DNA from: Sphingorhabdus sp. EL138
Lineage (GTDB): Bacteria > Pseudomonadota > Alphaproteobacteria > Sphingomonadales > Sphingomonadaceae
NCBI RefSeq assembly: GCF_945882965.1
Contig: NZ_CAMCWY010000013.1
Location: forward strand, 1-64,000
Reading direction: 5' to 3'
DNA length: 64,000 nucleotides
This document shows, one piece after another, positions 1 through 64,000 of this stretch (the first letter of the stretch is position 1; each line of letters starts with the position of its first letter). The position numbers were made by a program, and so were the translations under genes. Under the pieces are notes generated by a model. That model saw only the letters and a program-made list of their open reading frames with translations, searched no databases and was not told where the DNA came from.

Positions 1-1
1 A

Positions 2-133
2 CAGGAAATGCTCGGACAAAATGGCAAGGCTGGCGCCGATCATATCCTCATTGGCCGCGATAGCGGGATCGAGCGGGACTTTGGCGAATTGCGCGCGGAT
101 ATGGTTAAGGCGTTGGGGAAGTTATGCGGTTGA
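2..133 (+). CDS. rnpA: Ribonuclease P protein component, C-terminal end (partial)
   Basis: Only the last 43 codons are inside the window; the gene enters from the left edge and stops at TGA 131-133. The visible tail contains DHILIGR, followed by a basic C-terminal helix with R-F-x-x-L spacing, which matches the end of the RNase P protein subunit that assists the catalytic RNA in tRNA 5' maturation. The next genes, yidD and yidC, are the usual rnpA neighbours and strengthen the call. It was read directly from frame 2. Nothing can be said about its start or N-terminal RNA-binding part. Confidence 0.85.
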   Translation, partial: QEMLGQNGKAGADHILIGRDSGIERDFGELRADMVKALGKLCG

Positions 134-182
134 CGGACGATAAGCCGAATTCGCGCCTTCGACTTGCGATGGGATCGATGAC

Positions 183-395
183 ATGATCGCCAAGCTCTTC
201 ATCCTTGTTGCGCGGGCGTGGCAGATCGGCCCATCGCGCATCTTGCCGCCAACGTGCAGATATAGCCCAAGCTGTTCGGCTTATGCGATTACTGCGCTAC
301 AAAAATATGGCGCAATTAAGGGTGGCTGGCTGGCCATCAAACGGCTATTGCGCTGCCAACCTTGGGGTGGGCACGGATATGATCCCGTGCCATGA
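183..395 (+). CDS. yidD: YidD, membrane protein insertion efficiency factor
   Basis: A 70-residue protein with the family signature: an N-terminal hydrophobic/amphipathic segment, then [11 protein letters not shown] with the paired cysteines, and a C-terminal [14 protein letters not shown] tail. YidD is a small cytoplasmic-face membrane-associated protein that helps YidC insert inner-membrane proteins. It lies 49 bp after rnpA and 34 bp before yidC, the standard order, so it is probably cotranscribed. An ATG five bases upstream is followed at once by a stop codon, leaving 183 as the start. Length is normal for alphaproteobacteria. Confidence 0.95.
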
Positions 396-429
396 CGCTC
401 CATTTACGGATTAACGGGGAATTTTAGAC

Positions 430-2202
430 GTGGACGATAAACGCAACCTGATATTTGCAGTATTGCTGACGGGCCTCATCCTGTTCGGTTGGCCCTATGT
501 CGCCAGCTATTTCTTCCCTACACCTCCTCCAGTCGCCAGCACTACAGCATCTTCCGCGACGCCAGCAGGCAGCGCAACGTCCGAAATTCAGGTCGAAGCC
601 GCCCCCGCCAAGGTTCAGGCCATTCCACTCGGCACTGCCCTGCAATCTTCGGCACGCATCATGGTCGAAACGCCAAAGCTGAAAGGCTCGATCAATCTTG
701 AGGGCGCGAAAATCGACGACCTCGTGTTGCTGACCCACCGTACGGAGTTGGCCAAGGATTCGGCTCCCGTTCGCCTTTTTGCGCCATCTGGTACCCAAAA
801 CGCCTATTTCGCGCGCTTCGGCTGGGCGGGCACAGGCATCATAGCGCCAGACGACAAGACCGTGTGGACACCCAGCGGTACTAAGCTGACGCCATCCACG
901 CCCGTGACCTTAAGCTGGACCAATGCCCAAAGTCAGAAATTTGAAATCGCACTGTCGATTGATGACAATTTCATGATTACGGCAAAGCAGCGCTTCACCA
1001 ATGGAAGCACAGCCCCCGCCGAAATCGCCAACTTCGCATTGCTCAGCCGCACCGGTAAGCCCGCCGACGCGACGTCGGGTGGCTCGATATTCACGCACAT
1101 CCACATCGGCCCGATGGGCGTCTTTGATGACCAGCCCAATTATGACTGGGGCTATGTCGATGTTACCGAAAACAAAGGCGAGGCTGCGTTCACCAGCACA
1201 GGCGGCTGGCTGGGCTTTACCGACAAATATTGGCTCGGCGCGCTGATTCCAGATCAAAAAACGCCTGTCTCGGCCAAGTTCCGCGCGAGCGGCGATGTGT
1301 ATCAAGCGCAAGTCATCCCAACGCGTTATACCAGCGTTGCCGCAGGCGCGGCATATGACAGCAATTCACGTCTGTTTGCCGGCGCCAAGGAAATGGCTGT
1401 CCTCGCCGCTTATTCGCAAGATTTGGGCATTCCGTATCTGGATTATGCCATTGACTGGGGCTGGTTCTGGTTCATCGCCATTCCGTTCTTCTGGATACTC
1501 AATTGGCTGTTTGGCCTACTCGGTAACTTTGGCTTTGCGATTATCGGGCTGACCATCATTGTCCGCGGGTTCATGTATCCGGTCGCGCAAAAGCAATTTG
1601 CTTCAATGGCGCAAATGCGTGCAGTGCAACCTAAGCTCAAGGCGCTGCAAGAACGCTGGAAAGACGACAAGCCGCGTCTGCAGCAGGAAATGATGGCTTT
1701 GTATAAGGAAGAGAAAGTGAATCCGCTCGCGGGCTGCCTTCCCGTTTTGCTGCAAATTCCGATCTTCTTTGCGCTGTATAAGATTCTCTTGTTGTCGATT
1801 GAAATGCGGCACCAGCCATTTATATTGTGGCTTCAGGATTTGTCCGCACCCGATCCCTCGGCGCAGTTGCTGTTCGATCTGCTTGGCACTGGCATCATCT
1901 TGCCAGCCTTCATCGCCATCGGTGTTCTGCCGATCCTACTCGGCGTGACAATGTGGTTGATGCAGAAGCTCAATCCGCAGCCAATGGACGATGTGCAAAA
2001 GCAGGTCTTTGCGGTGATGCCATGGTTCCTGATGTTCATCATGGCCCCATTTGCCGCTGGTCTTCAGCTCTATTGGGTGATGTCAAACCTCGTTTCGATT
2101 GCCCAGCAAAAATGGCTATATTCGCGCCACCCTGTCTTGCGTGAACAAATGGCGCGCGATGCCGAAGATAAGGCGCAGGCAAAAGCGAATGCCAAGGCGT
2201 GA
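430..2202 (+). CDS. yidC: Membrane protein insertase YidC
   Basis: A 590-residue protein with the gram-negative YidC plan: N-terminal signal-anchor (about residues 5-25), a large periplasmic beta-rich domain (about 40-340), then five C-terminal transmembrane segments (from about 345), including the [20 protein letters not shown] block around the second conserved segment. It inserts and folds inner-membrane proteins alone or with SecYEG. The start is GTG at 430 (MDDKRNL), the normal family N-terminus. The stop overlaps the engB start as GTGA, so the two are translationally coupled. The C-terminal tail is Ala/Lys-rich and short. Confidence 0.97.
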
Positions 2203-2819
2203 CCGAAACGACGACTAAGATTTTTTCAGGACCAATCAGCTTCCTGAAATCCGCGCCGAAACTTGAATTTCTGCCCGAACCAACGGTGCCGGAAATCGCC
2301 TTTGCGGGTCGGTCCAATGTCGGCAAGTCGAGCCTTATTAACGCGCTTGTTAACCGCAACAATCTGGCGCGCGCGTCAAATACGCCGGGCCGCACGCAGG
2401 AATTGAACTTCTTCGACGTGGGCGACCCTGCGACATTTCGCATCGTGGATATGCCGGGCTATGGTTACGCCAAAGCACCGATCAAGACCGTGCAGCAATG
2501 GCTTTACCTGATTAACGATTATCTGCGTGGCCGCGTGGTATTGAAACGGGTGTTCGTCCTGATCGATAGCCGCCACGGCATTAAAGATGTCGATCATGAC
2601 ATCATGTCGATGCTCGATAGTGCCGCAATCAGTTACCGTATCGTGCTGACCAAGACCGACAAGATCAAGGCCAGCGACTTGGCCGCGGTTGAAACCGACA
2701 CGATGGCAAAGCTGCGCAAGCATGTTGCGGCTTATCCTGACCTATCGGTGACCTCCGCCGAAAAGCGCGGCGGGATTGAAGACCTACGAACTGCGGTGTT
2801 GGAAGCCGTGGCCTCTTAA
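2199..2819 (+). CDS. engB: Ribosome biogenesis GTPase YihA/EngB
   Basis: A 206-residue TRAFAC-class GTPase with G1 GRSNVGKSS (about residues 38-46), G3 DMPGYG, and G4 TKTDK (about 151-155). Members help assemble the large ribosomal subunit. It starts with GTG 2199, overlapping the yidC stop by 4 nt, and this coupling is common in alphaproteobacteria. argB, which often follows in this order, is not found; a GST gene comes next instead. Confidence 0.95.
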
Positions 2820-2877
2820 CAGGCTTTGCTGTTCTGCCCCCTCGACACAATCTCAAACAGCCGCCATTAATGCTTTC

Positions 2878-3546
2878 ATGACCTTAAAACTGATCATTGG
2901 CAACAAGGCCTATTCAAGCTGGTCGCTGCGCGGCTGGCTCGCGGCCAAGCAATCCGGCCTGCATTTTGCAGAGGTCATTGTTCCGTTGTTTACGCCGGAC
3001 TGGGAACAACGCAAACGCGGAGCAGACCTTGCGCCATCGTCGGGCAAAGTGCCGATCTTGTGGGATGGTGAGGCGGTGGTTTGGGACAGCCTTGCGATCA
3101 TCGATTATCTCGCCGACAAGGTCGGGCGTGACCGTTATTGGCCCAAGGACGCGGTCGCGCGCGGCATGGCGCGGTCGATGGCTGCCGAAATGCATTCGGG
3201 CTACATGTCCTTGCGCCGCGAATGCCCGATGAACACGCGCAAGACCTTCACTGACGTAACATTGTCCGAAGAAACCCGCGCCGACGCGGTCCGCATATTG
3301 CAAAACTGGGCAGAGGCGCGGTCACGCTTTGGCAAGGATGGGCCATATCTGTTCGGCACGTTCAGCGCGGCCGACATCATGCTCGCGCCGGTGGTCACGC
3401 GCTTTGTGACCTACGGCTTTACGCTTCCCGGCTTTGCCCAAGCTTATGCCGATGCCATCATGGCGCATCCATGGATGGAAAAATATTATGCCGCCGCTGC
3501 GCAAGAGCCGTGGACGATAGAACGCATTGAGCGCGCTGTTACGTAA
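2878..3546 (+). CDS. Glutathione S-transferase family protein
   Basis: A 222-residue protein starting at ATG 2878 (MTLKLIIGNKAYSSWSLRGW). An upstream in-frame ATG at 2776 lies inside engB and is unlikely to be used. The N-terminal thioredoxin-like half carries the Ser-rich catalytic loop (YSSWS), the cis-Pro region KVPILWDG and the D-S-L-A-I-I-D-Y-L helix that binds the glutathione gamma-glutamyl group; an all-helical half follows. It probably conjugates or isomerises electrophiles with glutathione in the cytosol; the substrate is unknown. It ends 8 bp from the convergent aroC. Confidence 0.85.
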   Translation: MTLKLIIGNKAYSSWSLRGWLAAKQSGLHFAEVIVPLFTPDWEQRKRGADLAPSSGKVPILWDGEAVVWDSLAIIDYLADKVGRDRYWPKDAVARGMARSMAAEMHSGYMSLRRECPMNTRKTFTDVTLSEETRADAVRILQNWAEARSRFGKDGPYLFGTFSAADIMLAPVVTRFVTYGFTLPGFAQAYADAIMAHPWMEKYYAAAAQEPWTIERIERAVT

Positions 3547-3553
3547 TCCGCTT

Positions 3554-4630
3554 TTATCCGCACTGCGCCCGGTGCAGCAGCTTTTGATCCGCCAGCACCA
3601 GCGCCATCATTGCCGCGACCACGGGCGTGCCCCTGATACCCACGCAAGGGTCGTGGCGGCCCTTGGTGACGATGTCGGTGGCGTTGCCATCGCGTGTGAC
3701 GGTTTCAACGGGCGTAAGGATGGAAGATGTCGGTTTGAACGCGACGCGCACCAAAATAGGTTGCCCAGTCGAAATGCCGCCCGCGATTCCGCCTGCATTA
3801 TTCGCAAGAAATTCCGGGTGGTTTGACCCTTCGGTGGCTGGCCGCATCCGGTCAGCATTTTCCTCACCGCGCAAACGCGCTGCGCCAAAACCTGCGCCAA
3901 TCTCCACGCCTTTTACCGCGTTGATGCTCATCATGGCCGACGCAAGCTCGCTATCGAGCTTTGCATAAAGCGGCGCGCCCCAGCCGGGGGGAACGCCCAT
4001 GGCAACGCATTCGATGACTGCGCCCAGCGAGGATCCAGCCTTGCGCGCTTCATCGACCAATTTTTCCCAACGACCCGCCGCAACTTCATCCGGACAAAAG
4101 AACGGGTTTTTATCAATCTGTGACGCTTCAAAATTATCGCGATTAATCGCATCGCCGCCGATTTCGGCAACATAGGCCATGATGCCCACATCAGGTATGA
4201 CGGCGCGCGCGACTGCGCCTGCTGCCACGCGCGCGGCCGTTTCACGCGCGCTGGACCGGCCACCGCCGCGATAGTCACGAAAGCCGTATTTGGCGTCATA
4301 GCTGTAATCGGCATGGCCGGGACGATAGGCCTTGGCCACGTCGGAATAATCCTTTGACCGTTGATCCACATTTTCGATCATCAGCGAAATCGGCGTACCT
4401 GTCGTCCGGCCTTCAAATACGCCGGACAAGATACGCACCGCATCGGGTTCCTGCCGCTGCGTGGTGAAGCGCGACGTGCCGGGACGCCGTTGGTCCAAAA
4501 ATGGCTGAATATCCGCCTCAGACAAAGCAAGGCCCGGGGGACAGCCATCGACCAACGCGCCCAGCGCCGGACCATGCGATTCGCCCCATGTCGAAAAACG
4601 GAAGACGCGGCCAAAGGTATTAAAGCTCAT
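3554..4630 (-). CDS. aroC: Chorismate synthase
   Basis: A 358-residue protein starting [20 protein letters not shown], the classic chorismate synthase N-terminus (GESHG flavin/substrate-binding motif). RRPG follows near residue 49, [12 protein letters not shown] occurs around residue 121, and a C-terminal RHDPC block is present. It catalyses the last shikimate-pathway step, EPSP to chorismate, using reduced FMN. fabI lies about 50 bp upstream on the same strand, so the two may be cotranscribed. Length is normal for the family. Confidence 0.97.
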
Positions 4631-4680
4631 TTGCTGTTTCCGTTTTCTTCATATGCGCCAAACGCTATGCCCCTCGAACA

Positions 4681-5508
4681 TTAGGAGATAGCAATATCAG
4701 GAGCATCCTCCTGCTTCATGCCGACGGTGTGGTAGCCTGCGTCAACATGGTGGATTTCGCCCGTCACCCCTGCGGCAAGATCGGACAGGAAATACAGCGC
4801 CGAGGAACCGACATCATCAATCGTGACATTACGGCGCAGCGGCGTGTTCAGCTCATTCCATTTCAATATATAACGGAAATCGCCAATGCCCGATGCCGCC
4901 AGCGTCTTGATGGGGCCAGCCGAAATGGCGTTGACGCGAATGCCCTGCGGCCCCACGTCATTGGCCAGATATTTGACCGATGTTTCCAATGCAGCCTTTG
5001 CCACGCCCATGACGTTATAATGCGGCATAACCTTTTCCGCGCCATAATAGCTCAGCGTCAGCAGCGATCCGCCACCTTCGCCCGTTTCGGGATCGAGCGG
5101 CTTCATCATCGCGGCGGCACGCTTGGCGACAGCGGTAAAGCTGTAAACGCTGATGTTCATGGTCATCAGGAAGTCTTCCAAACCGACCTCAAAATACTTG
5201 CCGCGCAACGCCTCTTTATTGGTGAAACCAATGGCGTGCACAACGAAGTCGATAGTTGGCCATTTCTCAGCCAGCGTTTCAAACGCGCGGTCGAGATTGG
5301 CCATGTCCGCAACGTCGCAGTCGATCAGGAAATCACAATCAAGTTGCGCCGCCAACGGCCGGACGCGTTTCTCCATGACTGCACCCTGATAGCTGAAGGC
5401 CAGTTCAGCACCTTCGGCATGCAACCGCTGTGCGATACCCCATGCAAGCGATTTGTCATTGGCAAGCCCCATAATCAGCCCGCGTTTGGCCGCCATCAAT
5501 CCGGTCAT
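4681..5508 (-). CDS. fabI: Enoyl-[acyl-carrier-protein] reductase (NADH)
   Basis: A 275-residue short-chain dehydrogenase of the FabI class. It has the modified nucleotide-binding N-terminus GLANDKSLAWGIA and the catalytic Tyr154, Tyr164 and Lys171 (Y-x9-Y-x6-K). It performs the last reduction of each fatty-acid elongation cycle, and the class includes the triclosan target. The start could be the first Met or MAAKRG at residue 5. It sits between YihY (8 bp upstream) and aroC on the minus strand. Confidence 0.96.
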   Translation of the reverse strand: MTGLMAAKRGLIMGLANDKSLAWGIAQRLHAEGAELAFSYQGAVMEKRVRPLAAQLDCDFLIDCDVADMANLDRAFETLAEKWPTIDFVVHAIGFTNKEALRGKYFEVGLEDFLMTMNISVYSFTAVAKRAAAMMKPLDPETGEGGGSLLTLSYYGAEKVMPHYNVMGVAKAALETSVKYLANDVGPQGIRVNAISAGPIKTLAASGIGDFRYILKWNELNTPLRRNVTIDDVGSSALYFLSDLAAGVTGEIHHVDAGYHTVGMKQEDAPDIAIS

Positions 5509-5515
5509 AATATCC

Positions 5516-6478
5516 TCATTCGTCAGCTATATTTACTTTGCCTTGCCTTAGTCCATTTTCATGTGCGTTGGCCAGCGCCGCGTTTAACTGCGCCCCTGTT
5601 ACCAAGCCAAGGCCAATCAGGTAAAAGAAAATCAGAGCCAGCATCACCCCTGCCAGACTGCCGTAAGCAAGGTCATAGTTGCTCACACTGGATAAGATCA
5701 TGGGCAGCAACGCGGTTAACCCAAGCCACCAAATGCTCACAAGGGCCGACCCGGGCCATTTTGGAAAATCCGAAGAGCGATATTTGGACGGCGTCAGCCC
5801 TGCGAAAATGACGTAAATTGCGGCAAACAAAGTGACAAAGGGAATGATGCGGCCCCATGCGAAGTAGCTCGCCACCGTCTGCGCCGTGGGGATGAACCGA
5901 TAAACCAAATCCTCCGCCGCAGTGACCATCACCTGCGCGGAAAACGCGACCATCGCCAGCACGACCGAAGCAATAATCGCACCTAGCGAGCCCAACCGGT
6001 AATGCCAGAACGCACGCCGTGGTGTTGCGCCATAAGCGCGATGCAAAACGTCGCGAAAGGTTTCGATAAGGCTTGCCGCCGTCCAAAGGCTGACACCCGC
6101 ACTGAACCACAATAACGGTCCCGAGCGTGCGGTCATGGCGGACTGGATAGGTTCTTGAAGGGCGCTAGCGACGCTTGGCGGTACCGTTTTAAAAAATGCG
6201 TCGATTAACGCGAGGCCAGATTCGGTTTGGCCAAATGCCCCGGCGATCGCCGCCGCCACGACGCAAAAGGCGAATAACGACAGCAACGACAGATAGGCAA
6301 AATTGCCCGCGTGAATGAAGCCATCGCTATAAACGCCAACGCCAACGCGCTTGATCACCTCAATGACCTGACCCGGAAGGCCAAGCCGCGAAAACCATGT
6401 GGCTTCGCTTTCATTGGGATGCGTTGTCGCCGGAAAGTGCGCCCGCGCCTCCGGTGACAGAGGCGAAATTTCAGACAC
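5516..6478 (-). CDS. YihY/BrkB family inner-membrane protein
   Basis: About 320 residues if started at GTG 6478 (VSEISPLSPEA), which overlaps the end of the DnaJ-like gene by 8 nt; a longer frame opens at 6517 but overlaps more. The protein has six predicted hydrophobic segments, an early G-x-x-x-H-A-G-N-F-A-Y-L-S-L motif and a later A-Y-G-S-L-A-G block, typical of the YihY family once mislabelled ribonuclease BN. Its molecular role is not established. It is probably coexpressed with the upstream chaperone gene and fabI. Confidence 0.85.
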   Translation of the reverse strand: MSEISPLSPEARAHFPATTHPNESEATWFSRLGLPGQVIEVIKRVGVGVYSDGFIHAGNFAYLSLLSLFAFCVVAAAIAGAFGQTESGLALIDAFFKTVPPSVASALQEPIQSAMTARSGPLLWFSAGVSLWTAASLIETFRDVLHRAYGATPRRAFWHYRLGSLGAIIASVVLAMVAFSAQVMVTAAEDLVYRFIPTAQTVASYFAWGRIIPFVTLFAAIYVIFAGLTPSKYRSSDFPKWPGSALVSIWWLGLTALLPMILSSVSNYDLAYGSLAGVMLALIFFYLIGLGLVTGAQLNAALANAHENGLRQGKVNIADE

Positions 6479-7397
6479 GCATATTCTCCCGGACAGGGCT
6501 GTCCGACAGAATGTCACTTATCTGCGCAAGTTCCGCCGGGTCCGTCGGCAGATGGATCATCAACGTCACAAGTTGATCACCCCGCGCGCCGGTCTTGCCG
6601 GTAAAGCCGCGTCCCTTGATTCGCAGGACAGCGCCAGAATTGGTGCGCGGCGGCACGGTCAACATGACTGCGCCATCCACCGTTGGCACTTTGACTTTGC
6701 CGCCTGCCACCGCCTCTTTCAACGAAATCGGCAGGTCGATGCGGATGTTATCGCCATCACGCACCAAATGCGGATGCTTCCCAATCTGGAGCGTCACCAT
6801 CGCGTCGCCATGGCCGCCGGGGCCAAGCTGTCCTTTGCCCGGAATACGGATTTGCTGTCCCGCAACCATGCCAGCGGGCAGTTTGAATTCCACCGTCTTG
6901 CCATCACTTAGGGTGATGCGTTGTGGCGCAAGCGTGGCGACGTCTGTGAACGACACCAAATGCGCATAGGCAATGTTCGCGCCCTTGGGCGGCGGCGCTT
7001 GCTGCGGACGTGGGCTGGGTCCAGCACCGGGGCGTGCACCACCTGCGCCACCAAATAGACCATCAAATATATCGCCCAAGTCAATGCCGCCACTGCCGAA
7101 GTCGAAATTGCCACCCGCCGGACCACCTTGGCCAGGGCCGCCACCGCCGCCAAAAGGATTGCCCGCAAAGCGTGGCTGCCCGTTTTCATCAATCTCAGCA
7201 CGATCATATTGACCGCGTTTTTTGGGGTCGGACAATAGGTCATAGGCCTGCGTCACTTCGCTGAACCGGTCCGACGCCTTCGGATTGTCCTTGTTCTTGT
7301 CGGGGTGCAATTCCTTCGCCAGCTTGCGATAGGCGACCTTGATCGCCTTGTTGTCTGCCCCCTTGGACACACCTAATATGGAATAAGGATCTGCCAT
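6471..7397 (-). CDS. DnaJ C-terminal domain protein (CbpA-like co-chaperone)
   Basis: A 308-residue Hsp40. An N-terminal J domain (about residues 3-66) has the HPD tripeptide at 31-33 that stimulates DnaK ATPase. A Gly/Pro-rich linker follows (about 75-130), then the DnaJ C-terminal substrate-binding beta domains (about 140-300). The cysteine-rich zinc finger of true DnaJ is absent, making this a type II, CbpA-like co-chaperone. It overlaps the downstream yihY-type gene, so it heads a likely yihY-fabI-aroC transcription unit. Confidence 0.9.
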   Translation of the reverse strand: MADPYSILGVSKGADNKAIKVAYRKLAKELHPDKNKDNPKASDRFSEVTQAYDLLSDPKKRGQYDRAEIDENGQPRFAGNPFGGGGGPGQGGPAGGNFDFGSGGIDLGDIFDGLFGGAGGARPGAGPSPRPQQAPPPKGANIAYAHLVSFTDVATLAPQRITLSDGKTVEFKLPAGMVAGQQIRIPGKGQLGPGGHGDAMVTLQIGKHPHLVRDGDNIRIDLPISLKEAVAGGKVKVPTVDGAVMLTVPPRTNSGAVLRIKGRGFTGKTGARGDQLVTLMIHLPTDPAELAQISDILSDSPVRENMRV

Positions 7398-7451
7398 TCT
7401 TGTCCCTGTTACTCTGCCAAGCGTCTTACATTGGTATTACAGCGCCGGGAG

Positions 7452-7919
7452 TCAACTTGGAAGCACGGAATTATTGGGTTTTTCGCCCTTTATCTGGCGT
7501 AGCAGAAGATAGAGCAGCAAGCCAATCGGTCCCGCCATCAGGGTAAAAAACAATATCGGGGCCTGAAGCCAGCGGGATATTTTATGCGCGTCTGCGTTAC
7601 GCGCGATCCAGATGCCGACGAACAGATCAAAGGCCAAATAATGTATCCAGCCAATCGTTGCGCCGCCGGGCGAGTCAAACAACGCCATCATGCCGGCCAA
7701 AGTGGTAAGGTCCGCTGGCGGGCGTCCCACGGGTCCACCGTCCGAAATCAGACCTGCCATCAACGGGATGATGAGGCCCGCATAAAGGCACGCGAGCAAG
7801 ACCGCGCCTGCAAAAAACACTAAAGGAGCAATAATCGCGCGTTTCGGCGCAAGCGCCAGTATCACCCAGCCAAGCAACGCCCATGCATTGGCGATCCCAA
7901 ATATCATGTCCCAGTTCAT
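7452..7919 (-). CDS. ABA4-like family membrane protein
   Basis: A 155-residue polytopic membrane protein with four hydrophobic segments. It carries the family-typical stretch GWIHYLAFDLFVGIW and a C-terminal G-P-I-G-L-L-L-Y segment. These match the ABA4-like family, named after a plant plastid protein needed for neoxanthin synthesis. Bacterial members have no settled function, although carotenoid-producing sphingomonads often carry one. It is transcribed away from pdxH across a 51-bp gap. Confidence 0.8.
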   Translation of the reverse strand: MNWDMIFGIANAWALLGWVILALAPKRAIIAPLVFFAGAVLLACLYAGLIIPLMAGLISDGGPVGRPPADLTTLAGMMALFDSPGGATIGWIHYLAFDLFVGIWIARNADAHKISRWLQAPILFFTLMAGPIGLLLYLLLRQIKGEKPNNSVLPS

Positions 7920-7970
7920 TTTATCGTCTAGCCCCTTTTAACCCGCATCAGTCTAGCCTATCGGTGGATT

Positions 7971-8567
7971 ATGGAAAGACCTGATCCCTTTAGCCTGTTC
8001 GACGCATGGTTTGCCGAAGCGCGCACCACCGAAGTCAATGACTCCAACGCAATGGCATTGGCGACCACAGGCGCAGATGGGCAGCCTTCGGTGCGCATGG
8101 TCCTGTTAAAAGGCCATGGCCGCGACCTTGGCACACATGGCGGATTTGTATTCTACACCAATTTTGAAAGCCGCAAGGCCACGCAATTGTCCGACAATGC
8201 GCAGGTCGCTTTGCTATTTCACTGGAAATCTTTGCGGCGGCAAATTCGTATTGAGGGTGCGGCCAATCCCGTCGACGACGCGACCGCCGATTCCTATTTT
8301 GCCACGCGCTCACGCAATTCTCAGCTTGGCGCATGGGCGTCGGACCAGTCGCGCCCGCTTGCCGACCGCGCCACGTTTGAAGCGCGCTTTGCCGAGGTGG
8401 AGGCGCGCTTTGACGGCCAAGACGTCTCTCGCCCCCCACATTGGTCCGGCTGGATGGTGAACCCAAAACGTATCGAATTCTGGCAGGACCGTGAATTCCG
8501 CCTGCACGAACGCTGGCTGTATCAACGCGATGGCGACGGCTGGACAAGTGGTATGCTCTACCCATGA
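7971..8567 (+). CDS. pdxH: Pyridoxamine 5'-phosphate oxidase
   Basis: A 198-residue FMN-binding split-barrel protein. It has the substrate-loop motif [16 protein letters not shown], the FMN-binding [10 protein letters not shown] segment, [12 protein letters not shown], and the C-terminal signature [16 protein letters not shown] followed by the usual terminal Y-P. It oxidises pyridoxine or pyridoxamine 5'-phosphate to pyridoxal 5'-phosphate in vitamin B6 metabolism. It ends 10 bp before the CDF transporter gene, suggesting one transcript. Confidence 0.96.
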
Positions 8568-8577
8568 TGTTACCGCG

Positions 8578-9531
8578 ATGAGCCTGGGGCATAATCACCA
8601 TCAATATGCGCATGGTGATTTAACAAAGCGCGCGGCCATAGCCAGCGTATCGGTAGCTCTGTTTCTGCTGGCGCTGAAGATTTTTGCGGCAACCGAAACC
8701 GGGTCGGTTGCGTTGCTGGCCTCATTGGCGGACACAGGCTTTGATGTTTTGGCATCCTTGCTAACCCTGTTCAGCGTCCGTTATGCCGCCATGCCCGCTG
8801 ATGATGACCACCGGTTCGGCCATGGCAAGGCAGAGGCGCTGTCTGCGCTGTTTCAGGTGATATTGATCATCGTATCAGCGATATTGATAGCATGGCGCGC
8901 CATTATGCGCTTAGGCGCGCAGGAACAGACCGCGCATCCCGAATATGGCATTGGCGTTTCGGTCATTGCCATCGTCGCAACCTTGGGATTGTTGGCCTAT
9001 CAACGGCACGTGGTCCGCAAAACCGGGTCAGTCGCGATTCAAGCCGACCATGTGCATTATCAAAGCGACCTTTTGCTCAATTTGGCGGTGATCGTTGCGA
9101 TTGTGCTCGACAGCATGCTGAATGTGCGGGGGGCCGATCCTGCATTTGGAATTGCAATTGCCGCTTGGTTGTTGTGGGGCGCCTATCGCGCGGCGCGCTT
9201 GGCGCTTGACCAGTTGCTGGACCGCGAGTGGCCGGAGGAGAAACGTCAGCGTTTCATTGAAGTCGCGCTGCGCCATCCTGAATTGCGCGGTATTCATGAC
9301 ATACGCACCCGTTCCAGCGGCGCGCATGATTTCTGCCAATTCCATGCATGGGTTGACCCAAATATGACGGTTGCGGCAGCCCATGATATCATGGACGAGT
9401 TGGAACAAGCGTTGATGGACGAATTTCCGGGCGTCGAAGTCTTGATTCACCCTGACCCCGAAGGCCATAAGGACGAGATGGGCTATATCCCGTCAGAAAC
9501 GATACAGCGTGCCGAGCAACATGACGATTGA
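8578..9531 (+). CDS. Cation diffusion facilitator (FieF-like metal efflux)
   Basis: About 317 residues from ATG 8578 (MSLGHNHHQYAHGD); an earlier in-frame ATG lies inside pdxH. The N-terminus is His-rich. Transmembrane segments include the D-T-G-F-D and HYQSD metal-site motifs; D-D-H-R-F-G-H-G-K-A-E is the family hallmark. A cytoplasmic ferredoxin-like domain (from about residue 205) carries late histidines for zinc-bridged dimerisation. It exports Zn2+/Fe2+ or similar ions in exchange for protons. The end overlaps the PhzF gene by 11 nt. Confidence 0.92.
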   Translation: MSLGHNHHQYAHGDLTKRAAIASVSVALFLLALKIFAATETGSVALLASLADTGFDVLASLLTLFSVRYAAMPADDDHRFGHGKAEALSALFQVILIIVSAILIAWRAIMRLGAQEQTAHPEYGIGVSVIAIVATLGLLAYQRHVVRKTGSVAIQADHVHYQSDLLLNLAVIVAIVLDSMLNVRGADPAFGIAIAAWLLWGAYRAARLALDQLLDREWPEEKRQRFIEVALRHPELRGIHDIRTRSSGAHDFCQFHAWVDPNMTVAAAHDIMDELEQALMDEFPGVEVLIHPDPEGHKDEMGYIPSETIQRAEQHDD

Positions 9532-10321
9532 ACTGCCTTATTATCACGTAGATGCGTTTGCGGACCGCTGCTTCACCGGCAATCAGGCCGCCGTGATGCC
9601 GCTTTCGGAATATTTGGATGACGCCGTGCTTCAGGCGATTGCGGAGGAGAATAATTTCGCCGAAACCGCCTTTTATGTGCCAGACGCAACGGGCGCGGCG
9701 GATTATGAACTGCGCTGGTTTACGCCTGAGGTGGAAATTCGCCTTTGCGGCCATGCGACATTGGCAAGCGGGCATATCATTTTGAGCCAAAACCCTACGC
9801 TTGACCGCGTAAAGTTGCGCACGCGCAAAGCCGGGATTTTGGAAGTCCGCCGCGAAGGCGATGGATATGCTGTCGCGCTACCCGCCATTCCGACCGAAGA
9901 AGTCGACAATCCGGAGATGATGGCCGCGATGGGTGGCACACCTTTGTCGATGCGCAGCAACCCCGACAGCTATAATATGTTCGTCTATGCGACCGCTGCC
10001 GAGATATTGGCGCTTAAGCCCGATATGAAGGCGCTCGCGACGTTGGGCGATGACAGCTTCACCGCCACCGCGCGCGGCGACGACACCGACATCGTCAGCC
10101 GCGTATTCGTCCCCGGTGCGGGCATTGATGAAGACAGCGTCACGGGCAGCGCCCATGCGGTGATCGCGCCATATTGGGCATCGGTGCTTGGCCGCGACAG
10201 CTTCACCGCCTATCAGGCATCGGCGCGCGGCGGGTATTTAGGCTGCCAATTGGAGGGCGACAAAGTTTGGTTGTCAGGCCACTGTTTTACGGTAGTAAAG
10301 GGCGTGTTCAGCTTGCGCTGA
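9521..10321 (+). CDS. PhzF family isomerase/epimerase-like protein
   Basis: About 266 residues from ATG 9521 (MTIELPYYHVDAF); a GTG at 9509 is an alternative. Motifs VDAFADRCFTGNQAAV, NNFAETAFY with the catalytic Glu48, RWFTPEVEIRLCGHATLA, and a C-terminal D-S-V-T-G-S-A-H-A block identify the diaminopimelate-epimerase-fold PhzF family. PhzF itself isomerises a phenazine precursor, but most bacterial relatives have unknown substrates and no phenazine genes are nearby. Overlap with the CDF gene implies coupled translation. Confidence 0.9.
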   Translation: MTIELPYYHVDAFADRCFTGNQAAVMPLSEYLDDAVLQAIAEENNFAETAFYVPDATGAADYELRWFTPEVEIRLCGHATLASGHIILSQNPTLDRVKLRTRKAGILEVRREGDGYAVALPAIPTEEVDNPEMMAAMGGTPLSMRSNPDSYNMFVYATAAEILALKPDMKALATLGDDSFTATARGDDTDIVSRVFVPGAGIDEDSVTGSAHAVIAPYWASVLGRDSFTAYQASARGGYLGCQLEGDKVWLSGHCFTVVKGVFSLR

Positions 10322-10356
10322 ATATCAACGACATTCCATAGTTCAAAGGATCATTC

Positions 10357-10647
10357 ATGCTAAAGTCATTCGCCGTCTTATCGGCACTCCTGCTTTCAAC
10401 CGCCGTCATGGCGCAAGATGCACCGCCGGCCCCACCAAGCGGTAGCGGACCACAGCCAGAGCAGATTGTCGCATTCATGGACGCCAATAAGGACGGCTTC
10501 ATTGCCAGAGACGAGGCGCAAGGCCCGTTGGTTCAATATTTTGCGAATGTCGATGCCGATAAGGACGAAAAGATTTCAATGGAAGAACTGAAAACCGCTA
10601 TGGCAGCGATGCGTCCGCCAGAGCCCACACAGAGCGGCAGCCAATAA
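10357..10647 (+). CDS. Exported EF-hand calcium-binding protein
   Basis: A 96-residue protein with an N-terminal signal peptide (cleavage probably after VMAQ-19/20) and two EF-hand loops. Loop 1 at residues 42-53 (DANKDGFIARDE) is canonical. Loop 2 at 66-77 (DADKDEKISMEE) has Glu instead of the usual central Gly, which may weaken binding. A Pro-rich linker precedes the first loop. Likely periplasmic, with an unknown role in calcium binding. A strong bidirectional hairpin terminator follows. Confidence 0.85.
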   Translation: MLKSFAVLSALLLSTAVMAQDAPPAPPSGSGPQPEQIVAFMDANKDGFIARDEAQGPLVQYFANVDADKDEKISMEELKTAMAAMRPPEPTQSGSQ

Positions 10648-10671
10648 TCACTGCTTGATTTGTAACCACAT

Positions 10672-10710
10672 AAAACGCGCGGGAAGCCAATAGGCCTCCC
10701 GCGCGTTTTT
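10672..10710. terminator. Bidirectional intrinsic terminator
   Basis: A long GC-rich inverted repeat (arms AACGCGCGGGAGGCC-like, 2-nt imperfection on the left arm) is bounded by A4 on the left and T5 on the right. It lies exactly between the convergent EF-hand gene and cyclophilin gene, so it can end both transcripts. Confidence 0.85.
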
Positions 10711-10727
10711 GCTTATATGTTTGCCTA

Positions 10728-11177
10728 TCAAGCGACCTTCGCCTTGCGGATTACGCCGGGGTTCGCAGGTGGCTCACCCTTTGGCAAAGCGTCAACATGC
10801 TCCATGCCGCTGATCACTTGGCCCCAGACGGTGTATTGACGGTCCAAGAAGCTGGCATCGTCAAAGCAGATGAAAAACTGGCTGTTGGCGGTATTGGGAT
10901 CATTGGTCCGCGCCATGGAACATACGCCGCGCACATGTGGTTCCGCGTTAAATTCCTGCTTCAGATTTGGCTTCGGCGAACCGCCCATGCCGGTGCCATT
11001 GGGGCAGCCGCCCTGCGCCATGAAGCCGGGGATGACGCGGTGGAACTTCACGCCGTCGTAAAAACCTTCACCAGCAAGTTCAGTGATGCGGGCTACGTGG
11101 TTAGGGGCAAGGTCAGGACGCAGCTTGATAACAACGTCGCCGCTATCGAGCGAAAGGGTAAGTGTTTCATCGGCCAT
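10728..11177 (-). CDS. Cyclophilin-type peptidyl-prolyl cis-trans isomerase
   Basis: A 149-residue single-domain cyclophilin without a signal peptide, hence cytoplasmic. It has FHRVIPGFMAQGG (active-site Arg and Phe), the SQFFICFDD core with the conserved Q-F-F, and a Trp in the usual cyclosporin-binding position (VWGQV). It speeds proline cis-trans isomerisation during protein folding. Length and layout resemble PpiB. It is divergently oriented from mgtE. Confidence 0.93.
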   Translation of the reverse strand: MADETLTLSLDSGDVVIKLRPDLAPNHVARITELAGEGFYDGVKFHRVIPGFMAQGGCPNGTGMGGSPKPNLKQEFNAEPHVRGVCSMARTNDPNTANSQFFICFDDASFLDRQYTVWGQVISGMEHVDALPKGEPPANPGVIRKAKVA

Positions 11178-11333
11178 ATTGATATTCCTTCAGGCTTTTA
11201 AAATGGATGATGGCCGCCCTAGGGGATGGATACCAATGGTGCAAAGCCAAAATCATTGCTTTTTGACGCCGCCTGCGTAGGAGGGACGGATTCTTACTAT
11301 AACGTCTCAGATGGAAACACGGGAGGCACGCAA

Positions 11334-12743
11334 TTGACCAGCGACATCGCCAACCCGGCCATCATTGACACCGAAATCATGGAAACGCTGGACGAAGACA
11401 ATCGCCTGACGCGCGATTATGTCGACCGCGTTCTCGATGCGGTCGAGGACGGCAATCTCGACGAAGTTTACCGGCTTGTCGAACCCCTGCACGAAGCCGA
11501 CATTGCCGACCTTCTTGAACTGACGCCATCCGAACGGCGCGGCGTACTCGCCATTAGCCTTGGCGACCTTATGAGCGCCGAGGTGTTGGCCGAGGTCAAC
11601 GACTATGTCCGCGAAGACATTATTGATGCCCTGCCCGCGTCACAAGTGGCGGGACTTGCCAGACAGTTGGATACCGATGACGCGGTTGCGATTATCGAGG
11701 ATATGGAGGCGGCGGACCAGCGCGCCGTTTTGGCCGAATTGGACCCCGAAGACCGCGCAGTCATTGAAGATGCGCTGTCTTATCCCGACGAATCCGCTGG
11801 CCGCATCATGCAGCGCGAGCTGGTCGCGGTGCCGGAACATATGACCGTTGGTCAGCTCATCGATTATCTGCGTGACCATCAAGATCTGACCTCAGAGTTT
11901 TGGGAAATCTTTGTCGTCGATCCGCAGCATAGGCCCGTTGGCACATGCAAATTGAGCTGGATCATGCGCAGCCAGCGCAAGGTTCCGGTCAGCGAAATCA
12001 TGATGCATGAACAAACGCTCATCCCGGTCGATATGGATCAGGAAGAGGTCGCATTACGCTTTCAGAAATATGCGCTCATTTCCGCCGCTGTTGTCGATGG
12101 TTCTGGCCGGTTGGTGGGGGTCATCACCGCCGATGACATCGTCCACATTGTTCAGGAAGAAGCCGACGAAGATATCCTGCGGCTGTCGGGTGCAGGCGAA
12201 GGCGACATTAACGAGCCCATTTCGGAAAGCTACAAGGCGCGCGTGCGCTGGCTGATTGCCAATCTGGGCACGGCGATGGTCGCAAGTTTCATCATTGCGC
12301 AATTTGGCGCGGCGATTGAAACGATGGTTGCGCTGGCGGTTCTGATGCCCATCGTTGCATCCATCGGCGGCAATGCAGGCACGCAGACATTGGCCGTGAC
12401 GGTGCGCGCGCTGGCCACCAATCAGTTGACCCAATCCAACACTATGCGCTCGATTTGGCGCGAGATCCGGGTCGCCTTGCTTATTGGCGCAACGATCGCA
12501 GTGATCGCAGGTGTGGGTGCGGGCGTGATTTTTGGCAACTGGCTGCTGGGTAGCGTCATTGCGGTCGCGATATTGTGCAACATTTCGCTTGCTGGATTGT
12601 CCGGCGTTGCCATTCCAGTAGTGCTGGACCGGCTGGATCAGGACCCTGCGGTTTCAAGCTCGATCTTTGTGACGATGATAACCGATTCTATGGGCTTCCT
12701 CATCTTTCTGGGCCTCGCAGTGTTCAGCGGCCTTGCCGGTTAA
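11334..12743 (+). CDS. mgtE: Magnesium transporter MgtE
   Basis: About 469 residues from TTG 11334, chosen because a strong GGAGG lies 7 nt upstream (11322-11326); an ATG in the same frame at 11226 has no such site. The protein has the acidic N-terminal helical-repeat domain (about residues 20-150), a CBS pair (about 160-280) and a C-terminal five-helix membrane domain with the P-V-V-L-D segment characteristic of MgtE. It is a Mg2+-gated channel: high cytosolic Mg2+ bound by the N and CBS domains closes the pore. Confidence 0.93.
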   Translation: MTSDIANPAIIDTEIMETLDEDNRLTRDYVDRVLDAVEDGNLDEVYRLVEPLHEADIADLLELTPSERRGVLAISLGDLMSAEVLAEVNDYVREDIIDALPASQVAGLARQLDTDDAVAIIEDMEAADQRAVLAELDPEDRAVIEDALSYPDESAGRIMQRELVAVPEHMTVGQLIDYLRDHQDLTSEFWEIFVVDPQHRPVGTCKLSWIMRSQRKVPVSEIMMHEQTLIPVDMDQEEVALRFQKYALISAAVVDGSGRLVGVITADDIVHIVQEEADEDILRLSGAGEGDINEPISESYKARVRWLIANLGTAMVASFIIAQFGAAIETMVALAVLMPIVASIGGNAGTQTLAVTVRALATNQLTQSNTMRSIWREIRVALLIGATIAVIAGVGAGVIFGNWLLGSVIAVAILCNISLAGLSGVAIPVVLDRLDQDPAVSSSIFVTMITDSMGFLIFLGLAVFSGLAG

Positions 12744-12767
12744 CCGCGCAGTTCCCAAATAACCCTT

Positions 12768-13172
12768 ATGCCCTTGAATATGACCAAAATCGCCTTTGGC
12801 GCGCAAAGCCCGCAGCATTTGCGGGAACGGCTTGCCGCTTATGCCCAAGACGGCGAAGTGCGGATTACCACCCGCTATTTGCCCAAGCGTGTCGCAGAAA
12901 TGGCGGGTGGTTCGCTCTATTGGATTCACACGCACACGATCATCGGCAGAAGCCCGATTATCGGCTTTATGGAAAATGGCGCTGGTCGGCATTGGATCCG
13001 CATTCAGCCCCAGCTCATCACCGTCCGCTCCACACCCAAGCGCGCGCATCAGGGCTGGCGCTATCTCGAAGAAGCCAACGCCCCGCCAGATCTCGACTCA
13101 ATCGAAACCGACGGCCGCGACGAAATGTCGCCGAAGATGCTGAACGACCTGATGAAGATGGGGTTGGTTTAA
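12768..13172 (+). CDS. DUF1489 family protein
   Basis: A 134-residue protein recognised as the alphaproteobacterial DUF1489 family from GSLYWI-x2-H-x-I-x-G-R and the downstream G-W-R-Y-L block, plus the MSPKMLNDL-like C-terminal tail. No catalytic function is known. It starts 24 bp after mgtE and its stop codon overlaps that of the convergent FrnE-like gene by 4 bp. It is highly conserved and always short in the group, suggesting a housekeeping role that cannot be specified from sequence. Confidence 0.85.
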   Translation: MPLNMTKIAFGAQSPQHLRERLAAYAQDGEVRITTRYLPKRVAEMAGGSLYWIHTHTIIGRSPIIGFMENGAGRHWIRIQPQLITVRSTPKRAHQGWRYLEEANAPPDLDSIETDGRDEMSPKMLNDLMKMGLV

Positions 13173-13855
13173 GCCGCTGCCCGCTTCGCCAAGACCTTGT
13201 TAATCACATCGGCGAAGGTCTCGACGCTTTGGGCGCCGGGGACCATATATTTTTGGTCGAAGATGATCACAGGAACGCCAGTGATATTCTGGTCGGTCCA
13301 ATGCGCCATTTCTGCCCGCACGCTGGTCGTGAGCGCGGCATCGTTGATCCATGCCAGGGCCACATCGCGGTCCATGCCCTGCGCTTCGGCGGTATCGCAC
13401 AAAACGTCGGTGTCGCTGATATCGCGGCGGTCCTGAAAATAGGCCGTGAACAACGCCATTTTCAACGCGGTCTGCGCGCGCCATCCGCGTTCACTGCCAA
13501 AAATGGTCAGCAATTTATGCGCGTTGAAGGTGTTATAAATGCGCATGCCGTCGCCATAATTGAACGCAAAGCCGACATTGTTGCCGATGTCCGACAGCCT
13601 GTTCCGGTTGGAGCGGCTTTGTTCGGGCGTGCTGCCATATTTGCGCGCGATATGCTCTGCGGTATCTTCGCCTTCGGGCGGCATATTCGGGTTAAGTTCG
13701 AACGGATGCCAGCAGGTTTCGGCGGCAATGTCTTGGCCAACGAGCGTGAGCGCCTGCTCCACTTGCTTCAGGCCAATGATGCACCAGGGGCAGACCACAT
13801 CCGAGACGATGTCGATGCGCAATGGAACCGCGTTGGGGTTCACTGCGACACCCAA
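13169..13855 (-). CDS. DsbA family oxidoreductase, FrnE-like
   Basis: A 228-residue thioredoxin-fold protein with an active-site CPWC at residues 22-25 and a helical insertion, followed by the cis-Pro loop ITGVPVIIFD. It has no signal peptide, so it is cytoplasmic, matching the FrnE/2-hydroxychromene-isomerase-like branch of DsbA proteins that act in thiol redox and oxidative stress. Its start overlaps the end of nudC by 16 nt, indicating coupled expression. The exact substrate is unknown. Confidence 0.88.
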   Translation of the reverse strand: MGVAVNPNAVPLRIDIVSDVVCPWCIIGLKQVEQALTLVGQDIAAETCWHPFELNPNMPPEGEDTAEHIARKYGSTPEQSRSNRNRLSDIGNNVGFAFNYGDGMRIYNTFNAHKLLTIFGSERGWRAQTALKMALFTAYFQDRRDISDTDVLCDTAEAQGMDRDVALAWINDAALTTSVRAEMAHWTDQNITGVPVIIFDQKYMVPGAQSVETFADVINKVLAKRAAA

Positions 13856-14709
13856 TGGCGCAGCAGGCTATGCGCGATGGCAAAGGGCGGCGGCGCGTTG
13901 AAGCGGCGGTCGGTGTACCCTGCCAATGCGGCAATCGCCTCATCCTTCGTCACCCACATCGCATCTTCAATCTCGTCCGTGTCGAGCGTGAGTACGTCGC
14001 CCAACGCATCGGCGGTGCAGGCAATCATCAACTGCGACCCGCCAAAGGGCCAAGGCTGGCTGGTCACATAACGCACCGCGCCGCAGGTCACGCCGGCCTC
14101 TTCATGGATTTCACGGCGGACGGCCTCTTCAATGCATTCGCCGGGTTCCAAAAAGCCCGCCAGCGCCGAATAATTGCCCGGCGGGAAGCGGGATTGCCGT
14201 CCGACCAGTGCCTTGCCTTCAAATTCGGCGAGCATGATGACCACAGGGTCAGTGCGCGGATAATGTTCCTTTTCGCAAGTGCCGCATTTGCGGCCCCAGC
14301 CAGCGCGGAACAGCACCGTCGCTGCGCCGCAGCGTCCGCAGAAACGATGCCCATTATGCCATTCGATCAGGCTACGCGCCGTGCCATAGATTGCGGCGTC
14401 CTCAGCGGGTAGCATGGATAAGGCGCGCCAGATGGCAGGCGAACGTAACGCATCGCCGGTTGCATCAACCAACGCCACAAAATGCGGCTTGCCATCGGAC
14501 AGGCCAAGCAGGATGAGCTCTTCCGAACCGTCCAGTTCGGCCAAGGAATGCCAGTGCAGGCCGCCTGCATCGCTGACCCGCGGGTCAAGCCCGTCAAGCC
14601 CCAACAGCCGCGCCCGCCAGTCCCCCAGCAGCAGGCCATAAGCCTCTGCATCATTGCGCACGCGGTCAGCGCGGTCGAGCGGTGAACCCGTAAAACCTGG
14701 AGCCATCAT
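13840..14709 (-). CDS. nudC: NAD+/NADH diphosphatase NudC
   Basis: About 289 residues starting at MMAPGFTGSPLDR (14709), the normal family N-terminus; a longer frame to 14742 would overlap the upstream hydrolase. A central zinc ribbon uses Cys124, Cys127, Cys142 and Cys145. The Nudix box spans about 185-206 (G-x5-E-x7-REIHEEAG), followed by the SQPWPFGGSQLM (SQPWPFPxS-type) motif diagnostic of NADH pyrophosphatases. It hydrolyses NADH to NMNH and AMP and can remove NAD caps from RNA. Confidence 0.94.
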   Translation of the reverse strand: MMAPGFTGSPLDRADRVRNDAEAYGLLLGDWRARLLGLDGLDPRVSDAGGLHWHSLAELDGSEELILLGLSDGKPHFVALVDATGDALRSPAIWRALSMLPAEDAAIYGTARSLIEWHNGHRFCGRCGAATVLFRAGWGRKCGTCEKEHYPRTDPVVIMLAEFEGKALVGRQSRFPPGNYSALAGFLEPGECIEEAVRREIHEEAGVTCGAVRYVTSQPWPFGGSQLMIACTADALGDVLTLDTDEIEDAMWVTKDEAIAALAGYTDRRFNAPPPFAIAHSLLRHWVSQ

Positions 14710-14725
14710 CAGATCATGCACCGGT

Positions 14726-16027
14726 TCAGGCTGGAAAACCAAGGTCCTTCAGGACCCATTTGGCGAAGTCTTGATGGAACGGATAGGCACTGCTTGGCAT
14801 ATATTGCGCCATGCACACGGCGCGTAGCTTGCTTCTGGGGTCGACAAAAGCCACCGTTCCAGCCGCGCCGCCCCAGCCGAACACGCCTGCATTCATGCCC
14901 TTGCCAACCCGGCCACCCGCGCCAAAGCCAGCGCCGTCGGCATAGGTGCCGTCGGTTGAAACCGCCGATGGCAGTAAATCGGACATGGCAAGTTTTGCGG
15001 TCGCGGTCGACATCACGCGGACGCCATCCAACTCACCATGATTAGCGAGCATATTGAGGAAACGGTCATAATCGCGCGCCGAAGTCACCATGCCAGCGCC
15101 GCCAAAGGCAAAGGGCGACTTATCGAGGTAAATGCTGGTCGTTGCCGGATCGATTGGGAACAAGACGCCATTAACCGGCGCGTAATTGGACACGAAGCGC
15201 TTGGTTTCCGACTTGGGCACTTGGAAATAGCTGCTGGTCATTTTCAACGGTTCAAAAATGCGCGCCTTCAAAAACGCCTCAAAATCCATACCGCTTGCCA
15301 CTTCAATCACACGGCCAAGCAAATCGAGCGAAATAGAATAGATCCATTTTGTGCCCGGCTCGGCAACCAATGGCAGCTTGGCCAGCCGTTCGGAAAATGT
15401 CTTGATATCTGGGGTCGGCGCGCTTGCTGCCTGACCGGGAATAGGAAAGCGGCTGACGATGCCCGGCGTGATACCATTGTCCAGATAGGCCTGCAGCAAT
15501 GGTCCCTTTGTGATAATTGAGTAGCCCAGACCGGCGGTATGGGTCAGCAAATGGCGCAGGGTAATCTGCGTCTTGGCTGGCACCGCATCCAGGCTGTTGT
15601 CCGGATCGGTCAGCACAGTCATATTGGCAAATTCTGGCAGGAAATCGGCAATCGGCTGATCCAGCTTCATCTTGCCTTCATCCACCAGGATCATCGCGGC
15701 AATGCCGGTGACAGGCTTTGTCATCGAATAAATGCGCCACAATGTGTCGATATTCACAGGCGTCGTTTCGCCCAGCCCTTGCGTGCCAACGGCGACAACA
15801 TCGGGCATTCCGGCTGCACGACCAATGGTAGCAAGAACACCGGGGAGCTTGCCCGAAGAGACATAGCTTTCAAACTGCGTCCGGATGGTCGGATACAAAT
15901 CGGCCGCCTGTGCCCAAGCGCGCGCAGGCGCAAATGCGCTTATGGCACCTGCTGCTGCCAATTGGCCGCCCCATGTCAAAAACCCGCGTCGACCAATCAT
16001 GGCCTGACCACTATCCTGCATATTCAT
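14726..16027 (-). CDS. Tat-exported serine hydrolase (beta-lactamase/class C family)
   Basis: About 433 residues from ATG 16027, overlapping the mutY stop as ATGA. The N-terminus has a twin-arginine signal (RRGFLTWGG) followed by a hydrophobic stretch and A-W-A-Q cleavage site, so it should be exported folded. The catalytic SxxK is SMTK, with a later Tyr (IYSISLDLLG) and a C-terminal F-G-W-G-G-A-A-G-T block. This is the esterase/D-aminopeptidase/penicillin-binding-like group. Substrate unknown; resistance should not be assumed. Confidence 0.87.
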   Translation of the reverse strand: MNMQDSGQAMIGRRGFLTWGGQLAAAGAISAFAPARAWAQAADLYPTIRTQFESYVSSGKLPGVLATIGRAAGMPDVVAVGTQGLGETTPVNIDTLWRIYSMTKPVTGIAAMILVDEGKMKLDQPIADFLPEFANMTVLTDPDNSLDAVPAKTQITLRHLLTHTAGLGYSIITKGPLLQAYLDNGITPGIVSRFPIPGQAASAPTPDIKTFSERLAKLPLVAEPGTKWIYSISLDLLGRVIEVASGMDFEAFLKARIFEPLKMTSSYFQVPKSETKRFVSNYAPVNGVLFPIDPATTSIYLDKSPFAFGGAGMVTSARDYDRFLNMLANHGELDGVRVMSTATAKLAMSDLLPSAVSTDGTYADGAGFGAGGRVGKGMNAGVFGWGGAAGTVAFVDPRSKLRAVCMAQYMPSSAYPFHQDFAKWVLKDLGFPA

Positions 16028-17100
16028 ACTCGCTCCCCTGCGTTCAAAACCGCCTCTGCTGCTTTTCTGAATAGGGTTGGCAGACCGGCCTTGTCGAGCG
16101 ATTTTAATGGCCACCAGACGCCATCGCCGGGGTCGTCAGCGTCCATGGGCCATGACGTAACGGCAATGTCGAGAAGAAGCGAAAAATGGGTAAAAACATG
16201 CGACACATTCACGGGCAATTTTTGCCAGTTGGCAGGGACAGGGGGGATCGCATCGCCATCCAATCGTGCGGTCCATTGATCATCGGGTAAAGCGCGCATC
16301 CCTGCCAAAAGGCCCTTGTCGTCGCGGCGCACCAACCAGACATGTCCATCCCGCTCAATCCAGTAGGCGCGCCCGGTCCGTTGCGGCTTGGCGGCCTTGG
16401 GCGTTTTGGCGGGATAGACCTCCGGATTGCCCAAACGCGTGGCATCGCAGGCAAAGGCAACAGGGCAAAGCAGACAAGACGGCGCGCGCACCGAACATAT
16501 GCCCGCCCCTAAATCCATCATCGCTTGCGCAAAGTCGCCAGAATGGGTGTCGGGCGTGATGCCATCCGTCGCTGCGCGAATCAGCGGCTTTGACTGCGGC
16601 AGCGGCGTGGAGACCGCAAATAGCCGCGACACGACCCGCTCGACATTGGCATCCACCACCACCGCCCGTTGCCCGAACGCAATCGCAGCGATGGCAGCGG
16701 CGGTATAGGGACCAATGCCGGGCAGTTTCAGCAACGCCGCCTCGGTCTGCGGCAAGCGACCTGCATACTCCGCCACAACCACCCGCGCGCATTTCAGCAA
16801 ATTGCGCGCGCGGGCATAATAGCCAAGACCCGCCCATGCCGCCATGACATCTGCATCCTGCGCCGCCGCCAAAGCCTCAAAGTCCGGCCATGTTTGCGTG
16901 AATTTTTGGAAATAGGAACCCACCGCCGCGACCGTCGTCTGCTGCAACATGATTTCCGACAGCCAGACATGATAGGGGTTGGCAAATCCCTGACCCGGCG
17001 GCGTGCGCCAAGGCAGGGTCCGTGCATGCGCGTTATAATGCGTAAGCAAGGCCTGCGCGATATCCCCAGATTTATAGAAGGCTTGTTGGACGGCTGGCAT
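16024..17100 (-). CDS. mutY: Adenine DNA glycosylase MutY
   Basis: About 358 residues from ATG 17100 (MPAVQQAF). The HhH-GPD domain contains SEIMLQQT (catalytic Glu49), LPGIGPYTA (126-134) and catalytic Asp150 in VVDANVERV. The [4Fe-4S] loop is Cys202-x6-Cys209-x2-Cys212-x5-Cys218. A C-terminal Nudix-like domain recognises 8-oxoG. It excises A mispaired with 8-oxoguanine. The start codon overlaps that of the divergent DUF721 gene; a longer frame to 17181 would run into it. Confidence 0.95.
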   Translation of the reverse strand: MPAVQQAFYKSGDIAQALLTHYNAHARTLPWRTPPGQGFANPYHVWLSEIMLQQTTVAAVGSYFQKFTQTWPDFEALAAAQDADVMAAWAGLGYYARARNLLKCARVVVAEYAGRLPQTEAALLKLPGIGPYTAAAIAAIAFGQRAVVVDANVERVVSRLFAVSTPLPQSKPLIRAATDGITPDTHSGDFAQAMMDLGAGICSVRAPSCLLCPVAFACDATRLGNPEVYPAKTPKAAKPQRTGRAYWIERDGHVWLVRRDDKGLLAGMRALPDDQWTARLDGDAIPPVPANWQKLPVNVSHVFTHFSLLLDIAVTSWPMDADDPGDGVWWPLKSLDKAGLPTLFRKAAEAVLNAGERV

Positions 17101-17662
17101 GAAAAATGGCATGAATGACGGGATGGACAAAGGCAAGTCACCACCACCGCCAAAAGGCACCAAAAAGGCGCTGACGCCCAAAACATTTCAGCGCCCGCGT
17201 GGTGGTGAGGCGAAATCTGTGTCGTCGCTTATGCCCGACATCGGCCGTGCCGCGTTTCGGAAATTCGGCTTCGTGCAAAGCTCTGTCGTGAGCCGTTGGG
17301 ACGAGATTGTTGGCGCGCGCTATGCCGCTGTCTCCGCGCCTGAGGCAATCCGCTTTCCAATTGGCAAGAAATCCGACGGCACACTTGAACTCACGGTGGA
17401 GGGCGCGCACGCCACGATGATTCAGCATGTGCTTCCCGAAATCATTGACCGCGTGAACCGCTTTTTCGGTTATGGGGCCGTGGCGCGAGTCAAAGTCCGC
17501 CAAGGCCCCGTCGCCAAGCCGAAAGTCCGCCAACCAACCGCCGCGCCCATGTTGAAACCTGTACCAATGGAATTGGGTGAATCCTTGCGTGAAATTGGCG
17601 ATCCGGAGCTTTTTGCCGTCCTCGAAAGCCTCGCAAAAAGCCTTGCCAAAGGCGGCAAGTAA
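17099..17662 (+). CDS. DUF721 domain protein (DciA-like)
   Basis: Up to 187 residues; starts at 17099, 17111 and 17123 are all possible and none has a clear ribosome binding site. The conserved part (about residues 45-135) has VSRWDEIVG and RFPIGK-x8-L-x-V-x-G-A-H-A-T-M-I-Q, typical of DUF721. The family includes DciA, which helps load the replicative helicase DnaB. The tail is basic and Pro-rich. It is divergent from mutY with touching start codons. Confidence 0.8.
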   Translation: MKNGMNDGMDKGKSPPPPKGTKKALTPKTFQRPRGGEAKSVSSLMPDIGRAAFRKFGFVQSSVVSRWDEIVGARYAAVSAPEAIRFPIGKKSDGTLELTVEGAHATMIQHVLPEIIDRVNRFFGYGAVARVKVRQGPVAKPKVRQPTAAPMLKPVPMELGESLREIGDPELFAVLESLAKSLAKGGK

Positions 17663-17706
17663 TACCAGATGCGCAAGATAAAGTTCAAAGCATGAGGTCC
17701 ATCGGT

Positions 17707-18390
17707 ATGTCGCATATGAAAAAATATCTAGGCGCAATTTTGGTGGGCGCACTGACGCTCTCGACCGCGCTCATTGCCGCGCCTGCACCAAGCAAATGGC
17801 TGTCGACCGTGACGGTGACGGACAAGGGCGCGCATATCCTCGGCAACCCGGCTGCGCCAAACAAAGTGGTCGAATATTTAAGCTACACATGCGGGCATTG
17901 TGCAGACTTTGAAGTGAAGGAATCGCCTGCATTCAAGGCGCAATTTGTAGCCACCGGCAAGGCCAGCCTCGAAATCCGTAACATGGTGCTCAATCCGGTC
18001 GATCTGACTGCTGCCATGTTGGCGCGCTGCGGCGGTAAGGCAAAATTCTTCGGTAATCAGCGGCATTTGCTCGCGACTCAGGCGATCTGGTCTGGCAACA
18101 CCAATAAAATCAGCGCCGCCACGCGCGACAAATTAAAGGCGCAGGATTATACTGGGTTCATGGTCGGCACCTTTGACGAAATCGGCCTTGGCCCGATCAT
18201 GCAACAACGCGGAATCACGCCAGTACAGGCAAAAATCTGCTTGGCCGATAAGGCTGCGTTTAATATTGTAGTGGGTATGACAGAAGCAGGATCCGCGCTT
18301 GGCGTGCGTGGCACGCCATCATTCATAGTGAACGGCGTTTTGCAAGACCATGTCCATAATGCTGCCGAATTACAGGCGGCCATGAAGTAA
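17707..18390 (+). CDS. Exported DsbA-like thiol oxidoreductase (CGHC)
   Basis: About 227 residues from ATG 17707, which has GAGG about 9 nt upstream. A signal peptide (about 1-25) leads into a DsbA-type thioredoxin domain with active site Cys62-Gly-His-Cys65 and cis-Pro loop GVRGTPSF. This fits a periplasmic disulfide-forming protein. It is 41 bp upstream of a second, lipoprotein DsbA-like gene, so the pair probably form one operon. Partner specificity cannot be read from sequence. Confidence 0.87.
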   Translation: MSHMKKYLGAILVGALTLSTALIAAPAPSKWLSTVTVTDKGAHILGNPAAPNKVVEYLSYTCGHCADFEVKESPAFKAQFVATGKASLEIRNMVLNPVDLTAAMLARCGGKAKFFGNQRHLLATQAIWSGNTNKISAATRDKLKAQDYTGFMVGTFDEIGLGPIMQQRGITPVQAKICLADKAAFNIVVGMTEAGSALGVRGTPSFIVNGVLQDHVHNAAELQAAMK

Positions 18391-18431
18391 ACCGACATCC
18401 CCGACAAAAAGGCCAGACAGAAGGATATCAC

Positions 18432-19169
18432 ATGCGTATCAAGACATTCATTTTGACAACTGCCGCCGCCATGGCCCTCGCTGCTTGTGGCGGAGCAGAT
18501 ACCGCTGGCGCACCAAAAGGAGAGCCGCTTGCCAAGGTTGCCGCCCCTGCGGATAAGGCGTGGGTAGATGTCGTCACCAAAACCGAAATTGGTGGCTATC
18601 AAATGGGTAACCCCAATGCAAAATTGAAGCTGGTCGAATATGGCGCGATTTCGTGCCCGGGCTGTGCGCAGTTTTCGGTGCAGTCGACCGAGGAATTGCA
18701 CAAGCTGGTTAATGACGGCACCGTGTCGATGGAGTTCCGTCCATTCTTGGTCCATGGTATTCAGGACATTCCCGGCTTTCTTTTGGCACAATGCAGCGGT
18801 CCGGAGGCATTCTTCCCCCTGACTGACCAGCTCTATGCCGAACAGGCGTCATGGCTCAGTAAAATCAGCAGCGTGACCGAAGCGGACCAACAGGCGATGC
18901 AGAAAATGTCGCCTGAACAAATCTCAACTTTGCTTGGCACCAAAATGGGGCTGATCGAATTTGTGAAGTCGCGTGGCATTAGCGAAGATCAAGCCAAAGC
19001 CTGCTTATCTGACAAGGCCGCGATTGACGGCCTGATCAAAACAACCGAGCGCGGCACGAAGGAAGACAAGGTTTCTGGCACGCCATTCTTCCTGCTGAAT
19101 GGCGCGAAGTTGGACGCCAGTTCATGGGTGCAGGTGAAAAGCAAGCTGGTCGAGGCCGGCGCACGCTAA
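18432..19169 (+). CDS. DsbA-like thioredoxin-fold lipoprotein (CPGC)
   Basis: A 245-residue protein with a lipoprotein signal (ALAAC, lipidated Cys19). After a short Ala/Gly-rich linker comes a DsbA-like domain whose active site is Cys75-Pro-Gly-Cys78 rather than the upstream paralogue's CGHC; the cis-Pro loop is VSGTPFF. It should be membrane-tethered in the periplasm. The two proteins share layout and spacing but are clearly diverged, pointing to an old duplication with different redox roles. Confidence 0.87.
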   Translation: MRIKTFILTTAAAMALAACGGADTAGAPKGEPLAKVAAPADKAWVDVVTKTEIGGYQMGNPNAKLKLVEYGAISCPGCAQFSVQSTEELHKLVNDGTVSMEFRPFLVHGIQDIPGFLLAQCSGPEAFFPLTDQLYAEQASWLSKISSVTEADQQAMQKMSPEQISTLLGTKMGLIEFVKSRGISEDQAKACLSDKAAIDGLIKTTERGTKEDKVSGTPFFLLNGAKLDASSWVQVKSKLVEAGAR

Positions 19170-19221
19170 ATATGGCTTGGGGAGGTCATGACCTGCCATC
19201 ATCCGCAACGGGGGTTGCCTG

Positions 19222-22200
19222 TTGCGGATAAAGAAGCTGAAACTTGTCGGCTTCAAAAGCTTTGTCGAGCCCGCTGAACTCCGGATCGAAAGCGGGCTTA
19301 CCGGCATTGTCGGGCCAAATGGCTGCGGCAAATCTAACCTGTTGGAAGCCATCCGTTGGGTGATGGGTGAAAGCAGCGCCAAATCAATGCGCGGCGCAGG
19401 CATGGAAGATGTGATCTTCGCCGGGACCGCGTCACGTCCGCCGCGCGATTTTGCTGAGGTCACGATATTGGCCGAACGCAGCGACGACACTGCCGACAGT
19501 GCCAGTGACGAAGAATTGGAAGTCACCCGCCGGATCGAGCGCGGGGCAGGTTCCGCCTATCGGTCCAATGGCCGCGACGTCCGCGCGAAGGATGTGGCGC
19601 TTATCTTCGCGGACGCCGCAACGGGTGCGCATTCCCCTGCTTTGGTGAGCCAAGGCCGCATTGGCGCAATCATCTCGGCCAAACCGCAGGAACGCCGCCA
19701 GATGTTGGAGGAAGCGGCTGGAATCTCCGGCTTGCATGTCCGGCGCAAGGATGCCGAACAAAAGCTGCGCGCCGCCGAAAGCAATTTGGCGCGGCTGGCG
19801 ACCACCCTTGCCGATATGGACGCGCGCGCAGGCCAGTTGCGCCGCCAAGCCAAGCAAGCCGAACGCTATCGCACGCTGACCAAAGACATATTGCAAGCAG
19901 AGGCCCGTTTGATCTTCGTGCGCTGGCGTGAGGCCAAGGCAGCGGCAGAACTGGCACGCGCTGAGGCCAATATCGCGGCTAAAGCCGTTGAGGACGCTGC
20001 CGTCGCTCAACGCGCCCTCACGGACAAGCAGCAAGAGGCGGTGCGACAACTTGCCGACGCGCGGGCACTGGCGATGGCGGCGCGCGATGCGGCCAGTGAA
20101 CTGTCGAACCAGCTTGTCCAACTGACGGGCGAACATGAACGCATAATCCGGCGCCAATCCGACCTAGCGGCGCAAGCGGCGCGCATGGCCGACGATGGCG
20201 CACGCGAGGGCAGGCTGACGCATGATGCGGCAGATGCGCTTGCCCGGTTGCAGGCCGAAAGCGTAAAGCTGGCCGACCAGATTAAAGCGCAAGAGGAGGA
20301 ACGCCCTGCTTTGCTGCGCACCGCAGAAAACGCCGAACGGCAAGCGCGTGAGAGCGAAATAGCCTTGGCCAATGCATCCGCAGAGCAAGCACGTGCGGAT
20401 GCCGAGTTGCGTGTTGCACATGCTGCGCTGGCGGCGGCAACGACGCGTGAAGGGCGGGCTGAGCAAGCCTGCGCGCGGATCATATCGGAACGCGATGCGT
20501 TGGGGGATGAGGCGCAATATGCCGGAGCCAAAAGCCAAGCCGATACAGACGTGCAACGCTTGCAGACACAATTGCAAGCGGACAATTATGCGCATGAAGC
20601 CGCCGAGGCGCAGCGTGCCGCTGTCATCTCCGCCCGCGATGTTGCCCAAGTCGCAATCGCAAGTGCCAAGGCGGAACTGGCCGCGTTGTTGACCGAACAG
20701 AGCGCGCTGCAGCGGTCCTTGACCAAAAGCCAAGGCAACAAAGCGATTGACCGCATTTCGGTCAAGCACGGCTATGAACACGCTTTGGCCGCTGCCCTGG
20801 GTGAGGATGCAGATGCCAGCATTGGTGGGGAAACCGGACGCCGCTGGCTTGGCGGGGCTGCTGCGCTTGATAAGGTCGCCGATACGGCCCTGATACATTT
20901 TGTCGATGCGCCGCCAGAGCTTGCCGCGCGATTGTCTATGGTGCGCGTCGTTGAGGCAGATAATGGCCAAGCGCTTGCCCCAGGCGAACGTCTGGTGACG
21001 TTGACAGGCAGGCTGCGCCGATGGGATGGTTTTGCGACCGATGGCGATGGCGCGACGATTGCAGAGCAATTGGTCCGCGCCAACCGTTTGGCCGAACTGG
21101 ATATGCTCATCGCGCCTGCGCAAGACGCGCTGAATGCGCAGGCGCAACGCCTGTTGCAGATGACGGATAAGATTGAAGTTGCGCAGGACGCGGTTCGCGC
21201 GGCGACGGCGGCGCGTGTAGTGACTGAAGGCCAGTTGCGCCAAGCACTGCGCGCTGTGGATCAAGCCGAAGACGCGTTGACGCGGCTAAAATCTGCAAAG
21301 GCGGCGCTTGGCGACCGGATGGCAGCCGCCGAGCAAGATTTGGCCGAGGCGCAAGCGGAGCGCACAGCAGCCGAGACGGCTCGCGATGCCCTGCCCGATG
21401 GGTCGCATCATGCCGACCGCGTCCAAAACCTTGCTGCGGCACATGATGCAACGCGCGATTTGTTGGCGCGCAATCAGGCGGACCTGTCTGCACTCGAACA
21501 ACGCATAGCGCAAAGTCGCGAGCGCCGCGCCGTGGCGATGGCCGAAATTCGCAGTTGGCAGGAACGCGCAGGCGAAGCCGAACGCCGGATCGCCGAAATG
21601 AACACACGCAGCGCCGATATCGCTACTGAGCAAGCAGAGCTGTCGGGAAGGCCGGAAATACTGGTCCGCGACATTGCTACTTTGCGAGCCGATAAAGCGC
21701 AGTTGGCCGAGAAGCTCGCTGGCCTGCAAACCACAGAAACGGCGCATGAGACAATGTTGCGCGCACTGGAAAGCGAATTGTCGGCAGCAGCCGAGATGCT
21801 ATCTGTTGCCCGCGAAACCCGCGCAGGTGCAGAAGCGCGTGCCGAAAATCAGGAACAGCGCCGCGTCGAAATGGGCCGGATTTCGGGGGAACGATTCGAA
21901 TGTCCGCCGCCAGTCCTGCCCGAAAAACTGAACTTTGATGAAGATGCGATGGACGATACGGATCGGGAATCGAACCGCCTCGACGGCCTACAAAATGACC
22001 GGGAACGGATCGGGCCTGTAAACCTGATCGCCGCCGACGAACTGGCCGAACTGGAAACGCAGCAAGGCGCAGGCCTTGCCGAAAGCGAAGAGCTTACCCT
22101 TGCCATCAATCGCTTGCGCGGTGCCATCGGCAGTCTGAATCGCGAAGGCCGCGCACGGTTGCTTACGGCTTTTGAGGCGGTAGACGGCCACTTCCGCCGC

Positions 22201-22635
22201 CTGTTTTCGACTTTGTTCAATGGCGGACAAGCGCATCTGGCGTTGATCGACAGCGATGACCCGTTGGAGGCTGGCCTCGAAATTTTCGCGCAACCACCGG
22301 GCAAGAAACTGCAGTCGCTCACGCTTCTGTCGGGCGGCGAACAGGCGCTCACCGCTGTCGCGCTCATCTTTGGGCTATTCCTCACCAACCCAGCCCCTAT
22401 TTGCGTCCTCGACGAAGTTGACGCGCCTTTGGACGACGCCAATATCGAACGTTTCTGCGATTTGCTAGACGCGATGACGCAAGAGACTGAAACTCGCTAT
22501 TTAATCGTCACCCACAATGCCGTTACGATGAGCCGGATGCACCGTTTGTTCGGCGTGACGATGATTGAACAGGGCATTAGCCGACTGGTATCGGTTGACC
22601 TTGGGGGCGCAGAGCAATTACTGGCCGCAGAATGA
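19222..22635 (+). CDS. smc: Chromosome segregation protein SMC
   Basis: An 1137-residue SMC ATPase starting at TTG 19222 (MRIKKLKLVGFKSF). Walker A GPNGCGKS lies at 31-38. Long Ala/Glu/Arg-rich coiled coils flank a hinge at about 505-615. The C-terminal head carries the LSGGEQALTAVALIF signature and Walker B ICVLDEVDAPLDD. It organises and segregates the chromosome with ScpA/ScpB, which are not in this window. Slightly short for the family but complete. The stop overlaps the hydrolase start (ATGA). Confidence 0.95.
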   Translation: MRIKKLKLVGFKSFVEPAELRIESGLTGIVGPNGCGKSNLLEAIRWVMGESSAKSMRGAGMEDVIFAGTASRPPRDFAEVTILAERSDDTADSASDEELEVTRRIERGAGSAYRSNGRDVRAKDVALIFADAATGAHSPALVSQGRIGAIISAKPQERRQMLEEAAGISGLHVRRKDAEQKLRAAESNLARLATTLADMDARAGQLRRQAKQAERYRTLTKDILQAEARLIFVRWREAKAAAELARAEANIAAKAVEDAAVAQRALTDKQQEAVRQLADARALAMAARDAASELSNQLVQLTGEHERIIRRQSDLAAQAARMADDGAREGRLTHDAADALARLQAESVKLADQIKAQEEERPALLRTAENAERQARESEIALANASAEQARADAELRVAHAALAAATTREGRAEQACARIISERDALGDEAQYAGAKSQADTDVQRLQTQLQADNYAHEAAEAQRAAVISARDVAQVAIASAKAELAALLTEQSALQRSLTKSQGNKAIDRISVKHGYEHALAAALGEDADASIGGETGRRWLGGAAALDKVADTALIHFVDAPPELAARLSMVRVVEADNGQALAPGERLVTLTGRLRRWDGFATDGDGATIAEQLVRANRLAELDMLIAPAQDALNAQAQRLLQMTDKIEVAQDAVRAATAARVVTEGQLRQALRAVDQAEDALTRLKSAKAALGDRMAAAEQDLAEAQAERTAAETARDALPDGSHHADRVQNLAAAHDATRDLLARNQADLSALEQRIAQSRERRAVAMAEIRSWQERAGEAERRIAEMNTRSADIATEQAELSGRPEILVRDIATLRADKAQLAEKLAGLQTTETAHETMLRALESELSAAAEMLSVARETRAGAEARAENQEQRRVEMGRISGERFECPPPVLPEKLNFDEDAMDDTDRESNRLDGLQNDRERIGPVNLIAADELAELETQQGAGLAESEELTLAINRLRGAIGSLNREGRARLLTAFEAVDGHFRRLFSTLFNGGQAHLALIDSDDPLEAGLEIFAQPPGKKLQSLTLLSGGEQALTAVALIFGLFLTNPAPICVLDEVDAPLDDANIERFCDLLDAMTQETETRYLIVTHNAVTMSRMHRLFGVTMIEQGISRLVSVDLGGAEQLLAAE

Positions 22636-23501
22636 CTTTACATGGCCCCATCACCAACAGCTTTATCTCGCAACGCCTTCGGCTAAATTATGTCGACTGG
22701 GGCAACCCCGACGCGCCGCCTTTGCTCTTGGTCCATGGCGGCCGCGATCATGCGCGCAGCTGGGATTGGGTGGCGGAGGAATTGCGCCACGACTGGCATA
22801 TCATTGCGCCCGACCTCAGGGGCCATGGCGACAGCGCCTGGTCGCCCGATGGCAGCTATGAAATGTCGACCTTTGTCTATGACATGGCGCAATTGATCCA
22901 TCAGCTGAACCTTGCCCCCGTCAGCATCATCGCGCATTCAATGGGCGGCAATATCGCGACTCGCTATGCCGGCCTCTTCCCAGAAAATGTCCGCAAGATG
23001 GTCAACATCGAAGGACTGGGCCTGTCCCCAAAGATGCAGGCCGAGCGTGATGCCATCGGCATTCAAAACCGTTTTCGCCAATGGATCGAGGACAAACGCA
23101 ACGCCGCCGGTCGCACGCCTAAACGCTATCCCAATATCGAAGCCGCGTATGAACGGATGAAGACCGAAAACAGCTATTTAACCGACGAACAAGCGCGGCA
23201 TTTGACGGTGCATGGTATCAGCCGCAACGAGGATGGTAGCTGGAGCTGGAAGTTCGACAATTACCTCAATATCTGGGCGATCTTTGATATGCCGCGTGAG
23301 GATTTATTGGCCATTTGGCAGTCGATCACTTGCCCCATGTTGATGATGTATGGCGCAAATAGCTGGGCCTCAAACCCTGAAAAGGATGGCCGTATCGCGC
23401 ATTTCCCGACGGCAGAGGTCGTGGAATATGAAAATGCCGGCCATTGGTTGCACCATGACCAGTTCGACCGCTTCATGGCTGATGTCAGGGCATTCCTCTA
23501 A
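22632..23501 (+). CDS. Alpha/beta hydrolase
   Basis: A 289-residue alpha/beta-hydrolase-fold protein with an oxyanion LLLVHGG segment, APDLRGHGDS, nucleophile Ser103 in AHSMGGN, and a late His in AGHWLHHDQF. There is no signal peptide, so it is cytosolic. Its start overlaps the smc stop by 4 nt, so it is cotranscribed, but no functional link to chromosome segregation is evident. It could be an esterase, C-C hydrolase or haloalkane-type enzyme. It ends convergently with the ligase, overlapping by 4 bp. Confidence 0.85.
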   Translation: MTLHGPITNSFISQRLRLNYVDWGNPDAPPLLLVHGGRDHARSWDWVAEELRHDWHIIAPDLRGHGDSAWSPDGSYEMSTFVYDMAQLIHQLNLAPVSIIAHSMGGNIATRYAGLFPENVRKMVNIEGLGLSPKMQAERDAIGIQNRFRQWIEDKRNAAGRTPKRYPNIEAAYERMKTENSYLTDEQARHLTVHGISRNEDGSWSWKFDNYLNIWAIFDMPREDLLAIWQSITCPMLMMYGANSWASNPEKDGRIAHFPTAEVVEYENAGHWLHHDQFDRFMADVRAFL

Positions 23502-25066
23502 CCAATCATCGCGCGTAAGGCCGCAATAGTATCCGCCTCATCGGCTGGCTTGTCGCTGCGCAGGCGCGAGATGCGCGGGAAACGCATTGCAATGCCCGAT
23601 TTATGGCGTTTAGATTCGTGCACCGCGTCAAACGCGACCTCAAGGACCAGCGACTTTTCGACTTCACGCACTGGACCAAAGCGGGCAACCGTGTTGTCGC
23701 GCACGAAACGGTCAAGCCATTTCAGTTCCGCATCGCTGAACCCGGAATAAGCCTTGCCCACGGGCAACAAAGCGCCGTCGGGGGTCCAGCAGCCAAAGGT
23801 ATAATCCGAATAATAAGACGAGCGTTTCCCGCTCCCGCGCTGCGCATACATCATCACGCAATCGGCGATGAGCGGTTCGCGTTTCCATTTGTACCAGAGG
23901 CCAACCTTGCGGCCCGCCAGATAAGGCGAATCGCGCCGCTTTAACATGACGCCTTCAATCGCCGCCTCACGCGCACCGGAGCGCATTTCCGCAAGATGGT
24001 CGAAATCGCGCGCTTCGATGATCGTGGACAGATCGAACCGAACCGTGTCAAGTTTGGCAGCGAATAATTCCAGCCGTTCCCGCCGCGCACTCCAAGGCTG
24101 GCTGCGCACATCCTGCGTCCCGTCGAACAATATATCGTACAGGCGCACAAACACCGGATATTCCGCCTGCATCGCCGCGGTCACATTCTTGCGGCCCAAG
24201 CGTTGTTGCAGCGCGTTGAAGCTTGCCGCCTCCCCGCCTTGCACATCGCCGCGAACCAACAATTCGCCATCGACAACGCCGATGCCGTCAAAGGCAGCGG
24301 CGATTTCCGGAAACGCTGCGGTCACTTCATCGCCACCCCGGCTAAACAACCGCGTTTCGCCGCCCGTTGACGCAATCTGGATGCGGATGCCGTCCCATTT
24401 CCACTCAGCCGCAAATACGCTGAGCTGGACAGTGCAATCCTCCAATGGATGGGCAAGCATGAAGGGCCGGAAAAACGCGCTGTCCGCAGGATCGGGGCGT
24501 TCGGACTTGCCCTCGCCCCACGCAAACAGCTCCGCATAAGGCGGACGAAGCACGTGCCAGACCTCTTCAACATCGTCCACTGAAAGGCCAAAGGCCATCC
24601 CAAAGGCGGTTTTGGCCAACCGCGCCGATATGCCCACGCGCATGCCGCCTGTTGCCAGCTTCAGCAGCGCATAACGGCCATTGGCATCCAGCCTGTCCAT
24701 CAGTTCCGCCAGAACGATTGGCGCGCGCGCACGGCTTGCGCTGTTGAGCAGGTCAATGACTTCAGACACCGTCGGTGCCACGGCATCCGTTTTAACATCG
24801 GGCCACATCAGCGCGACGGTTTCCGCTGTGTCGCCGACATAATCGCGGCTCATGCGGAATAGCATAGGGTCAAAGCGTTCCTCGGCCATAATGCGAATCG
24901 CCGCCGATTTCACCGTTGCAATGCTGAGCGTGCCCGCGAGCGCCGCCAGCGCCCAACCGCGATCCGGATCAGGCATATCGCGCAGATATTCTGTGATCAA
25001 CCGGATCTTAAGGTCGCGTGATCGTGTGTAGATCAGCCCATCAATCAACGCGGCGAAAGCCTGCAT
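23498..25066 (-). CDS. ATP-dependent DNA ligase (LigB/LigC type)
   Basis: A 522-residue ligase. The N-terminal helical domain (1-200) precedes the nucleotidyltransferase core with motif I EWKWDGIRIQ (adenylated Lys223), motif III-like VDGELLVRG, motif IV EGVMLKRRDSPY, motif V LWYKWKREP, and a C-terminal OB domain. It seals nicks using ATP, unlike the main NAD-dependent LigA. It abuts the exonuclease gene (shared base 25066), a well-known bacterial repair pair. The helicase and phosphoesterase that often accompany it are not adjacent here. Confidence 0.94.
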   Translation of the reverse strand: MQAFAALIDGLIYTRSRDLKIRLITEYLRDMPDPDRGWALAALAGTLSIATVKSAAIRIMAEERFDPMLFRMSRDYVGDTAETVALMWPDVKTDAVAPTVSEVIDLLNSASRARAPIVLAELMDRLDANGRYALLKLATGGMRVGISARLAKTAFGMAFGLSVDDVEEVWHVLRPPYAELFAWGEGKSERPDPADSAFFRPFMLAHPLEDCTVQLSVFAAEWKWDGIRIQIASTGGETRLFSRGGDEVTAAFPEIAAAFDGIGVVDGELLVRGDVQGGEAASFNALQQRLGRKNVTAAMQAEYPVFVRLYDILFDGTQDVRSQPWSARRERLELFAAKLDTVRFDLSTIIEARDFDHLAEMRSGAREAAIEGVMLKRRDSPYLAGRKVGLWYKWKREPLIADCVMMYAQRGSGKRSSYYSDYTFGCWTPDGALLPVGKAYSGFSDAELKWLDRFVRDNTVARFGPVREVEKSLVLEVAFDAVHESKRHKSGIAMRFPRISRLRSDKPADEADTIAALRAMIG

Positions 25067-26073
25067 CAGCTCTCATCCTCGTCTTCACGGCCAACAAGAT
25101 CGAGCGCGCGCGCTTTCAACTGATGGAGCTCACACCACCGACCAAGCGCGTCAGTGCGGCCATGGGTAATCCATGTTTCTGTGGGCCGAAGCTCCAACAA
25201 AGTTTCGGTCAGCTCGTTCCAATCTGCATGGTCGGAAATGACCAAAGGCAGTTCAACATTGCGTTGTCGCGCCCGTTGCCGCACCCGCATCCATCCCGAT
25301 GCCATGGCGGTTATCGGGTCGGGCAGACGCTGCGCCCAGCGGTCATTCATCGCCGATGGCGGGGCAATGACAATCGCGCCTTTCATCTCTGCCTTGGCAA
25401 GTCCCGTTGCCAGTATGAGATCGCCCAAGGGAACATCATGCGCCGCATATAGATCACACATTTTCTGCATCGCGCCGTGGATATAAACTGGCGCGTCATA
25501 GCCAGCGCGCCGTAGCTCTGCGATCACCCGCTGCGCCTTGCCCAGCGCATAGGCCCCTATCAATATGCACCCATCGATATTGGCCCCGCGCGCGGCGAGC
25601 AATTTGGCAATCTCAACCTCAATCGGCGGATGCGTGAACACGGGCAAGCCAAAGGTCGCTTCGGTTATCAGGATATCGCAAGCCACAGCTTCAAACGGCG
25701 CGCAGGTCGGGTCGAACCGCCGTTTATAGTCGCCTGTCACCACCACGCGCTCGCCTGCATATTCTAACAGGATCTGCGCCGACCCCAGAACATGCCCGGC
25801 GGGGTGAAAGCTGATCTTCACACCATTTGCTTCAAACCCGTCGCCATAGGGCGTGGGCGTGCCTGTTTCGGTGCCATAACGCAGCGCCATGATAGCCAGC
25901 GTCTCTGGCGTTGCCCAGACGGCTCCATGCCCACTGCGCGCATGGTCGGCATGGCCGTGCGTCACCAAAGCGCGTTCGGCGGGGCGCGACGGGTCAATCC
26001 ACATGTCCGCTGGCTTGACATAGATGCCATGCGCCTGAGGCTCTATCCAATGTTGGGCAAGGGTTTGCGCGAT
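25066..26073 (-). CDS. Ligase-associated DNA exonuclease (metallo-beta-lactamase fold)
   Basis: The metal motif THGHADHA and a beta-CASP-like half resemble mRNA 3'-end-processing nucleases; the family acts in DNA repair with the neighbouring ligase. The first ATG (26004) would remove a conserved N-terminal stretch: 23 in-frame codons upstream read WIEPQAHGIYVKPAD, matching family N-termini. No ATG, GTG or TTG lies between the in-frame stop and 26004. An ATC at 26073 sits 8 nt after AAAGGA, so it is proposed as a rare start, giving about 335 residues. Confidence 0.8.
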   Translation of the reverse strand: MAQTLAQHWIEPQAHGIYVKPADMWIDPSRPAERALVTHGHADHARSGHGAVWATPETLAIMALRYGTETGTPTPYGDGFEANGVKISFHPAGHVLGSAQILLEYAGERVVVTGDYKRRFDPTCAPFEAVACDILITEATFGLPVFTHPPIEVEIAKLLAARGANIDGCILIGAYALGKAQRVIAELRRAGYDAPVYIHGAMQKMCDLYAAHDVPLGDLILATGLAKAEMKGAIVIAPPSAMNDRWAQRLPDPITAMASGWMRVRQRARQRNVELPLVISDHADWNELTETLLELRPTETWITHGRTDALGRWCELHQLKARALDLVGREDEDES

Positions 26074-26174
26074 AGTGACGGTCCTTTTCTAACGCCAGAT
26101 ATGGGGCGCAGTGGGGCCGATGTAAACCAATTGCACCGAATGATCTGCATTGTGCATAGACATTGCGAGATTTA

Positions 26175-26189
26175 GAACATAAATAGAAC
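26175..26189 (+). promoter_or_regulatory. LexA (SOS) box, alphaproteobacterial type
   Basis: GAAC-N7-GAAC with an AT-only spacer (ATAAATA) ends 2 bp before the ATG of the radical SAM gene. Alphaproteobacterial LexA binds the direct repeat GTTC-N7-GTTC, which this is on the other strand. The position implies damage-inducible control of the downstream radical SAM/UdgX operon and perhaps of the divergent exonuclease/ligase operon. Confidence 0.75.
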
Positions 26190-26191
26190 AA

Positions 26192-27433
26192 ATGTCACAG
26201 ATTCAGATATCCGAAAAGCTGGCCATTCTTGCCGATGCGGCGAAATATGATGCGTCCTGCGCGTCATCCGGCACATCGAAACGATCAAGCAACAAATCGG
26301 GCGGGATTGGTTCGACCGAGGGCATGGGTATTTGCCATGCTTATGCCCCCGATGGTCGGTGCATATCGCTGTTAAAAATTCTGCTGACCAATAGCTGCAT
26401 TTTCGACTGCCATTATTGCATCAACCGTAAAAGCTCCAACGTCCGCCGCGCGCGTTTCACGCCTAAGGAGGTGGTTGATCTCACGCTCAATTTCTACAAA
26501 CGCAATTATATTGAGGGGCTGTTTCTGTCATCAGGTATCATCAAAAGCTCCAATTACACGATGGAGCAAATTGTTGAGGTCGCGCGTAGCTTGCGTGAAG
26601 ACCATGATTTTCGGGGGTATATCCACCTAAAGACGATCCCCGATGCAGACCCAGAATTGCTTGAGGCTGCGGGCCGACATGCCGACCGATTGTCCATCAA
26701 TGTCGAATTGCCCACGCGCGCTGGCTTGCAAAAGCTGGCGCCCGAAAAATCGGAAGAGCGGATTGAAGGCGCGATGGGCGGCCTTAAAGAGGCCATTCTC
26801 GATGGGCGCGATGCGAAGAAGAAATATCGCAGCGCACCAAATTTCGCGCCTGCGGGACAATCGACACAAATGATTGTTGGTGCCGACACCGCAACAGACA
26901 GCGACATCGTGCGCCGCGCCAATGGGTTATATGATCGCTTTGGCCTTCGCCGCGTCTATTATTCGGCGTTCAGCCCCATTCCAGACGCAAGCGCGGTTTT
27001 GCCGCTGCAACGCCCGCCGTTAATGCGCGAACATCGCCTGTATCAGTCCGACTGGCTGATGCGTTTTTATGGCTTTGCCCCGCACGAGGTGATCGACGCG
27101 GCAGAGGCCGATGGCAATTTGCCCTTGGACATTGATCCTAAGCTTGCATGGGCATTGAAGCATCGCGCCCAATTTCCGGTAGATGTGAATGCTGCGCCAA
27201 AGGCACTGCTGTGGCGTGTGCCCGGGCTTGGCACCAAAGCCGTGGACGCAATCGTTAAGGCGCGGCGTTGGCGGCGGCTGCGGCTGGAGGATGTGGGCAG
27301 ACTTACCGTGTCGATTACTAAGATCCGCCCGTTCATCACCGCCGAAGGGTGGAGCCCCGGCGCGCTGACCGATATGGAACATTTGCGCGCATCGGTTGCG
27401 CCCAAGGTGAATCAGTTGGAACTGTTTGCGTGA
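26192..27433 (+). CDS. Putative DNA modification/repair radical SAM protein
   Basis: A 413-residue radical SAM enzyme with cluster cysteines Cys69, Cys73 and Cys76 (CIFDCHYC), a TIM-barrel-like core and a C-terminal helix-hairpin-helix DNA-binding segment (WRVPGLGTKAVDAIVKAR). This composition matches the family always found beside the DUF4130/UdgX-type gene and thought to act on DNA, though its reaction is unknown. The GTGA overlap with the next gene shows coupling. A LexA box lies just upstream; no ribosome binding site is visible, so it may be leaderless. Confidence 0.88.
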   Translation: MSQIQISEKLAILADAAKYDASCASSGTSKRSSNKSGGIGSTEGMGICHAYAPDGRCISLLKILLTNSCIFDCHYCINRKSSNVRRARFTPKEVVDLTLNFYKRNYIEGLFLSSGIIKSSNYTMEQIVEVARSLREDHDFRGYIHLKTIPDADPELLEAAGRHADRLSINVELPTRAGLQKLAPEKSEERIEGAMGGLKEAILDGRDAKKKYRSAPNFAPAGQSTQMIVGADTATDSDIVRRANGLYDRFGLRRVYYSAFSPIPDASAVLPLQRPPLMREHRLYQSDWLMRFYGFAPHEVIDAAEADGNLPLDIDPKLAWALKHRAQFPVDVNAAPKALLWRVPGLGTKAVDAIVKARRWRRLRLEDVGRLTVSITKIRPFITAEGWSPGALTDMEHLRASVAPKVNQLELFA

Positions 27434-28818
27434 TCACCGCGCGGTTGGACAGCGAAGATGACTTTGACGGGTGGCGTGCGCAATGTCGCGGCCTACTGCG
27501 TCTGGGTGCAAAGCCAGCCGATGTGGTGTGGCAGGTGGGCGCTCAGCGCACCGACCTGTTCTCCAATCCGGACAGCAAGATTGCGGCCGCACCCATTGCT
27601 GTGCCCAAGGGCTTTGCCGAACTATCGCGATCCGTCATCTGCCATAATGATCCGGCGCGTTTTGGGCTTTTGTTTCAATTGCTGATCGACCTAAAGGCTG
27701 GACGGCGGCATATGGGCGACCGGGCTGACCCGTTGTTGCGCAAGCTTGATATCATGGCAAAAACCGTCCGGCGCGACATTCACAAAATGCGCGCTTTCGT
27801 CCGTTTTCGGCGGATCGAGGAAGAGGGCGACGAACATTTTATCGCGTGGTTTGAGCCTGAACATCATATCGTCCGCGCCAACGCGTCCTTCTTCATCCGC
27901 CGTTTTGGGGGCATGCGCTGGTCCATACTGACGCCTGCACTTTCAATCCATTGGGACAAGAACATATTGTTGGAAGGACCAGCCGCGCGCAAGGAAGACG
28001 CGCCGTCCCAAGACGCAATTGAGGCGCAGTGGAAGACCTATTACGGGTCAACCTTCAACCCCGCCCGCCTAAAGGTGAAGGCGATGTTGAAGGAGATGCC
28101 CAAGAAATACTGGCACAATATGCCCGAGACCGCTTTGATCTCTGAACTCATCCAGTCTGCACGAAACCGCGAACTGGCGATGATTGAGAAAGAGATTGCA
28201 GCGTCCGTCGCCGATACATTGGCGACGTTACAGGCCGAAGCCGGACGCTGCCGCCGTTGCCCTTTGTTTGGGCCAGCCACGCAGATTGTCTTTGGCGAAG
28301 GGCCAGAGCGCGCCAGGCTGATGTTCGTGGGTGAACAGCCTGGCGACCAAGAGGATATGCAGGGGCGACCCTTTGTGGGGCCTGCGGGACAGATATTCGA
28401 TGCGGCCTTGGCCCAAGCTGGGCTGGACCGCGCGCAAGCCTATGTCACCAACGCCGTCAAACATTTCAAGTTCAAGCCAGAGGGCAAGCGACGCATCCAC
28501 GAACGGCCGAATATCAGCGAAGTGAACCACTGCCGATGGTGGTTGAAACGCGAGATTGAGATATTGCAGCCCGACCTGATCATTGCCTTGGGCGCGACGG
28601 CGGCACGCAGTCTCACGGGGCGCAATGTCGCGATTACCAAAAGCCGGGGCAGCATATTGGAAAGCGAGGAAGGCGTGCCTGTTTTGGTCACCATCCACCC
28701 AAGCTACCTGCTGCGCCTGCCCGATGCCGAAATGGCCGCGCAGGAACGGCGCAACTTCGTCGCAGACCTCATGCAAGCGCGCGACCACATTGAAGCGCTT
28801 CAAATGGCGGCGACGTAA
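27430..28818 (+). CDS. DUF4130-UdgX fusion, uracil-DNA binding protein
   Basis: A 462-residue two-domain protein from GTG 27430. The N-terminal half (about 1-250) is the DUF4130-type DNA-metabolism domain. The C-terminal half (about 265-455) is a family-4-like uracil-DNA glycosylase of the UdgX class: Cys274/Cys277, GEQPG (301-305), KRRIHERP with His357 at the position that forms a covalent bond to the abasic DNA, and HPS (423-425). It should excise uracil and stay crosslinked. It ends convergently inside the alpha-galactosidase 3' end. Confidence 0.9.
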   Translation: MITARLDSEDDFDGWRAQCRGLLRLGAKPADVVWQVGAQRTDLFSNPDSKIAAAPIAVPKGFAELSRSVICHNDPARFGLLFQLLIDLKAGRRHMGDRADPLLRKLDIMAKTVRRDIHKMRAFVRFRRIEEEGDEHFIAWFEPEHHIVRANASFFIRRFGGMRWSILTPALSIHWDKNILLEGPAARKEDAPSQDAIEAQWKTYYGSTFNPARLKVKAMLKEMPKKYWHNMPETALISELIQSARNRELAMIEKEIAASVADTLATLQAEAGRCRRCPLFGPATQIVFGEGPERARLMFVGEQPGDQEDMQGRPFVGPAGQIFDAALAQAGLDRAQAYVTNAVKHFKFKPEGKRRIHERPNISEVNHCRWWLKREIEILQPDLIIALGATAARSLTGRNVAITKSRGSILESEEGVPVLVTIHPSYLLRLPDAEMAAQERRNFVADLMQARDHIEALQMAAT

Positions 28819-30923
28819 AACAGCAAGCAGGTTTCGGGATAGGCATGCGGCAATTGCAATCCATTGTGCATCAACGCCGCGCCGCTGAATATTGCGCCCT
28901 TGCCAGTCAGGTTCAACGTTTCAATCGCCGACGGTCCTTTCACCGCCTGCCAGTTGTTTGGCCAAATGAGTTGCAGCCGATATTGGCGCTCCGGATCAAG
29001 ACCATCAAACTTCAAACGCCCCGGCAAAACCTTTGTGTCGCTGGCGACATAAGCGAGCGAATATAATGCTTCGGATTTATCGCGCGCAACGACGCCGCTG
29101 GCGATCAACTGCGACGCGCTGTCCAAACGATAAAGGTCGCCTGTATGCAGCAAAGCACGATGTTTTTTATGCAAATCTATGGCATTTTTGAGCATATCAA
29201 GGTCCGCCGCCCGCTCGGTCAGCAAATTCAGCTCAAGCCCCATATGCCCCATAAATGCCGTCGCCGCGCGCATTTCCATCGACAGCCGCCGCCCCGTCAC
29301 ATGACATTTTGCTGGCCCTATATGACAACCTAGCACTTCGAGAGGCAGGAAAAAGCTGGCCCCGCGTTGGATTACTTGGCGGTCTAGCGCGTCGTTGCTG
29401 TCGGACGTCCAAACACGGTCGCTATGCGCCAAAACGCCCATGTCGGCCCGCGCGCCACCCGAGGAGCAGCTCTCAATTTCCACATGCGGATGCGCGCTGC
29501 GGACGCGGTCAAGCAAGGCGTAAAGTGCCTGAACTTGGGCAAAAGCGCGTGCTGTGCCGCCTTGCCCACCGGGATGGCTGAGGTCGCGGTTCATGTCCCA
29601 TTTGATGTAGCTGATGTCATGATCGCGCAAAATCGCGTCGATGGCATGGAACAGATAATCAGCGACTTCGGCGCGGCTAATGTCCAACGCCAATTGCGAA
29701 CGGAAAGGGACTTGTTCGACTCCTTCCAAGCCCAATACCCAATCGGGATGTGCGCGATACCGGTCGCTGTCAGGGTTGACCATTTCGGGTTCGAACCACA
29801 ATCCGAATTCCATGCCAAGGCCCGTGACATGATCGACCAACGGGCCAAGGCCATCGGTATAGACGTCCCGCGATACGGTCCAATCACCCAGCCCCGCACG
29901 GTCATGGCGGCGGCCACCAAACCAGCCATCATCCAAGACAAAGCGCTCGACACCGATCGCCGCGGCGCGGGTCGCAAGCTCTTTCAGCTTGGCGACATCA
30001 TGGTCGAAATAGACCGCCTCCCATGTGTTGTAATGCACCGGGCGGGGCTTGACCCGAGTTTCAGGCCGCAGCAATTTTGTCCGCACATATTCGTGATATT
30101 TGCGGCTGAGCGCGCTTAGCCCGCTGTCACTATAAGCCGCAATAATCTCCGGACTTTCATAGCTCTCGCCCGGCGCTAGCCGCACTTCGCCGGGTAAAAG
30201 CAGCGCGCCAAGGCTGGCCAACACCCGCCCATCGGTGAGCGAGTCCACCCGCAGGCGATGATTGCCGCTAAATGCCAGATGAAAACCATAGGCCTCGCCC
30301 GTGCTTTGTTTGGTATCGGCGGTGGCCAGCAGGATAGCGGGGTAGCTGAAATGCGACGTCCGCCCACTGCGGTTCTCGCGCAGATAGGTTGCTGCATTGC
30401 GGGCCACCCGCTCTTGCGTAAGCTCCTGCGTCCAACGTCCCGTAAAGCCGATAATGTCGGTCATCGCGTCCGGTACGGGCAGGCACGCGGTCATCATGTC
30501 GTTTAGATCAAGCGGCGTTGCCCCATAATTGGTCAATGTTGACCGCAAGCGCAGCACGCCGCTGCACCCATCAAAATCAATCTCATATTCCAGCCCAAGC
30601 CGCGTGCGTTCGTCGCGACAAACGATTTTGGCCCCCTGACCGCGCGGTTCAACCTTGGCGACCTCAAACAGGCTTCCCCAATCCTTGCCCGCCCGCTGCA
30701 CGGCAAAGCCATGAAACATCGGATGACCAAGCCCAGGCTCCATCGCCAAGGACAAAGGCAAGGACATATCGGCAACGCCGTGCATCCCTTGCCGTTCGGA
30801 CAGCCGCTCCAACGCGGCAACATCAACGCCCAAGGGCAAGGCCGCGCCCCAATATAACACCGACAACGGCGCACCCCTGGCGCAGGCCAATATCAAGCAG
30901 CTATCTGGCGCATCAAAACGCAT
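28800..30923 (-). CDS. Alpha-galactosidase, glycoside hydrolase family 36
   Basis: About 707 residues from ATG 30923; an in-frame TTG at 30932 has a better-spaced GAGGGAGAG and may be the real start. N-terminal beta-supersandwich, then a TIM barrel with FVLDDGWFGGR, nucleophile Asp443 in KWDMNRD, SCSSGGARAD and acid/base Asp508 in WTSDSND. No signal peptide, so substrate must be imported intact, fitting the divergent symporter. The neighbouring glycerol kinase suggests alpha-galactosyl-glycerol compounds, but melibiose-type sugars are possible. Confidence 0.92.
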   Translation of the reverse strand: MRFDAPDSCLILACARGAPLSVLYWGAALPLGVDVAALERLSERQGMHGVADMSLPLSLAMEPGLGHPMFHGFAVQRAGKDWGSLFEVAKVEPRGQGAKIVCRDERTRLGLEYEIDFDGCSGVLRLRSTLTNYGATPLDLNDMMTACLPVPDAMTDIIGFTGRWTQELTQERVARNAATYLRENRSGRTSHFSYPAILLATADTKQSTGEAYGFHLAFSGNHRLRVDSLTDGRVLASLGALLLPGEVRLAPGESYESPEIIAAYSDSGLSALSRKYHEYVRTKLLRPETRVKPRPVHYNTWEAVYFDHDVAKLKELATRAAAIGVERFVLDDGWFGGRRHDRAGLGDWTVSRDVYTDGLGPLVDHVTGLGMEFGLWFEPEMVNPDSDRYRAHPDWVLGLEGVEQVPFRSQLALDISRAEVADYLFHAIDAILRDHDISYIKWDMNRDLSHPGGQGGTARAFAQVQALYALLDRVRSAHPHVEIESCSSGGARADMGVLAHSDRVWTSDSNDALDRQVIQRGASFFLPLEVLGCHIGPAKCHVTGRRLSMEMRAATAFMGHMGLELNLLTERAADLDMLKNAIDLHKKHRALLHTGDLYRLDSASQLIASGVVARDKSEALYSLAYVASDTKVLPGRLKFDGLDPERQYRLQLIWPNNWQAVKGPSAIETLNLTGKGAIFSGAALMHNGLQLPHAYPETCLLFYVAAI

Positions 30924-31036
30924 GTGGCGCAAAATATTCTCTCCCTCGGGCGCAGTTGCGACAATCGCGCACATCAGACGCATTGCCTTTTCAAACACAT
31001 GCTCTAGTTTCGCAACCAACAAAAGCGCAGAGCAAT

Positions 31037-31048
31037 TTGACGCGTCAA
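31037..31048. promoter_or_regulatory. Candidate operator, perfect 12-bp palindrome
   Basis: TTGACGCGTCAA is a perfect palindrome with a central CG, 18 bp upstream of the symporter start and about 115 bp from the alpha-galactosidase start. The geometry fits a dimeric repressor such as a LacI-family protein, but no regulator gene is adjacent. Confidence 0.4.
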
Positions 31049-31066
31049 GCAATAAGGGGAATTGCG

Positions 31067-32596
31067 ATGTTCGAAGCCAGTCAATCGGCCGTTCAATTCG
31101 GTATTTTTGTGGGCCTCATGGTCCTTATCGGCGTGTTTACATGGGTCAAGGTGCGCGGGAAAAATAACGCGGGGGGCGACCAGAGCAAAACCGACAAAGA
31201 CATATTTCTGGCAGGCGGCGGGCTGAACTGGTTCTTGGTGGCCGGTGCCATTACGCTCACCAATCTTTCCACCGATCAATTGGTGGGCATGAACGGCAAT
31301 CAAATGCTGTTGCTCGCGTGGTGGGAACTGGCGGGGTTTGTTGGGTTGCTGATCTTGGCCTTTGTCTTTGTGCCCATTTACTATCGTAACAATTGCACGA
31401 CGGTGACCGAATTATTGGAAAAAAGATATAATGGTGGGAGCATTCGCACTGTCATTTCGGCGCTGTTTCTCATTGGCAATGTCTTCATCTATTTGCCCGC
31501 TGTCATCTATAGCGGGTCGCTGTTCATGCAGTCATTATTTGGCACGGACGTGCCCGTCATCGTCATCGCCAGCATCTTTGCGGTCGTCGGTGCGGCATAT
31601 GCGATTTTGGGTGGGCTGCGCGCCGTCGCGGTGCTGGATAGCTATAGCGGCGTTGGCATATTGGGGTTGGCGCTGGCGGTGGTTATCTTGGCCCTGGCAG
31701 CGGTTAATTTCGATCTGTTTACCGGCGTTCCGGCCGAACGGATATCGATGATCGGCAGTTTGGATTCTCCCATCCCGTTCCATACTTTGTTTACAGGGAT
31801 GATATTCATTCAGATATTTTATTGGTCCACCAATCAGAATATCACGCAAAAGGCATTGGCCGCGCCGACGGTGCGAGAGGCGCAGAAAGGGGTAATGGCC
31901 GCCGCGATTGTCCGCGTGCTCATTATCCCGCCGATTGTCGTCATCCCCGGCGTCGTCGCTTACAAATTGTTCGGCGATGTTGGCGACCGGGCCTATGGCA
32001 TGGTGGTCGCGCAAGTATTGCCAAATTGGACCAGCGGCATGTTCGCCGCGATGATTGCAGCGGCTGTGCTCACAACTTTTTCGGCGGTTCTGAACGCGAC
32101 AATCACGCTCTACACGGTCGATTTCCATCGTAAATTTATCAATGCCCAAACCAGTGCGATTACCCTCAACCGCGCGGTCGGCATTGGCGCAAGCATCGTC
32201 GCGATTATGTTGGTGCCTTTATATGCTGGCGCCAGCAGCATCATCAACTTGCTGCAGGAACTGAACGGCCTGTCCTCCATGCCGATCTTGTCTGCCTTTA
32301 TCGCTGGGCTATTGTTCAGCAATGTGGATGCGCGGGCGGCGATATTCGGTCTGGTCTATGGCGTTGGCATTTATGCGCTGCACAATTTTATACTCTACCG
32401 CCCGGACACCTTATATGCTGGCGAGACATTTTATCAGCATTTTGGCCTGCCTTGGCTGCATTATATTGACGTCATGGTCTTTGTGCTGGTTAGTTCGGTG
32501 CTGGTGGCGCTTGCGGTCAATCGTTTGGTTTTCGGCAACCGCGCGATATTCATTTTATCCAAGGAGGGACGCGCATTACGCGCGGCAGAGGCATGA
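31067..32596 (+). CDS. Sodium:solute symporter (SSS/SGLT family)
   Basis: A 509-residue polytopic membrane protein from ATG 31067, with AAGGGGA 6 nt upstream; a longer frame to 30518 runs antisense to the galactosidase gene and is not credible. It has about 14 hydrophobic segments, the early FLAGGGLNWFLVAGAITLTN block, GGLRAV after TM6, and the N-x-T-Q sodium-site region typical of SGLT-like sugar transporters. It should import a sugar or glycoside with Na+. The stop overlaps glpK (ATGA). Divergent alpha-galactosidase points to a galactoside. Confidence 0.9.
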   Translation: MFEASQSAVQFGIFVGLMVLIGVFTWVKVRGKNNAGGDQSKTDKDIFLAGGGLNWFLVAGAITLTNLSTDQLVGMNGNQMLLLAWWELAGFVGLLILAFVFVPIYYRNNCTTVTELLEKRYNGGSIRTVISALFLIGNVFIYLPAVIYSGSLFMQSLFGTDVPVIVIASIFAVVGAAYAILGGLRAVAVLDSYSGVGILGLALAVVILALAAVNFDLFTGVPAERISMIGSLDSPIPFHTLFTGMIFIQIFYWSTNQNITQKALAAPTVREAQKGVMAAAIVRVLIIPPIVVIPGVVAYKLFGDVGDRAYGMVVAQVLPNWTSGMFAAMIAAAVLTTFSAVLNATITLYTVDFHRKFINAQTSAITLNRAVGIGASIVAIMLVPLYAGASSIINLLQELNGLSSMPILSAFIAGLLFSNVDARAAIFGLVYGVGIYALHNFILYRPDTLYAGETFYQHFGLPWLHYIDVMVFVLVSSVLVALAVNRLVFGNRAIFILSKEGRALRAAEA

Positions 32597-34059
32597 GCGA
32601 ATATATATTGGTCATTGACGAAGGCACGACATCTACGCGCGCCGTATTATTTACCAAAGACGGGACCGCCGTCGACAGTTGCCAGCGCCCGCTAACGCAG
32701 CATTATCCGCAACCTGGCCTTGTCGAACATGATGCGCAAGAAATCTGGAACCTGACGCTTGCTTGTGCGCAAGCGATGGTGGCCAAGGCTGGCGGCGCTG
32801 ACCGCATCGCCAGCATCGGCATTACTAACCAGCGCGAGACCGTGGTGTTTTGGGACAAACGCACCGGCAAACCGCTCGCGCCCGCCATTGTATGGCAGGA
32901 CCGGCGGACGGCGGACATTTGCGCCGCGATGAAGGCGCAAGGCGAAGAACCCGTGGTTCAGGCGAAAACCGGATTGTTGCTTGACCCGTATTTCTCGGGA
33001 TCGAAAATCGGTTGGGCGCTGGAAAATTGGTCGCAGTTAAAGGATGCGGGCGCACATCTGGCGGTGGGCACGGTCGAAAGCTACCTTGTCTACCGGCTGA
33101 CGGGCGGAAGCCATATAAGCGACGCCAGCAATGCCGCGCGCACCGCGTTGATGGCGATTGGTAGCGGCGGATGGGATGACGGGTTGATGGACCTGTTCGG
33201 GGTTCCACGCGATATATTGCCAGAGATCACCGATTGCGCAGGCGACCTTGGCACGACCTTGCCGGAGCATTTCGGCGGCGCAATCCGAATTTCGGGCATG
33301 GCGGGGGATCAGCAAGCCGCAACCATAGGGCAAGGTTGCTTTGCCGTCGGGCAGACCAAGGCGACCTTTGGCACCGGCGCGTTTGTGCTAACGCAAACTG
33401 GGACGACACTCCGCCAGTCGCGCCACCGCTTGCTCTCGACGATTTTGTACCAGTTGCATGGCGAACGTCATTATGCGTTGGAAGGGTCAGTGTTTGTCGC
33501 GGGCAGCCTTGTGCAATGGCTGCGCGATGATCTGGGGCTTATCGCGCATGCCGCCGAAACTGAGCCGCTGGCGCGCAGCGTAACCGACAATGGCGGGGTT
33601 TATCTGGTACCTGCGCTTTCAGGCCTCGGCGCGCCGCATTGGCGTCCAGATGCCCGCGCCACGATCAGCGGGCTGAGCTTTGCGGCCAAAAAGGCGCATG
33701 TCGCCCGCGCTGCGCTGGAGGCGATGGCGCATCAGACCTATGACCTTAAAACCGCCTTTGCCGCCGACGGTGCCGATTGGGCCGAGTTGCGCATTGATGG
33801 CGGGATGGTCGCGAATGACTGGATGGCGCAAGATCTGGCGGACATGCTGGCGATTGATGTCGAACGCCCGGCCTTTGTCGAAACAACGGCGCTTGGTACA
33901 GCCATGCTCGCGGCGGTTGGTTGCGGACTATTCCCCTCGCTTGAGGATGCAGCCAGCATGCGGGGCGGGGTAACGCGTTTTGCACCGATACTTGGTGCAG
34001 AAGCGCGCGAAGCCCGCTTGGCTGGGTGGTCAAACGCGCTCGCCCGCGTTCTGCAATGA
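32593..34059 (+). CDS. glpK: Glycerol kinase
   Basis: A 488-residue FGGY kinase. The N-terminal DEGTTSTRA phosphate loop, WQDRRTADIC with the substrate-binding Arg, GDQQAATIGQGCF, and the C-terminal DGGMVANDWMAQ segment identify glycerol kinase rather than xylulokinase. It makes glycerol-3-phosphate from glycerol and ATP. It is coupled to the symporter gene by a 4-nt overlap; glpF, glpD and glpR are not nearby, so glycerol here may be released internally from an imported galactoside. Length is normal. Confidence 0.94.
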   Translation: MSEYILVIDEGTTSTRAVLFTKDGTAVDSCQRPLTQHYPQPGLVEHDAQEIWNLTLACAQAMVAKAGGADRIASIGITNQRETVVFWDKRTGKPLAPAIVWQDRRTADICAAMKAQGEEPVVQAKTGLLLDPYFSGSKIGWALENWSQLKDAGAHLAVGTVESYLVYRLTGGSHISDASNAARTALMAIGSGGWDDGLMDLFGVPRDILPEITDCAGDLGTTLPEHFGGAIRISGMAGDQQAATIGQGCFAVGQTKATFGTGAFVLTQTGTTLRQSRHRLLSTILYQLHGERHYALEGSVFVAGSLVQWLRDDLGLIAHAAETEPLARSVTDNGGVYLVPALSGLGAPHWRPDARATISGLSFAAKKAHVARAALEAMAHQTYDLKTAFAADGADWAELRIDGGMVANDWMAQDLADMLAIDVERPAFVETTALGTAMLAAVGCGLFPSLEDAASMRGGVTRFAPILGAEAREARLAGWSNALARVLQ

Positions 34060-34069
34060 TGCGCTGACC

Positions 34070-34098
34070 CAGACAGCTTATTGTAAGGCTGATGTCTG
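34070..34098 (+). terminator. Possible intrinsic terminator after glpK
   Basis: CAGACAGC pairs with GCT-GAT-GTCTG (3-nt bulge), followed by ACTTGTTTT. The stem is short and the T-tract interrupted, so this is only a candidate end for the symporter-glpK transcript. Confidence 0.4.
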
Positions 34099-34138
34099 AC
34101 TTGTTTTGGCGCGCATTTATCCGTAACGAATGGGATTA

Positions 34139-35278
34139 ATGACTGATGCTCTTGCACTGACTTATGCCCAACGACTGATCGCTTGCGAAAGCGTCACGCC
34201 CGCCACTGGCGCGGTGTTTGACGCGCTTGAACAGATGCTTGTCCCGCTGGGCTTTACCGTCGAACGTCTCATTTCAGGCGAAGGCGACACGAACCCCGCG
34301 CATGGCGCGCCTGTTGAAAATCTGTTCGCCATTCGTGCGGCAAGCGGAGGCCATTTTGCGTTCGCTGGCCATGTCGATGTAGTGCCGCCCGGCAATGGCT
34401 GGGCGAGCGACCCGTTTGTGCCAGAGATCAAGGGCGATTTGCTGCACGGACGCGGCGCTGTCGATATGAAGGGCAGTATCGCCGCCTTTGTTGCTGCGCT
34501 GCACGATATCCCGAAGGATGCAGGCACGATCAGCCTGATCATCACTGGCGACGAAGAAGGGCCAGCCATCCACGGCACACGGGCACTCATCACCCATATG
34601 CAGGCACGCGGTAGCATCCCTGATTATTGCCTCGTTGGCGAACCCACCAGCGTCAACCGCTTGGGTGACATGATGAAAATCGGCCGTCGCGGCTCCGTGA
34701 ACATGTGGATTTCGGTCGCTGGCACACAAGGCCATGTCGCGTACCCGCATCTGGCGGACAACCCGATTCCTAGACTGATAGCGATTTTGGCGGCGATCGA
34801 AGCGATCACGCTCGATGAAGGCACCGACTGGTTTCAGGCGAGCAATATAGAGATTACCGACCTAAATGTCGGCAACACAGCAACCAATGTCATTCCGGCC
34901 AAAGCTGAAGCGCGATTGTCGATCCGGTTCAATGATCTGCAAAATGGCGATGCGCTTGTTTTAAGGCTCCGTGCGCTTGTAGAGCACCATGGGGGCAACT
35001 TGACCGCTATGATATCCGGAGAGGCCTTCCTGACACCTCCTGGGGGTTTCTCAGCGGCTATAGCAGAGGCGGTGGAGGCTGTCGTCGGCATCGCACCCGA
35101 AGCATCGACGACGGGCGGCACTTCGGATGCGCGGTTCCTGACGAAAATATGCCCCGTGGTCGAATTTGGCCTGTGCAATGCAACGATGCATAAACTGGAT
35201 GAAGCGGTAGCCATTGCCGACTTGACCGCGCTCACGGAAATTTACCGCCGCGTGGCGCTCAAAATGCTGGCTGCTTAG
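34139..35278 (+). CDS. dapE: Succinyl-diaminopimelate desuccinylase
   Basis: About 379 residues from ATG 34139 (MTDALALTYAQRL); ATG 34130 is an alternative. M20 metallopeptidase motifs: FAGHVDVVPPG (metal His and catalytic Asp), GRGAVDMKG (bridging Asp), TGDEEGPA (catalytic Glu pair), the VGEPTS metal Glu, and a final metal His in CNATMHKLDE. It hydrolyses N-succinyl-LL-diaminopimelate in lysine and peptidoglycan synthesis. Its TAG stop is the first three bases of the palindromic element that follows. Confidence 0.95.
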   Translation: MTDALALTYAQRLIACESVTPATGAVFDALEQMLVPLGFTVERLISGEGDTNPAHGAPVENLFAIRAASGGHFAFAGHVDVVPPGNGWASDPFVPEIKGDLLHGRGAVDMKGSIAAFVAALHDIPKDAGTISLIITGDEEGPAIHGTRALITHMQARGSIPDYCLVGEPTSVNRLGDMMKIGRRGSVNMWISVAGTQGHVAYPHLADNPIPRLIAILAAIEAITLDEGTDWFQASNIEITDLNVGNTATNVIPAKAEARLSIRFNDLQNGDALVLRLRALVEHHGGNLTAMISGEAFLTPPGGFSAAIAEAVEAVVGIAPEASTTGGTSDARFLTKICPVVEFGLCNATMHKLDEAVAIADLTALTEIYRRVALKMLAA

Positions 35279-35434
35279 GGTCAGGACCACTTAAATCCAC
35301 CTTCGCGGTTTGAGGCCATTTTGTTCAGTGCAAGGCGGTAAGCGCATGCTTAGTGGTTCTAAGTCCAAGCTTGCCAACGCGGCATGGACAAAATGGGCCA
35401 AATCCGAAGGTGGATTTAAGTGGTCCTGACCCTA
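35276..35434. repeat. 159-bp palindromic element with 30-bp perfect terminal inverted repeats
   Basis: The ends are perfect 30-bp inverted repeats beginning TAGGGTCAGGACCACTT on either strand; the arms continue imperfectly inward past a shared CCATTTTG, and the centre contains CTTAG-TGGTT-CTAAG. It fills the whole gap between convergent dapE and the sugar dehydrogenase, and its terminal TAG is the stop codon of each gene. It could fold into one long hairpin and act as a bidirectional terminator. It has no ORF, resembling REP/MITE-type repeats. Confidence 0.85.
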
Positions 35435-36754
35435 GTTTTTCGCCCGTACGCGCCAGATGATATTGCCGACGTCATCGCTGACCAACAAGGCCCCATCCTT
35501 TGCCATCGCCAGCATCGTCGGGCGACCTTGCGCATTGCCATCCCTGTCCAAAAAGCCTGTGAGGACATTGACTGGCTTGCCGGCAGGTTCGCCCTTTGCA
35601 AAGGGAACGAAGATCACATCATAGCCCGACACAGGCTTGCGGTTCCACGACCCATGGCGGGCAACAAACGCCCCTTCGGTCAGGCTAGCACCCAGCTTGC
35701 CGTCATAGCCAAAGGCCAAGCCAAGCGGCGCTGTATGCGCGCCAAGTGCATAGTCCGGACGGCGTTCATATTCGCGCTTTGCCGGCTTTGGCGGTGACAC
35801 GCGGGCGTCGGTAAAACCGCCCCAATAATGTTGCGGCCAACCATAATCGGCACCAAATTCAACGAGCGCCAGATAGTCAGGCACCATATCGGACCCGAGC
35901 ATATCACGTTCGTTTACCACGCTCCACAAACGACCAGATTTATCCCAACCCAGACCAACGGGGTTACGCATCCCAATCGCATAGGGAATTTTCTTGTCCT
36001 TCGCGATGTCATATTCCAACACCATGGCACGGCCGTTTTCGACCTCCATACCAAGCTCGCCAATATTGCTGTTCGACCCCACCGCGATGTAGATTTTTTT
36101 GCCATCGGGTGACGCGGCAAGATTGCGCGTCCAATGGTTGTTCGGCGCAACAGCGTTGAACTTTGTCAGCTCCTTACCCTTAACCGTAATTTTTGTGTCG
36201 CCTGGCTTATAGGGAAAGACGATCAAGCCATCGGTATTGGCAACATAGAGCTCCTCACCAATCAGGACCATACCAAATGGCGAATTCAGTCCCGTCAGGA
36301 ACGGCGTTTTCAGTTCGGCCTTTCCATCACCATCGGCGTCCCGCAACAAGGTGATGCGGTTGGCAGAGGGGACATCCGCACCCGCCTTGCCCATCAGCCA
36401 TTTCATCACGAAACCCTCAATACCGCCAGCTTCGCGCGCTGGCGAATTTGTCTCGGCCACCAAAACGTCGCCATTGGGCAGCGTGTATACATTGCGCGGG
36501 TGGTCGAGACCGTCTGCAAAGCGTTCAACGATAAGACCCGGCGCGGCAATCGGTGCCTCGCCAGCTTGCCAGCGATCGACCTCCGCTATCTTTATGGTCG
36601 GGAAAATCTGCGGGCGCGGCGCGGTAATTTCGGGCGAAGCACCGGTAACCGCATCAAGCGAAAGTTTGGCAACATCGGGCCGGGTAATGTACCAAGTACC
36701 GGCAAGCGCCAGAACAATGACGATTAAAACGATGTTGCGCACGTGTTTCCACAT
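35432..36754 (-). CDS. PQQ-dependent sugar (sorbosone/glucose) dehydrogenase-like protein
   Basis: A 440-residue protein with an uncleaved-looking N-terminal hydrophobic anchor (about 7-24), then a six-bladed beta-propeller of the GSDH family: GLDHPRNVYTLPNGDVLVAE, NNHWTRNLAASPDGKKIYIAVGS, GMRNPVGLGW, NERD, GADYGWPQHYWGG and a final FVARHGSWNRKP. Soluble relatives oxidise aldoses using PQQ and Ca2+. It should face the periplasm. No PQQ synthesis genes are in the window. A small membrane-protein gene lies 12 bp upstream. The stop codon is inside the palindromic element. Confidence 0.87.
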   Translation of the reverse strand: MWKHVRNIVLIVIVLALAGTWYITRPDVAKLSLDAVTGASPEITAPRPQIFPTIKIAEVDRWQAGEAPIAAPGLIVERFADGLDHPRNVYTLPNGDVLVAETNSPAREAGGIEGFVMKWLMGKAGADVPSANRITLLRDADGDGKAELKTPFLTGLNSPFGMVLIGEELYVANTDGLIVFPYKPGDTKITVKGKELTKFNAVAPNNHWTRNLAASPDGKKIYIAVGSNSNIGELGMEVENGRAMVLEYDIAKDKKIPYAIGMRNPVGLGWDKSGRLWSVVNERDMLGSDMVPDYLALVEFGADYGWPQHYWGGFTDARVSPPKPAKREYERRPDYALGAHTAPLGLAFGYDGKLGASLTEGAFVARHGSWNRKPVSGYDVIFVPFAKGEPAGKPVNVLTGFLDRDGNAQGRPTMLAMAKDGALLVSDDVGNIIWRVRAKN

Positions 36755-36766
36755 ATGATTTATCCC

Positions 36767-36949
36767 TTAACGACGTTTGCGATCCATGAGCCAAATCAGC
36801 ACTGCGATAATAATACCGACTGCCATGCCGATGACTGTCCCAGCAGAGGCCTGATCCATGGCGACGCCAAAAATGGCCCCGATTAATAGCCCGAAGGCGA
36901 TGAAGATGCCGCCGGCAAAGCGGGGCGGACTGTTTTCTGTTCCGGACAT
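36767..36949 (-). CDS. Small two-helix membrane protein
   Basis: A 60-residue protein from MSGTENSPPRFAGG (36949); the frame is open to 36985. Two hydrophobic segments (about 13-30 and 35-54) are rich in Gly/Ala and end in the positive tail MDRKRR, which suggests both termini are cytoplasmic. I do not recognise a named family. It lies 12 bp upstream of the anchored sugar dehydrogenase gene on the same strand and is probably cotranscribed. Confidence 0.6.
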   Translation of the reverse strand: MSGTENSPPRFAGGIFIAFGLLIGAIFGVAMDQASAGTVIGMAVGIIIAVLIWLMDRKRR

Positions 36950-37416
36950 ATGCCCCCTTTGCCACCAACTATGATGCCCAAGCAAGCGCGATGTTTATCT
37001 GTCATATACGCTAACATATTGCTTTGCAGTTGGCCGATTGGTCAAGGCTACAAAAACCGGGGCCGAACTTCCGTCATCCAATGACAGCAACGGCAGCGGC
37101 ATAGGATTTGAAATAATATTCTACATCCGCCTGTGTTCGCGCCGCTTCACCAAACATGGCACAAGCACTTCGGCTTCAGACTTGCGATGATAGGGCCGGA
37201 TGGACAAGCGAGCGGTTTCGAGCGATGCGTTCATAGCAGCACTTTGCCGGATAAAGCGGTGGCAGACAAGTTTCAGTGGTAACGAAAAAGCCAGCCTTCT
37301 TCAGAAGACTGGCCTTAGCGTCAGAGCCTAATGATATAGGGCGAAACCTGAATGCGGCTTCTGCCCGGCGCTTAACAAGGTTAAGGAGCGGCGCCGGGCA
37401 AAATTTGTTAAGCTTG
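36950..37416. other. 467-bp intergenic region with two hairpins
   Basis: No convincing gene. At 37285-37314 there is a minus-strand intrinsic terminator (listed separately). At 37363-37371 and 37391-37399, GCCCGGCGC pairs with GCGCCGGGC around a Leu/Asn-like TTAAC-GTTAA loop, without a T-tract. Between about 37070 and 37235 two short minus-strand frames in different phases look like a decayed coding fragment but cannot be identified. Confidence 0.5.
37285..37314 (-). terminator. Intrinsic terminator for the glycine-zipper gene
   Basis: On the minus strand GCCAG-TCTTCT pairs with AGAAG-G-CTGGC around a tiny loop and is followed directly by TTTTT. It lies about 100 nt beyond the stop of the glycine-zipper gene, the nearest upstream minus-strand gene. 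Confidence 0.75.
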
Positions 37417-37782
37417 TTAGCGATAGCGACGGCAGTTATTGTCCGCCTTGTCGATGGCACGCCCCGCCAAGGCACCGACGGCTGCACCAATGATGCTGCC
37501 TTCGGTCTTGTTGCCGCGACGTGCGACTTCGTTACCAAGCAAACCACCTGCAACCGCACCGATTATGGTGCCGCCTGTACCCTTGTCGCAACGCGCGTTA
37601 TTGCGGTAATTATTATTACGATAAGCACGTTCAGCACGTCGGTCATAGCTGGCCTGACGATCATCACGGCTGTAATAGCCGTCATTATAATGTTCGCGCG
37701 CCATCGCTGGCGCTGCCGAAAATCCGGTTACAGCCGTGGTGGCAAGGACCAGTGCGCCGATGCTTTTCTTCAAATGTGTCAT
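37417..37782 (-). CDS. Glycine-zipper (2TM) envelope protein
   Basis: A 121-residue protein from ATG 37782 (MTHLKKSIGALVL). A signal peptide ends at PAMA-28/29. A Tyr/Arg/Asn-rich segment follows (about 30-62), then two glycine-zipper helices with GGTIIGAVAGGLLGNEVARRG and GSIIGAAVGALAGRAID. This is the exported glycine-zipper 2TM family seen in outer-membrane-associated proteins, whose role is structural or unknown. The longer upstream frame crosses the divergent promoter region and is not believed. A terminator lies downstream. Confidence 0.82.
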   Translation of the reverse strand: MTHLKKSIGALVLATTAVTGFSAAPAMAREHYNDGYYSRDDRQASYDRRAERAYRNNNYRNNARCDKGTGGTIIGAVAGGLLGNEVARRGNKTEGSIIGAAVGALAGRAIDKADNNCRRYR

Positions 37783-37945
37783 TTTCGATACTCCATGTTT
37801 TTTCAGCTTCGGCGCGCGTGCAGCAAATCGGCGATTTGTTTTGCTATCGATTGCCTTATGCACAGCCGCTATTGCACCGAAGCTGAATGCGATTGTTATC
37901 GTTCGTTCATCTATCGGCGCAGAAAAAGGAATGGTTGGGAGTGTC

Positions 37946-38971
37946 ATGACGGCAAGGATGAAACGTCTCGCGCTTGGTATCATCTTGGCGGTGCTCACCG
38001 TTGGCGGCGTTCGCACGATCTATCCTAACGACAGCCAAGACATAAAAGTGCGACGACTTGCCCTCAATCCCGATAACCCCGCCCAAGGGCAGGTAGGCGC
38101 TCTGGAATTTATCGCGGCATGGGAATTACGCAGCCGCAACGAGGATTTTGGAGGGATTTCAGCACTAGTTTCTGTGGGAAATAATCATTTTGTCGGGATT
38201 GGCGATAAAGCGACTGTCATTGGCTTCACATTGACCAAACATGGACGGATAGATGATTCTTTCATCGCGCCGCTGCCAAATTTGCACGGCCCGAATGTAA
38301 GTTACAAAGACCGCGATAGTGAGGCACTGGCTTATGATCGCGATAGCGGCCAATATTGGGTCAGTTTTGAGGGCAAGCACGCGATCCGGCGCTATTCAGT
38401 ATCCTTTGCCCAACAAACGGGAACGATACGGCCCGCAATATTGCAGAATTTGCCCCGCAACAAAGGCGCGGAGAGCATGGTCCGCCTGCACGATGGCCGG
38501 TTTATCATTATCGCCGAGAGCCTTGACGATGAAATACACAGCGCATGGCTATTTTCTGGCGACCCAATTGAAAGCGCCACCACCACAACGCCTTTCAAAT
38601 TCCATCCGCCCGCTGGCTACCGCGTGACTGATGCTGTGCAACTGCCCGACGGGCGAATCGTCCTTCTCAATCGCGCCATCGGGTTTCTGCGGGGCTTTTC
38701 GGCCAAGGTGTCGCTCTTAAGTTTCGAAAGCATACAGGGCATAGGGCGCGACAGCATGCTTTCGGCGGACGTGATTGCGTCGCTGGCGCCCCCATTGCTC
38801 GTCGACAATATGGAGGGGATTGCCGTCACCAGCGATGGCGACAAGCTGTTCCTCTGGCTGATCTCGGACAATAATTTCACCCTGTTACAGCGGACGATAT
38901 TGATGCAGTTTCGTCTGCCTCATCAACCCGACAGCAAAAAGCCGGAGGCATATACTGCCCCCGGCTTATGA
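37946..38971 (+). CDS. Esterase-like activity of phytase family protein
   Basis: About 341 residues from ATG 37946 (MTARMKRLALG); 37931 and 37958 are alternatives. An N-terminal hydrophobic segment (about 5-22) suggests export or anchoring. The rest reads as a beta-propeller with GGISALV, YKDRDSEALAYD, YWVSFEGKHAIRRY, KGAESMVRLHDGRFIIIAE and a late DNMEGIAV, matching the 'esterase-like activity of phytase' family. Substrate unknown. The last coding bases also hold the rpmB terminator. Confidence 0.8.
   Translation: MTARMKRLALGIILAVLTVGGVRTIYPNDSQDIKVRRLALNPDNPAQGQVGALEFIAAWELRSRNEDFGGISALVSVGNNHFVGIGDKATVIGFTLTKHGRIDDSFIAPLPNLHGPNVSYKDRDSEALAYDRDSGQYWVSFEGKHAIRRYSVSFAQQTGTIRPAILQNLPRNKGAESMVRLHDGRFIIIAESLDDEIHSAWLFSGDPIESATTTTPFKFHPPAGYRVTDAVQLPDGRIVLLNRAIGFLRGFSAKVSLLSFESIQGIGRDSMLSADVIASLAPPLLVDNMEGIAVTSDGDKLFLWLISDNNFTLLQRTILMQFRLPHQPDSKKPEAYTAPGL
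38936..38967 (-). terminator. rpmB intrinsic terminator, inside the 3' end of the convergent CDS
   Basis: On the minus strand AAGCCGG-GGGCA pairs with TGCCT-CCGGCTT around ATA and is followed by TTTTTGC. It starts 42 nt after the rpmB stop and is encoded within the final codons of the plus-strand phytase-like gene. Confidence 0.85.
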
Positions 38972-39009
38972 TTCGCCTGAGCAAAAGGCCGCGTCAGCAG
39001 CCTAAAGCT

Positions 39010-39300
39010 TCACGCCGCAGCTTTATGCTTCTTGGCGATTTCTTTTTTCACTTTGCGCGCATTGGTCGAAAGCTTCTCGTCTGAAGTCTTCAACAACCAA
39101 TTGTCGAGGCCACCAACATGTTCAACCGACCGCAGACCGTGGGTCGACACGCGGAACTTGTAGCCTTGCTCAAGCGAGTCCGACAACAACGTCACATTCT
39201 GCAGATTCGGCAGGAATGTGCGCTTCGTCTTGTTGTTGGCGTGGCTCACATTGTTGCCGACCAGACGGCCTTTACCGGTGAGTTCGCAGATGCGCGCCAT
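39010..39300 (-). CDS. rpmB: 50S ribosomal protein L28
   Basis: A 96-residue protein from ATG 39300 starting [27 protein letters not shown], the L28 hallmark, with [15 protein letters not shown] and a basic alphaproteobacterial C-terminal extension ([12 protein letters not shown]). It is a large-subunit ribosomal protein. A longer open frame to 39387 has no family match. It stands alone here with its own strong terminator downstream. There are no zinc cysteines. Confidence 0.96.
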
Positions 39301-39431
39301 GATATATGTCCTGTATAAAATGAGTGTATGCGGAATCACTGACCCGCGAAAGTCGCTGCCTCTAACCTTCCACACCGAAAAGGTCAAGCCGATGTGTGGC
39401 CAAAAGGGGGAATCTGCGCTAGCAAAATCAC

Positions 39432-39887
39432 ATGTCCCTGACCAAAGCCCGCGAAATGATGCATGAAGCGCTCAATCTTGCCCGCGCAGCGGCTGCGCAC
39501 GGTGAAGTGCCCGTTGGCGCAATCGTCGTCAAGGACGGCGTCATTATCGGGCGCGGGTCGAACCGCCCGATGGAAAGCCATGACCCCACCGCGCATGCCG
39601 AAATCATCGCCATTCGTGCGGCGGCGGCGTATCTTGGCAATGACCGCCTCACCGGATGCGACCTGTGGGTAACGCTAGAGCCCTGCGCGATGTGTGCAGG
39701 CGCGATTGCCCATGCCCGCATAGTGCGGCTCTATTATGGCGCTGACGATGCAAAGGGCGGCGCTGTGGCGCATGGTCCGCGTTTGTTTGAACACGCGACG
39801 CTACACCATAGGCCGGAGGTGTATGCCGGCATCGCAGCAGAGGAATCTGCGGCCTTGCTCAAAAATTTCTTTGCGGAACGCCGTTAA
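39432..39887 (+). CDS. tadA: tRNA-specific adenosine deaminase
   Basis: A 151-residue cytidine-deaminase-fold zinc enzyme with His55-Ala-Glu57 and Pro84-Cys85-x2-Cys88 zinc/proton-shuttle motifs, and a [14 protein letters not shown] segment typical of TadA. It converts A34 of tRNA-Arg(ACG) to inosine and is usually essential. The start may be 39432 or the internal Met at residue 9. It ends converging with the dienelactone hydrolase gene, overlapping by 4 bp. Confidence 0.92.
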
Positions 39888-40789
39888 CGCAGATTTTTCC
39901 CGAAAAACGCAAGCGTTCGGGCCCAAGACAATTCTGCCGCCTGTGTGTCGAAACGCGGCGTGCTGTCATTGTGAAAACCATGCTGCGTGCCGAGGTAGAA
40001 ATGCACCTGAAACCGTTTCTGCTTTGCAATGAGCGCGGCCTGATAGGGCAACCAACCGGCATTAATCCGTTCGTCCACCTCGGCATAATGGACAAGCAAA
40101 GGCGCGTTAATCGCGGGCACTTCTTCCACTCGGGGCTGGCGACCATAATAAGGCACCGATGCCGCCATTTCGGGATAGGCCACCGCCAGCGCATTGCACA
40201 CGCCGCCGCCATAACAAAACCCAACTGCGCCCACCTTGCCCGTGCTTTCGGGATGATCGCGCAGATATTCAAAGCTGGCAAAGAAATCCTCCAGCAACTT
40301 GGCCGGATTTAGCTTCGCCTGATATTCCCGGCCCGTTTCATCATTGCCGGGATAGCCGCCAACGGAGGAAAGGCCATCAGGACCAAGCGCCGTATAGCCC
40401 GCCTTGGCCAAACGCCGGACCACATCCTCAATGTAGGGGTTAAGCCCACGATTTTCGTGGATCACAAGAACGGTCGGCAACTTGCCCTTGGCCTTTGCGG
40501 GTTTGGCCAGCAAGCCATTGATGCTGCCATGGCCGTCGGGACTTGGCACCGTCACGCGAGACGTGATGATCGCGGGGTCATCCGCTTTAACTTGCTGCGC
40601 CAGCGCGTAATCAGGCTTGAGCTGATTGAGAATCATCAGGCCCGTAACACCAGCCGCCGCAAATTTACCCGCCTCGCGAATAAATTCGCGCTTGGTCAGC
40701 TTGCCATGGACATAGCCATCAAAAATTTCGAGAGTATAGGGATGAAAGTCGCTGGCCTTCATACGGGTTGGCGTATCGGGTTGCGTCAT
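39884..40789 (-). CDS. Dienelactone hydrolase family protein
   Basis: A 301-residue alpha/beta hydrolase with the DLH nucleophile Cys192 in GFCYGGG, a following Asp (YAEVDERI) and His (TQHGFHND). An N-terminal region (about 1-70) carries REFIREAGKFAAAG, a Tat-like but degenerate segment with only KR, so export is uncertain. True dienelactone hydrolases act in chloroaromatic breakdown, but this long form with an N-terminal extension is widespread and its substrate is unknown. It lies 10 bp before the two-component genes on the same strand. Confidence 0.86.
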   Translation of the reverse strand: MTQPDTPTRMKASDFHPYTLEIFDGYVHGKLTKREFIREAGKFAAAGVTGLMILNQLKPDYALAQQVKADDPAIITSRVTVPSPDGHGSINGLLAKPAKAKGKLPTVLVIHENRGLNPYIEDVVRRLAKAGYTALGPDGLSSVGGYPGNDETGREYQAKLNPAKLLEDFFASFEYLRDHPESTGKVGAVGFCYGGGVCNALAVAYPEMAASVPYYGRQPRVEEVPAINAPLLVHYAEVDERINAGWLPYQAALIAKQKRFQVHFYLGTQHGFHNDSTPRFDTQAAELSWARTLAFFGKNLR

Positions 40790-40799
40790 GCCTATGTCC

Positions 40800-41600
40800 T
40801 TAATATACGAACCGGGCGACTACATCGCGATATGACCGGCTAACCTTCACCTGCGCGCCCGATTCCAGCACCAAAAAGCATTCGCCATTGGTATGCGGCT
40901 TAACCTGACGGACCTGATCCAAATTGACGATCGTAGAACGGTGCACCCGTTGGAAGGTTCGCGGGTCCAAGCGTTTTTCCAAATCCTTCATTGTCTCGCG
41001 CAGGATCAGCGAGTTATCGGCGGTGTAAATGCACATATAATCGCCCGCCGCATCAATCCGTTCAATGCTTTCAACATCGACACGGAAAATCTGGCCGCGA
41101 TCCTTAATATTTATCAGCTTTTCAAAGCGGGTGGATGCCACATCGTCATCCAATGACCCCAAATTGTCCGCCGCATTTGGCGCGACTTCGTTGATAACCG
41201 TTCGCAGGCGGTCGAGTTCTTCCGATGTCCGCTTGTCGGACAGCCTGCCGCGCACGCGGTCCATGGTATCGGCCAGCCGTTCGGGTTCCACCGGTTTCAT
41301 CAAATAATCGATGGCCTGCGCCTCAAACGCCTTGATGGCATGTTCGGAATAGGCGGTCACAAATACGAACAAGGGCGGGTCGATATCCATCACCCCCTGC
41401 ACAACCGAAAAGCCATCAAATCCGGGCATTTGAATATCCAGGAAGACCAAGTCCGGTTTTAACGTCTTGATCTTGCGAATGGCCTCACGACCATTGCTGC
41501 AGATGGCCACAATTTCGATATCGTCAAAAGGTTGAAGCCGTAATTCGAGACCCTGAATAGCCAGCTTTTCATCGTCTACCAATATTGTACGAATGCTCAT
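40800..41600 (-). CDS. LytTR-family response regulator
   Basis: A 266-residue regulator. The N-terminal receiver domain has acidic pocket DDE (9-11), phosphoacceptor Asp55 (FLDIQMPG) and Lys in MKPVEP. The C-terminal LytTR DNA-binding domain (about 165-265) has YMCIYTADNSLILRETMKDLEKRL and FQRVHRSTIVNLDQV. It should bind direct-repeat promoters. It overlaps the upstream sensor kinase gene by 4 nt, so the two form one signalling unit; the target genes are not evident. Confidence 0.93.
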   Translation of the reverse strand: MSIRTILVDDEKLAIQGLELRLQPFDDIEIVAICSNGREAIRKIKTLKPDLVFLDIQMPGFDGFSVVQGVMDIDPPLFVFVTAYSEHAIKAFEAQAIDYLMKPVEPERLADTMDRVRGRLSDKRTSEELDRLRTVINEVAPNAADNLGSLDDDVASTRFEKLINIKDRGQIFRVDVESIERIDAAGDYMCIYTADNSLILRETMKDLEKRLDPRTFQRVHRSTIVNLDQVRQVKPHTNGECFLVLESGAQVKVSRSYRDVVARFVY

Positions 41601-42733
41601 GCGGATATTTTTCCTTGCCGTTGCGCCCCCGCTTGATTGCCTTCCCCTGCTGTAATCCTGCTTTGATACGGGAGTTCCAACAAAACCTCAAATCCGCCCC
41701 CGGCTTTTACATAATGTTCAAAGCGTTGGTTCTCGCCATAGGCCTGCAACAAACGCTCACGCGTGTTCGCCATGCCGACACCTGTGGACAAGCTTTGGTC
41801 TTGTTGCCCCGGCTGCAAGCCCGGGCCAGTGTCCGAAACGGTGATCCGCACCCTTTGGCCGACGAGTTGAGCGGTCACAGAAATATCTGCGCCCTCTTCC
41901 TTCGGCGTCACGGCATATTTGATGGCATTTTCCACAAGTGGCTGAAGCAACAGCGACGGGACCAAGGCGTTTTCTACCGCAGGTTCGATGATGAAATATG
42001 TCCGCAAGCGTTCTTCAAACCGCATTTTTTCAATATCGAGATACAGCTTTAGCGTCTCAATTTCCTGGGTCACCGGTACTTTTGCCGCAGCTTCGTTGAT
42101 AAGCGTAAACCGCAAAAATGAGGACAGCCGCGACAGCATGGCATTGGCTTGTTCCGTCTGTTTCAACAGCACTAAGGTCGAAATGCTATTCAATGTGTTG
42201 AAAAGGAAATGGGGGTTAAGCTGATAGCGCAGCATCGTAAGCTGCGCGCTGGTCGCCTGCGCCTCCAACCGCATCATCTGGTCGGCTTGCTCTTCAGCGC
42301 GCACGAAATAATTGATGGCGTAATATAAAGCGGACCATGCACCAACAAGCAGGCTGTTCTTGAACAACGCGCCTAACAACAATTGGGCAAAGGGCGATTG
42401 GTCTGCACCCTCTCTGATCGTTTGAACAACCCATGTATCAATATACGCGTACAGCAAAGTTGCGCTCATGACCGCGAGTAAAGTCGTCCCCCAGGTTACA
42501 ACTGGACGCTTTTCAATGACATATCGGTATATAACCGATAGAATCAAGGTGACAGAATACCCAGTGACCGCAGAAATGAGCACTGGAACCAGAAAACTTA
42601 ACGGCTGTCCGTTTGCAATAACCGTAACCGCATAGAGGGCAGTAGCGCCTCCCCAACCGGCCGAGTGCAAGTTCCAAAAAGCGCGGTTCTTGTCCGCGAA
42701 GAAGGGTTTATCCGAAAGCTCTAATATGGCCAT
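41597..42733 (-). CDS. LytS-type sensor histidine kinase
   Basis: A 378-residue membrane kinase. Four hydrophobic segments (about 28-150) precede a kinase domain with the phosphoacceptor His175 in QLNPHFLFNTLNS, and a HATPase with PLVENAIKYAV and DTGPGLQPG. There is no periplasmic sensor loop of note, so the stimulus is probably sensed within the membrane. It is paired with the LytTR regulator that follows and transcribed divergently from the HD-domain gene. Confidence 0.92.
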   Translation of the reverse strand: MAILELSDKPFFADKNRAFWNLHSAGWGGATALYAVTVIANGQPLSFLVPVLISAVTGYSVTLILSVIYRYVIEKRPVVTWGTTLLAVMSATLLYAYIDTWVVQTIREGADQSPFAQLLLGALFKNSLLVGAWSALYYAINYFVRAEEQADQMMRLEAQATSAQLTMLRYQLNPHFLFNTLNSISTLVLLKQTEQANAMLSRLSSFLRFTLINEAAAKVPVTQEIETLKLYLDIEKMRFEERLRTYFIIEPAVENALVPSLLLQPLVENAIKYAVTPKEEGADISVTAQLVGQRVRITVSDTGPGLQPGQQDQSLSTGVGMANTRERLLQAYGENQRFEHYVKAGGGFEVLLELPYQSRITAGEGNQAGAQRQGKISA

Positions 42734-42822
42734 TTAATCGATCTAGCCGCATTTCGCGCGCTCATGAAGCCCTTGTTTCGTCTGCCAACGCTGTTAAACG
42801 TCGATAGCGAGAGGATAGCAGA

Positions 42823-43416
42823 ATGGACAGCCAAGAAGACCGCGCACAATTTCATGATATGTCGCAGAGCACGCAAGAGGATTGGCAAATCATCATGCGG
42901 CACAATATCCCGTTTTCGCAAGATGGCGGACGGCGGATTTTGGAGCATTTGAAATTGCTTGATGGAGATTTTGGCGGATTTGCAGTCGACAGGCTGACGC
43001 ACTCCTTACAAACCGCGACGCGCGCGCATCGTGATGGCCGGGATGAGGATTATGTCGTGATGGCGTTGCTGCATGACATTGGTGATACGCTGGGCGCGGC
43101 CAACCATCCGGACATCGCCGCTGCCATATTAAAGCCGTTCGTTTCGGAAAAGCTCCTTTGGATTGTGCAAAATCACGGAATTTTCCAAGGGCAGAATTTC
43201 TTCCACCATCTGGGCCTTGACCGCGACATGCGGGAGCAGTTTCGCGGGCATGAGTGGTTTGCCGATACCGAAGAGTTTATCGACAAATATGACTGCCCAT
43301 CCTTTGATCCGGAGTATGACACGCTTCCGCTCTCATTTTTCGAACCGATGGTGATGAAGCTTTTCCGTAGCCCGCTCAATAGCATCTACAAGCGGGCGAC
43401 AGAGGCCGTCGCTTAA
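42823..43416 (+). CDS. HD-domain protein (PhnZ/MIOX-like fold)
   Basis: A 197-residue HD-superfamily protein. Candidate metal ligands are His60 (THSLQ), His84-Asp85 (LLHDIGD), His95 (NHPD), His118 (NHGIF) and an Asp in KYDCPSFDP (157 or 162). The HSLQ motif and the 24-residue spacing to HD recall PhnZ and myo-inositol oxygenase type di-iron oxygenases rather than plain phosphohydrolases. No phosphonate genes are nearby. The start is ATG 42823; it is divergent from the sensor kinase. Confidence 0.75.
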   Translation: MDSQEDRAQFHDMSQSTQEDWQIIMRHNIPFSQDGGRRILEHLKLLDGDFGGFAVDRLTHSLQTATRAHRDGRDEDYVVMALLHDIGDTLGAANHPDIAAAILKPFVSEKLLWIVQNHGIFQGQNFFHHLGLDRDMREQFRGHEWFADTEEFIDKYDCPSFDPEYDTLPLSFFEPMVMKLFRSPLNSIYKRATEAVA

Positions 43417-43553
43417 ACCAGCCGGTTGCCCAGCGTGCTAATATTGCCAGCGTCCTTATAAACAGGGCCGTTGATGCTTATCTTTACAATATGTGGGTCA
43501 GCGCATCCTGAACAAAGCTGCACTTACGTACGCCTCCTCCAAAGGAAAATATC

Positions 43554-43679
43554 ATGGCCAAGAGCCAAAAGAAATCGAGCCGCGAAGTCCGCAAGCCAAA
43601 GGCCGAAAAGCCCAAAAAGCAAAACGCCTCGAACCCATCAACAAAGGGCAATCCAGCGGGCTTAGCGACAAAAAGCTGA
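43554..43679 (+). CDS. Small basic conserved protein (41 aa)
   Basis: A 41-residue ORF from ATG 43554 preceded by AAAGGAAA at a good distance. The product starts MAKSQKKSSREVRKPKAEKP and is mostly Lys, Arg, Ser and Pro. It resembles a family of very small, lysine-rich, unannotated proteobacterial proteins beginning MAKGQ-x-R-x-x-E-x-x-K-P-K. No function is known; nucleic-acid binding is a guess from charge. Overlapping frames in this spot lack ribosome binding sites. Confidence 0.65.
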   Translation: MAKSQKKSSREVRKPKAEKPKKQNASNPSTKGNPAGLATKS

Positions 43680-43754
43680 GGCTTTAATGTTCAGAGGCTG
43701 TATGGACAAAGCGGAGGGGCACCCAAAAGCCGCCGAGAACGCCTTCCGGCCAAA

Positions 43755-43919
43755 CTACCCCAGCTTTTCCCAATCCCCGTCGTCCCAGCGAAGGCTGGGG
43801 CCCATCACGTCTGTCAGTCTCGCACGATAGGCGACATAGGCTCCAGCCTGCGCTGGAGCGACGGTGCTTATGGGGGAGCGGATTTTGCCGGTATTTTTAG
43901 CAATTTTGGCGGCCGACAT
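43755..43919 (-). CDS. Candidate 54-aa protein reading through a palindromic repeat
   Basis: ATG 43919 to TAG 43755. GAGGAGA lies 7 nt upstream of the ATG, better than most genes in the window. The first 18 residues (MSAAKIAKNTGKIRSPIS) are unique; the next part, VAPAQAGAYVAYRARL to SLRWDDG, is the translation of the intergenic repeat. I do not recognise a family. It may be a real small gene extended by repeat insertion, or a chance ORF. Confidence 0.35.
   Translation of the reverse strand: MSAAKIAKNTGKIRSPISTVAPAQAGAYVAYRARLTDVMGPSLRWDDGDWEKLG
43779..43862. repeat. Palindromic intergenic repeat
   Basis: Two hairpin units: CCCAGCGAAGGCTGGGG (43784-43800) and CTCCAGCCTGCGCTGGAG (43841-43858), separated by a less conserved middle. 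The CCCAGC-GAAGGC-TGGG core recurs in altered form at 57474-57507. It is typical of dispersed REP-like repeats in alphaproteobacteria. Confidence 0.7.
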
Positions 43920-44104
43920 GAAATGATCTCCTCAGCCCGCAAGCATCTGATTATGTGCCATGCTCAACGACAAATTTCGCTGTAATTTTATTACAAGACT
44001 TATGACGCGCTTCTGAAGCTTAAACAAGTCGCGTCTGTAACTTGTTGCGACGACCATTGCTCCTGTGTAGCGTCGCGCGAAACATACAATATTCGGAGGA
44101 TTGC

Positions 44105-45448
44105 GTGGATAAACGGCTTACATTGTGGATATTGGCAGGAATGATCCTCGGCGTGGCCGTGGGTTACGCGGTCCATGTCAGTTTCGCGCCGGACAGTGTG
44201 CAGTTCGAATATCTAACCAAAACATTCAAACTCCTTTCTGATATATTTTTGAACTTAATCAAATTGTTGGTTGCCCCCCTCATTCTATCGACCATCGTCG
44301 TCGGCATTGCGCATATGGGCGACAGTTCGGCGCTTGGGCGTATCGGTTTTCGCGCAATTACATGGTTTATCATTGCCAGCTTTATCTCCATTGGCCTCGG
44401 CTTGTTGATGGTTAACCTGTTTCAACCGGGCGTTGGCGCGCCTGTTGACGGGATTGCAAATGCCGCAGCAACGATTGGAGAGGTCAAGAAGCTCGACTTT
44501 TGGGAATTCATTCTTTCGATTTTCCCCAAAAACGCTTTCGAGGCGATGGCCACTAATAACATCTTGCAGATTTTGGTGTTTGCATTGTTCGCTGGCATCG
44601 CGCTTTCGGCCTTAGGCGAAAAGGGTGCACCTTTGGTGCGCGGTGCCGAGTCACTTGCGGAGATGATGCTTCAGATCACGCATTATGTGATGCGTTATGC
44701 CCCAGTAGCGGTGTTTGGCGCACTGGCCGCCGTTGTAGCGAAAAGCGGCCTAGCGATCCTTGCGACCTATTTGGAACTGGTCACTGAGTTTTATCTGTCG
44801 CTGGCGTTGCTCTGGATAATTCTCTTGACCATCGGCGCGATCTTTCTGGGGCGACGCATATGGACGCTCATCCGCTACATTCGCGAACCAATGCTTATCG
44901 CTTTCTCGACCGCCTCAAGCGAAGCGGCGTTGCCAAAATTGTTTGAACAGCTTGACCGCTTTGGTGTCCCCCGCCGAATTTCGGGCTTCATGCTGCCCTT
45001 GGGTTACAGCTTCAACCTTGATGGTTCGATGATGTATATGAGCTTTGCGACCATCTTCATCGCGCAAGCTTATGGCATTGACCTATCCATCGGCACGCAG
45101 ATCCTGATCCTGCTTACGCTGATGATTTCGTCCAAAGGCGTCGCCGCCGTGCCGCGTGCGTCGTTGGTGGTCATCACCGGCACGCTGGCGATGTTTGACC
45201 TGCCCGTTGAGGGTGTCGCGCTGATCCTTGCGATTGATCAGTTTCTCGATATGGGCCGCACCGCGACCAATGTCGTCGGTAACGCCGTCGCAACGTCCGT
45301 CATTACGAAATGGGAGGGGATGCTTGAGGTCGAAGAGCCCGCGTATATCGAATCCCCGCATGCACCAGCGCACACCATTGCCGATGGTAAAGCGGGGCTA
45401 GACCTCGCCAGCGATATGGTCACTGACGAGCGATCGACCAAAATTTAA
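44105..45448 (+). CDS. Dicarboxylate/amino acid:cation symporter (DAACS)
   Basis: A 447-residue membrane protein from GTG 44105 (MDKRLTLWILAG), with GGAGGA just upstream (44095-44100). It has about eight membrane segments and two re-entrant hairpins. Family motifs: a serine-rich AFSTASSEAALP loop, SFNLDGSMMYMS, and near the end DQFLDMGRTATNVVGNAVA. These bind substrate and Na+ in glutamate/C4-dicarboxylate carriers. Substrate is probably an acidic amino acid or dicarboxylate. It converges on the methyltransferase gene with a 4-bp overlap. Confidence 0.93.
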   Translation: MDKRLTLWILAGMILGVAVGYAVHVSFAPDSVQFEYLTKTFKLLSDIFLNLIKLLVAPLILSTIVVGIAHMGDSSALGRIGFRAITWFIIASFISIGLGLLMVNLFQPGVGAPVDGIANAAATIGEVKKLDFWEFILSIFPKNAFEAMATNNILQILVFALFAGIALSALGEKGAPLVRGAESLAEMMLQITHYVMRYAPVAVFGALAAVVAKSGLAILATYLELVTEFYLSLALLWIILLTIGAIFLGRRIWTLIRYIREPMLIAFSTASSEAALPKLFEQLDRFGVPRRISGFMLPLGYSFNLDGSMMYMSFATIFIAQAYGIDLSIGTQILILLTLMISSKGVAAVPRASLVVITGTLAMFDLPVEGVALILAIDQFLDMGRTATNVVGNAVATSVITKWEGMLEVEEPAYIESPHAPAHTIADGKAGLDLASDMVTDERSTKI

Positions 45449-46182
45449 GCGGGGTGCTTGTGCCCAAGCAAGGTGCCCTTGGCCCCTTTGCTGTCGAGCG
45501 TGAAGTCCATGTTCGCATGTTCTTTGCGCCAGCGCCGCGTCACGACACGCTCGCCTGGTCGCGCAGCGTCATCCAGCAGCACCCTGCCGCCGGGACGAAT
45601 AAGCGGGAACAGGCTTGCGGCCACGCCCCGCACATGCGGATGGATGGCCCAAGGCGGGCCATCAACGATGAGTAAGTCAATCTCATTAGGCACATCGGAC
45701 AGTTGATACCAGTGCCCCGGCCAGCCTGATGGTGGCGCGCCCAGCGGAGCATAACGGATTTCTGCGTCCATATCATTGTCGCGGATCCAGTCTTGAGTCG
45801 TTTGCGCGAACGCAGCATGTTGGTCAAAGCTGACAATTTTGCCGCCACCAAAAAGCTGCAGAGCGCGCGCCGCAACAAAGGTGGACGCGCCGCAGCCAAG
45901 CTCAAGTACTTGCGCCGGTCGCATCTCTTCGATTGCAGAAACGATATGCCACAAAAAATGGGTATCAGCTTTCCAACTGCCCAGATTAGGCAGCGCATCC
46001 AGCGGCAACCCAAGATAGGCGAGCAAAGCAGCCTTGTCTTTTTTGCGCCCACCATGGAGGCTGCGTAGCAACCACGGCCATTGAATAGCACCATAGGCCA
46101 TGACCATGAAGCGGTCGCTCAACGACAAGCTAAGGTCCAAATCATGGAGAGGCATGTACGCCGTCGTTTCGCGTGTCGTCAT
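45445..46182 (-). CDS. Class I SAM-dependent methyltransferase
   Basis: About 245 residues from ATG 46182 (MTTRETTAYMP); the frame is open to 46221. Motif I VLELGCGASTF binds SAM, followed by IVSFDQH and an acidic post-II strand IDLLIVDGPPW. The fold is a Rossmann-type methyltransferase; the substrate cannot be deduced, though the FLWH/GPPWAIHPHVR surroundings resemble small-molecule or glycan methyltransferases. It converges with the DAACS gene and is divergent from the MFS transporter. Confidence 0.8.
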   Translation of the reverse strand: MTTRETTAYMPLHDLDLSLSLSDRFMVMAYGAIQWPWLLRSLHGGRKKDKAALLAYLGLPLDALPNLGSWKADTHFLWHIVSAIEEMRPAQVLELGCGASTFVAARALQLFGGGKIVSFDQHAAFAQTTQDWIRDNDMDAEIRYAPLGAPPSGWPGHWYQLSDVPNEIDLLIVDGPPWAIHPHVRGVAASLFPLIRPGGRVLLDDAARPGERVVTRRWRKEHANMDFTLDSKGAKGTLLGHKHPA

Positions 46183-46355
46183 CTCACCCCAAGAGCGGTG
46201 AAGCGGACAACAGTCAATCAAAGAGTGCTAGGGCTGTCTGATTTTACGCAAGCATGGCAAAGCCCGCGATTGACCCTGTGCGCGCAACGAACCTTTCAAG
46301 GCTTTGACAATGTCGAAATTTATCCCATAACCCAGCGCAGGAAGAGGAGACAATC

Positions 46356-47657
46356 ATGGACGAAGGCCCAAGGGCGCACGTTGCCAAACCGACCGTTACC
46401 AATCCAAAATTGCTGCTGTGGATATTGATGGTTGTTTATGTCTTGAACTTCCTTGACCGGCAGATCGTCAATATTTTGGCTGAACCCATCAGCAGGGATC
46501 TCAACCTTTCCGATACCCAAATTGGTTTGTTGACTGGCCTTGCCTTTGCGCTTTTCTATACATTGTTGGGCATCCCCATTGCGCGCTATGCGGACAATAG
46601 CAGCACCAACCGCGTTGGCCTGATCTCCACATCCCTGGCGGTCTGGTCCGCCATGACGGCCTTATGCGGATTGGCGCAAAATTTTGCGCAATTGGCGCTC
46701 GCCCGCGTGGGCGTTGGCGTAGGTGAGGCAGGGTGCACCCCCGCCGCCCACTCGCTCATTACCGACAGCGTTCCACCCGAAAAAAGATCATCGGCCATCG
46801 CTTTTTACGGCCTTGGTATTCCGATTGGCAGCTTATTGGGTTTGGTAATCGGTGGTGTATTGAACGATGCTTATGGCTGGCGCGTAGCATTTATGGCGGT
46901 CGCCATTCCGGGTCTCATATTGGCGGCCTTATTGCCCTTCATATTGCGCGAACCACGCAAGGCCGAGGCCGCTGCCCGCGCATTATCCGGCGATAAAGCG
47001 CGCGAGGTTCTTTCGACTAAAAACGCGCTCAAAGAGGTTTTTAGTTCGCGCGCCTTTGTGATGTTGGTAATCGCGGCATCATTCACGGCGTTTCTGTCTT
47101 ACGGTAAAAGCGTGTGGGCGGTCATATTGTTCATCCGTTCGCATGGCCTTAGCCCCGGCGAAACCGGCCTTTTGCTTGGCCTTGTCTTGGGCGTGGCGGG
47201 CATTATCGGCACCTGGATTGGCGGCATGATGGCCGACAAGTTCGGCAAAATCGATAAACGTCATTTGTTGACCACACCTGCCATTGGGATGGTCATTGCA
47301 ACGCCCATATTGTTCTTGGGCTATTTCGCAACCGACTGGCGCGTGGCGATACTCATATTGTTTGTGCCAACGGCATTGAACGCGGCTTATTACGGCCCGA
47401 CCTATGCCACTGTGCAAGGCCTAGTAAGACCGGAGGCGCGCGCAGTCGCCGCCGCGTTCATGCTGTTCGGCCAAAACCTCATTGGACTTGGGTTAGGACC
47501 GTTGTTGTTCGGCATGATGTCGGACGCGTTCAAGCCGCTGGCCGGCGACGATAGCGTCCGTTGGGTGCTTTACGGCGCAGCATGGCTTGGCCTCATCCCC
47601 GCCTTTTTCTTCTGGCGCGCAAGCTTGCGGTTAAATGCGGAGCTTAAAAGCGGTTAA
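46356..47657 (+). CDS. Spinster-like MFS transporter
   Basis: A 433-residue, 12-segment major facilitator. [15 protein letters not shown] in TM1, [28 protein letters not shown] (TM2 and motif A region) and [17 protein letters not shown] identify the spinster-type MFS group common in sphingomonads. AGGAGAC precedes the ATG. The substrate is unknown; relatives occur with lipid, sphingolipid or aromatic-compound genes, none of which is adjacent. It converges on purA with a 4-bp overlap. Confidence 0.88.
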
Positions 47658-48943
47658 TCGGCAAACGGATCGCGCACCAAGATCGTATCTTCGCGCTGCG
47701 GCGAGGTTGATACCAAGGCAACGGGCGTTTCGATCAATTCCTGCACACGCGTGATATATTTGATCGCTTGTGCCGGAAGGTCGGCCCAACTGCGCGCGCC
47801 TGCGGTCGTTTCCTGCCAGCCGGGCATTTCTTCGTAGATTGGCTCCACGGCGGCTTGCTCTGCGGCATGCGCTGGCAGATAATCATAGACCTTACCGTTC
47901 AGGCGATAGCCGGTGCAGATCTTGATCGTGTCGAACCCGTCAAGCACATCGAGCTTAGTTAGCGCAATGCCGGTCACGCCGGACACAGCGCAGCTTTGAC
48001 GCACGATCACGGCGTCAAACCAACCACAGCGGCGCTTGCGGCCCGTGACAGTGCCAAATTCATGGCCGCGTTCACCCAGCCTTTGGCCGGTTTCATCCTC
48101 AAGCTCGGTCGGGAATGGCCCTGACCCAACCCGCGTGGTGTAGGCCTTGACGATACCAAGCACAAAGCCCGCCGCACTTGGCCCAAGGCCGGAGCCGGCC
48201 GCCGCTGTGCCTGAAACAGTGTTGGACGACGTCACGAACGGATAAGTGCCATGGTCAACGTCAAGCAAGACACCTTGCGCGCCTTCAAACAATATCCGCG
48301 CGCCGGCCTTGCGCACCTTATTCAATCGCCGCCACACCGGCTCGGCATATTCCAGAACAAAGGGTGCGATTTCCTTAAGCTCGGCAATAAGGCGCGCGCG
48401 ATCGACTGGCGGTTCGCCAAATCCGGCACGCAAGGCATCATGGTGCGCACATAGACGGTCAAGCTGCGTATCCAGCGCATCCAGATGCGCCAGATCACAC
48501 ACGCGGATCGCGCGGCGGCCGACCTTGTCTTCATATGCGGGGCCAATGCCGCGGCCAGTCGTGCCAATCTTGCCCGAACCCGCTGCGGTTTCCCGCAAAC
48601 CATCCAAGTCGCGGTGAATCGGCAGAATCAACGCGCAGTTATCGGCCAGCGCAAAATTCTCGGTCGTGATGGAAACGCCTTGCCCACGCAGCTTCGTCAT
48701 TTCATCGCGCAACGCCCAAGGGTCGAGAACCACGCCATTGCCAATAATCGACAGCGTTCCGGTGACGATCCCCGACGGCAGCAACGACAATTTATAGACA
48801 TTGTCGCCAACGACCAAAGTGTGGCCGGCATTATGCCCGCCTTGAAAGCGGACAACGGCATCGGCGCGTTCCGCCAACCAGTCGACAATCTTGCCTTTAC
48901 CCTCGTCGCCCCATTGCGCGCCAATTACGGTTACATTCGCCAT
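47654..48943 (-). CDS. purA: Adenylosuccinate synthetase
   Basis: A 429-residue enzyme beginning [21 protein letters not shown], with the GDEGKGK P-loop, [46 protein letters not shown] and a C-terminal TKLDVLDG guanine-specificity motif. It condenses IMP and aspartate using GTP in AMP synthesis. hisZ lies 139 bp upstream on the same strand, so cotranscription is possible but not certain. Full length. Confidence 0.97.
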
Positions 48944-49081
48944 CAGATATTCCCTGTCAAAGCCAGATAGCTCTGGGGCCTTTTTCTGCGCAGGAGATTT
49001 TTCCTGCGAAGGGATCCGCCGTAAGCTCCGTTATGATTATGCGCGGCTGGCGTCCACCCTAAAGCTGCATGAAGGACGATT

Positions 49082-50200
49082 TCAGACGGGAATGGCTTGA
49101 CCATTTGTCCAAATATGGGTGCAGCTCAGCACAGCGGCGCTGTCATTCTCATCCAATGCGGCCACCGTCGCCCAACCTTCATGGCGCATTTTTGCCGCGG
49201 TCGCGGCGTCTGTGCCCAGTGGCAGAAAAACACGCCGGACGAGGCTTTCGTCAGCCAGATCAATCAACGGGTCGGGATAGAGTGAGAAGCCAGTCGCCGG
49301 TTCCGATGGTCCATCGGCACGATCGATGTAATAAGTGCCACCGCGACCAAGCGCAGCGCTGTAGCCTTTGGCAAAAATCGTAAAGCCGAACCAGCTTTGA
49401 TATTCAAAGCCATGCCGCTCGGTCGGGTCAAGTGTCACATTGGCGCGGCCCGCAATATTGCCAGCAATGGCTTCCAAGGCACGGATTCGCGACGCGAGCG
49501 CCCCGCCTGCATCAATCGCCCGCAATTTCTCAACCGCTTCTGTGAATGGGCCAGTCGCCGCGAGCAGCGGCAAATAGGCATCCGCCCCCAACGCACTTAG
49601 TCCGCCTGCGTCCTTCATATCCAGTTCGGACCGAATGGCATCAATCTTGTCCGCCGCCAAAGGCAGTGCCTTTTCCGCCAGCCGTTCCACAAGGTCAGGC
49701 AAGGTGAAATCGATGGTGATGTCTTTAACGCCCGCCGCCTCAAGCGCATCAATGGCAACGCCAACAATTTCGCAAGCGGCAGCCACGCTGTCATTGCCGA
49801 CCAATTCTGCACCCAATTGCGTCAGTTCCCGTTCAGGGCGCAACTGCATGGCGCGCAACCGCAGGATCTGACCATGATAGGCCAAGCGCAGCGGTCGCGG
49901 CGCGTTTTTCATCCGCGTTGTGGCGATGCGCCCAACCTGCACCGTGATATCACCGCGCAGCGCAAGCGTGTGGCCGGACACAGGGTCGGTAAACCGCAAA
50001 TGCTGATTACGGTTGGCATCGCCGCTATGCTTGGCGAGCACCGATTCAAATTCCGCCAAGGCGGGTGCCACGCGGGCATAGCCGTAGCTTGCCAACACGT
50101 CGATCATCGCCCGCGATACCCGCGCCGCAACCTCCGCTTGGGGAGGAAGTCGGTCGCGGAACCCTTCGGGCAGCAAATCAGGTTGAATATTCATGCGCAC
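49082..50200 (-). CDS. hisZ: ATP phosphoribosyltransferase regulatory subunit
   Basis: A 372-residue HisRS-like protein without tRNA-binding domain. PEGFRDRLPP at the N-terminus, the class II motif-2-like TDPVSGHTLALRGDITVQVGRIA, PLRLAYHGQILR and YYIDRADG fit HisZ, which with short HisG forms the first enzyme of histidine synthesis. The HisRS active-site histidine motif is degenerate, as expected. hisG is not in this window. Start at residue 1 or MNIQPD (residue 3). Confidence 0.9.
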   Translation of the reverse strand: MRMNIQPDLLPEGFRDRLPPQAEVAARVSRAMIDVLASYGYARVAPALAEFESVLAKHSGDANRNQHLRFTDPVSGHTLALRGDITVQVGRIATTRMKNAPRPLRLAYHGQILRLRAMQLRPERELTQLGAELVGNDSVAAACEIVGVAIDALEAAGVKDITIDFTLPDLVERLAEKALPLAADKIDAIRSELDMKDAGGLSALGADAYLPLLAATGPFTEAVEKLRAIDAGGALASRIRALEAIAGNIAGRANVTLDPTERHGFEYQSWFGFTIFAKGYSAALGRGGTYYIDRADGPSEPATGFSLYPDPLIDLADESLVRRVFLPLGTDAATAAKMRHEGWATVAALDENDSAAVLSCTHIWTNGQAIPV

Positions 50201-50234
50201 TCTTTACCGCAAAAGTCCAAGCGGGGAAGCCCTG

Positions 50235-50252
50235 CTTAGGGCCAGGACCACT
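50235..50252. repeat. Half-copy of the TAGGGTCAGGACC repeat end
   Basis: CTTAGGGCCAGGACCACT matches the terminal repeat at 35276 with one change (T to C) and directly follows the serA stop codon in the hisZ-serA gap. No second arm is present. Confidence 0.6.
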
Positions 50253-51834
50253 AAAACTTCAGCGCCTTTACGGTTTTAACACCGGGAAGCGAACCAAGCT
50301 GTTGAAGGACAGCTTCTGGGATCGCCGCATCCATGGACAGAAGCAAAACGGCCTCACCGCCCGCGCTACGACGGCCAAGATGGAATGTGCCGATATTCAA
50401 TCCAGCCTCACCCAAGGTCGTGCCAACACGGCCAATAAAGCCCGGCGCATCTTCATTGACGATGTAGAGCATGTTGCCTTCAAGCTCCGCCTCAAGGCTG
50501 ATGCCGAAAATCTCGACAAGCCGGGCTTCGCTATTGGCGAACAACGTCCCTGCAACCGAACGTGGGCCTTGCGCCGTGTTGACGGTGACGCGCACCAATG
50601 TGTGATAGGCACCTGCCTTGTCATGGCGGACTTCGCGAATGTCAAAGCCACGCTCTTTGGCTAAAAACGGCGCATTGACCATGTTCACCGCGTCGGAAAA
50701 ACGCCGCATGAAGCCAGCGAGAACCGCGGCCGTAATGGGTTTAATGTTCAGTTCCGCCGCAGCGCCCTCAACCTCAATCGCAATATTGTCGAGATTATCA
50801 TGCGCCAACTGGCCAACCAGCGAACCCAATTTTAGTGCAAGGGTCGTATATGGCTTCAACTTCGGCGCTTCTTCAGCAGAAAGGCTTGGCATGTTCAGCG
50901 CATTGGTAACGCCGCCATTGACCAGATAATCCGCCATTTGTTCGGCCACCTGAAGCGCAACATTGACCTGCGCCTCATTGGTCGACGCACCCAGATGCGG
51001 GGTGCAGATGAAGTTTGGCGTGCCGAACAGGGGCGATTCCTTCGCTGGCTCAGTCGCAAAAACGTCCAAAGCTGCGCCGCCGACTTGGCCGCTGTCCAAC
51101 GCCTCTTTCAGCGCCTCTTCATCGATCAACCCGCCACGTGCGCAGTTAATGATGCGGACACCCTTTTTGGTCTTCGCAAGATTTTCCCGCGACAATATGT
51201 TGCGGGTTTGGTCGGTCAGCGGCGTATGCAAGGTGATGAAGTCTGCCTTGGCAAGCAACGTATCGAGGTCAGCCTTTTCAATGCCCATTTCAATTGCGCG
51301 ATCGGCGGTGAGGAAGGGGTCAAAGGCCACGACCTTCATCCGCAATCCCAGCGCGCGGCTCGCGACAATCGATCCGATATTGCCAGCGCCGATAAGTCCA
51401 AGCGTCTTGCCGGTAACTTCAATACCCATGAAATCATTTTTTGGCCATTTGCCAGCTTGCGTTTGCGCATTGGCCTCAGGCAATTGACGCGCAAGGGCGA
51501 ACATCAAGGCGATGGCGTGTTCAGCCGTTGTGATCGAATTGCCAAAAGGCGTGTTCATAACGACAACACCTTTGGCCGACGCATTGGGAATGTCGACATT
51601 GTCGACGCCAATGCCGGCGCGACCAATAACCTTTAGGTTTGTAGCCGCGTCCAAAATCTGCTTGGTAACTTTCGTCGACGAACGGATTGCAAGACCGTCA
51701 TAGTCGCCAATCATTGCAGCAAGTTCATCCGGCGTTTTGTCAGTGATGACATCAACATCACATCCGCGTTCAGCAAAAATCTTTGCTGCGTTGGGGTCCA
51801 TTTTGTCGGAAATAAGTACGCGTGGTTTTGTCAT
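50251..51834 (-). CDS. serA: D-3-phosphoglycerate dehydrogenase
   Basis: A 527-residue long-form SerA. Substrate domain with SSTKVT; Rossmann domain with GLIGAGNIGS (about 150-159); the catalytic Arg in NCARGG, a Glu, and His in PHLGAST. An allosteric-substrate-binding domain and a C-terminal ACT domain (about 455-527) follow. It commits 3-phosphoglycerate to serine using NAD+. It lies downstream of serC on the same strand, so the two form the serine pathway pair, separated by a palindromic repeat. Confidence 0.96.
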   Translation of the reverse strand: MTKPRVLISDKMDPNAAKIFAERGCDVDVITDKTPDELAAMIGDYDGLAIRSSTKVTKQILDAATNLKVIGRAGIGVDNVDIPNASAKGVVVMNTPFGNSITTAEHAIALMFALARQLPEANAQTQAGKWPKNDFMGIEVTGKTLGLIGAGNIGSIVASRALGLRMKVVAFDPFLTADRAIEMGIEKADLDTLLAKADFITLHTPLTDQTRNILSRENLAKTKKGVRIINCARGGLIDEEALKEALDSGQVGGAALDVFATEPAKESPLFGTPNFICTPHLGASTNEAQVNVALQVAEQMADYLVNGGVTNALNMPSLSAEEAPKLKPYTTLALKLGSLVGQLAHDNLDNIAIEVEGAAAELNIKPITAAVLAGFMRRFSDAVNMVNAPFLAKERGFDIREVRHDKAGAYHTLVRVTVNTAQGPRSVAGTLFANSEARLVEIFGISLEAELEGNMLYIVNEDAPGFIGRVGTTLGEAGLNIGTFHLGRRSAGGEAVLLLSMDAAIPEAVLQQLGSLPGVKTVKALKF

Positions 51835-51859
51835 GGTGGGTTCCTATTCGTATATCGTT

Positions 51860-51950
51860 GTCATCCCCGACTTGATCGGGGATCCATGGTCTGAACTGAA
51901 TGTTTACGCAAAGATGTCAGCCAAAGGATTCCCGCGTTCGCGGGAATGAC
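51860..51950. repeat. Paired palindromic intergenic repeats between serC and serA
   Basis: Two hairpins: ATCCCCGACTTGATCGGGGAT (51863-51883 region) and ATTCCCGCGTTCGCGGGAAT (51928-51947), flanked by outward GTCAT/ATGAC. This is the common proteobacterial REP arrangement. It could attenuate or stabilise the serC-serA transcript. Confidence 0.7.
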
Positions 51951-51962
51951 ACTATCGGGGTT

Positions 51963-53087
51963 TTAAGCTTTAGCGGTTTCGTAGGCCCAATCGAGCCATG
52001 GCCCGAGCTCCTGAATATCGGCGGTATCAACGGTTGCACCGCACCAGATGCGCAAGCCCGGCGGGGCGTCGCGATATCCGGCGATGTCATAGGCCGCATG
52101 CTCTGCCTCAAGCAAAGACGCCATTTTCTTGATCATCGCTTCGTCCGCACCCTTGACGGTCAAACAGACCGAAGTGGTCGACCGGATAGCAGAGTCAGCA
52201 GCAAGAAATCCTAGATAATCGCGTGTCTCGACGATTTTTGCGAGCGCAGCAGCATTGGCGTTACTGCGGGCCATAAGCCCCTGCAAACCACCAACGGTTT
52301 TCGCCCACTCAAGTGCGAAGATCACATCTTCCACTGCGAGCATCGACGGTGTGTTGATTGTCTCGCCCTTAAAGATGCCTTCGGCGAGCGCGCCTTTGGC
52401 CATGAGCCGAAAAATCTTCGGCAGCGGCCATGATGGCGTGTATGTTTCGAGCCGCTCGACAGCGCGTGGTCCGAGGATGATTACGCCGTGCGCACCCTCC
52501 CCGCCCAGAACTTTCTGCCAAGAAAAGGTCGTCACGTCGAGCTTGTCCCAAGGCATGTCATACGCAAAAACCGCGCTGGTCGCGTCGTTGAAGGTCAGAC
52601 CTTCGCGGGTATCGCTGATCCAATCGCCATTGGGAACGCGCACACCCGAGGTGGTCCCGTTCCAAGTGAATAGCACATCGTGGCTTTGGTCAATCGACGC
52701 CATGTCGGGCAATTGCCCGTAATCGACACGGATTACCGTAGGATCGATTTTAAGTTGCTTGACTGCGTCAGTTACCCAGCCTTCGCCAAAACTTTCCCAC
52801 GCCGTGGCCGTCACTGGACGCGCGCCGAGCATGGTCCACATAGCCATTTCATAAGCGCCGGTGTCAGATGCCGGAACAATTCCGATACGGTGCGTGTCGG
52901 GCACCTGTAACACTTCGCGCATCAGGTCGATAGCGCGCTGCAGGCGTGATTTGCCGATTTTCGCACGATGCGAACGGCCAAGCGATTCGGTTTGCAGTTT
53001 TTCCGCGCTCCAGCCTGGCGGTTTCGCGCAGGGACCGGAAGAAAAGAACGGACGTGCCGGTTTAACGGCGGGGGGTACTATAGTCAT
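51963..53087 (-). CDS. serC: Phosphoserine aminotransferase
   Basis: About 374 residues from ATG 53087 (MTIVPPAVKPARPFFSSGP) with AAGGAGA 7 nt upstream; the open frame to 53171 would cover the structured leader. It is the alphaproteobacterial SerC form: GPCAKPPGWS, RSHRAK, a PLP-binding Lys in FSWQKVLGGEGAHG and C-terminal RIWCGATV. It transaminates 3-phosphohydroxypyruvate with glutamate. A probable serC RNA motif lies in the leader. Confidence 0.95.
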   Translation of the reverse strand: MTIVPPAVKPARPFFSSGPCAKPPGWSAEKLQTESLGRSHRAKIGKSRLQRAIDLMREVLQVPDTHRIGIVPASDTGAYEMAMWTMLGARPVTATAWESFGEGWVTDAVKQLKIDPTVIRVDYGQLPDMASIDQSHDVLFTWNGTTSGVRVPNGDWISDTREGLTFNDATSAVFAYDMPWDKLDVTTFSWQKVLGGEGAHGVIILGPRAVERLETYTPSWPLPKIFRLMAKGALAEGIFKGETINTPSMLAVEDVIFALEWAKTVGGLQGLMARSNANAAALAKIVETRDYLGFLAADSAIRSTTSVCLTVKGADEAMIKKMASLLEAEHAAYDIAGYRDAPPGLRIWCGATVDTADIQELGPWLDWAYETAKA

Positions 53088-53152
53088 GTAAGCGTCTCCT
53101 TGCAGAGAGCAGCGCGGCGTTGGGGCCGCGTGGCCCGGAGCCGCGTTTACGC
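53088..53152 (-). ncRNA. Probable serC leader RNA motif
   Basis: Between a TTGACA-like -35 box (53166-53171, minus strand) and the serC ATG the RNA can fold: outer GCGGC/GCCGC (53141-53145 with 53114-53118), inner GGGCC-ACGC-GGCCC (53123-53136), then TCTCTGCAAGGAGA, which puts the ribosome binding site in a hairpin. Alphaproteobacteria are known to carry a conserved serC RNA motif at this place. I judge by position and structure, not by alignment. Confidence 0.6.
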
Positions 53153-53190
53153 ACAGCCCCAGCTTTGTCAATGACTATCGTTAAATGCTA

Positions 53191-53511
53191 TCAATAACCC
53201 GTCTTGCGAAACAATACTTCGCCACGGCGGCTGACATATAATTTTTCAAGGGTTACGGGGTGGAAATAGGCTTCCACACGGTCGCCTTCAGGGGTGGTGC
53301 CATAAACTTCATAGCAGCCGCCATCGACTTTCGATTTACGCAAAGTCCAGCCGTCTTTGGTCAGCTTGTCAGTCAGTGCCTTTTGGCTTTTCCATCCGGA
53401 AACGGGCCCTGATTTACAGGTGATTGCGCCGGTTGCTGATGCGGGGACCGATACAAAGGCGATAGTGGCCACAGCGGCCAGTGAAAGAGGTGTCCATAAA
53501 CGCATATTCAT
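53191..53511 (-). CDS. PepSY-like exported protein
   Basis: A 106-residue protein with a signal peptide (cleavage near PASA-26). The mature part has KLTKDGWTLRKSKVDGGCYEVYG, EGDRVEAYFHPVTLEKL and two cysteines (Cys32 and Cys66) that could form a disulfide. This is the PepSY-like small periplasmic family. Its start overlaps the end of the MsrQ-like gene by 4 nt, so the two are a translationally coupled pair in which it probably assists a heme- or redox-related membrane protein. Confidence 0.8.
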   Translation of the reverse strand: MNMRLWTPLSLAAVATIAFVSVPASATGAITCKSGPVSGWKSQKALTDKLTKDGWTLRKSKVDGGCYEVYGTTPEGDRVEAYFHPVTLEKLYVSRRGEVLFRKTGY

Positions 53512-54095
53512 GCTCCTTTAAAAATCGTTCGGTTAGCAAAAAAATATCGTGCGGCAATGAGAAGCACGAGTGGGATGAAGTGCAGAAGCGCTGGTCCTAA
53601 ATTATTGTGGATGAATATCCAATGGACAAGAACCAATACGGCGGTGGGATAAACCAGCCGCTGAAGACGCTTCCACCCAGCCCTTAGCGCGCGCATCGAG
53701 GCATCATTGCTGGTCACCGCCAAAGGCACAAACAATAACATCGCGGCCCAACCGGTCCAGATACCCAGCGCAAGAAACTCGGCGATCATATCATCGAGAT
53801 TGCCCATATCGATGATGTAGAAAATGAGATGCAAACTGGCATAGCCAAAAGCGGCAACGCCCAATGCCCGGCGGCGCTGAATGAGCCAGCTTAGCCATGG
53901 CCGGGGCCCAATCAGTGCCAATAAGGGGCTAAGCAACATCGCGGCAATCATGAAGCGTGCCGACCATTCGCCCGTTGGATGCAGCATATCCATCGCGATC
54001 ACATCGCCGAAAAAATACGGGCGCATCATCACCGCAGCGGGCAAGCACAAAAGCGCCCAGAATGTCGGCTTCTTATTAAGAATGTTTCGCAACAT
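53508..54095 (-). CDS. MsrQ/YedZ-like heme-binding ferric-reductase-domain protein
   Basis: A 195-residue protein with about six membrane segments. RRALGVAAFGYASLHL (His89) and VHWIF (His158) match two of the three heme-ligand histidines of MsrQ. The third, in the usual W-x2-L-H-R-L-x-Y, reads WKRLQRLVY, with Gln145. MsrQ donates electrons to the periplasmic methionine sulfoxide reductase MsrP, which is absent here; a PepSY-like gene takes its place. It may be a paralogue with altered heme content. Confidence 0.82.
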   Translation of the reverse strand: MLRNILNKKPTFWALLCLPAAVMMRPYFFGDVIAMDMLHPTGEWSARFMIAAMLLSPLLALIGPRPWLSWLIQRRRALGVAAFGYASLHLIFYIIDMGNLDDMIAEFLALGIWTGWAAMLLFVPLAVTSNDASMRALRAGWKRLQRLVYPTAVLVLVHWIFIHNNLGPALLHFIPLVLLIAARYFFANRTIFKGA

Positions 54096-54198
54096 GCATG
54101 GGCGATAATCGCCTGTCGCGCCCTATGCAACGCGCAAATTGCACTATCGGCCGTCATTTTTTGGCTGCGCGGACTAATTTATGCGTTAATACGCGATC

Positions 54199-54858
54199 AT
54201 GTCGATGCGCTACTTTAAAAGATTTCTGCTGGTCGCTGGCGTCTTTGCGCTGGCGTCGTGCGGTGGACGGGAAAAACTGCAGTCGCCGCGATCCAGCGAA
54301 AATATGACGTCGCAATATACCCACCAATGCCTGGCTGGCCTTAAGTCCAAATCGGTGCGCTTTGCAGGGCTGCCTAGCAAAAGTTTCGACGGCGGATGCC
54401 GCATGATAGACACGATCAAGCTGATGGATTTTGGCACGCAGACAACAAATTTGGGTGCAATGACCTGCCCGCTTGCGTCAAGCTTTACCGATTGGGCCCG
54501 TTATGCCGTCGTACCTGCTGCCAAGCAATATTTGGGCAGCGAGGTTGTGAAGATTGAAACCATGGGCACATTCAACTGCCGCGCTGTTAACGGCAGCAGG
54601 TCTGGCAAATTGTCCGAACATGCATTTGCAAATGCCGTCGATGTGTCCGCCTTTCTCCTGCGCGATGGGCGGCGCGTGTCTGTGTTAAACGGTTGGCGCG
54701 GATCATCCGAAGAACGCGCATTCCTGCGCCGCTTACACCAATCTGCCTGCAAGAGATTTGGTACCGTTCTTGGTCCCGAATATAACGCCGCGCATGCCAA
54801 CCATTTTCATTTCGACATGGCCCGTTCCAACACCAACGGAACACCCTACTGCCGATAA
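54199..54858 (+). CDS. Extensin-like family lipoprotein
   Basis: A 219-residue protein with a lipoprotein signal (ALASC, Cys21). The extensin-like C-terminal domain has RSGKLSEHAFANAVDVSAF, ending in HANHFHFDMA and a final Cys, motifs suggesting a D-Ala-D-Ala/LAS-type zinc metallopeptidase fold (H-x-x-A-x-x-x-D and H-x-H). It may act on peptidoglycan in the periplasm. It is divergent from the MsrQ-like gene and followed at 39 bp by the LOG gene. Confidence 0.85.
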   Translation: MSMRYFKRFLLVAGVFALASCGGREKLQSPRSSENMTSQYTHQCLAGLKSKSVRFAGLPSKSFDGGCRMIDTIKLMDFGTQTTNLGAMTCPLASSFTDWARYAVVPAAKQYLGSEVVKIETMGTFNCRAVNGSRSGKLSEHAFANAVDVSAFLLRDGRRVSVLNGWRGSSEERAFLRRLHQSACKRFGTVLGPEYNAAHANHFHFDMARSNTNGTPYCR

Positions 54859-54897
54859 GGGTGGCAAATTCTGTGCCTTCGCCTTACATGCAGGGTA

Positions 54898-55764
54898 ATG
54901 ACAGACACAAAAATTAATGATCGCCGCTTCTACAAAGCACAACAAGAAGCGGATTTTGCTGAACAGCAACTCTCTACACCGCAAACGCAAAGCAAGTCGT
55001 ATCGACTGGCCTTTCAGGATACAGACTTCCTGCTGCGCGAAGACCTGCGCCCTGTGCGTTTCCAGTTGGAACTGCTCAAAACCGAAATGTTGCTGGATGA
55101 GGCGAATATCGGGTCGATGCTGGTCATCTATGGTTCAGCGCGTATTCCTGAACCCGACGCCGCCGACGCATTGTTAGCCGCTGCGCAAGATGCGCGCGCA
55201 ACGATCATCGCCGAACGGATGCAGGAAAAATCCCGCTTTTACGAACAAGCACGCCATTTGGCGCAATTGGCTGGAAAAGCCAATGTGACCGACGAAGAAG
55301 GCCGTCGCCATTTCGTCGTATGCTCCGGCGGTGGTCCATCAATCATGGAAGCCGCCAATCGCGGCGCGCATGATGTGGGCGCAGAATCGGTTGGCCTGAA
55401 CATCGTGTTACCGCATGAACAAGCGCCCAACCTTTTCGTAACGCCGCGATTAAGCTTCCAATTCCATTATTTCGCTTTGCGCAAAATGCACTTCCTGCTG
55501 CGCGCGCGCGCGGTCGCGGTTTTCCCCGGCGGATTTGGCACATTTGATGAATTTTTTGAGCTGCTGACGCTGGTTCAGACCGGCAAGATCAAAAAGATGC
55601 CAATCCTGTTGTTCGGGCGCGAATTTTGGAATCGCGTTGTGAATTTTGAGGAGCTTATGCTCGAGGGCGTTATCAGCCCGCGTGATCTGGAACTTTTCCA
55701 GTTCGTAGAAACCGCAGAAGAGGCATGGAGCGCCATCTGCGATTTCTACGAGGTGTCACATTGA
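54898..55764 (+). CDS. LOG-family protein (TIGR00730-like)
   Basis: A 288-residue Rossmann-like protein with the LOG signature PGGFGTFDEFFE and an upstream CSGGGPSIMEAANRGAHDVG, plus VIYGSARIPEPD. LOG enzymes remove ribose-5-phosphate from N6-substituted AMP or related nucleotides. This longer form has about 90 extra N-terminal residues, typical of many bacterial members whose physiological substrate is unclear. Start ATG 54898. It converges on the cytochrome c gene. Confidence 0.88.
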   Translation: MTDTKINDRRFYKAQQEADFAEQQLSTPQTQSKSYRLAFQDTDFLLREDLRPVRFQLELLKTEMLLDEANIGSMLVIYGSARIPEPDAADALLAAAQDARATIIAERMQEKSRFYEQARHLAQLAGKANVTDEEGRRHFVVCSGGGPSIMEAANRGAHDVGAESVGLNIVLPHEQAPNLFVTPRLSFQFHYFALRKMHFLLRARAVAVFPGGFGTFDEFFELLTLVQTGKIKKMPILLFGREFWNRVVNFEELMLEGVISPRDLELFQFVETAEEAWSAICDFYEVSH

Positions 55765-55774
55765 TTTAGGCGAA

Positions 55775-56383
55775 TTACTTCGCCGGGGCTGGTGCGGCAG
55801 CATCACTTGCGGGCGCTGCGGCAGGGGCAACTGCTGCATCGGCGGCGGGGGCTTCTGCTGCAGGGGGTGTTGGCAATGGCAAGTTTGAACCTTGCGCGTT
55901 CATATACAAGATCAGGTTCGCGCGCTCTTCCGGATTGCCCAGACCCGCAAAAGTCATCTTGGTACCCGGTGCATATTTTTTAGGGTTGGCCAACCATTTG
56001 TCCATGCCTTCCCAATCCCAGTTACCTGGAACGCTTTTCAGCGCATCGGAATAAGCAAAACCGGCGACATGTCCGTGCGGCTTACCCATGGCTGCCCATA
56101 GATTCGGGCCAATGCCGTTTGCGCCGCCTTGTGCAATGGTATGGCAAGCCGCGCATTTCTTGAACACCGCTTCACCCTTGGCAATATCTGCGGTTGCCAG
56201 CAACGTTGCGATTGGCACAACAGCAGCGCCGCCCGCTTCGCCTGCCGCCTCAGCCACAACAGCAAATCCCTCTTTCTCAGGCCCCTCTGGGTGGAAATAC
56301 ATGCCTGTGACGATGCTCAGTCCAAGCGCGACGATGCCGCCTGCCAAAACCCAGCCAGCAATTGTGTTACTACGATCATCCAT
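55775..56383 (-). CDS. Membrane-anchored c-type cytochrome
   Basis: A 202-residue protein with an N-terminal uncleaved anchor (about 8-28), an Ala/Gly-rich linker, then a class I cytochrome c domain with CAACH heme motif (about 82-86), GPNLWAAMG and a methionine ligand in the TKMTF segment. The last 35 residues are an Ala/Pro repeat tail. It resembles cytochrome c552/CycM-type electron carriers linking bc1 and oxidase in alphaproteobacteria. An inverted repeat lies between it and the divergent pheA. Confidence 0.9.
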   Translation of the reverse strand: MDDRSNTIAGWVLAGGIVALGLSIVTGMYFHPEGPEKEGFAVVAEAAGEAGGAAVVPIATLLATADIAKGEAVFKKCAACHTIAQGGANGIGPNLWAAMGKPHGHVAGFAYSDALKSVPGNWDWEGMDKWLANPKKYAPGTKMTFAGLGNPEERANLILYMNAQGSNLPLPTPPAAEAPAADAAVAPAAAPASDAAAPAPAK

Positions 56384-56471
56384 TGTTTATCAGCCTTGAA
56401 AGCGCGTTAAAACACCGGCGTAGAATGACGGCCGGATTCCAAGGCTCCTCTAATGGCGCGCGTTGGCGGGT

Positions 56472-56495
56472 GCAAGTGTCCAAATCCACACTTGC
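56472..56495. promoter_or_regulatory. Perfect 8-bp inverted repeat in the cytochrome c/pheA divergent region
   Basis: GCAAGTGT and ACACTTGC are separated by 8 bp. This is the size of a dimeric repressor/activator site and lies 35 bp upstream of pheA and about 90 bp upstream of the cytochrome gene. The bound factor is unknown. Confidence 0.4.
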
Positions 56496-56529
56496 TCGAT
56501 AAGTCTGCCTATCCTAACGCCTGCGCAGC

Positions 56530-57423
56530 ATGAACAGTTATCCCCCACCCGCACTGGCAATCGTCAAAGAAATGACGCTTGCTGCACATAAACATCCTGC
56601 AAAAGCGATTGCCTTTCAAGGCGCGCCGGGGGCGAACTCGCATTTGGCGGCGTTGGAATATCGTGCTGATTGCCTGCCCCTGCCCTGTTTTTCGTTCGAA
56701 GACGCCATTGATGCGGTCAAGGACGGATCGGCCGCGTGCGCGATTATACCTATTGAAAATTCGCTACATGGCCGCGTTGCAGACATCCACTTTCTGCTGC
56801 CGGAATCGGGCCTGAGCATCATTGCCGAGCATTTTATGTCGATCCGCCATTGCCTCATGGCAAAATCGGCAGATGCCATTCTTAAAACCGCCATGAGCCA
56901 CCCGCAGGCGCTTGGCCAATGCCGGCATTTTTTACGCGCAAATGGCATTATCCCCGTCGCTTATGCGGATACAGCGGCGGCAGCAGCGTTTGTCTCTGCC
57001 AATGACGACCCGTCGGCTGCGGCTATTGCGCCACCAATTGCTGCGGACCTCTATGGCCTCGTCGCCATTAACGACGCCGTGCAAGACGATAACAGCAACA
57101 CCACCCGGTTCGTTGTCCTGTCACGCGCGCCTGCCGACCGCAGCAGCCTCATAGGCACGTTAATGACCACGCTCATTTTTGAGGTGAAGAATATCCCCGC
57201 CGCTTTGTACAAGGCGATGGGTGGCTTTGCGACCAACGGCGTCAATATGACGAAGCTGGAAAGCTATCAAAACGGCGCAAGCTTTGCCGCAACCGAATTC
57301 TTCGCCGATATCGAAGGCGCGCCGGGTGATCCCGCCGTCGACCGCGCATTGGAGGAGCTACGCTTCCACTGCAACTCGGTCCGCTTACTGGGCACCTATA
57401 TGCAAACCCGCGAACGGGGTTGA
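56530..57423 (+). CDS. pheA: Prephenate dehydratase
   Basis: A 297-residue monofunctional enzyme. Catalytic domain (about 25-205) with AFQGAPGANSH, IPIENSLHGRV and the NNTTRF active-site Thr-Arg-Phe; a regulatory ACT domain follows (about 215-290) with NIPAALYKAMGGFATNGVNMTKLES. It makes phenylpyruvate for phenylalanine. No chorismate mutase domain is fused. Start ATG 56530 or MTLAAHK at residue 15, the more usual N-terminus. Confidence 0.95.
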   Translation: MNSYPPPALAIVKEMTLAAHKHPAKAIAFQGAPGANSHLAALEYRADCLPLPCFSFEDAIDAVKDGSAACAIIPIENSLHGRVADIHFLLPESGLSIIAEHFMSIRHCLMAKSADAILKTAMSHPQALGQCRHFLRANGIIPVAYADTAAAAAFVSANDDPSAAAIAPPIAADLYGLVAINDAVQDDNSNTTRFVVLSRAPADRSSLIGTLMTTLIFEVKNIPAALYKAMGGFATNGVNMTKLESYQNGASFAATEFFADIEGAPGDPAVDRALEELRFHCNSVRLLGTYMQTRERG

Positions 57424-57737
57424 GGCGATATCGGCGGGAACGGCTTTACGGCTTGTCTCCGCCCACCAACTCTCCCATCGCCCCAACGCAGGCTGGGATC
57501 CATCACGGGTAGAAGCATGGCACAACGATCCATAGTTTATCCCTGACATGCATAATGCAACGCTATTTCGGGGTGACGCACATTTTACCGCAATCAGCGT
57601 TGCCGCAAGCGCCTGCGGCTTGCCCCTCCCCCGACCCCTCACGCAAACGGGAGGGGAGTTATCTTGCACAACGTCGTCTAGTCGGACCCAGAACGGGTTT
57701 CGGGCGTTAGCTATGTTCTATATCAGAGGAACATATT
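57424..57737. repeat. 314-bp intergenic region with two palindromic repeats
   Basis: 57474-57507 has the CCCAACGCAGGCTGGGATCCAT type repeat core seen at 43779. 57602-57619 is GCCGCA-N6-TGCGGC, and 57623-57656 is CCCCTCCC...GGGAGGGG, another common dispersed alphaproteobacterial palindrome. No coding region was found; the right end must hold the DUF2171 promoter, with GAGGA before its ATG. Confidence 0.65.
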
Positions 57738-57992
57738 ATGGCTGACCTATCGCAGATTAAAGAACATGCAGAAGTCATCGGCGCGGACGGGGTGCATGTT
57801 GGCACCGTTGACGGCGTTGAAGGCAACCGCATCAAATTGACCAAGTCAGGCTCAGGGCAAGGCGGCCATGAAGGGCACCATCATTATATCGACGGCGGGC
57901 TGGTCGCCACGGTTCACGACAACACCGTCCGCCTGTCGGCCAATGGTGACGTTGCCGTCACCTTTGAACAAGAGGAAGACGCCAAAAGCTAA
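57738..57992 (+). CDS. DUF2171 family protein
   Basis: An 84-residue protein: IKEHAEVIGADGVHVGTVDGVEGNRIKLTK with a PRC-barrel-like beta fold, and a His-rich stretch (GGHEGHHHYIDGGLV). It matches the DUF2171 family of small cytosolic alphaproteobacterial proteins of unknown role. GAGGA precedes the ATG. It stands alone, with repeats upstream and the end of polA 30 bp downstream on the other strand. Confidence 0.85.
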   Translation: MADLSQIKEHAEVIGADGVHVGTVDGVEGNRIKLTKSGSGQGGHEGHHHYIDGGLVATVHDNTVRLSANGDVAVTFEQEEDAKS

Positions 57993-58022
57993 GCGCGTCG
58001 GGCGGCGGCTTTAGTCTCCGGC

Positions 58023-60839
58023 TTAGTGCGCCGCCCCCCAGCTTGGTCCAGTGCCAATTTCAATGCCCAACGGGACCATAAGCTTCACCAGCGGTTCAGC
58101 GGCATTGGCCATGACGTTGCGGATGATCTCGCTTGCGGCGGCAACGTCAGCTTGCGGCAATTCAAACACCAGTTCGTCATGCACCTGAAGCAGCATTTTG
58201 ACATGCCCAAGCCCGGCAGCCTGCAACGCTGGCCCCATGCGCACCATGGCGCGCTTAATAATGTCGGCGCTTGTCCCTTGGATGGGCGCGTTGATCGCGG
58301 CGCGTTCGCTGCCCTGCCGTTCGGCTTGATTGGGCGACGTGATGCGCGGGAACCATGTTTTGCGCCCGAAAAGGGTCGTCGAATGGCCGCAGTCACGGAC
58401 CGTGGCCATCGTCTCCTGAATATAACTGGATATGCCGGGGAAGCGTTTGAAATAAGCGTCGATGAGCGCCTGTGCCTCATCTGCCGAAGATTCCAGCCGT
58501 TTTGAAAGACCCCAGCGCGAAATGCCATAGAGGATGGAGAAGTTGATCGTTTTGGCGCGCCCTCTTGTGTCGCGGTTGACTTCGCCAAACAGCTCAAGCG
58601 CGGTGCGGGCGTGGATATCCTCACCCTTTTCAAAGGCATCCCGCAAGGGTTCGACATCGGCAAAATGCGCCGCCAAGCGCAGTTCGATCTGGCTATAGTC
58701 GGCGGACAAAATGACGTTGCCGGCTTCCGCGATAAATGCGTCTCTTATCTGACGCCCCGTTTCGGTGCGGATCGGGATATTCTGCAAATTGGGGTCCGTC
58801 GACGACAAACGCCCGGTCTGCGCGCCAACAAGGCTGTAGCTTGTGTGCACGCGGCCAGTTTTGGGGTCAATCTGCTGTTGCAGGCTGTCGGTGTAAGTCG
58901 ATTTAAGCTTCGCCAGTTGCCGCCAATCGAGCACTTTGCGGGCGATGTCGATGCCCTGCCCTGCAAGATCCTCCAACACGGTCACATCGGTGGAATATTG
59001 CCCGGACTTGCCCTTTTTCCCGCCCTTATAGCCCATTTTTCCAAACAGGATTTCGCCCAATTGCTGCGGACTGCCGATGGTGAAGGGTTGCCCTGCAAGG
59101 CCGTGAATTTCCTTTTCGAGCAATTCCATTTGCACGGCGAATTCGGACGACAGGCGCGCGAGCGCGGCGCGGTCAACCTTGATGCCCAAGCACTCCATTT
59201 TGGACAATACGGGCACCAATGGACGGTCAACCAGTTCATAAACGCTTGTCGCTTTTTCGGGGCTCAGGCGCAATTTCAGATGGTGCCACAGGCGCAGCGT
59301 CACATCGGCGTCCTCCGCCGCATAACGGGTCGCGTCGGACAATGGCACGGCGGCAAAACCAATCTGGCTTTTGCCCGTGCCGGTCACGCTTTTGTACGAA
59401 ATGCATTCATGTCCCAGATGCGCCTTGGAAAGCTCATCCATGCCATGCGCCTGACGCCCGGCATCGAGCGCAAAGCTCATCACCATAGTATCGTCATAGG
59501 GCGTGATGGGCACATTGTGGCGCGCCAGCACCGACATATCATATTTCAGATTCTGGCCGATTTTAAGGACTTCCGGGTCGCACAGCAGCGGGCGTAGCTT
59601 TTCTAGCGCCGCCGCCATCGGAATTTGCGTCGGCCGTTCAGCGAACATATCGGTGCCGCCATGCGCCAGCGGGACATAGCATGCCTCACCCGGCGCAACC
59701 GCAAGGCTTAGCCCCACAAGGTTCGCACTTGCCGCCTGCAAGCTGTCGGTTTCGGTGTCAAAAGCCAAAATGCCGGTTTCGCGCGCGCGGGTGATCCAGT
59801 GATCCAGCCGTGCGATATCGGTGACGCATTCATAAGTGGATGTATCAATTTTCGGCATTGGCGCAGGGACGGCGGACGCCCCTGTTACCGGCGCGCGTTC
59901 CGCGCCGTCGCCTGCGTTCGTCGCCTTGGGGTTGCCCGCAATCGCCTTATTGGCCGCCGCTATATCCGCGACATGCCCAATACGCTTTAAAAGCGAATTA
60001 AACCCGTGATGCTGCAAAAATTCGGCCAAAGGTTCTTCGGGGATTGCACCCAAAACCATGTCCTCAATCGCTATCGGCAACGGGCAATCTTCCTTTAAAG
60101 TCACCAACACCTTTGACAATCGTGCCTTGTCCGCATGCGCGATTAAATTGTCGCGCATTTTGGATGGCTTCATATCGGCCGCGGCGGCCAATACGCTTTC
60201 AAGGTCGCCAAATTCCTGAATCAGCTTGGTCGCGGTCTTTGGGCCAACGCCAGGGACGCCGGGGACATTGTCTACGCCATCCCCCATCAACGCGAGCACA
60301 TCGCCGACCTTGTCTGGACCAACGCCGAATTTCTCGAACACTTCCTCCGAACGGATGCGTTCGTTTTTCATGGTGTCGAACATGTCGATGCACGGTTCGA
60401 CAAGCTGCATCAGGTCCTTGTCACTGCTGACAATCGTGACATGCCAGCCAGCCGCGCAGGCCGCTTTGGCATAGCTTGCGATCATGTCATCGGCTTCGAC
60501 ATCATCTTCCTCAATCAATGGCAGGGAAAATGCGCGCGTCGCGTCGCGGATCATCGGGAATTGGGGCCTCAGATCTTCGGGCGGGTCGGGGCGATGTGCC
60601 TTATATTGATCATAAATCCGGTTGCGGAATGTCTGGCTGGATTTATCCAACACCACCGCCATATGCGTTGGGCCATCGGCTTGGTTCAAATCATCCGCCA
60701 GCTTCCACAGCATCGTCGTATAGCCATAGACCGCGCCAACCGGCTCCCCATGCTTGTTGGTCAGCGGTGGCAGCCGGTGATAGGCTCGGAAAATATAGGC
60801 GGAGCCGTCAACGAGGTAGAGATGCTTTTGGTCAGACAT
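58023..60839 (-). CDS. polA: DNA polymerase I
   Basis: About 938 residues from ATG 60839 (MSDQKHLYLVDGSAYIFRAYH); an open frame to 60926 overlaps the EamA gene. The 5'-3' exonuclease domain (1-290) contains DVEADDMIA and GVGPKTA. The 3'-5' exonuclease has intact DTETDS, so proofreading is likely active. The polymerase domain has SADYSQIELR, a fingers-region segment AKTINFSILYG and QVHDELVFE. It fills gaps in repair and removes RNA primers. Confidence 0.97.
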   Translation of the reverse strand: MSDQKHLYLVDGSAYIFRAYHRLPPLTNKHGEPVGAVYGYTTMLWKLADDLNQADGPTHMAVVLDKSSQTFRNRIYDQYKAHRPDPPEDLRPQFPMIRDATRAFSLPLIEEDDVEADDMIASYAKAACAAGWHVTIVSSDKDLMQLVEPCIDMFDTMKNERIRSEEVFEKFGVGPDKVGDVLALMGDGVDNVPGVPGVGPKTATKLIQEFGDLESVLAAAADMKPSKMRDNLIAHADKARLSKVLVTLKEDCPLPIAIEDMVLGAIPEEPLAEFLQHHGFNSLLKRIGHVADIAAANKAIAGNPKATNAGDGAERAPVTGASAVPAPMPKIDTSTYECVTDIARLDHWITRARETGILAFDTETDSLQAASANLVGLSLAVAPGEACYVPLAHGGTDMFAERPTQIPMAAALEKLRPLLCDPEVLKIGQNLKYDMSVLARHNVPITPYDDTMVMSFALDAGRQAHGMDELSKAHLGHECISYKSVTGTGKSQIGFAAVPLSDATRYAAEDADVTLRLWHHLKLRLSPEKATSVYELVDRPLVPVLSKMECLGIKVDRAALARLSSEFAVQMELLEKEIHGLAGQPFTIGSPQQLGEILFGKMGYKGGKKGKSGQYSTDVTVLEDLAGQGIDIARKVLDWRQLAKLKSTYTDSLQQQIDPKTGRVHTSYSLVGAQTGRLSSTDPNLQNIPIRTETGRQIRDAFIAEAGNVILSADYSQIELRLAAHFADVEPLRDAFEKGEDIHARTALELFGEVNRDTRGRAKTINFSILYGISRWGLSKRLESSADEAQALIDAYFKRFPGISSYIQETMATVRDCGHSTTLFGRKTWFPRITSPNQAERQGSERAAINAPIQGTSADIIKRAMVRMGPALQAAGLGHVKMLLQVHDELVFELPQADVAAASEIIRNVMANAAEPLVKLMVPLGIEIGTGPSWGAAH

Positions 60840-60907
60840 GACGCTGCGATAGCAGCCCGATTTGGCCAAGTCTTTTGCTAATTTATCGCTTTGCCATTGT
60901 GCAAATT

Positions 60908-61801
60908 TTAGCGCGACCGGCGCCACAACAAAAGCCCGCTTGTGATTATGATGCCCGCGCCAGCAAGGGACGTCAGGTCAGGCCAATCGCCAAATAACAA
61001 TATCCCAAGCCCAATGGCGATTAACAATTGGACATAGGTCATGGGCGCAATTTCTGCGGCAGAGGCGCGCGTCGTTCCCATGAATATCAACCAATGCCCA
61101 AAGCTTGCGGTGACGGCAACCAAGGTGCAGCGGGCAATGATCGTCCAATCCGGTATCCCTACCACAAGCGCGTCAACGCCAGAAAAATGGCCAAGAAAGG
61201 CAGCGCTGAGAATGAAGGGCGTCGCGACCGACGCCACCAAAAACTGCATCAGCAAGGGTGAACCTGCCCCCGCCACAGCGCGGTTGCCGATCATGACCAA
61301 TGCCATGCTCGTTGCCGCCACCAGCGGAAGCAACGCCACCCACCCAAGCTCAGCTACATTAGGCCGCATGATCAGCAGCACGCCGCCAAAGGCAACCAAT
61401 ATGGCCACCCATTGGGTCGCATGGGTGCGTTCATGCAAGAAAATGGCGCTGAAGATCGCTGTTATTATGGGGCTGGTAAACCCAATGGCTGTCGCGTCCG
61501 CCAAAGGCATCAGAAATATAGAGGAAAAGAAGCAGATCGTCGCCAAGGCCACCGAAAATCCGCGCAGCAACTGCACTTTGGGCATGGGCATGGCAAAATC
61601 CTGCCGCCCTTCTTTCAGGAACAGCAAAGTGCCAAGTCCAATTGCACCAATCGAATAACGTAGCGCCGCGACAGCGGTTCCCGGCCACGCCCCTGCGATA
61701 GATTTGATGACCGCATCGCCAATCGCCAAAAGGGCAAAGCCGCACAGCGCGTATAATAAGCCGGACCGAGCCGACGATGATGTCACGTAAATTTCCCCCA
61801 T
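60908..61801 (-). CDS. EamA/DMT family permease
   Basis: A 297-residue protein with ten hydrophobic segments arranged as two EamA repeats (about 12-145 and 158-292), typical of drug/metabolite transporters that export amino acids or other small molecules. Repeat motifs such as F-T-S-P-I-I-T-A-I-F-S-A-I-F-L and the second-repeat L-I-A-I-G-L-G-I-L-L-F-G support this. Substrate unknown. It lies just upstream of polA on the same strand, 68 bp away. Confidence 0.85.
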   Translation of the reverse strand: MGEIYVTSSSARSGLLYALCGFALLAIGDAVIKSIAGAWPGTAVAALRYSIGAIGLGTLLFLKEGRQDFAMPMPKVQLLRGFSVALATICFFSSIFLMPLADATAIGFTSPIITAIFSAIFLHERTHATQWVAILVAFGGVLLIMRPNVAELGWVALLPLVAATSMALVMIGNRAVAGAGSPLLMQFLVASVATPFILSAAFLGHFSGVDALVVGIPDWTIIARCTLVAVTASFGHWLIFMGTTRASAAEIAPMTYVQLLIAIGLGILLFGDWPDLTSLAGAGIIITSGLLLWRRSR

Positions 61802-61921
61802 ATTTGGGTCGCCTTAATCGGCTTTTTCCGGAATGGAAAGTAACGCCATCGTCGCTCCAAATCCGTGCAGAATAATATCAATATTCGGCTTTGGTCAGTG
61901 GCTTTGGTACAACCGCTTGGG

Positions 61922-61934
61922 CTAGGGTCAGGAC
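61922..61934. repeat. Fragment of the TAGGGTCAGGACC repeat end
   Basis: CTAGGGTCAGGAC next to the stop codon of the small membrane protein at 61938 matches the terminal repeat of the 35276-35434 element exactly over 13 bases. It is a solitary arm. Confidence 0.55.
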
Positions 61935-61937
61935 GTC

Positions 61938-62153
61938 TTAAACGCCCTTAATGGCTAAAGCCGCCGACAGCACAGTTGCAAGCACCGAAAACACGGTAAT
62001 TGCTGTCCATGGCATGAACCCCACATCGTCGAACCTAACACGATTATGACGGCGGCGATCCGCCAGACTGCTGACGAGCACCACTGAAGCAGACGTCACG
62101 GATACAGCCATCCACAGATGATCTTGCCAGATAAATTGCTCAAACAAATGCAT
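61938..62153 (-). CDS. Small two-helix membrane protein
   Basis: A 71-residue protein: hydrophobic segments at about 13-29 and 50-68 with a basic loop (ADRRRHNRVRFDD) between them, so the loop is probably cytoplasmic. I do not recognise a named family. It sits 21 bp downstream of the nitrilase-family gene on the same strand and is probably cotranscribed. Its stop codon adjoins a repeat fragment. Confidence 0.6.
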   Translation of the reverse strand: MHLFEQFIWQDHLWMAVSVTSASVVLVSSLADRRRHNRVRFDDVGFMPWTAITVFSVLATVLSAALAIKGV

Positions 62154-62174
62154 AGGATTGCCCTTAATGCAGAT

Positions 62175-63002
62175 TTATTCGGCAATAAAGGGCGAAGGAA
62201 TGATACGCCGGTTTGCGTGGACAGGAATCTGCTTTCGCACCCGCTGTATCATGTCGATGTCCAGATCGACGCATGTCAGGCCGGGTGAACTGCCCATATC
62301 GAGCAATATTGTGCCCCACGGGTCGACCACAAGCGAATGCCCATAAGTTTGGCGGCCATCTTCATGCACACCGCATTGCGCCGCCGCGATAATGAATGCC
62401 GCGCTTTCAATGGCCCGTGCACGCAAAAGCGTATGCCAATGCGCCTCACCTGTGGGGACAGTAAAGGCAGACGGTAGCGTAATGATATCAACGCCAGACT
62501 TGGCATAAGCGCTAAACAGATCGGGAAAGCGCATATCATAGCAGATCGCGAGCCCCATAAGGCCAAGCGGCGATTGAACCATTAAGGGTTTTTCCCCGCC
62601 AACATAAGCGGACGACTCACGCCAACTTTCACCCGACGCCAGATCAACATCAAATAGATGCATTTTGTCATAACGGGCCGTAATTGCTCCATCTGGCGAG
62701 ATTATGATGCTGCGATTGGCTAACTTCTCCGCGCCTTCGTCCAAAATGGGCATGGAACCAATATGGACCCATATCCGATGTCGTGCAGCCGCCGCGATCA
62801 GGCTTTGCAGTGCCATATTATGTGATTCGTTTGTCATATATTTTCGGGCGCGCGCACGGTCACGGTCGAGCAAAATCGCCATCTCTGGCGCAAAATACAT
62901 AGCCGCCTCCTGTTCAGCGGCGCTGGCAACAGCATCTGCCATATCCGACGCGTTGCGCATCGGATCAATATTACTTGTCATCTGATGCAAGGCTATACGC
63001 AT
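62175..63002 (-). CDS. Carbon-nitrogen hydrolase (Nit2/omega-amidase-like)
   Basis: About 275 residues from ATG 63002 (MRIALHQMTSNIDP); an open frame to 63038 has no family match. Catalytic triad Glu40 (FAPEM), Lys113 (YDKMHLFDVD) and Cys154 (AICYDMRFPD). The KMHLFDVD and R-I-P/I-P-V-H-x-H-R-R endings fit the Nit1/Nit2 amidase branch, which hydrolyses omega-amides such as deaminated glutathione or alpha-ketoglutaramate. It is divergent from galE. Confidence 0.92.
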   Translation of the reverse strand: MRIALHQMTSNIDPMRNASDMADAVASAAEQEAAMYFAPEMAILLDRDRARARKYMTNESHNMALQSLIAAAARHRIWVHIGSMPILDEGAEKLANRSIIISPDGAITARYDKMHLFDVDLASGESWRESSAYVGGEKPLMVQSPLGLMGLAICYDMRFPDLFSAYAKSGVDIITLPSAFTVPTGEAHWHTLLRARAIESAAFIIAAAQCGVHEDGRQTYGHSLVVDPWGTILLDMGSSPGLTCVDLDIDMIQRVRKQIPVHANRRIIPSPFIAE

Positions 63003-63156
63003 GAAAAATCTTCTAAATTGTGGCCAAATCGAAAACAACGTCGCTTGCTGTCAATGATTTCACTGGGCAAGCAACATTGCAAGAAATATGCAACGCGACG
63101 TAATTCATTGATAAAGCCAAGCTGCCCGACAGGTGCATGGATATGGAAAAAACAAG

Positions 63157-64000
63157 ATGACACAGAAGCTCAACGTTCTCGTGACGGGCGGTGCGGGATA
63201 TATTGGCAGCCACGCCGTATTGGCTCTCCTTGAAGCTGGCAATCGCCCGGTCGTCATCGATAATCTTGTCACCGGATTTCGATGGGCAATCGCGGATGAA
63301 GCGACCTTTTATGAAGGTGACGTCAGCGATTCGGAACTTGTTCTGAGAATCATAGGTGAACAGGCCATCGACGCCATCATGCATTTCGCAGGGTCAGTCG
63401 TGGTCCCCGAATCGGTCGAAAATCCGCTAAAATATTATGACAACAACACAGCCAAGAGCCGAAGCCTGATCGAATCCGCTGTCTCTGGCGGCGTTCGGCA
63501 CATGATATTTTCCTCCACTGCGGCAACATACGGCATCCCCGAATCAAGCCCGGTGCGTGAAGACATGCCGACCGTGCCCATCAACCCATATGGGACGTCG
63601 AAATTGATGACGGAAATGATGCTGCGCGACGTCGCCGCTGCGCATGATTTCAATTATTGCGCGTTGCGCTATTTCAACGTTGCCGGGGCGGACCCTTTGT
63701 GCAGGACCGGCCAATCCACTATTGGCGCCACCCATTTGTTAAAAATCGCAGTGGAGGCGGCTTTAGGCAAGCGCGCGAGCGTCAGTGTGTTTGGAACGGA
63801 CTATGCGACGGAAGATGGAACAGGCGTGCGCGACTATATTCACGTCAGCGACCTTGCATCGGCGCATGTCATTGCTTTGGAGGCGCTTGTGGCCAACCCG
63901 CAGCGCAGCCATACGCTGAATTGCGGATACGGTCATGGCTATTCGGTTCTCCAAGTACTCGACGCCGTTGACCGCGTGACCAACACTATAATGGATCGCA
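63157..64000 (+). CDS. galE: UDP-glucose 4-epimerase, 5' part (truncated by the window edge)
   Basis: About 281 codons from ATG 63157 are visible; the gene runs off the right edge. The N-terminal GGAGYIGSH (11-19) binds NAD+. SSTAATYG and Tyr145-x3-Lys149 give the SDR catalytic residues; LRYFNVAGADP and DYIHVSDLA are GalE-typical. It interconverts UDP-glucose and UDP-galactose for polysaccharide or galactose use. A long inverted repeat (63038-63101) lies in the upstream region. Confidence 0.93.
   Translation, partial: MTQKLNVLVTGGAGYIGSHAVLALLEAGNRPVVIDNLVTGFRWAIADEATFYEGDVSDSELVLRIIGEQAIDAIMHFAGSVVVPESVENPLKYYDNNTAKSRSLIESAVSGGVRHMIFSSTAATYGIPESSPVREDMPTVPINPYGTSKLMTEMMLRDVAAAHDFNYCALRYFNVAGADPLCRTGQSTIGATHLLKIAVEAALGKRASVSVFGTDYATEDGTGVRDYIHVSDLASAHVIALEALVANPQRSHTLNCGYGHGYSVLQVLDAVDRVTNTIMDR

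Follow-up and report, generated by a model that had tools for sequence, protein, structure and literature searches.

A conserved LexA-type box precedes a radical SAM/DUF4130-UdgX operon that is very likely part of the SOS response and whose first product has a sliding-clamp-type tail

The radical SAM operon found in the window (the whole 64-kb stretch of DNA that was analysed) is best modelled as an SOS operon for LexA-repressed, clamp-tethered DNA repair, a reading to which we assign a probability of about 0.7. According to this model, LexA bound to GAAC-N7-GAAC would cover the -10 element of a sigma-70-type promoter directly before the start codon and block it, and RecA-activated self-cleavage of LexA would clear the site, giving a leaderless mRNA that begins at the A of the ATG. 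This mRNA would encode a radical SAM enzyme and a translationally coupled DUF4130-UdgX protein. The radical SAM enzyme would dock on the replication sliding clamp (DnaN) via its C-terminal QLELF tail, and docking would deliver radical SAM chemistry to replicating or gap-filled DNA, while DUF4130 would probably handle or bind DNA, and UdgX would take uracil sites and cap them covalently. No description of such an SOS-induced, replisome-tethered radical repair machine was found in the open-licence literature searched; passages of PMC13384398 and PMC6473078 name neither radical SAM nor the partner gene, and term searches of PMC10776899 and PMC12700426 gave no match. The features of the operon are as follows.

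26157..26162, + strand: -35-like hexamer TAGACA (sequence; columns -36..-31 conserved in 65 family promoters; TTGACA fits at the 17-nt spacing only)
26175..26189, + strand: LexA-type box GAACATAAATAGAAC, GAAC-N7-GAAC, equal to GTTC-N7-GTTC on the - strand (sequence; conservation)
26180..26185, + strand: -10-like hexamer TAAATA inside the box (consensus in relatives TATAAA/G)
26192..27433, + strand: radical SAM gene, TIGR03916 (rSAM_link_UDG), 413 aa (ORF list and profile match)
26396..26419, + strand: CxxxCxxC cluster motif CIFDCHYC, residues 69-76 (sequence; homologue alignment)
27413..27427, + strand: C-terminal sliding-clamp-type motif QLELF, residues 408-412 (homologue C-termini)
27430..28818, + strand: DUF4130 (TIGR03915)-UdgX (TIGR03914) fusion, GTG start (ORF list and profile match)
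28165..28776, + strand: UdgX domain (profile match)
28330..28344, + strand: UdgX motif A, GEQPG (as in passages of PMC10359453)
28486..28500, + strand: UdgX R-loop KRRIH, with the predicted crosslinking histidine at 28498-28500 (as in passages of PMC10359453)
28696..28716, + strand: UdgX motif B, HPSYLLR (sequence; relatives)

The identities of both genes were clear. The radical SAM ORF starts with the ATG at 26192, and its protein scored 572.5 bits in the TIGR03916 profile search (curated cut-off 343.5); the gene is paired with a TIGR03915 gene, as TIGR03916 membership expects. We take TIGR03916 to be the same as COG4277. All three cysteines of the CxxxCxxC motif were invariant among 43 homologues. 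The DUF4130-UdgX fusion named in the first reading of this DNA was confirmed: the in-frame GTG at 27430 overlaps the radical SAM TGA as GTGA, an arrangement that suggests translational coupling. The radical SAM gene was absent from one genome of the same genus (G064).

The box lies where the earlier note had placed it, two bases from the radical SAM start (GAACATAAATAGAAC at 26175-26189, then AA, then the ATG at 26192). Its occurrence alone would prove nothing, and we regard conservation as decisive. Box counting was rejected as evidence, showing no excess over controls either in the 64-kb window (1 match observed, 1.26 expected from shuffled sequence) or genome-wide (33+18 matches versus 65+60 for a reversed control pattern). 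We then considered conservation, which the earlier note had set beforehand as a test in related sphingomonads, with loss in close relatives counting against the box. Among 83 operons of the same GTDB family, the exact box was kept in 81, with one mismatch in the other two, so the loss that would have counted against it was not seen. These 81 lie within 120 bp upstream of the conserved N-terminus, and the remaining 433,671 bp of the loci hold 10, a 353-fold enrichment. Of the 81 boxes, 77 were in sense orientation and 4 reversed. The rest of the class carried the exact box in 56 of 57 operons. A genome scan and a comparison with recA and lexA promoters had also been proposed; both promoters of the same genome carry the GTTC-N7-GTTC motif, which precedes lexA (two boxes), recA, uvrA, radA, ruvA, rmuC and two mmcB-like genes. 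A recA box was present in 8/8 family loci examined; outside the family but within the order, only 4/22 recA loci had one. Further boxes in this genome precede genes that have no known role in repair (e.g. L012, L023, L043 and L046).

In the phylum outside the class, the alphaproteobacterial box occurred in none of the 32 operons counted (35 less 3 dropped from one genus), and CTGT-N8-ACAG was found in 25 of them, with one mismatch in 2 more. The box type thus switches by lineage, indicating that the operon site would follow the host LexA type. All 12 tested genomes with the exact CTGT box had a lexA over the cut-off, and among 8 tested genomes without it, the 3 lacking a lexA over the cut-off had no box at all. 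In three genomes of one family, each with a lexA over the cut-off, no box of any type tried was found at the operon, so SOS control of the operon is not universal; one of these genomes carries TTAGTAGTAATACTACTAA ahead of lexA. A clostridial operon had two GAAC-N4-GTTC sites upstream, and in Fusobacterium and Gemmatirosa no motif that was tried gave a match. Eighty loci of named genomes, most of them Bacteroidota, were scanned with motifs other than the Bacteroidota LexA motifs; GAAC-N7-GAAC was found in 4 (Chryseobacterium) and CTGT-N8-ACAG in 1. The comparison across family and class, together with the motif before lexA and recA, supports the earlier claim that the operon belongs to the SOS response. 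From this lineage-by-lineage tracking, SOS membership is very likely, and LexA is predicted to bind the operon box.

SOS control of a COG1573-COG4277 pair under the host LexA motif was reported for Bacteroidota in PMC8565304, passages of which cite earlier reports (its references 7 and 65) of a LexA-controlled pair in Verrucomicrobia and Alphaproteobacteria (Caulobacter); the SOS part is therefore not new. The operon described there, to judge from these passages, is likewise a radical SAM/uracil-glycosylase-type pair under a host LexA motif, but the alphaproteobacterial box studied here is fused to the -10 element and adjoins the start codon. This fusion of the box to a leaderless-type promoter, seen in 65 of 83 family operons, is new.

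In those 65 operons, the box carries the -10 and the -35 lies exactly 17 nt upstream, which, counting the start codon as +1, puts the -10 at -12..-7 and the -35 at -35..-30. At the 17-nt spacing, 40/65 promoters matched TTGACA at at least 4 positions, compared with at most 5/65 at other spacings from 10 to 25. The conserved geometry predicts that transcription begins with the start codon and gives a leaderless mRNA, which supports the possibility raised in the earlier note; that note's remark on a missing ribosome binding site also agrees with inspection by eye, which found no strong one before the ATG. The promoter of the operon under study was not reported by a consensus promoter scanner, and its own -10, TAAATA, is poor. 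Translation from an ordinary Shine-Dalgarno site, on a leader transcribed from a promoter further upstream, is unlikely, although some observations favour it: an AGGA, GGAG or GAGG string, a potential ribosome site often within the box, occurs in 20/65 leaderless-type promoters, and among operons with a sense-strand box, 8 of the family and 16 of the class do not have the start codon within 4 nt of it, some of these showing a clear Shine-Dalgarno sequence. Against it, no such sequence lies near the ATG at 26192, and the conserved -35/-10 pair would fix +1 there. If the leaderless reading is right, this promoter with its built-in repressor site would serve as a simple reporter of the SOS response in sphingomonads.

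The radical SAM protein has a conserved C-terminal tail. A strict clamp motif was found at 206/254 radical SAM C-termini and at 0/1,386 other ORF C-termini from the same loci. The loose form, which takes in variants such as QASLF and QGSLF (phylum set) and is less specific, was found at 243/254 and 86/1,386, respectively; of the remaining radical SAM C-termini, 9 end in QLGFGF and 2 belong to broken genes. Gln408 was invariant in 43 homologues, and residues 382-407 had no column conserved at 90%. The published clamp-binding consensus is QL[S/D]LF and QLxLF (passages of PMC3716654 and PMC4549789). QLELF has the C-terminal QLxLF form of sliding-clamp clients such as E. coli Pol II (QLGLF), UmuC (QLNLF) and transposases, its third residue being Glu instead of the classic Ser or Asp. 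The clients that those passages name include no radical SAM enzyme, and the protein looks like a new case, a radical SAM enzyme ending in a sliding-clamp-type motif. The low pLDDT of the tail in the predicted structure is expected for a flexible peptide and is no proof. Other causes can also give rise to short tails.

That the tail contacts the core of the enzyme itself or its partner protein rather than the clamp is also improbable, if only slightly more so than a Shine-Dalgarno start. Short motifs recur, as the loose form among other C-termini illustrates, but the motif here sits at the C-terminal end or close to it, behind a variable stretch, Q and L are kept among the homologues, and the third position varies as it does in the published peptides (QLSLF, QLDLF, QLNLF, QLGLF; same passages). 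Binding of DnaN by the tail is the favoured prediction, and it points to the replication fork, or to clamp-bound gap repair, as the candidate work site.

A purpose in modifying DNA bases, instead of repairing damage, appears doubtful. Modification is common among radical SAM enzymes, the NCBIfam name 'DNA modification/repair' leaves room for this reading, and a passage of PMC3765255 states that DUF4130, radical SAM and uracil glycosylases 'might modify thymines'. However, LexA-type control was seen in most proteobacterial operons examined, and constitutive modification needs no LexA.

The UdgX domain scored 312 bits against TIGR03914 (cut-off 189.95), and the presence of motif A and the R-loop histidine bears out the claim of a self-crosslinking type of uracil glycosylase, as a predicted activity. 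Motif B has Tyr at the fourth place of the consensus HPS(S/A)(L/V)(L/V)R; HPSYLLR is its commonest form, found in 96/140 loci with a UdgX match (this one included). Mycobacterium smegmatis UdgX (PDB 6AJO; phmmer E 8.4e-53) shares GEQPG, KRRIH and HPS..LR, whereas the domain here is fused behind DUF4130 and shares its operon with a radical SAM gene. UdgX was detected next to DUF4130 in 75/83 family and 49/57 class operons, which, together with gene order and fusion, would suit an SOS-controlled radical SAM enzyme whose purpose is to undo UdgX-DNA crosslinks. We consider this purpose quite unlikely because many pairs occur without UdgX: with flanks of about 2-3 kb downstream covered, radical SAM plus DUF4130 stood without UdgX in 18/32 operons from elsewhere in the phylum and in 78/80 loci of named genomes, mostly Bacteroidota. 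Since no UdgX was found in the covered flanks of these 80 loci, the 'UDG' of the Bacteroidota pair may be DUF4130 alone, which we note as a lead. DUF4130 is the near-constant partner of the radical SAM gene and UdgX an optional module.

Finally, a merely conserved promoter in place of a LexA site is very improbable: the -10 does lie inside the box and promoters are also conserved, but variation affects parts of N7 and not the two GAAC halves, the box is reversed in 13 class operons besides the 4 of the family, CTGT-N8-ACAG replaces it outside the class, and lexA and recA carry it.

We also compared predicted folds. The barrel of the radical SAM protein matched the HydE/BioB/lipoyl synthase-type radical SAM fold (Z ~16 over 212-231 residues; Foldseek against HydE, E 7.2e-8), from which the protein differs by an extra helix-hairpin-helix-like C-terminal part, where Pfam HHH_3 matched below its cut-off, and by the clamp-type tail. 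Spore photoproduct lyase (SplB) was not among the 50 fold matches listed, which excludes nothing. Most of the top structural matches listed for DUF4130 belonged to RecJ/Cdc45 (DHH-DHHA1 superfamily), e.g. RecJ 2zxo (Z 7.3, rmsd 4.0, 174 aligned); the best match had Z 7.9, and values below 8 may reflect a common arrangement. The DUF4130 profile gave no sequence match to RecJ/Cdc45 among solved structures, its single match having E 0.29. These models weakly suggest a RecJ/Cdc45-like fold for DUF4130, a new likeness. We give even odds to the wider proposal that TIGR03916 is, across bacteria, a clamp-wired radical SAM DNA enzyme whose DNA-handling partner DUF4130 is RecJ/Cdc45-like and degenerate, with UdgX as an option, together forming an SOS-induced, replisome-tethered repair machine.

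The divergent ligase-associated exonuclease and ligase were rejected as a general part of the operon because exonuclease matches occurred at only 2/83 family loci, this locus among them (1.5-2.5 kb upstream and the downstream flank of each locus). In this genome, one LexA box could still touch both the radical SAM gene and the divergent gene. The radical SAM/DUF4130 pair is widespread; 10 phage records (8 of them without annotation) and 2 loci on viral contigs were also recorded.

The operon and its box have the following layout.

26175-26189, + strand: GAAC-N7-GAAC LexA box, in the surrounding sequence ...TAGACATTGCGAGATTTAGAACATAAATAGAACAAATGTCACAG...
26192, + strand: ATG start codon of the radical SAM gene, from the sequence
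27430-27432, + strand: in-frame GTG start codon of the partner gene, in a GTGA overlap with the radical SAM stop
27431-27433, + strand: TGA stop codon of the radical SAM gene, from the ORF reading

NCBIfam and Pfam profiles assigned the first protein to TIGR03916 and its partner to TIGR03915/DUF4130 fused to TIGR03914 UdgX, each above its curated cut-off. An earlier note had placed the box two bases ahead of the radical SAM ATG and had described the two genes as translationally coupled; the placement was borne out, and the genes overlap by GTGA. Without conservation, the GAAC-N7-GAAC string on its own is weak evidence, because its counts were not above shuffle or control level: the 64-kb window held one exact box against a mean of 1.26 in shuffles, and the whole genome 51 against 125 for the reversed control pattern. 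For the other 50 sites in the genome we inspected 3 kb of surrounding sequence apiece (less near contig ends), counting distances to an ORF's first start codon. Boxes were found at these genes (L-numbers denote single loci).

lexA: two overlapping boxes, 20 and 31 bp upstream
recA: 56 bp upstream
uvrA: 10 bp upstream
radA: 15 bp upstream
ruvA: 43 bp upstream
rmuC: 29 bp upstream
two mmcB-like genes (L039:1501-1515, L049:1501-1515): 12 and 9 bp upstream
nrdA, ribonucleotide reductase alpha (L014:1501-1515): 92 bp upstream
uvrD/pcrA-type helicase ORF: box at its start

A crude gene call put 29 of the 50, the helicase site among them, within ORFs; most boxes within ORFs are probably due to chance. 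Some intergenic boxes preceded genes with no known part in repair (L012, L023, L043 and L046).

Of 119 genomes in the host's GTDB family, Sphingomonadaceae, 83 had a TIGR03916 match above cut-off, and all 83 operons were surveyed. An exact sense-orientation box lay just ahead of the start in 77, a reversed exact box (GTTC-N7-GTTC) slightly farther upstream in 4 (L106, L111, L125, L134), and a one-mismatch box at the same position in 2 (L095, L112). Box density at these loci was 353-fold higher before the conserved N-terminus (81 per 9,960 bp, 120 bp each) than elsewhere (10 per 433,671 bp). For the class outside the family, we scanned the 300 bp that precede the conserved N-terminus in all 57 above-cut-off operons from two draws; 43 had sense and 13 reversed exact boxes, and one (L149) had no box. 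As a yardstick, 30 recA loci among 99 genomes were scanned, and the box was present at 8/8 family loci but at only 4/22 from other families of the order. The earlier note had proposed SOS control through LexA, to be checked against the genome's lexA and recA promoters and against related sphingomonads. The same motif precedes lexA (two boxes) and recA, and the box is exact in 81/83 family operons, with one mismatch in the other two, and in 56/57 class operons; this comparison supports the proposal, and we put the probability of LexA control at about 0.95.

Outside the class, we inspected 32 of 35 operons of the phylum, leaving out three of one genus. CTGT-N8-ACAG, the gammaproteobacterial LexA site, was present in 25, and with one mismatch in two of the remaining seven (L220, L234); GAAC-N7-GAAC was found in none of the 32. 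The presence of lexA was checked in 20 genomes. It was above cut-off in every one of the 12 whose CTGT box is exact, and among the 8 without an exact box, no lexA was above cut-off in the genomes of L149, L147 and L205, the other five being the two one-mismatch cases and three genomes of one family with lexA. In the one of these three whose lexA start was located, TTAGTAGTAATACTACTAA precedes lexA, and TTAG-N11-CTAA was not found at the operon of any of the three, so the operon may have left the LexA regulon in that family. Judged by sequence comparison, the operon's box tracks the LexA type of its host. Eight named plasmid records, picked among 60 listed of 158, fit this pattern in part. GAAC-N7-GAAC occurs in those of Novosphingobium (109 bp ahead of the start of the matched stretch, where no gene is annotated), Paracoccus, Phaeobacter and Azospirillum; the Caballeronia plasmid record carries CTGTATAAATATACAG; in the clostridium Pusillibacter, two GAAC-N4-GTTC sites precede a small ORF and the operon; and the Fusobacterium and Gemmatirosa records had none of the tried motifs. 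A scan of 80 named-genome loci (71 Bacteroidota by title) with LexA motifs of groups other than Bacteroidota found GAAC-N7-GAAC in 4, all Chryseobacterium, and CTGT-N8-ACAG in 1.

We take COG4277 to be the TIGR03916 family. The SOS link is already known: an excerpt of PMC8565304 describes LexA motifs ahead of the COG1573-COG4277 pair in Bacteroidota, and cites earlier reports that a uracil-glycosylase system of this kind is SOS-regulated in Verrucomicrobia and Alphaproteobacteria, the latter reference being on Caulobacter. No paper naming UdgX and LexA together was found in the literature searched.

The box ends exactly two bases from the start codon in 65/83 family operons and in 21 further class operons. 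When the 65 promoters were aligned at the start, both GAAC halves, A-T-A-T-A between them and C-T-n-G-n-C at -36 to -31 (T 61/65, G 57/65) were conserved, with A less strongly conserved at -18 and -2. Numbered from the start codon, whose A is +1, the in-box hexamer lies at -12 to -7 and the upstream hexamer at -35 to -30. A sliding hexamer search found TTGACA matched at at least 4 positions with a 17-nt spacer in 40/65, whereas no other spacer length between 10 and 25 gave more than 5/65. This conserved spacing is the textbook geometry and would set the transcription start on the start codon, which supports the leaderless transcript suggested earlier; such a start is reasonably likely in the window, where the -10 (TAAATA) is weak and the consensus scanner misses the promoter. 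AGGA, GGAG or GAGG occurred within the last 20 nt in 20/65, often in the box, meaning that a ribosome site is neither conserved nor missing throughout. The box lies farther from the start in 8 family and 16 class operons, some with an evident Shine-Dalgarno.

The radical SAM C-terminus reads ...VNQLELFA; excerpts give the clamp-binding consensus as QL[S/D]LF (PMC3716654) and C-terminal QLxLF (PMC4549789). We surveyed 254 homologues (83 and another 2 from the family, 57 from the class, 32 from the phylum and 80 from named genomes). The tail in a loose form (Qxx[LMI], then a hydrophobic residue directly or one residue later) was present in 243 and a strict form, Q[LMF][ESDNATQ]L[FLW], in 206, while nine had the variant QLGFGF. 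The last two, without the tail, were L126, whose region past an early stop likewise ends QLELF, and the frameshifted L137; the LexA box is intact in both of these family members with a broken gene. Among 1,386 other ORFs of at least 200 aa at the same loci, many of them not real genes, the last 30 residues held the strict form in none and the loose form in 86, and DUF4130 or UdgX partner C-termini gave 0/225 and 37/225. Across a 43-sequence alignment Gln408 never varied and Leu411 reached at least 90% conservation, a level attained by no column in 382-407. Besides the 254, the proteins of Pusillibacter (ending QLSLFDSA), Fusobacterium (RQLKLFNLQ) and Gemmatirosa (QLSLWDD close to the end) make the motif common to five phyla. 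These tails make tethering of the enzyme to the replication sliding clamp (DnaN) quite probable; the literature searched held no paper joining 'sliding clamp', 'radical SAM' and 'clamp-binding motif'.

The window UdgX aligned with M. smegmatis UdgX (6AJO) at E 8.4e-53, and both contain GEQPG and KRRIH, residues whose role is described in an excerpt of PMC10359453. At 140 loci with a UdgX match, GEQPG was present in 131 and the R-loop [KR][RK]R-x-H in 110; among those without the latter, several retain a histidine in a different context and one has Asn instead. With flanks of 1.5 to about 3 kb, some loci ending early, DUF4130 was found at 79/83 family, 57/57 class, 32/32 phylum and 78/80 named-genome loci, and the UdgX part at 75/83, 49/57, 14/32 and 0/80. 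Since DUF4130 is near-constant and UdgX patchy, the core system on this distribution is radical SAM plus DUF4130, with UdgX an add-on. UdgX was not found within up to 3 kb each side of the 80 mostly Bacteroidota loci L265-L344; the literature names the Bacteroidota partner a uracil-DNA glycosylase (COG1573), and it may be DUF4130 alone. An excerpt of PMC3765255 terms DUF4130 a predicted mutagenesis-related enzyme linked with radical SAM and uracil glycosylases.

A hemerythrin-like gene lies between radical SAM and DUF4130 in five family members, the only ones searched for it among 16 with a gap over 200 bp; the PF01814 profile scan was run on L088 and L115.

L076:870-1349, hemerythrin-like gene
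L078:914-1393, hemerythrin-like gene
L088:1724-2206, hemerythrin-like gene, PF01814 match
L092:1722-2201, hemerythrin-like gene
L115:1723-2196, hemerythrin-like gene, PF01814 match

The product is an oxygen- or iron-binding protein next to an oxygen-sensitive type of enzyme.

The radical SAM model (mean pLDDT 86.5) has a barrel like those of HydE, BioB and lipoyl synthase (Z about 16). For the DUF4130 model (mean pLDDT 87.3), the best structural matches were mostly RecJ, Cdc45, PAP phosphatase and other DHH-superfamily proteins, including PAP phosphatase 8a8k (Z 7.9) and RecJ 2zxo (Z 7.3, rmsd 4.0, 174 aligned), all under the Z of 8 below which the tool cautions that a match may be just a common arrangement. 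Foldseek listed no match with an E of 0.001 or lower, and sequence search gave no match supporting the RecJ-like resemblance; a RecJ/Cdc45-like fold is a lead from the model. In the literature searched, we found no published account of the clamp tail, of the leaderless geometry or of this fold. We regard DNA repair, rather than modification, as the likely function of the operon.

At 23498-26100 the window carries a divergent pair, a ligase-associated exonuclease (TIGR04122) and a cisplatin-response ATP-dependent ligase (TIGR04120). The first ATG of the exonuclease is at 26004 and its profile match starts at profile position 16; upstream, another 28 codons are open in frame and none of them is ATG, GTG or TTG, so the gene may use a rare start codon. 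A TIGR03916-family radical SAM gene also occurs in each of two 240-kb records titled Acinetobacter phage (CAKLQH020000003.1 and CAKLQF020000004.1).
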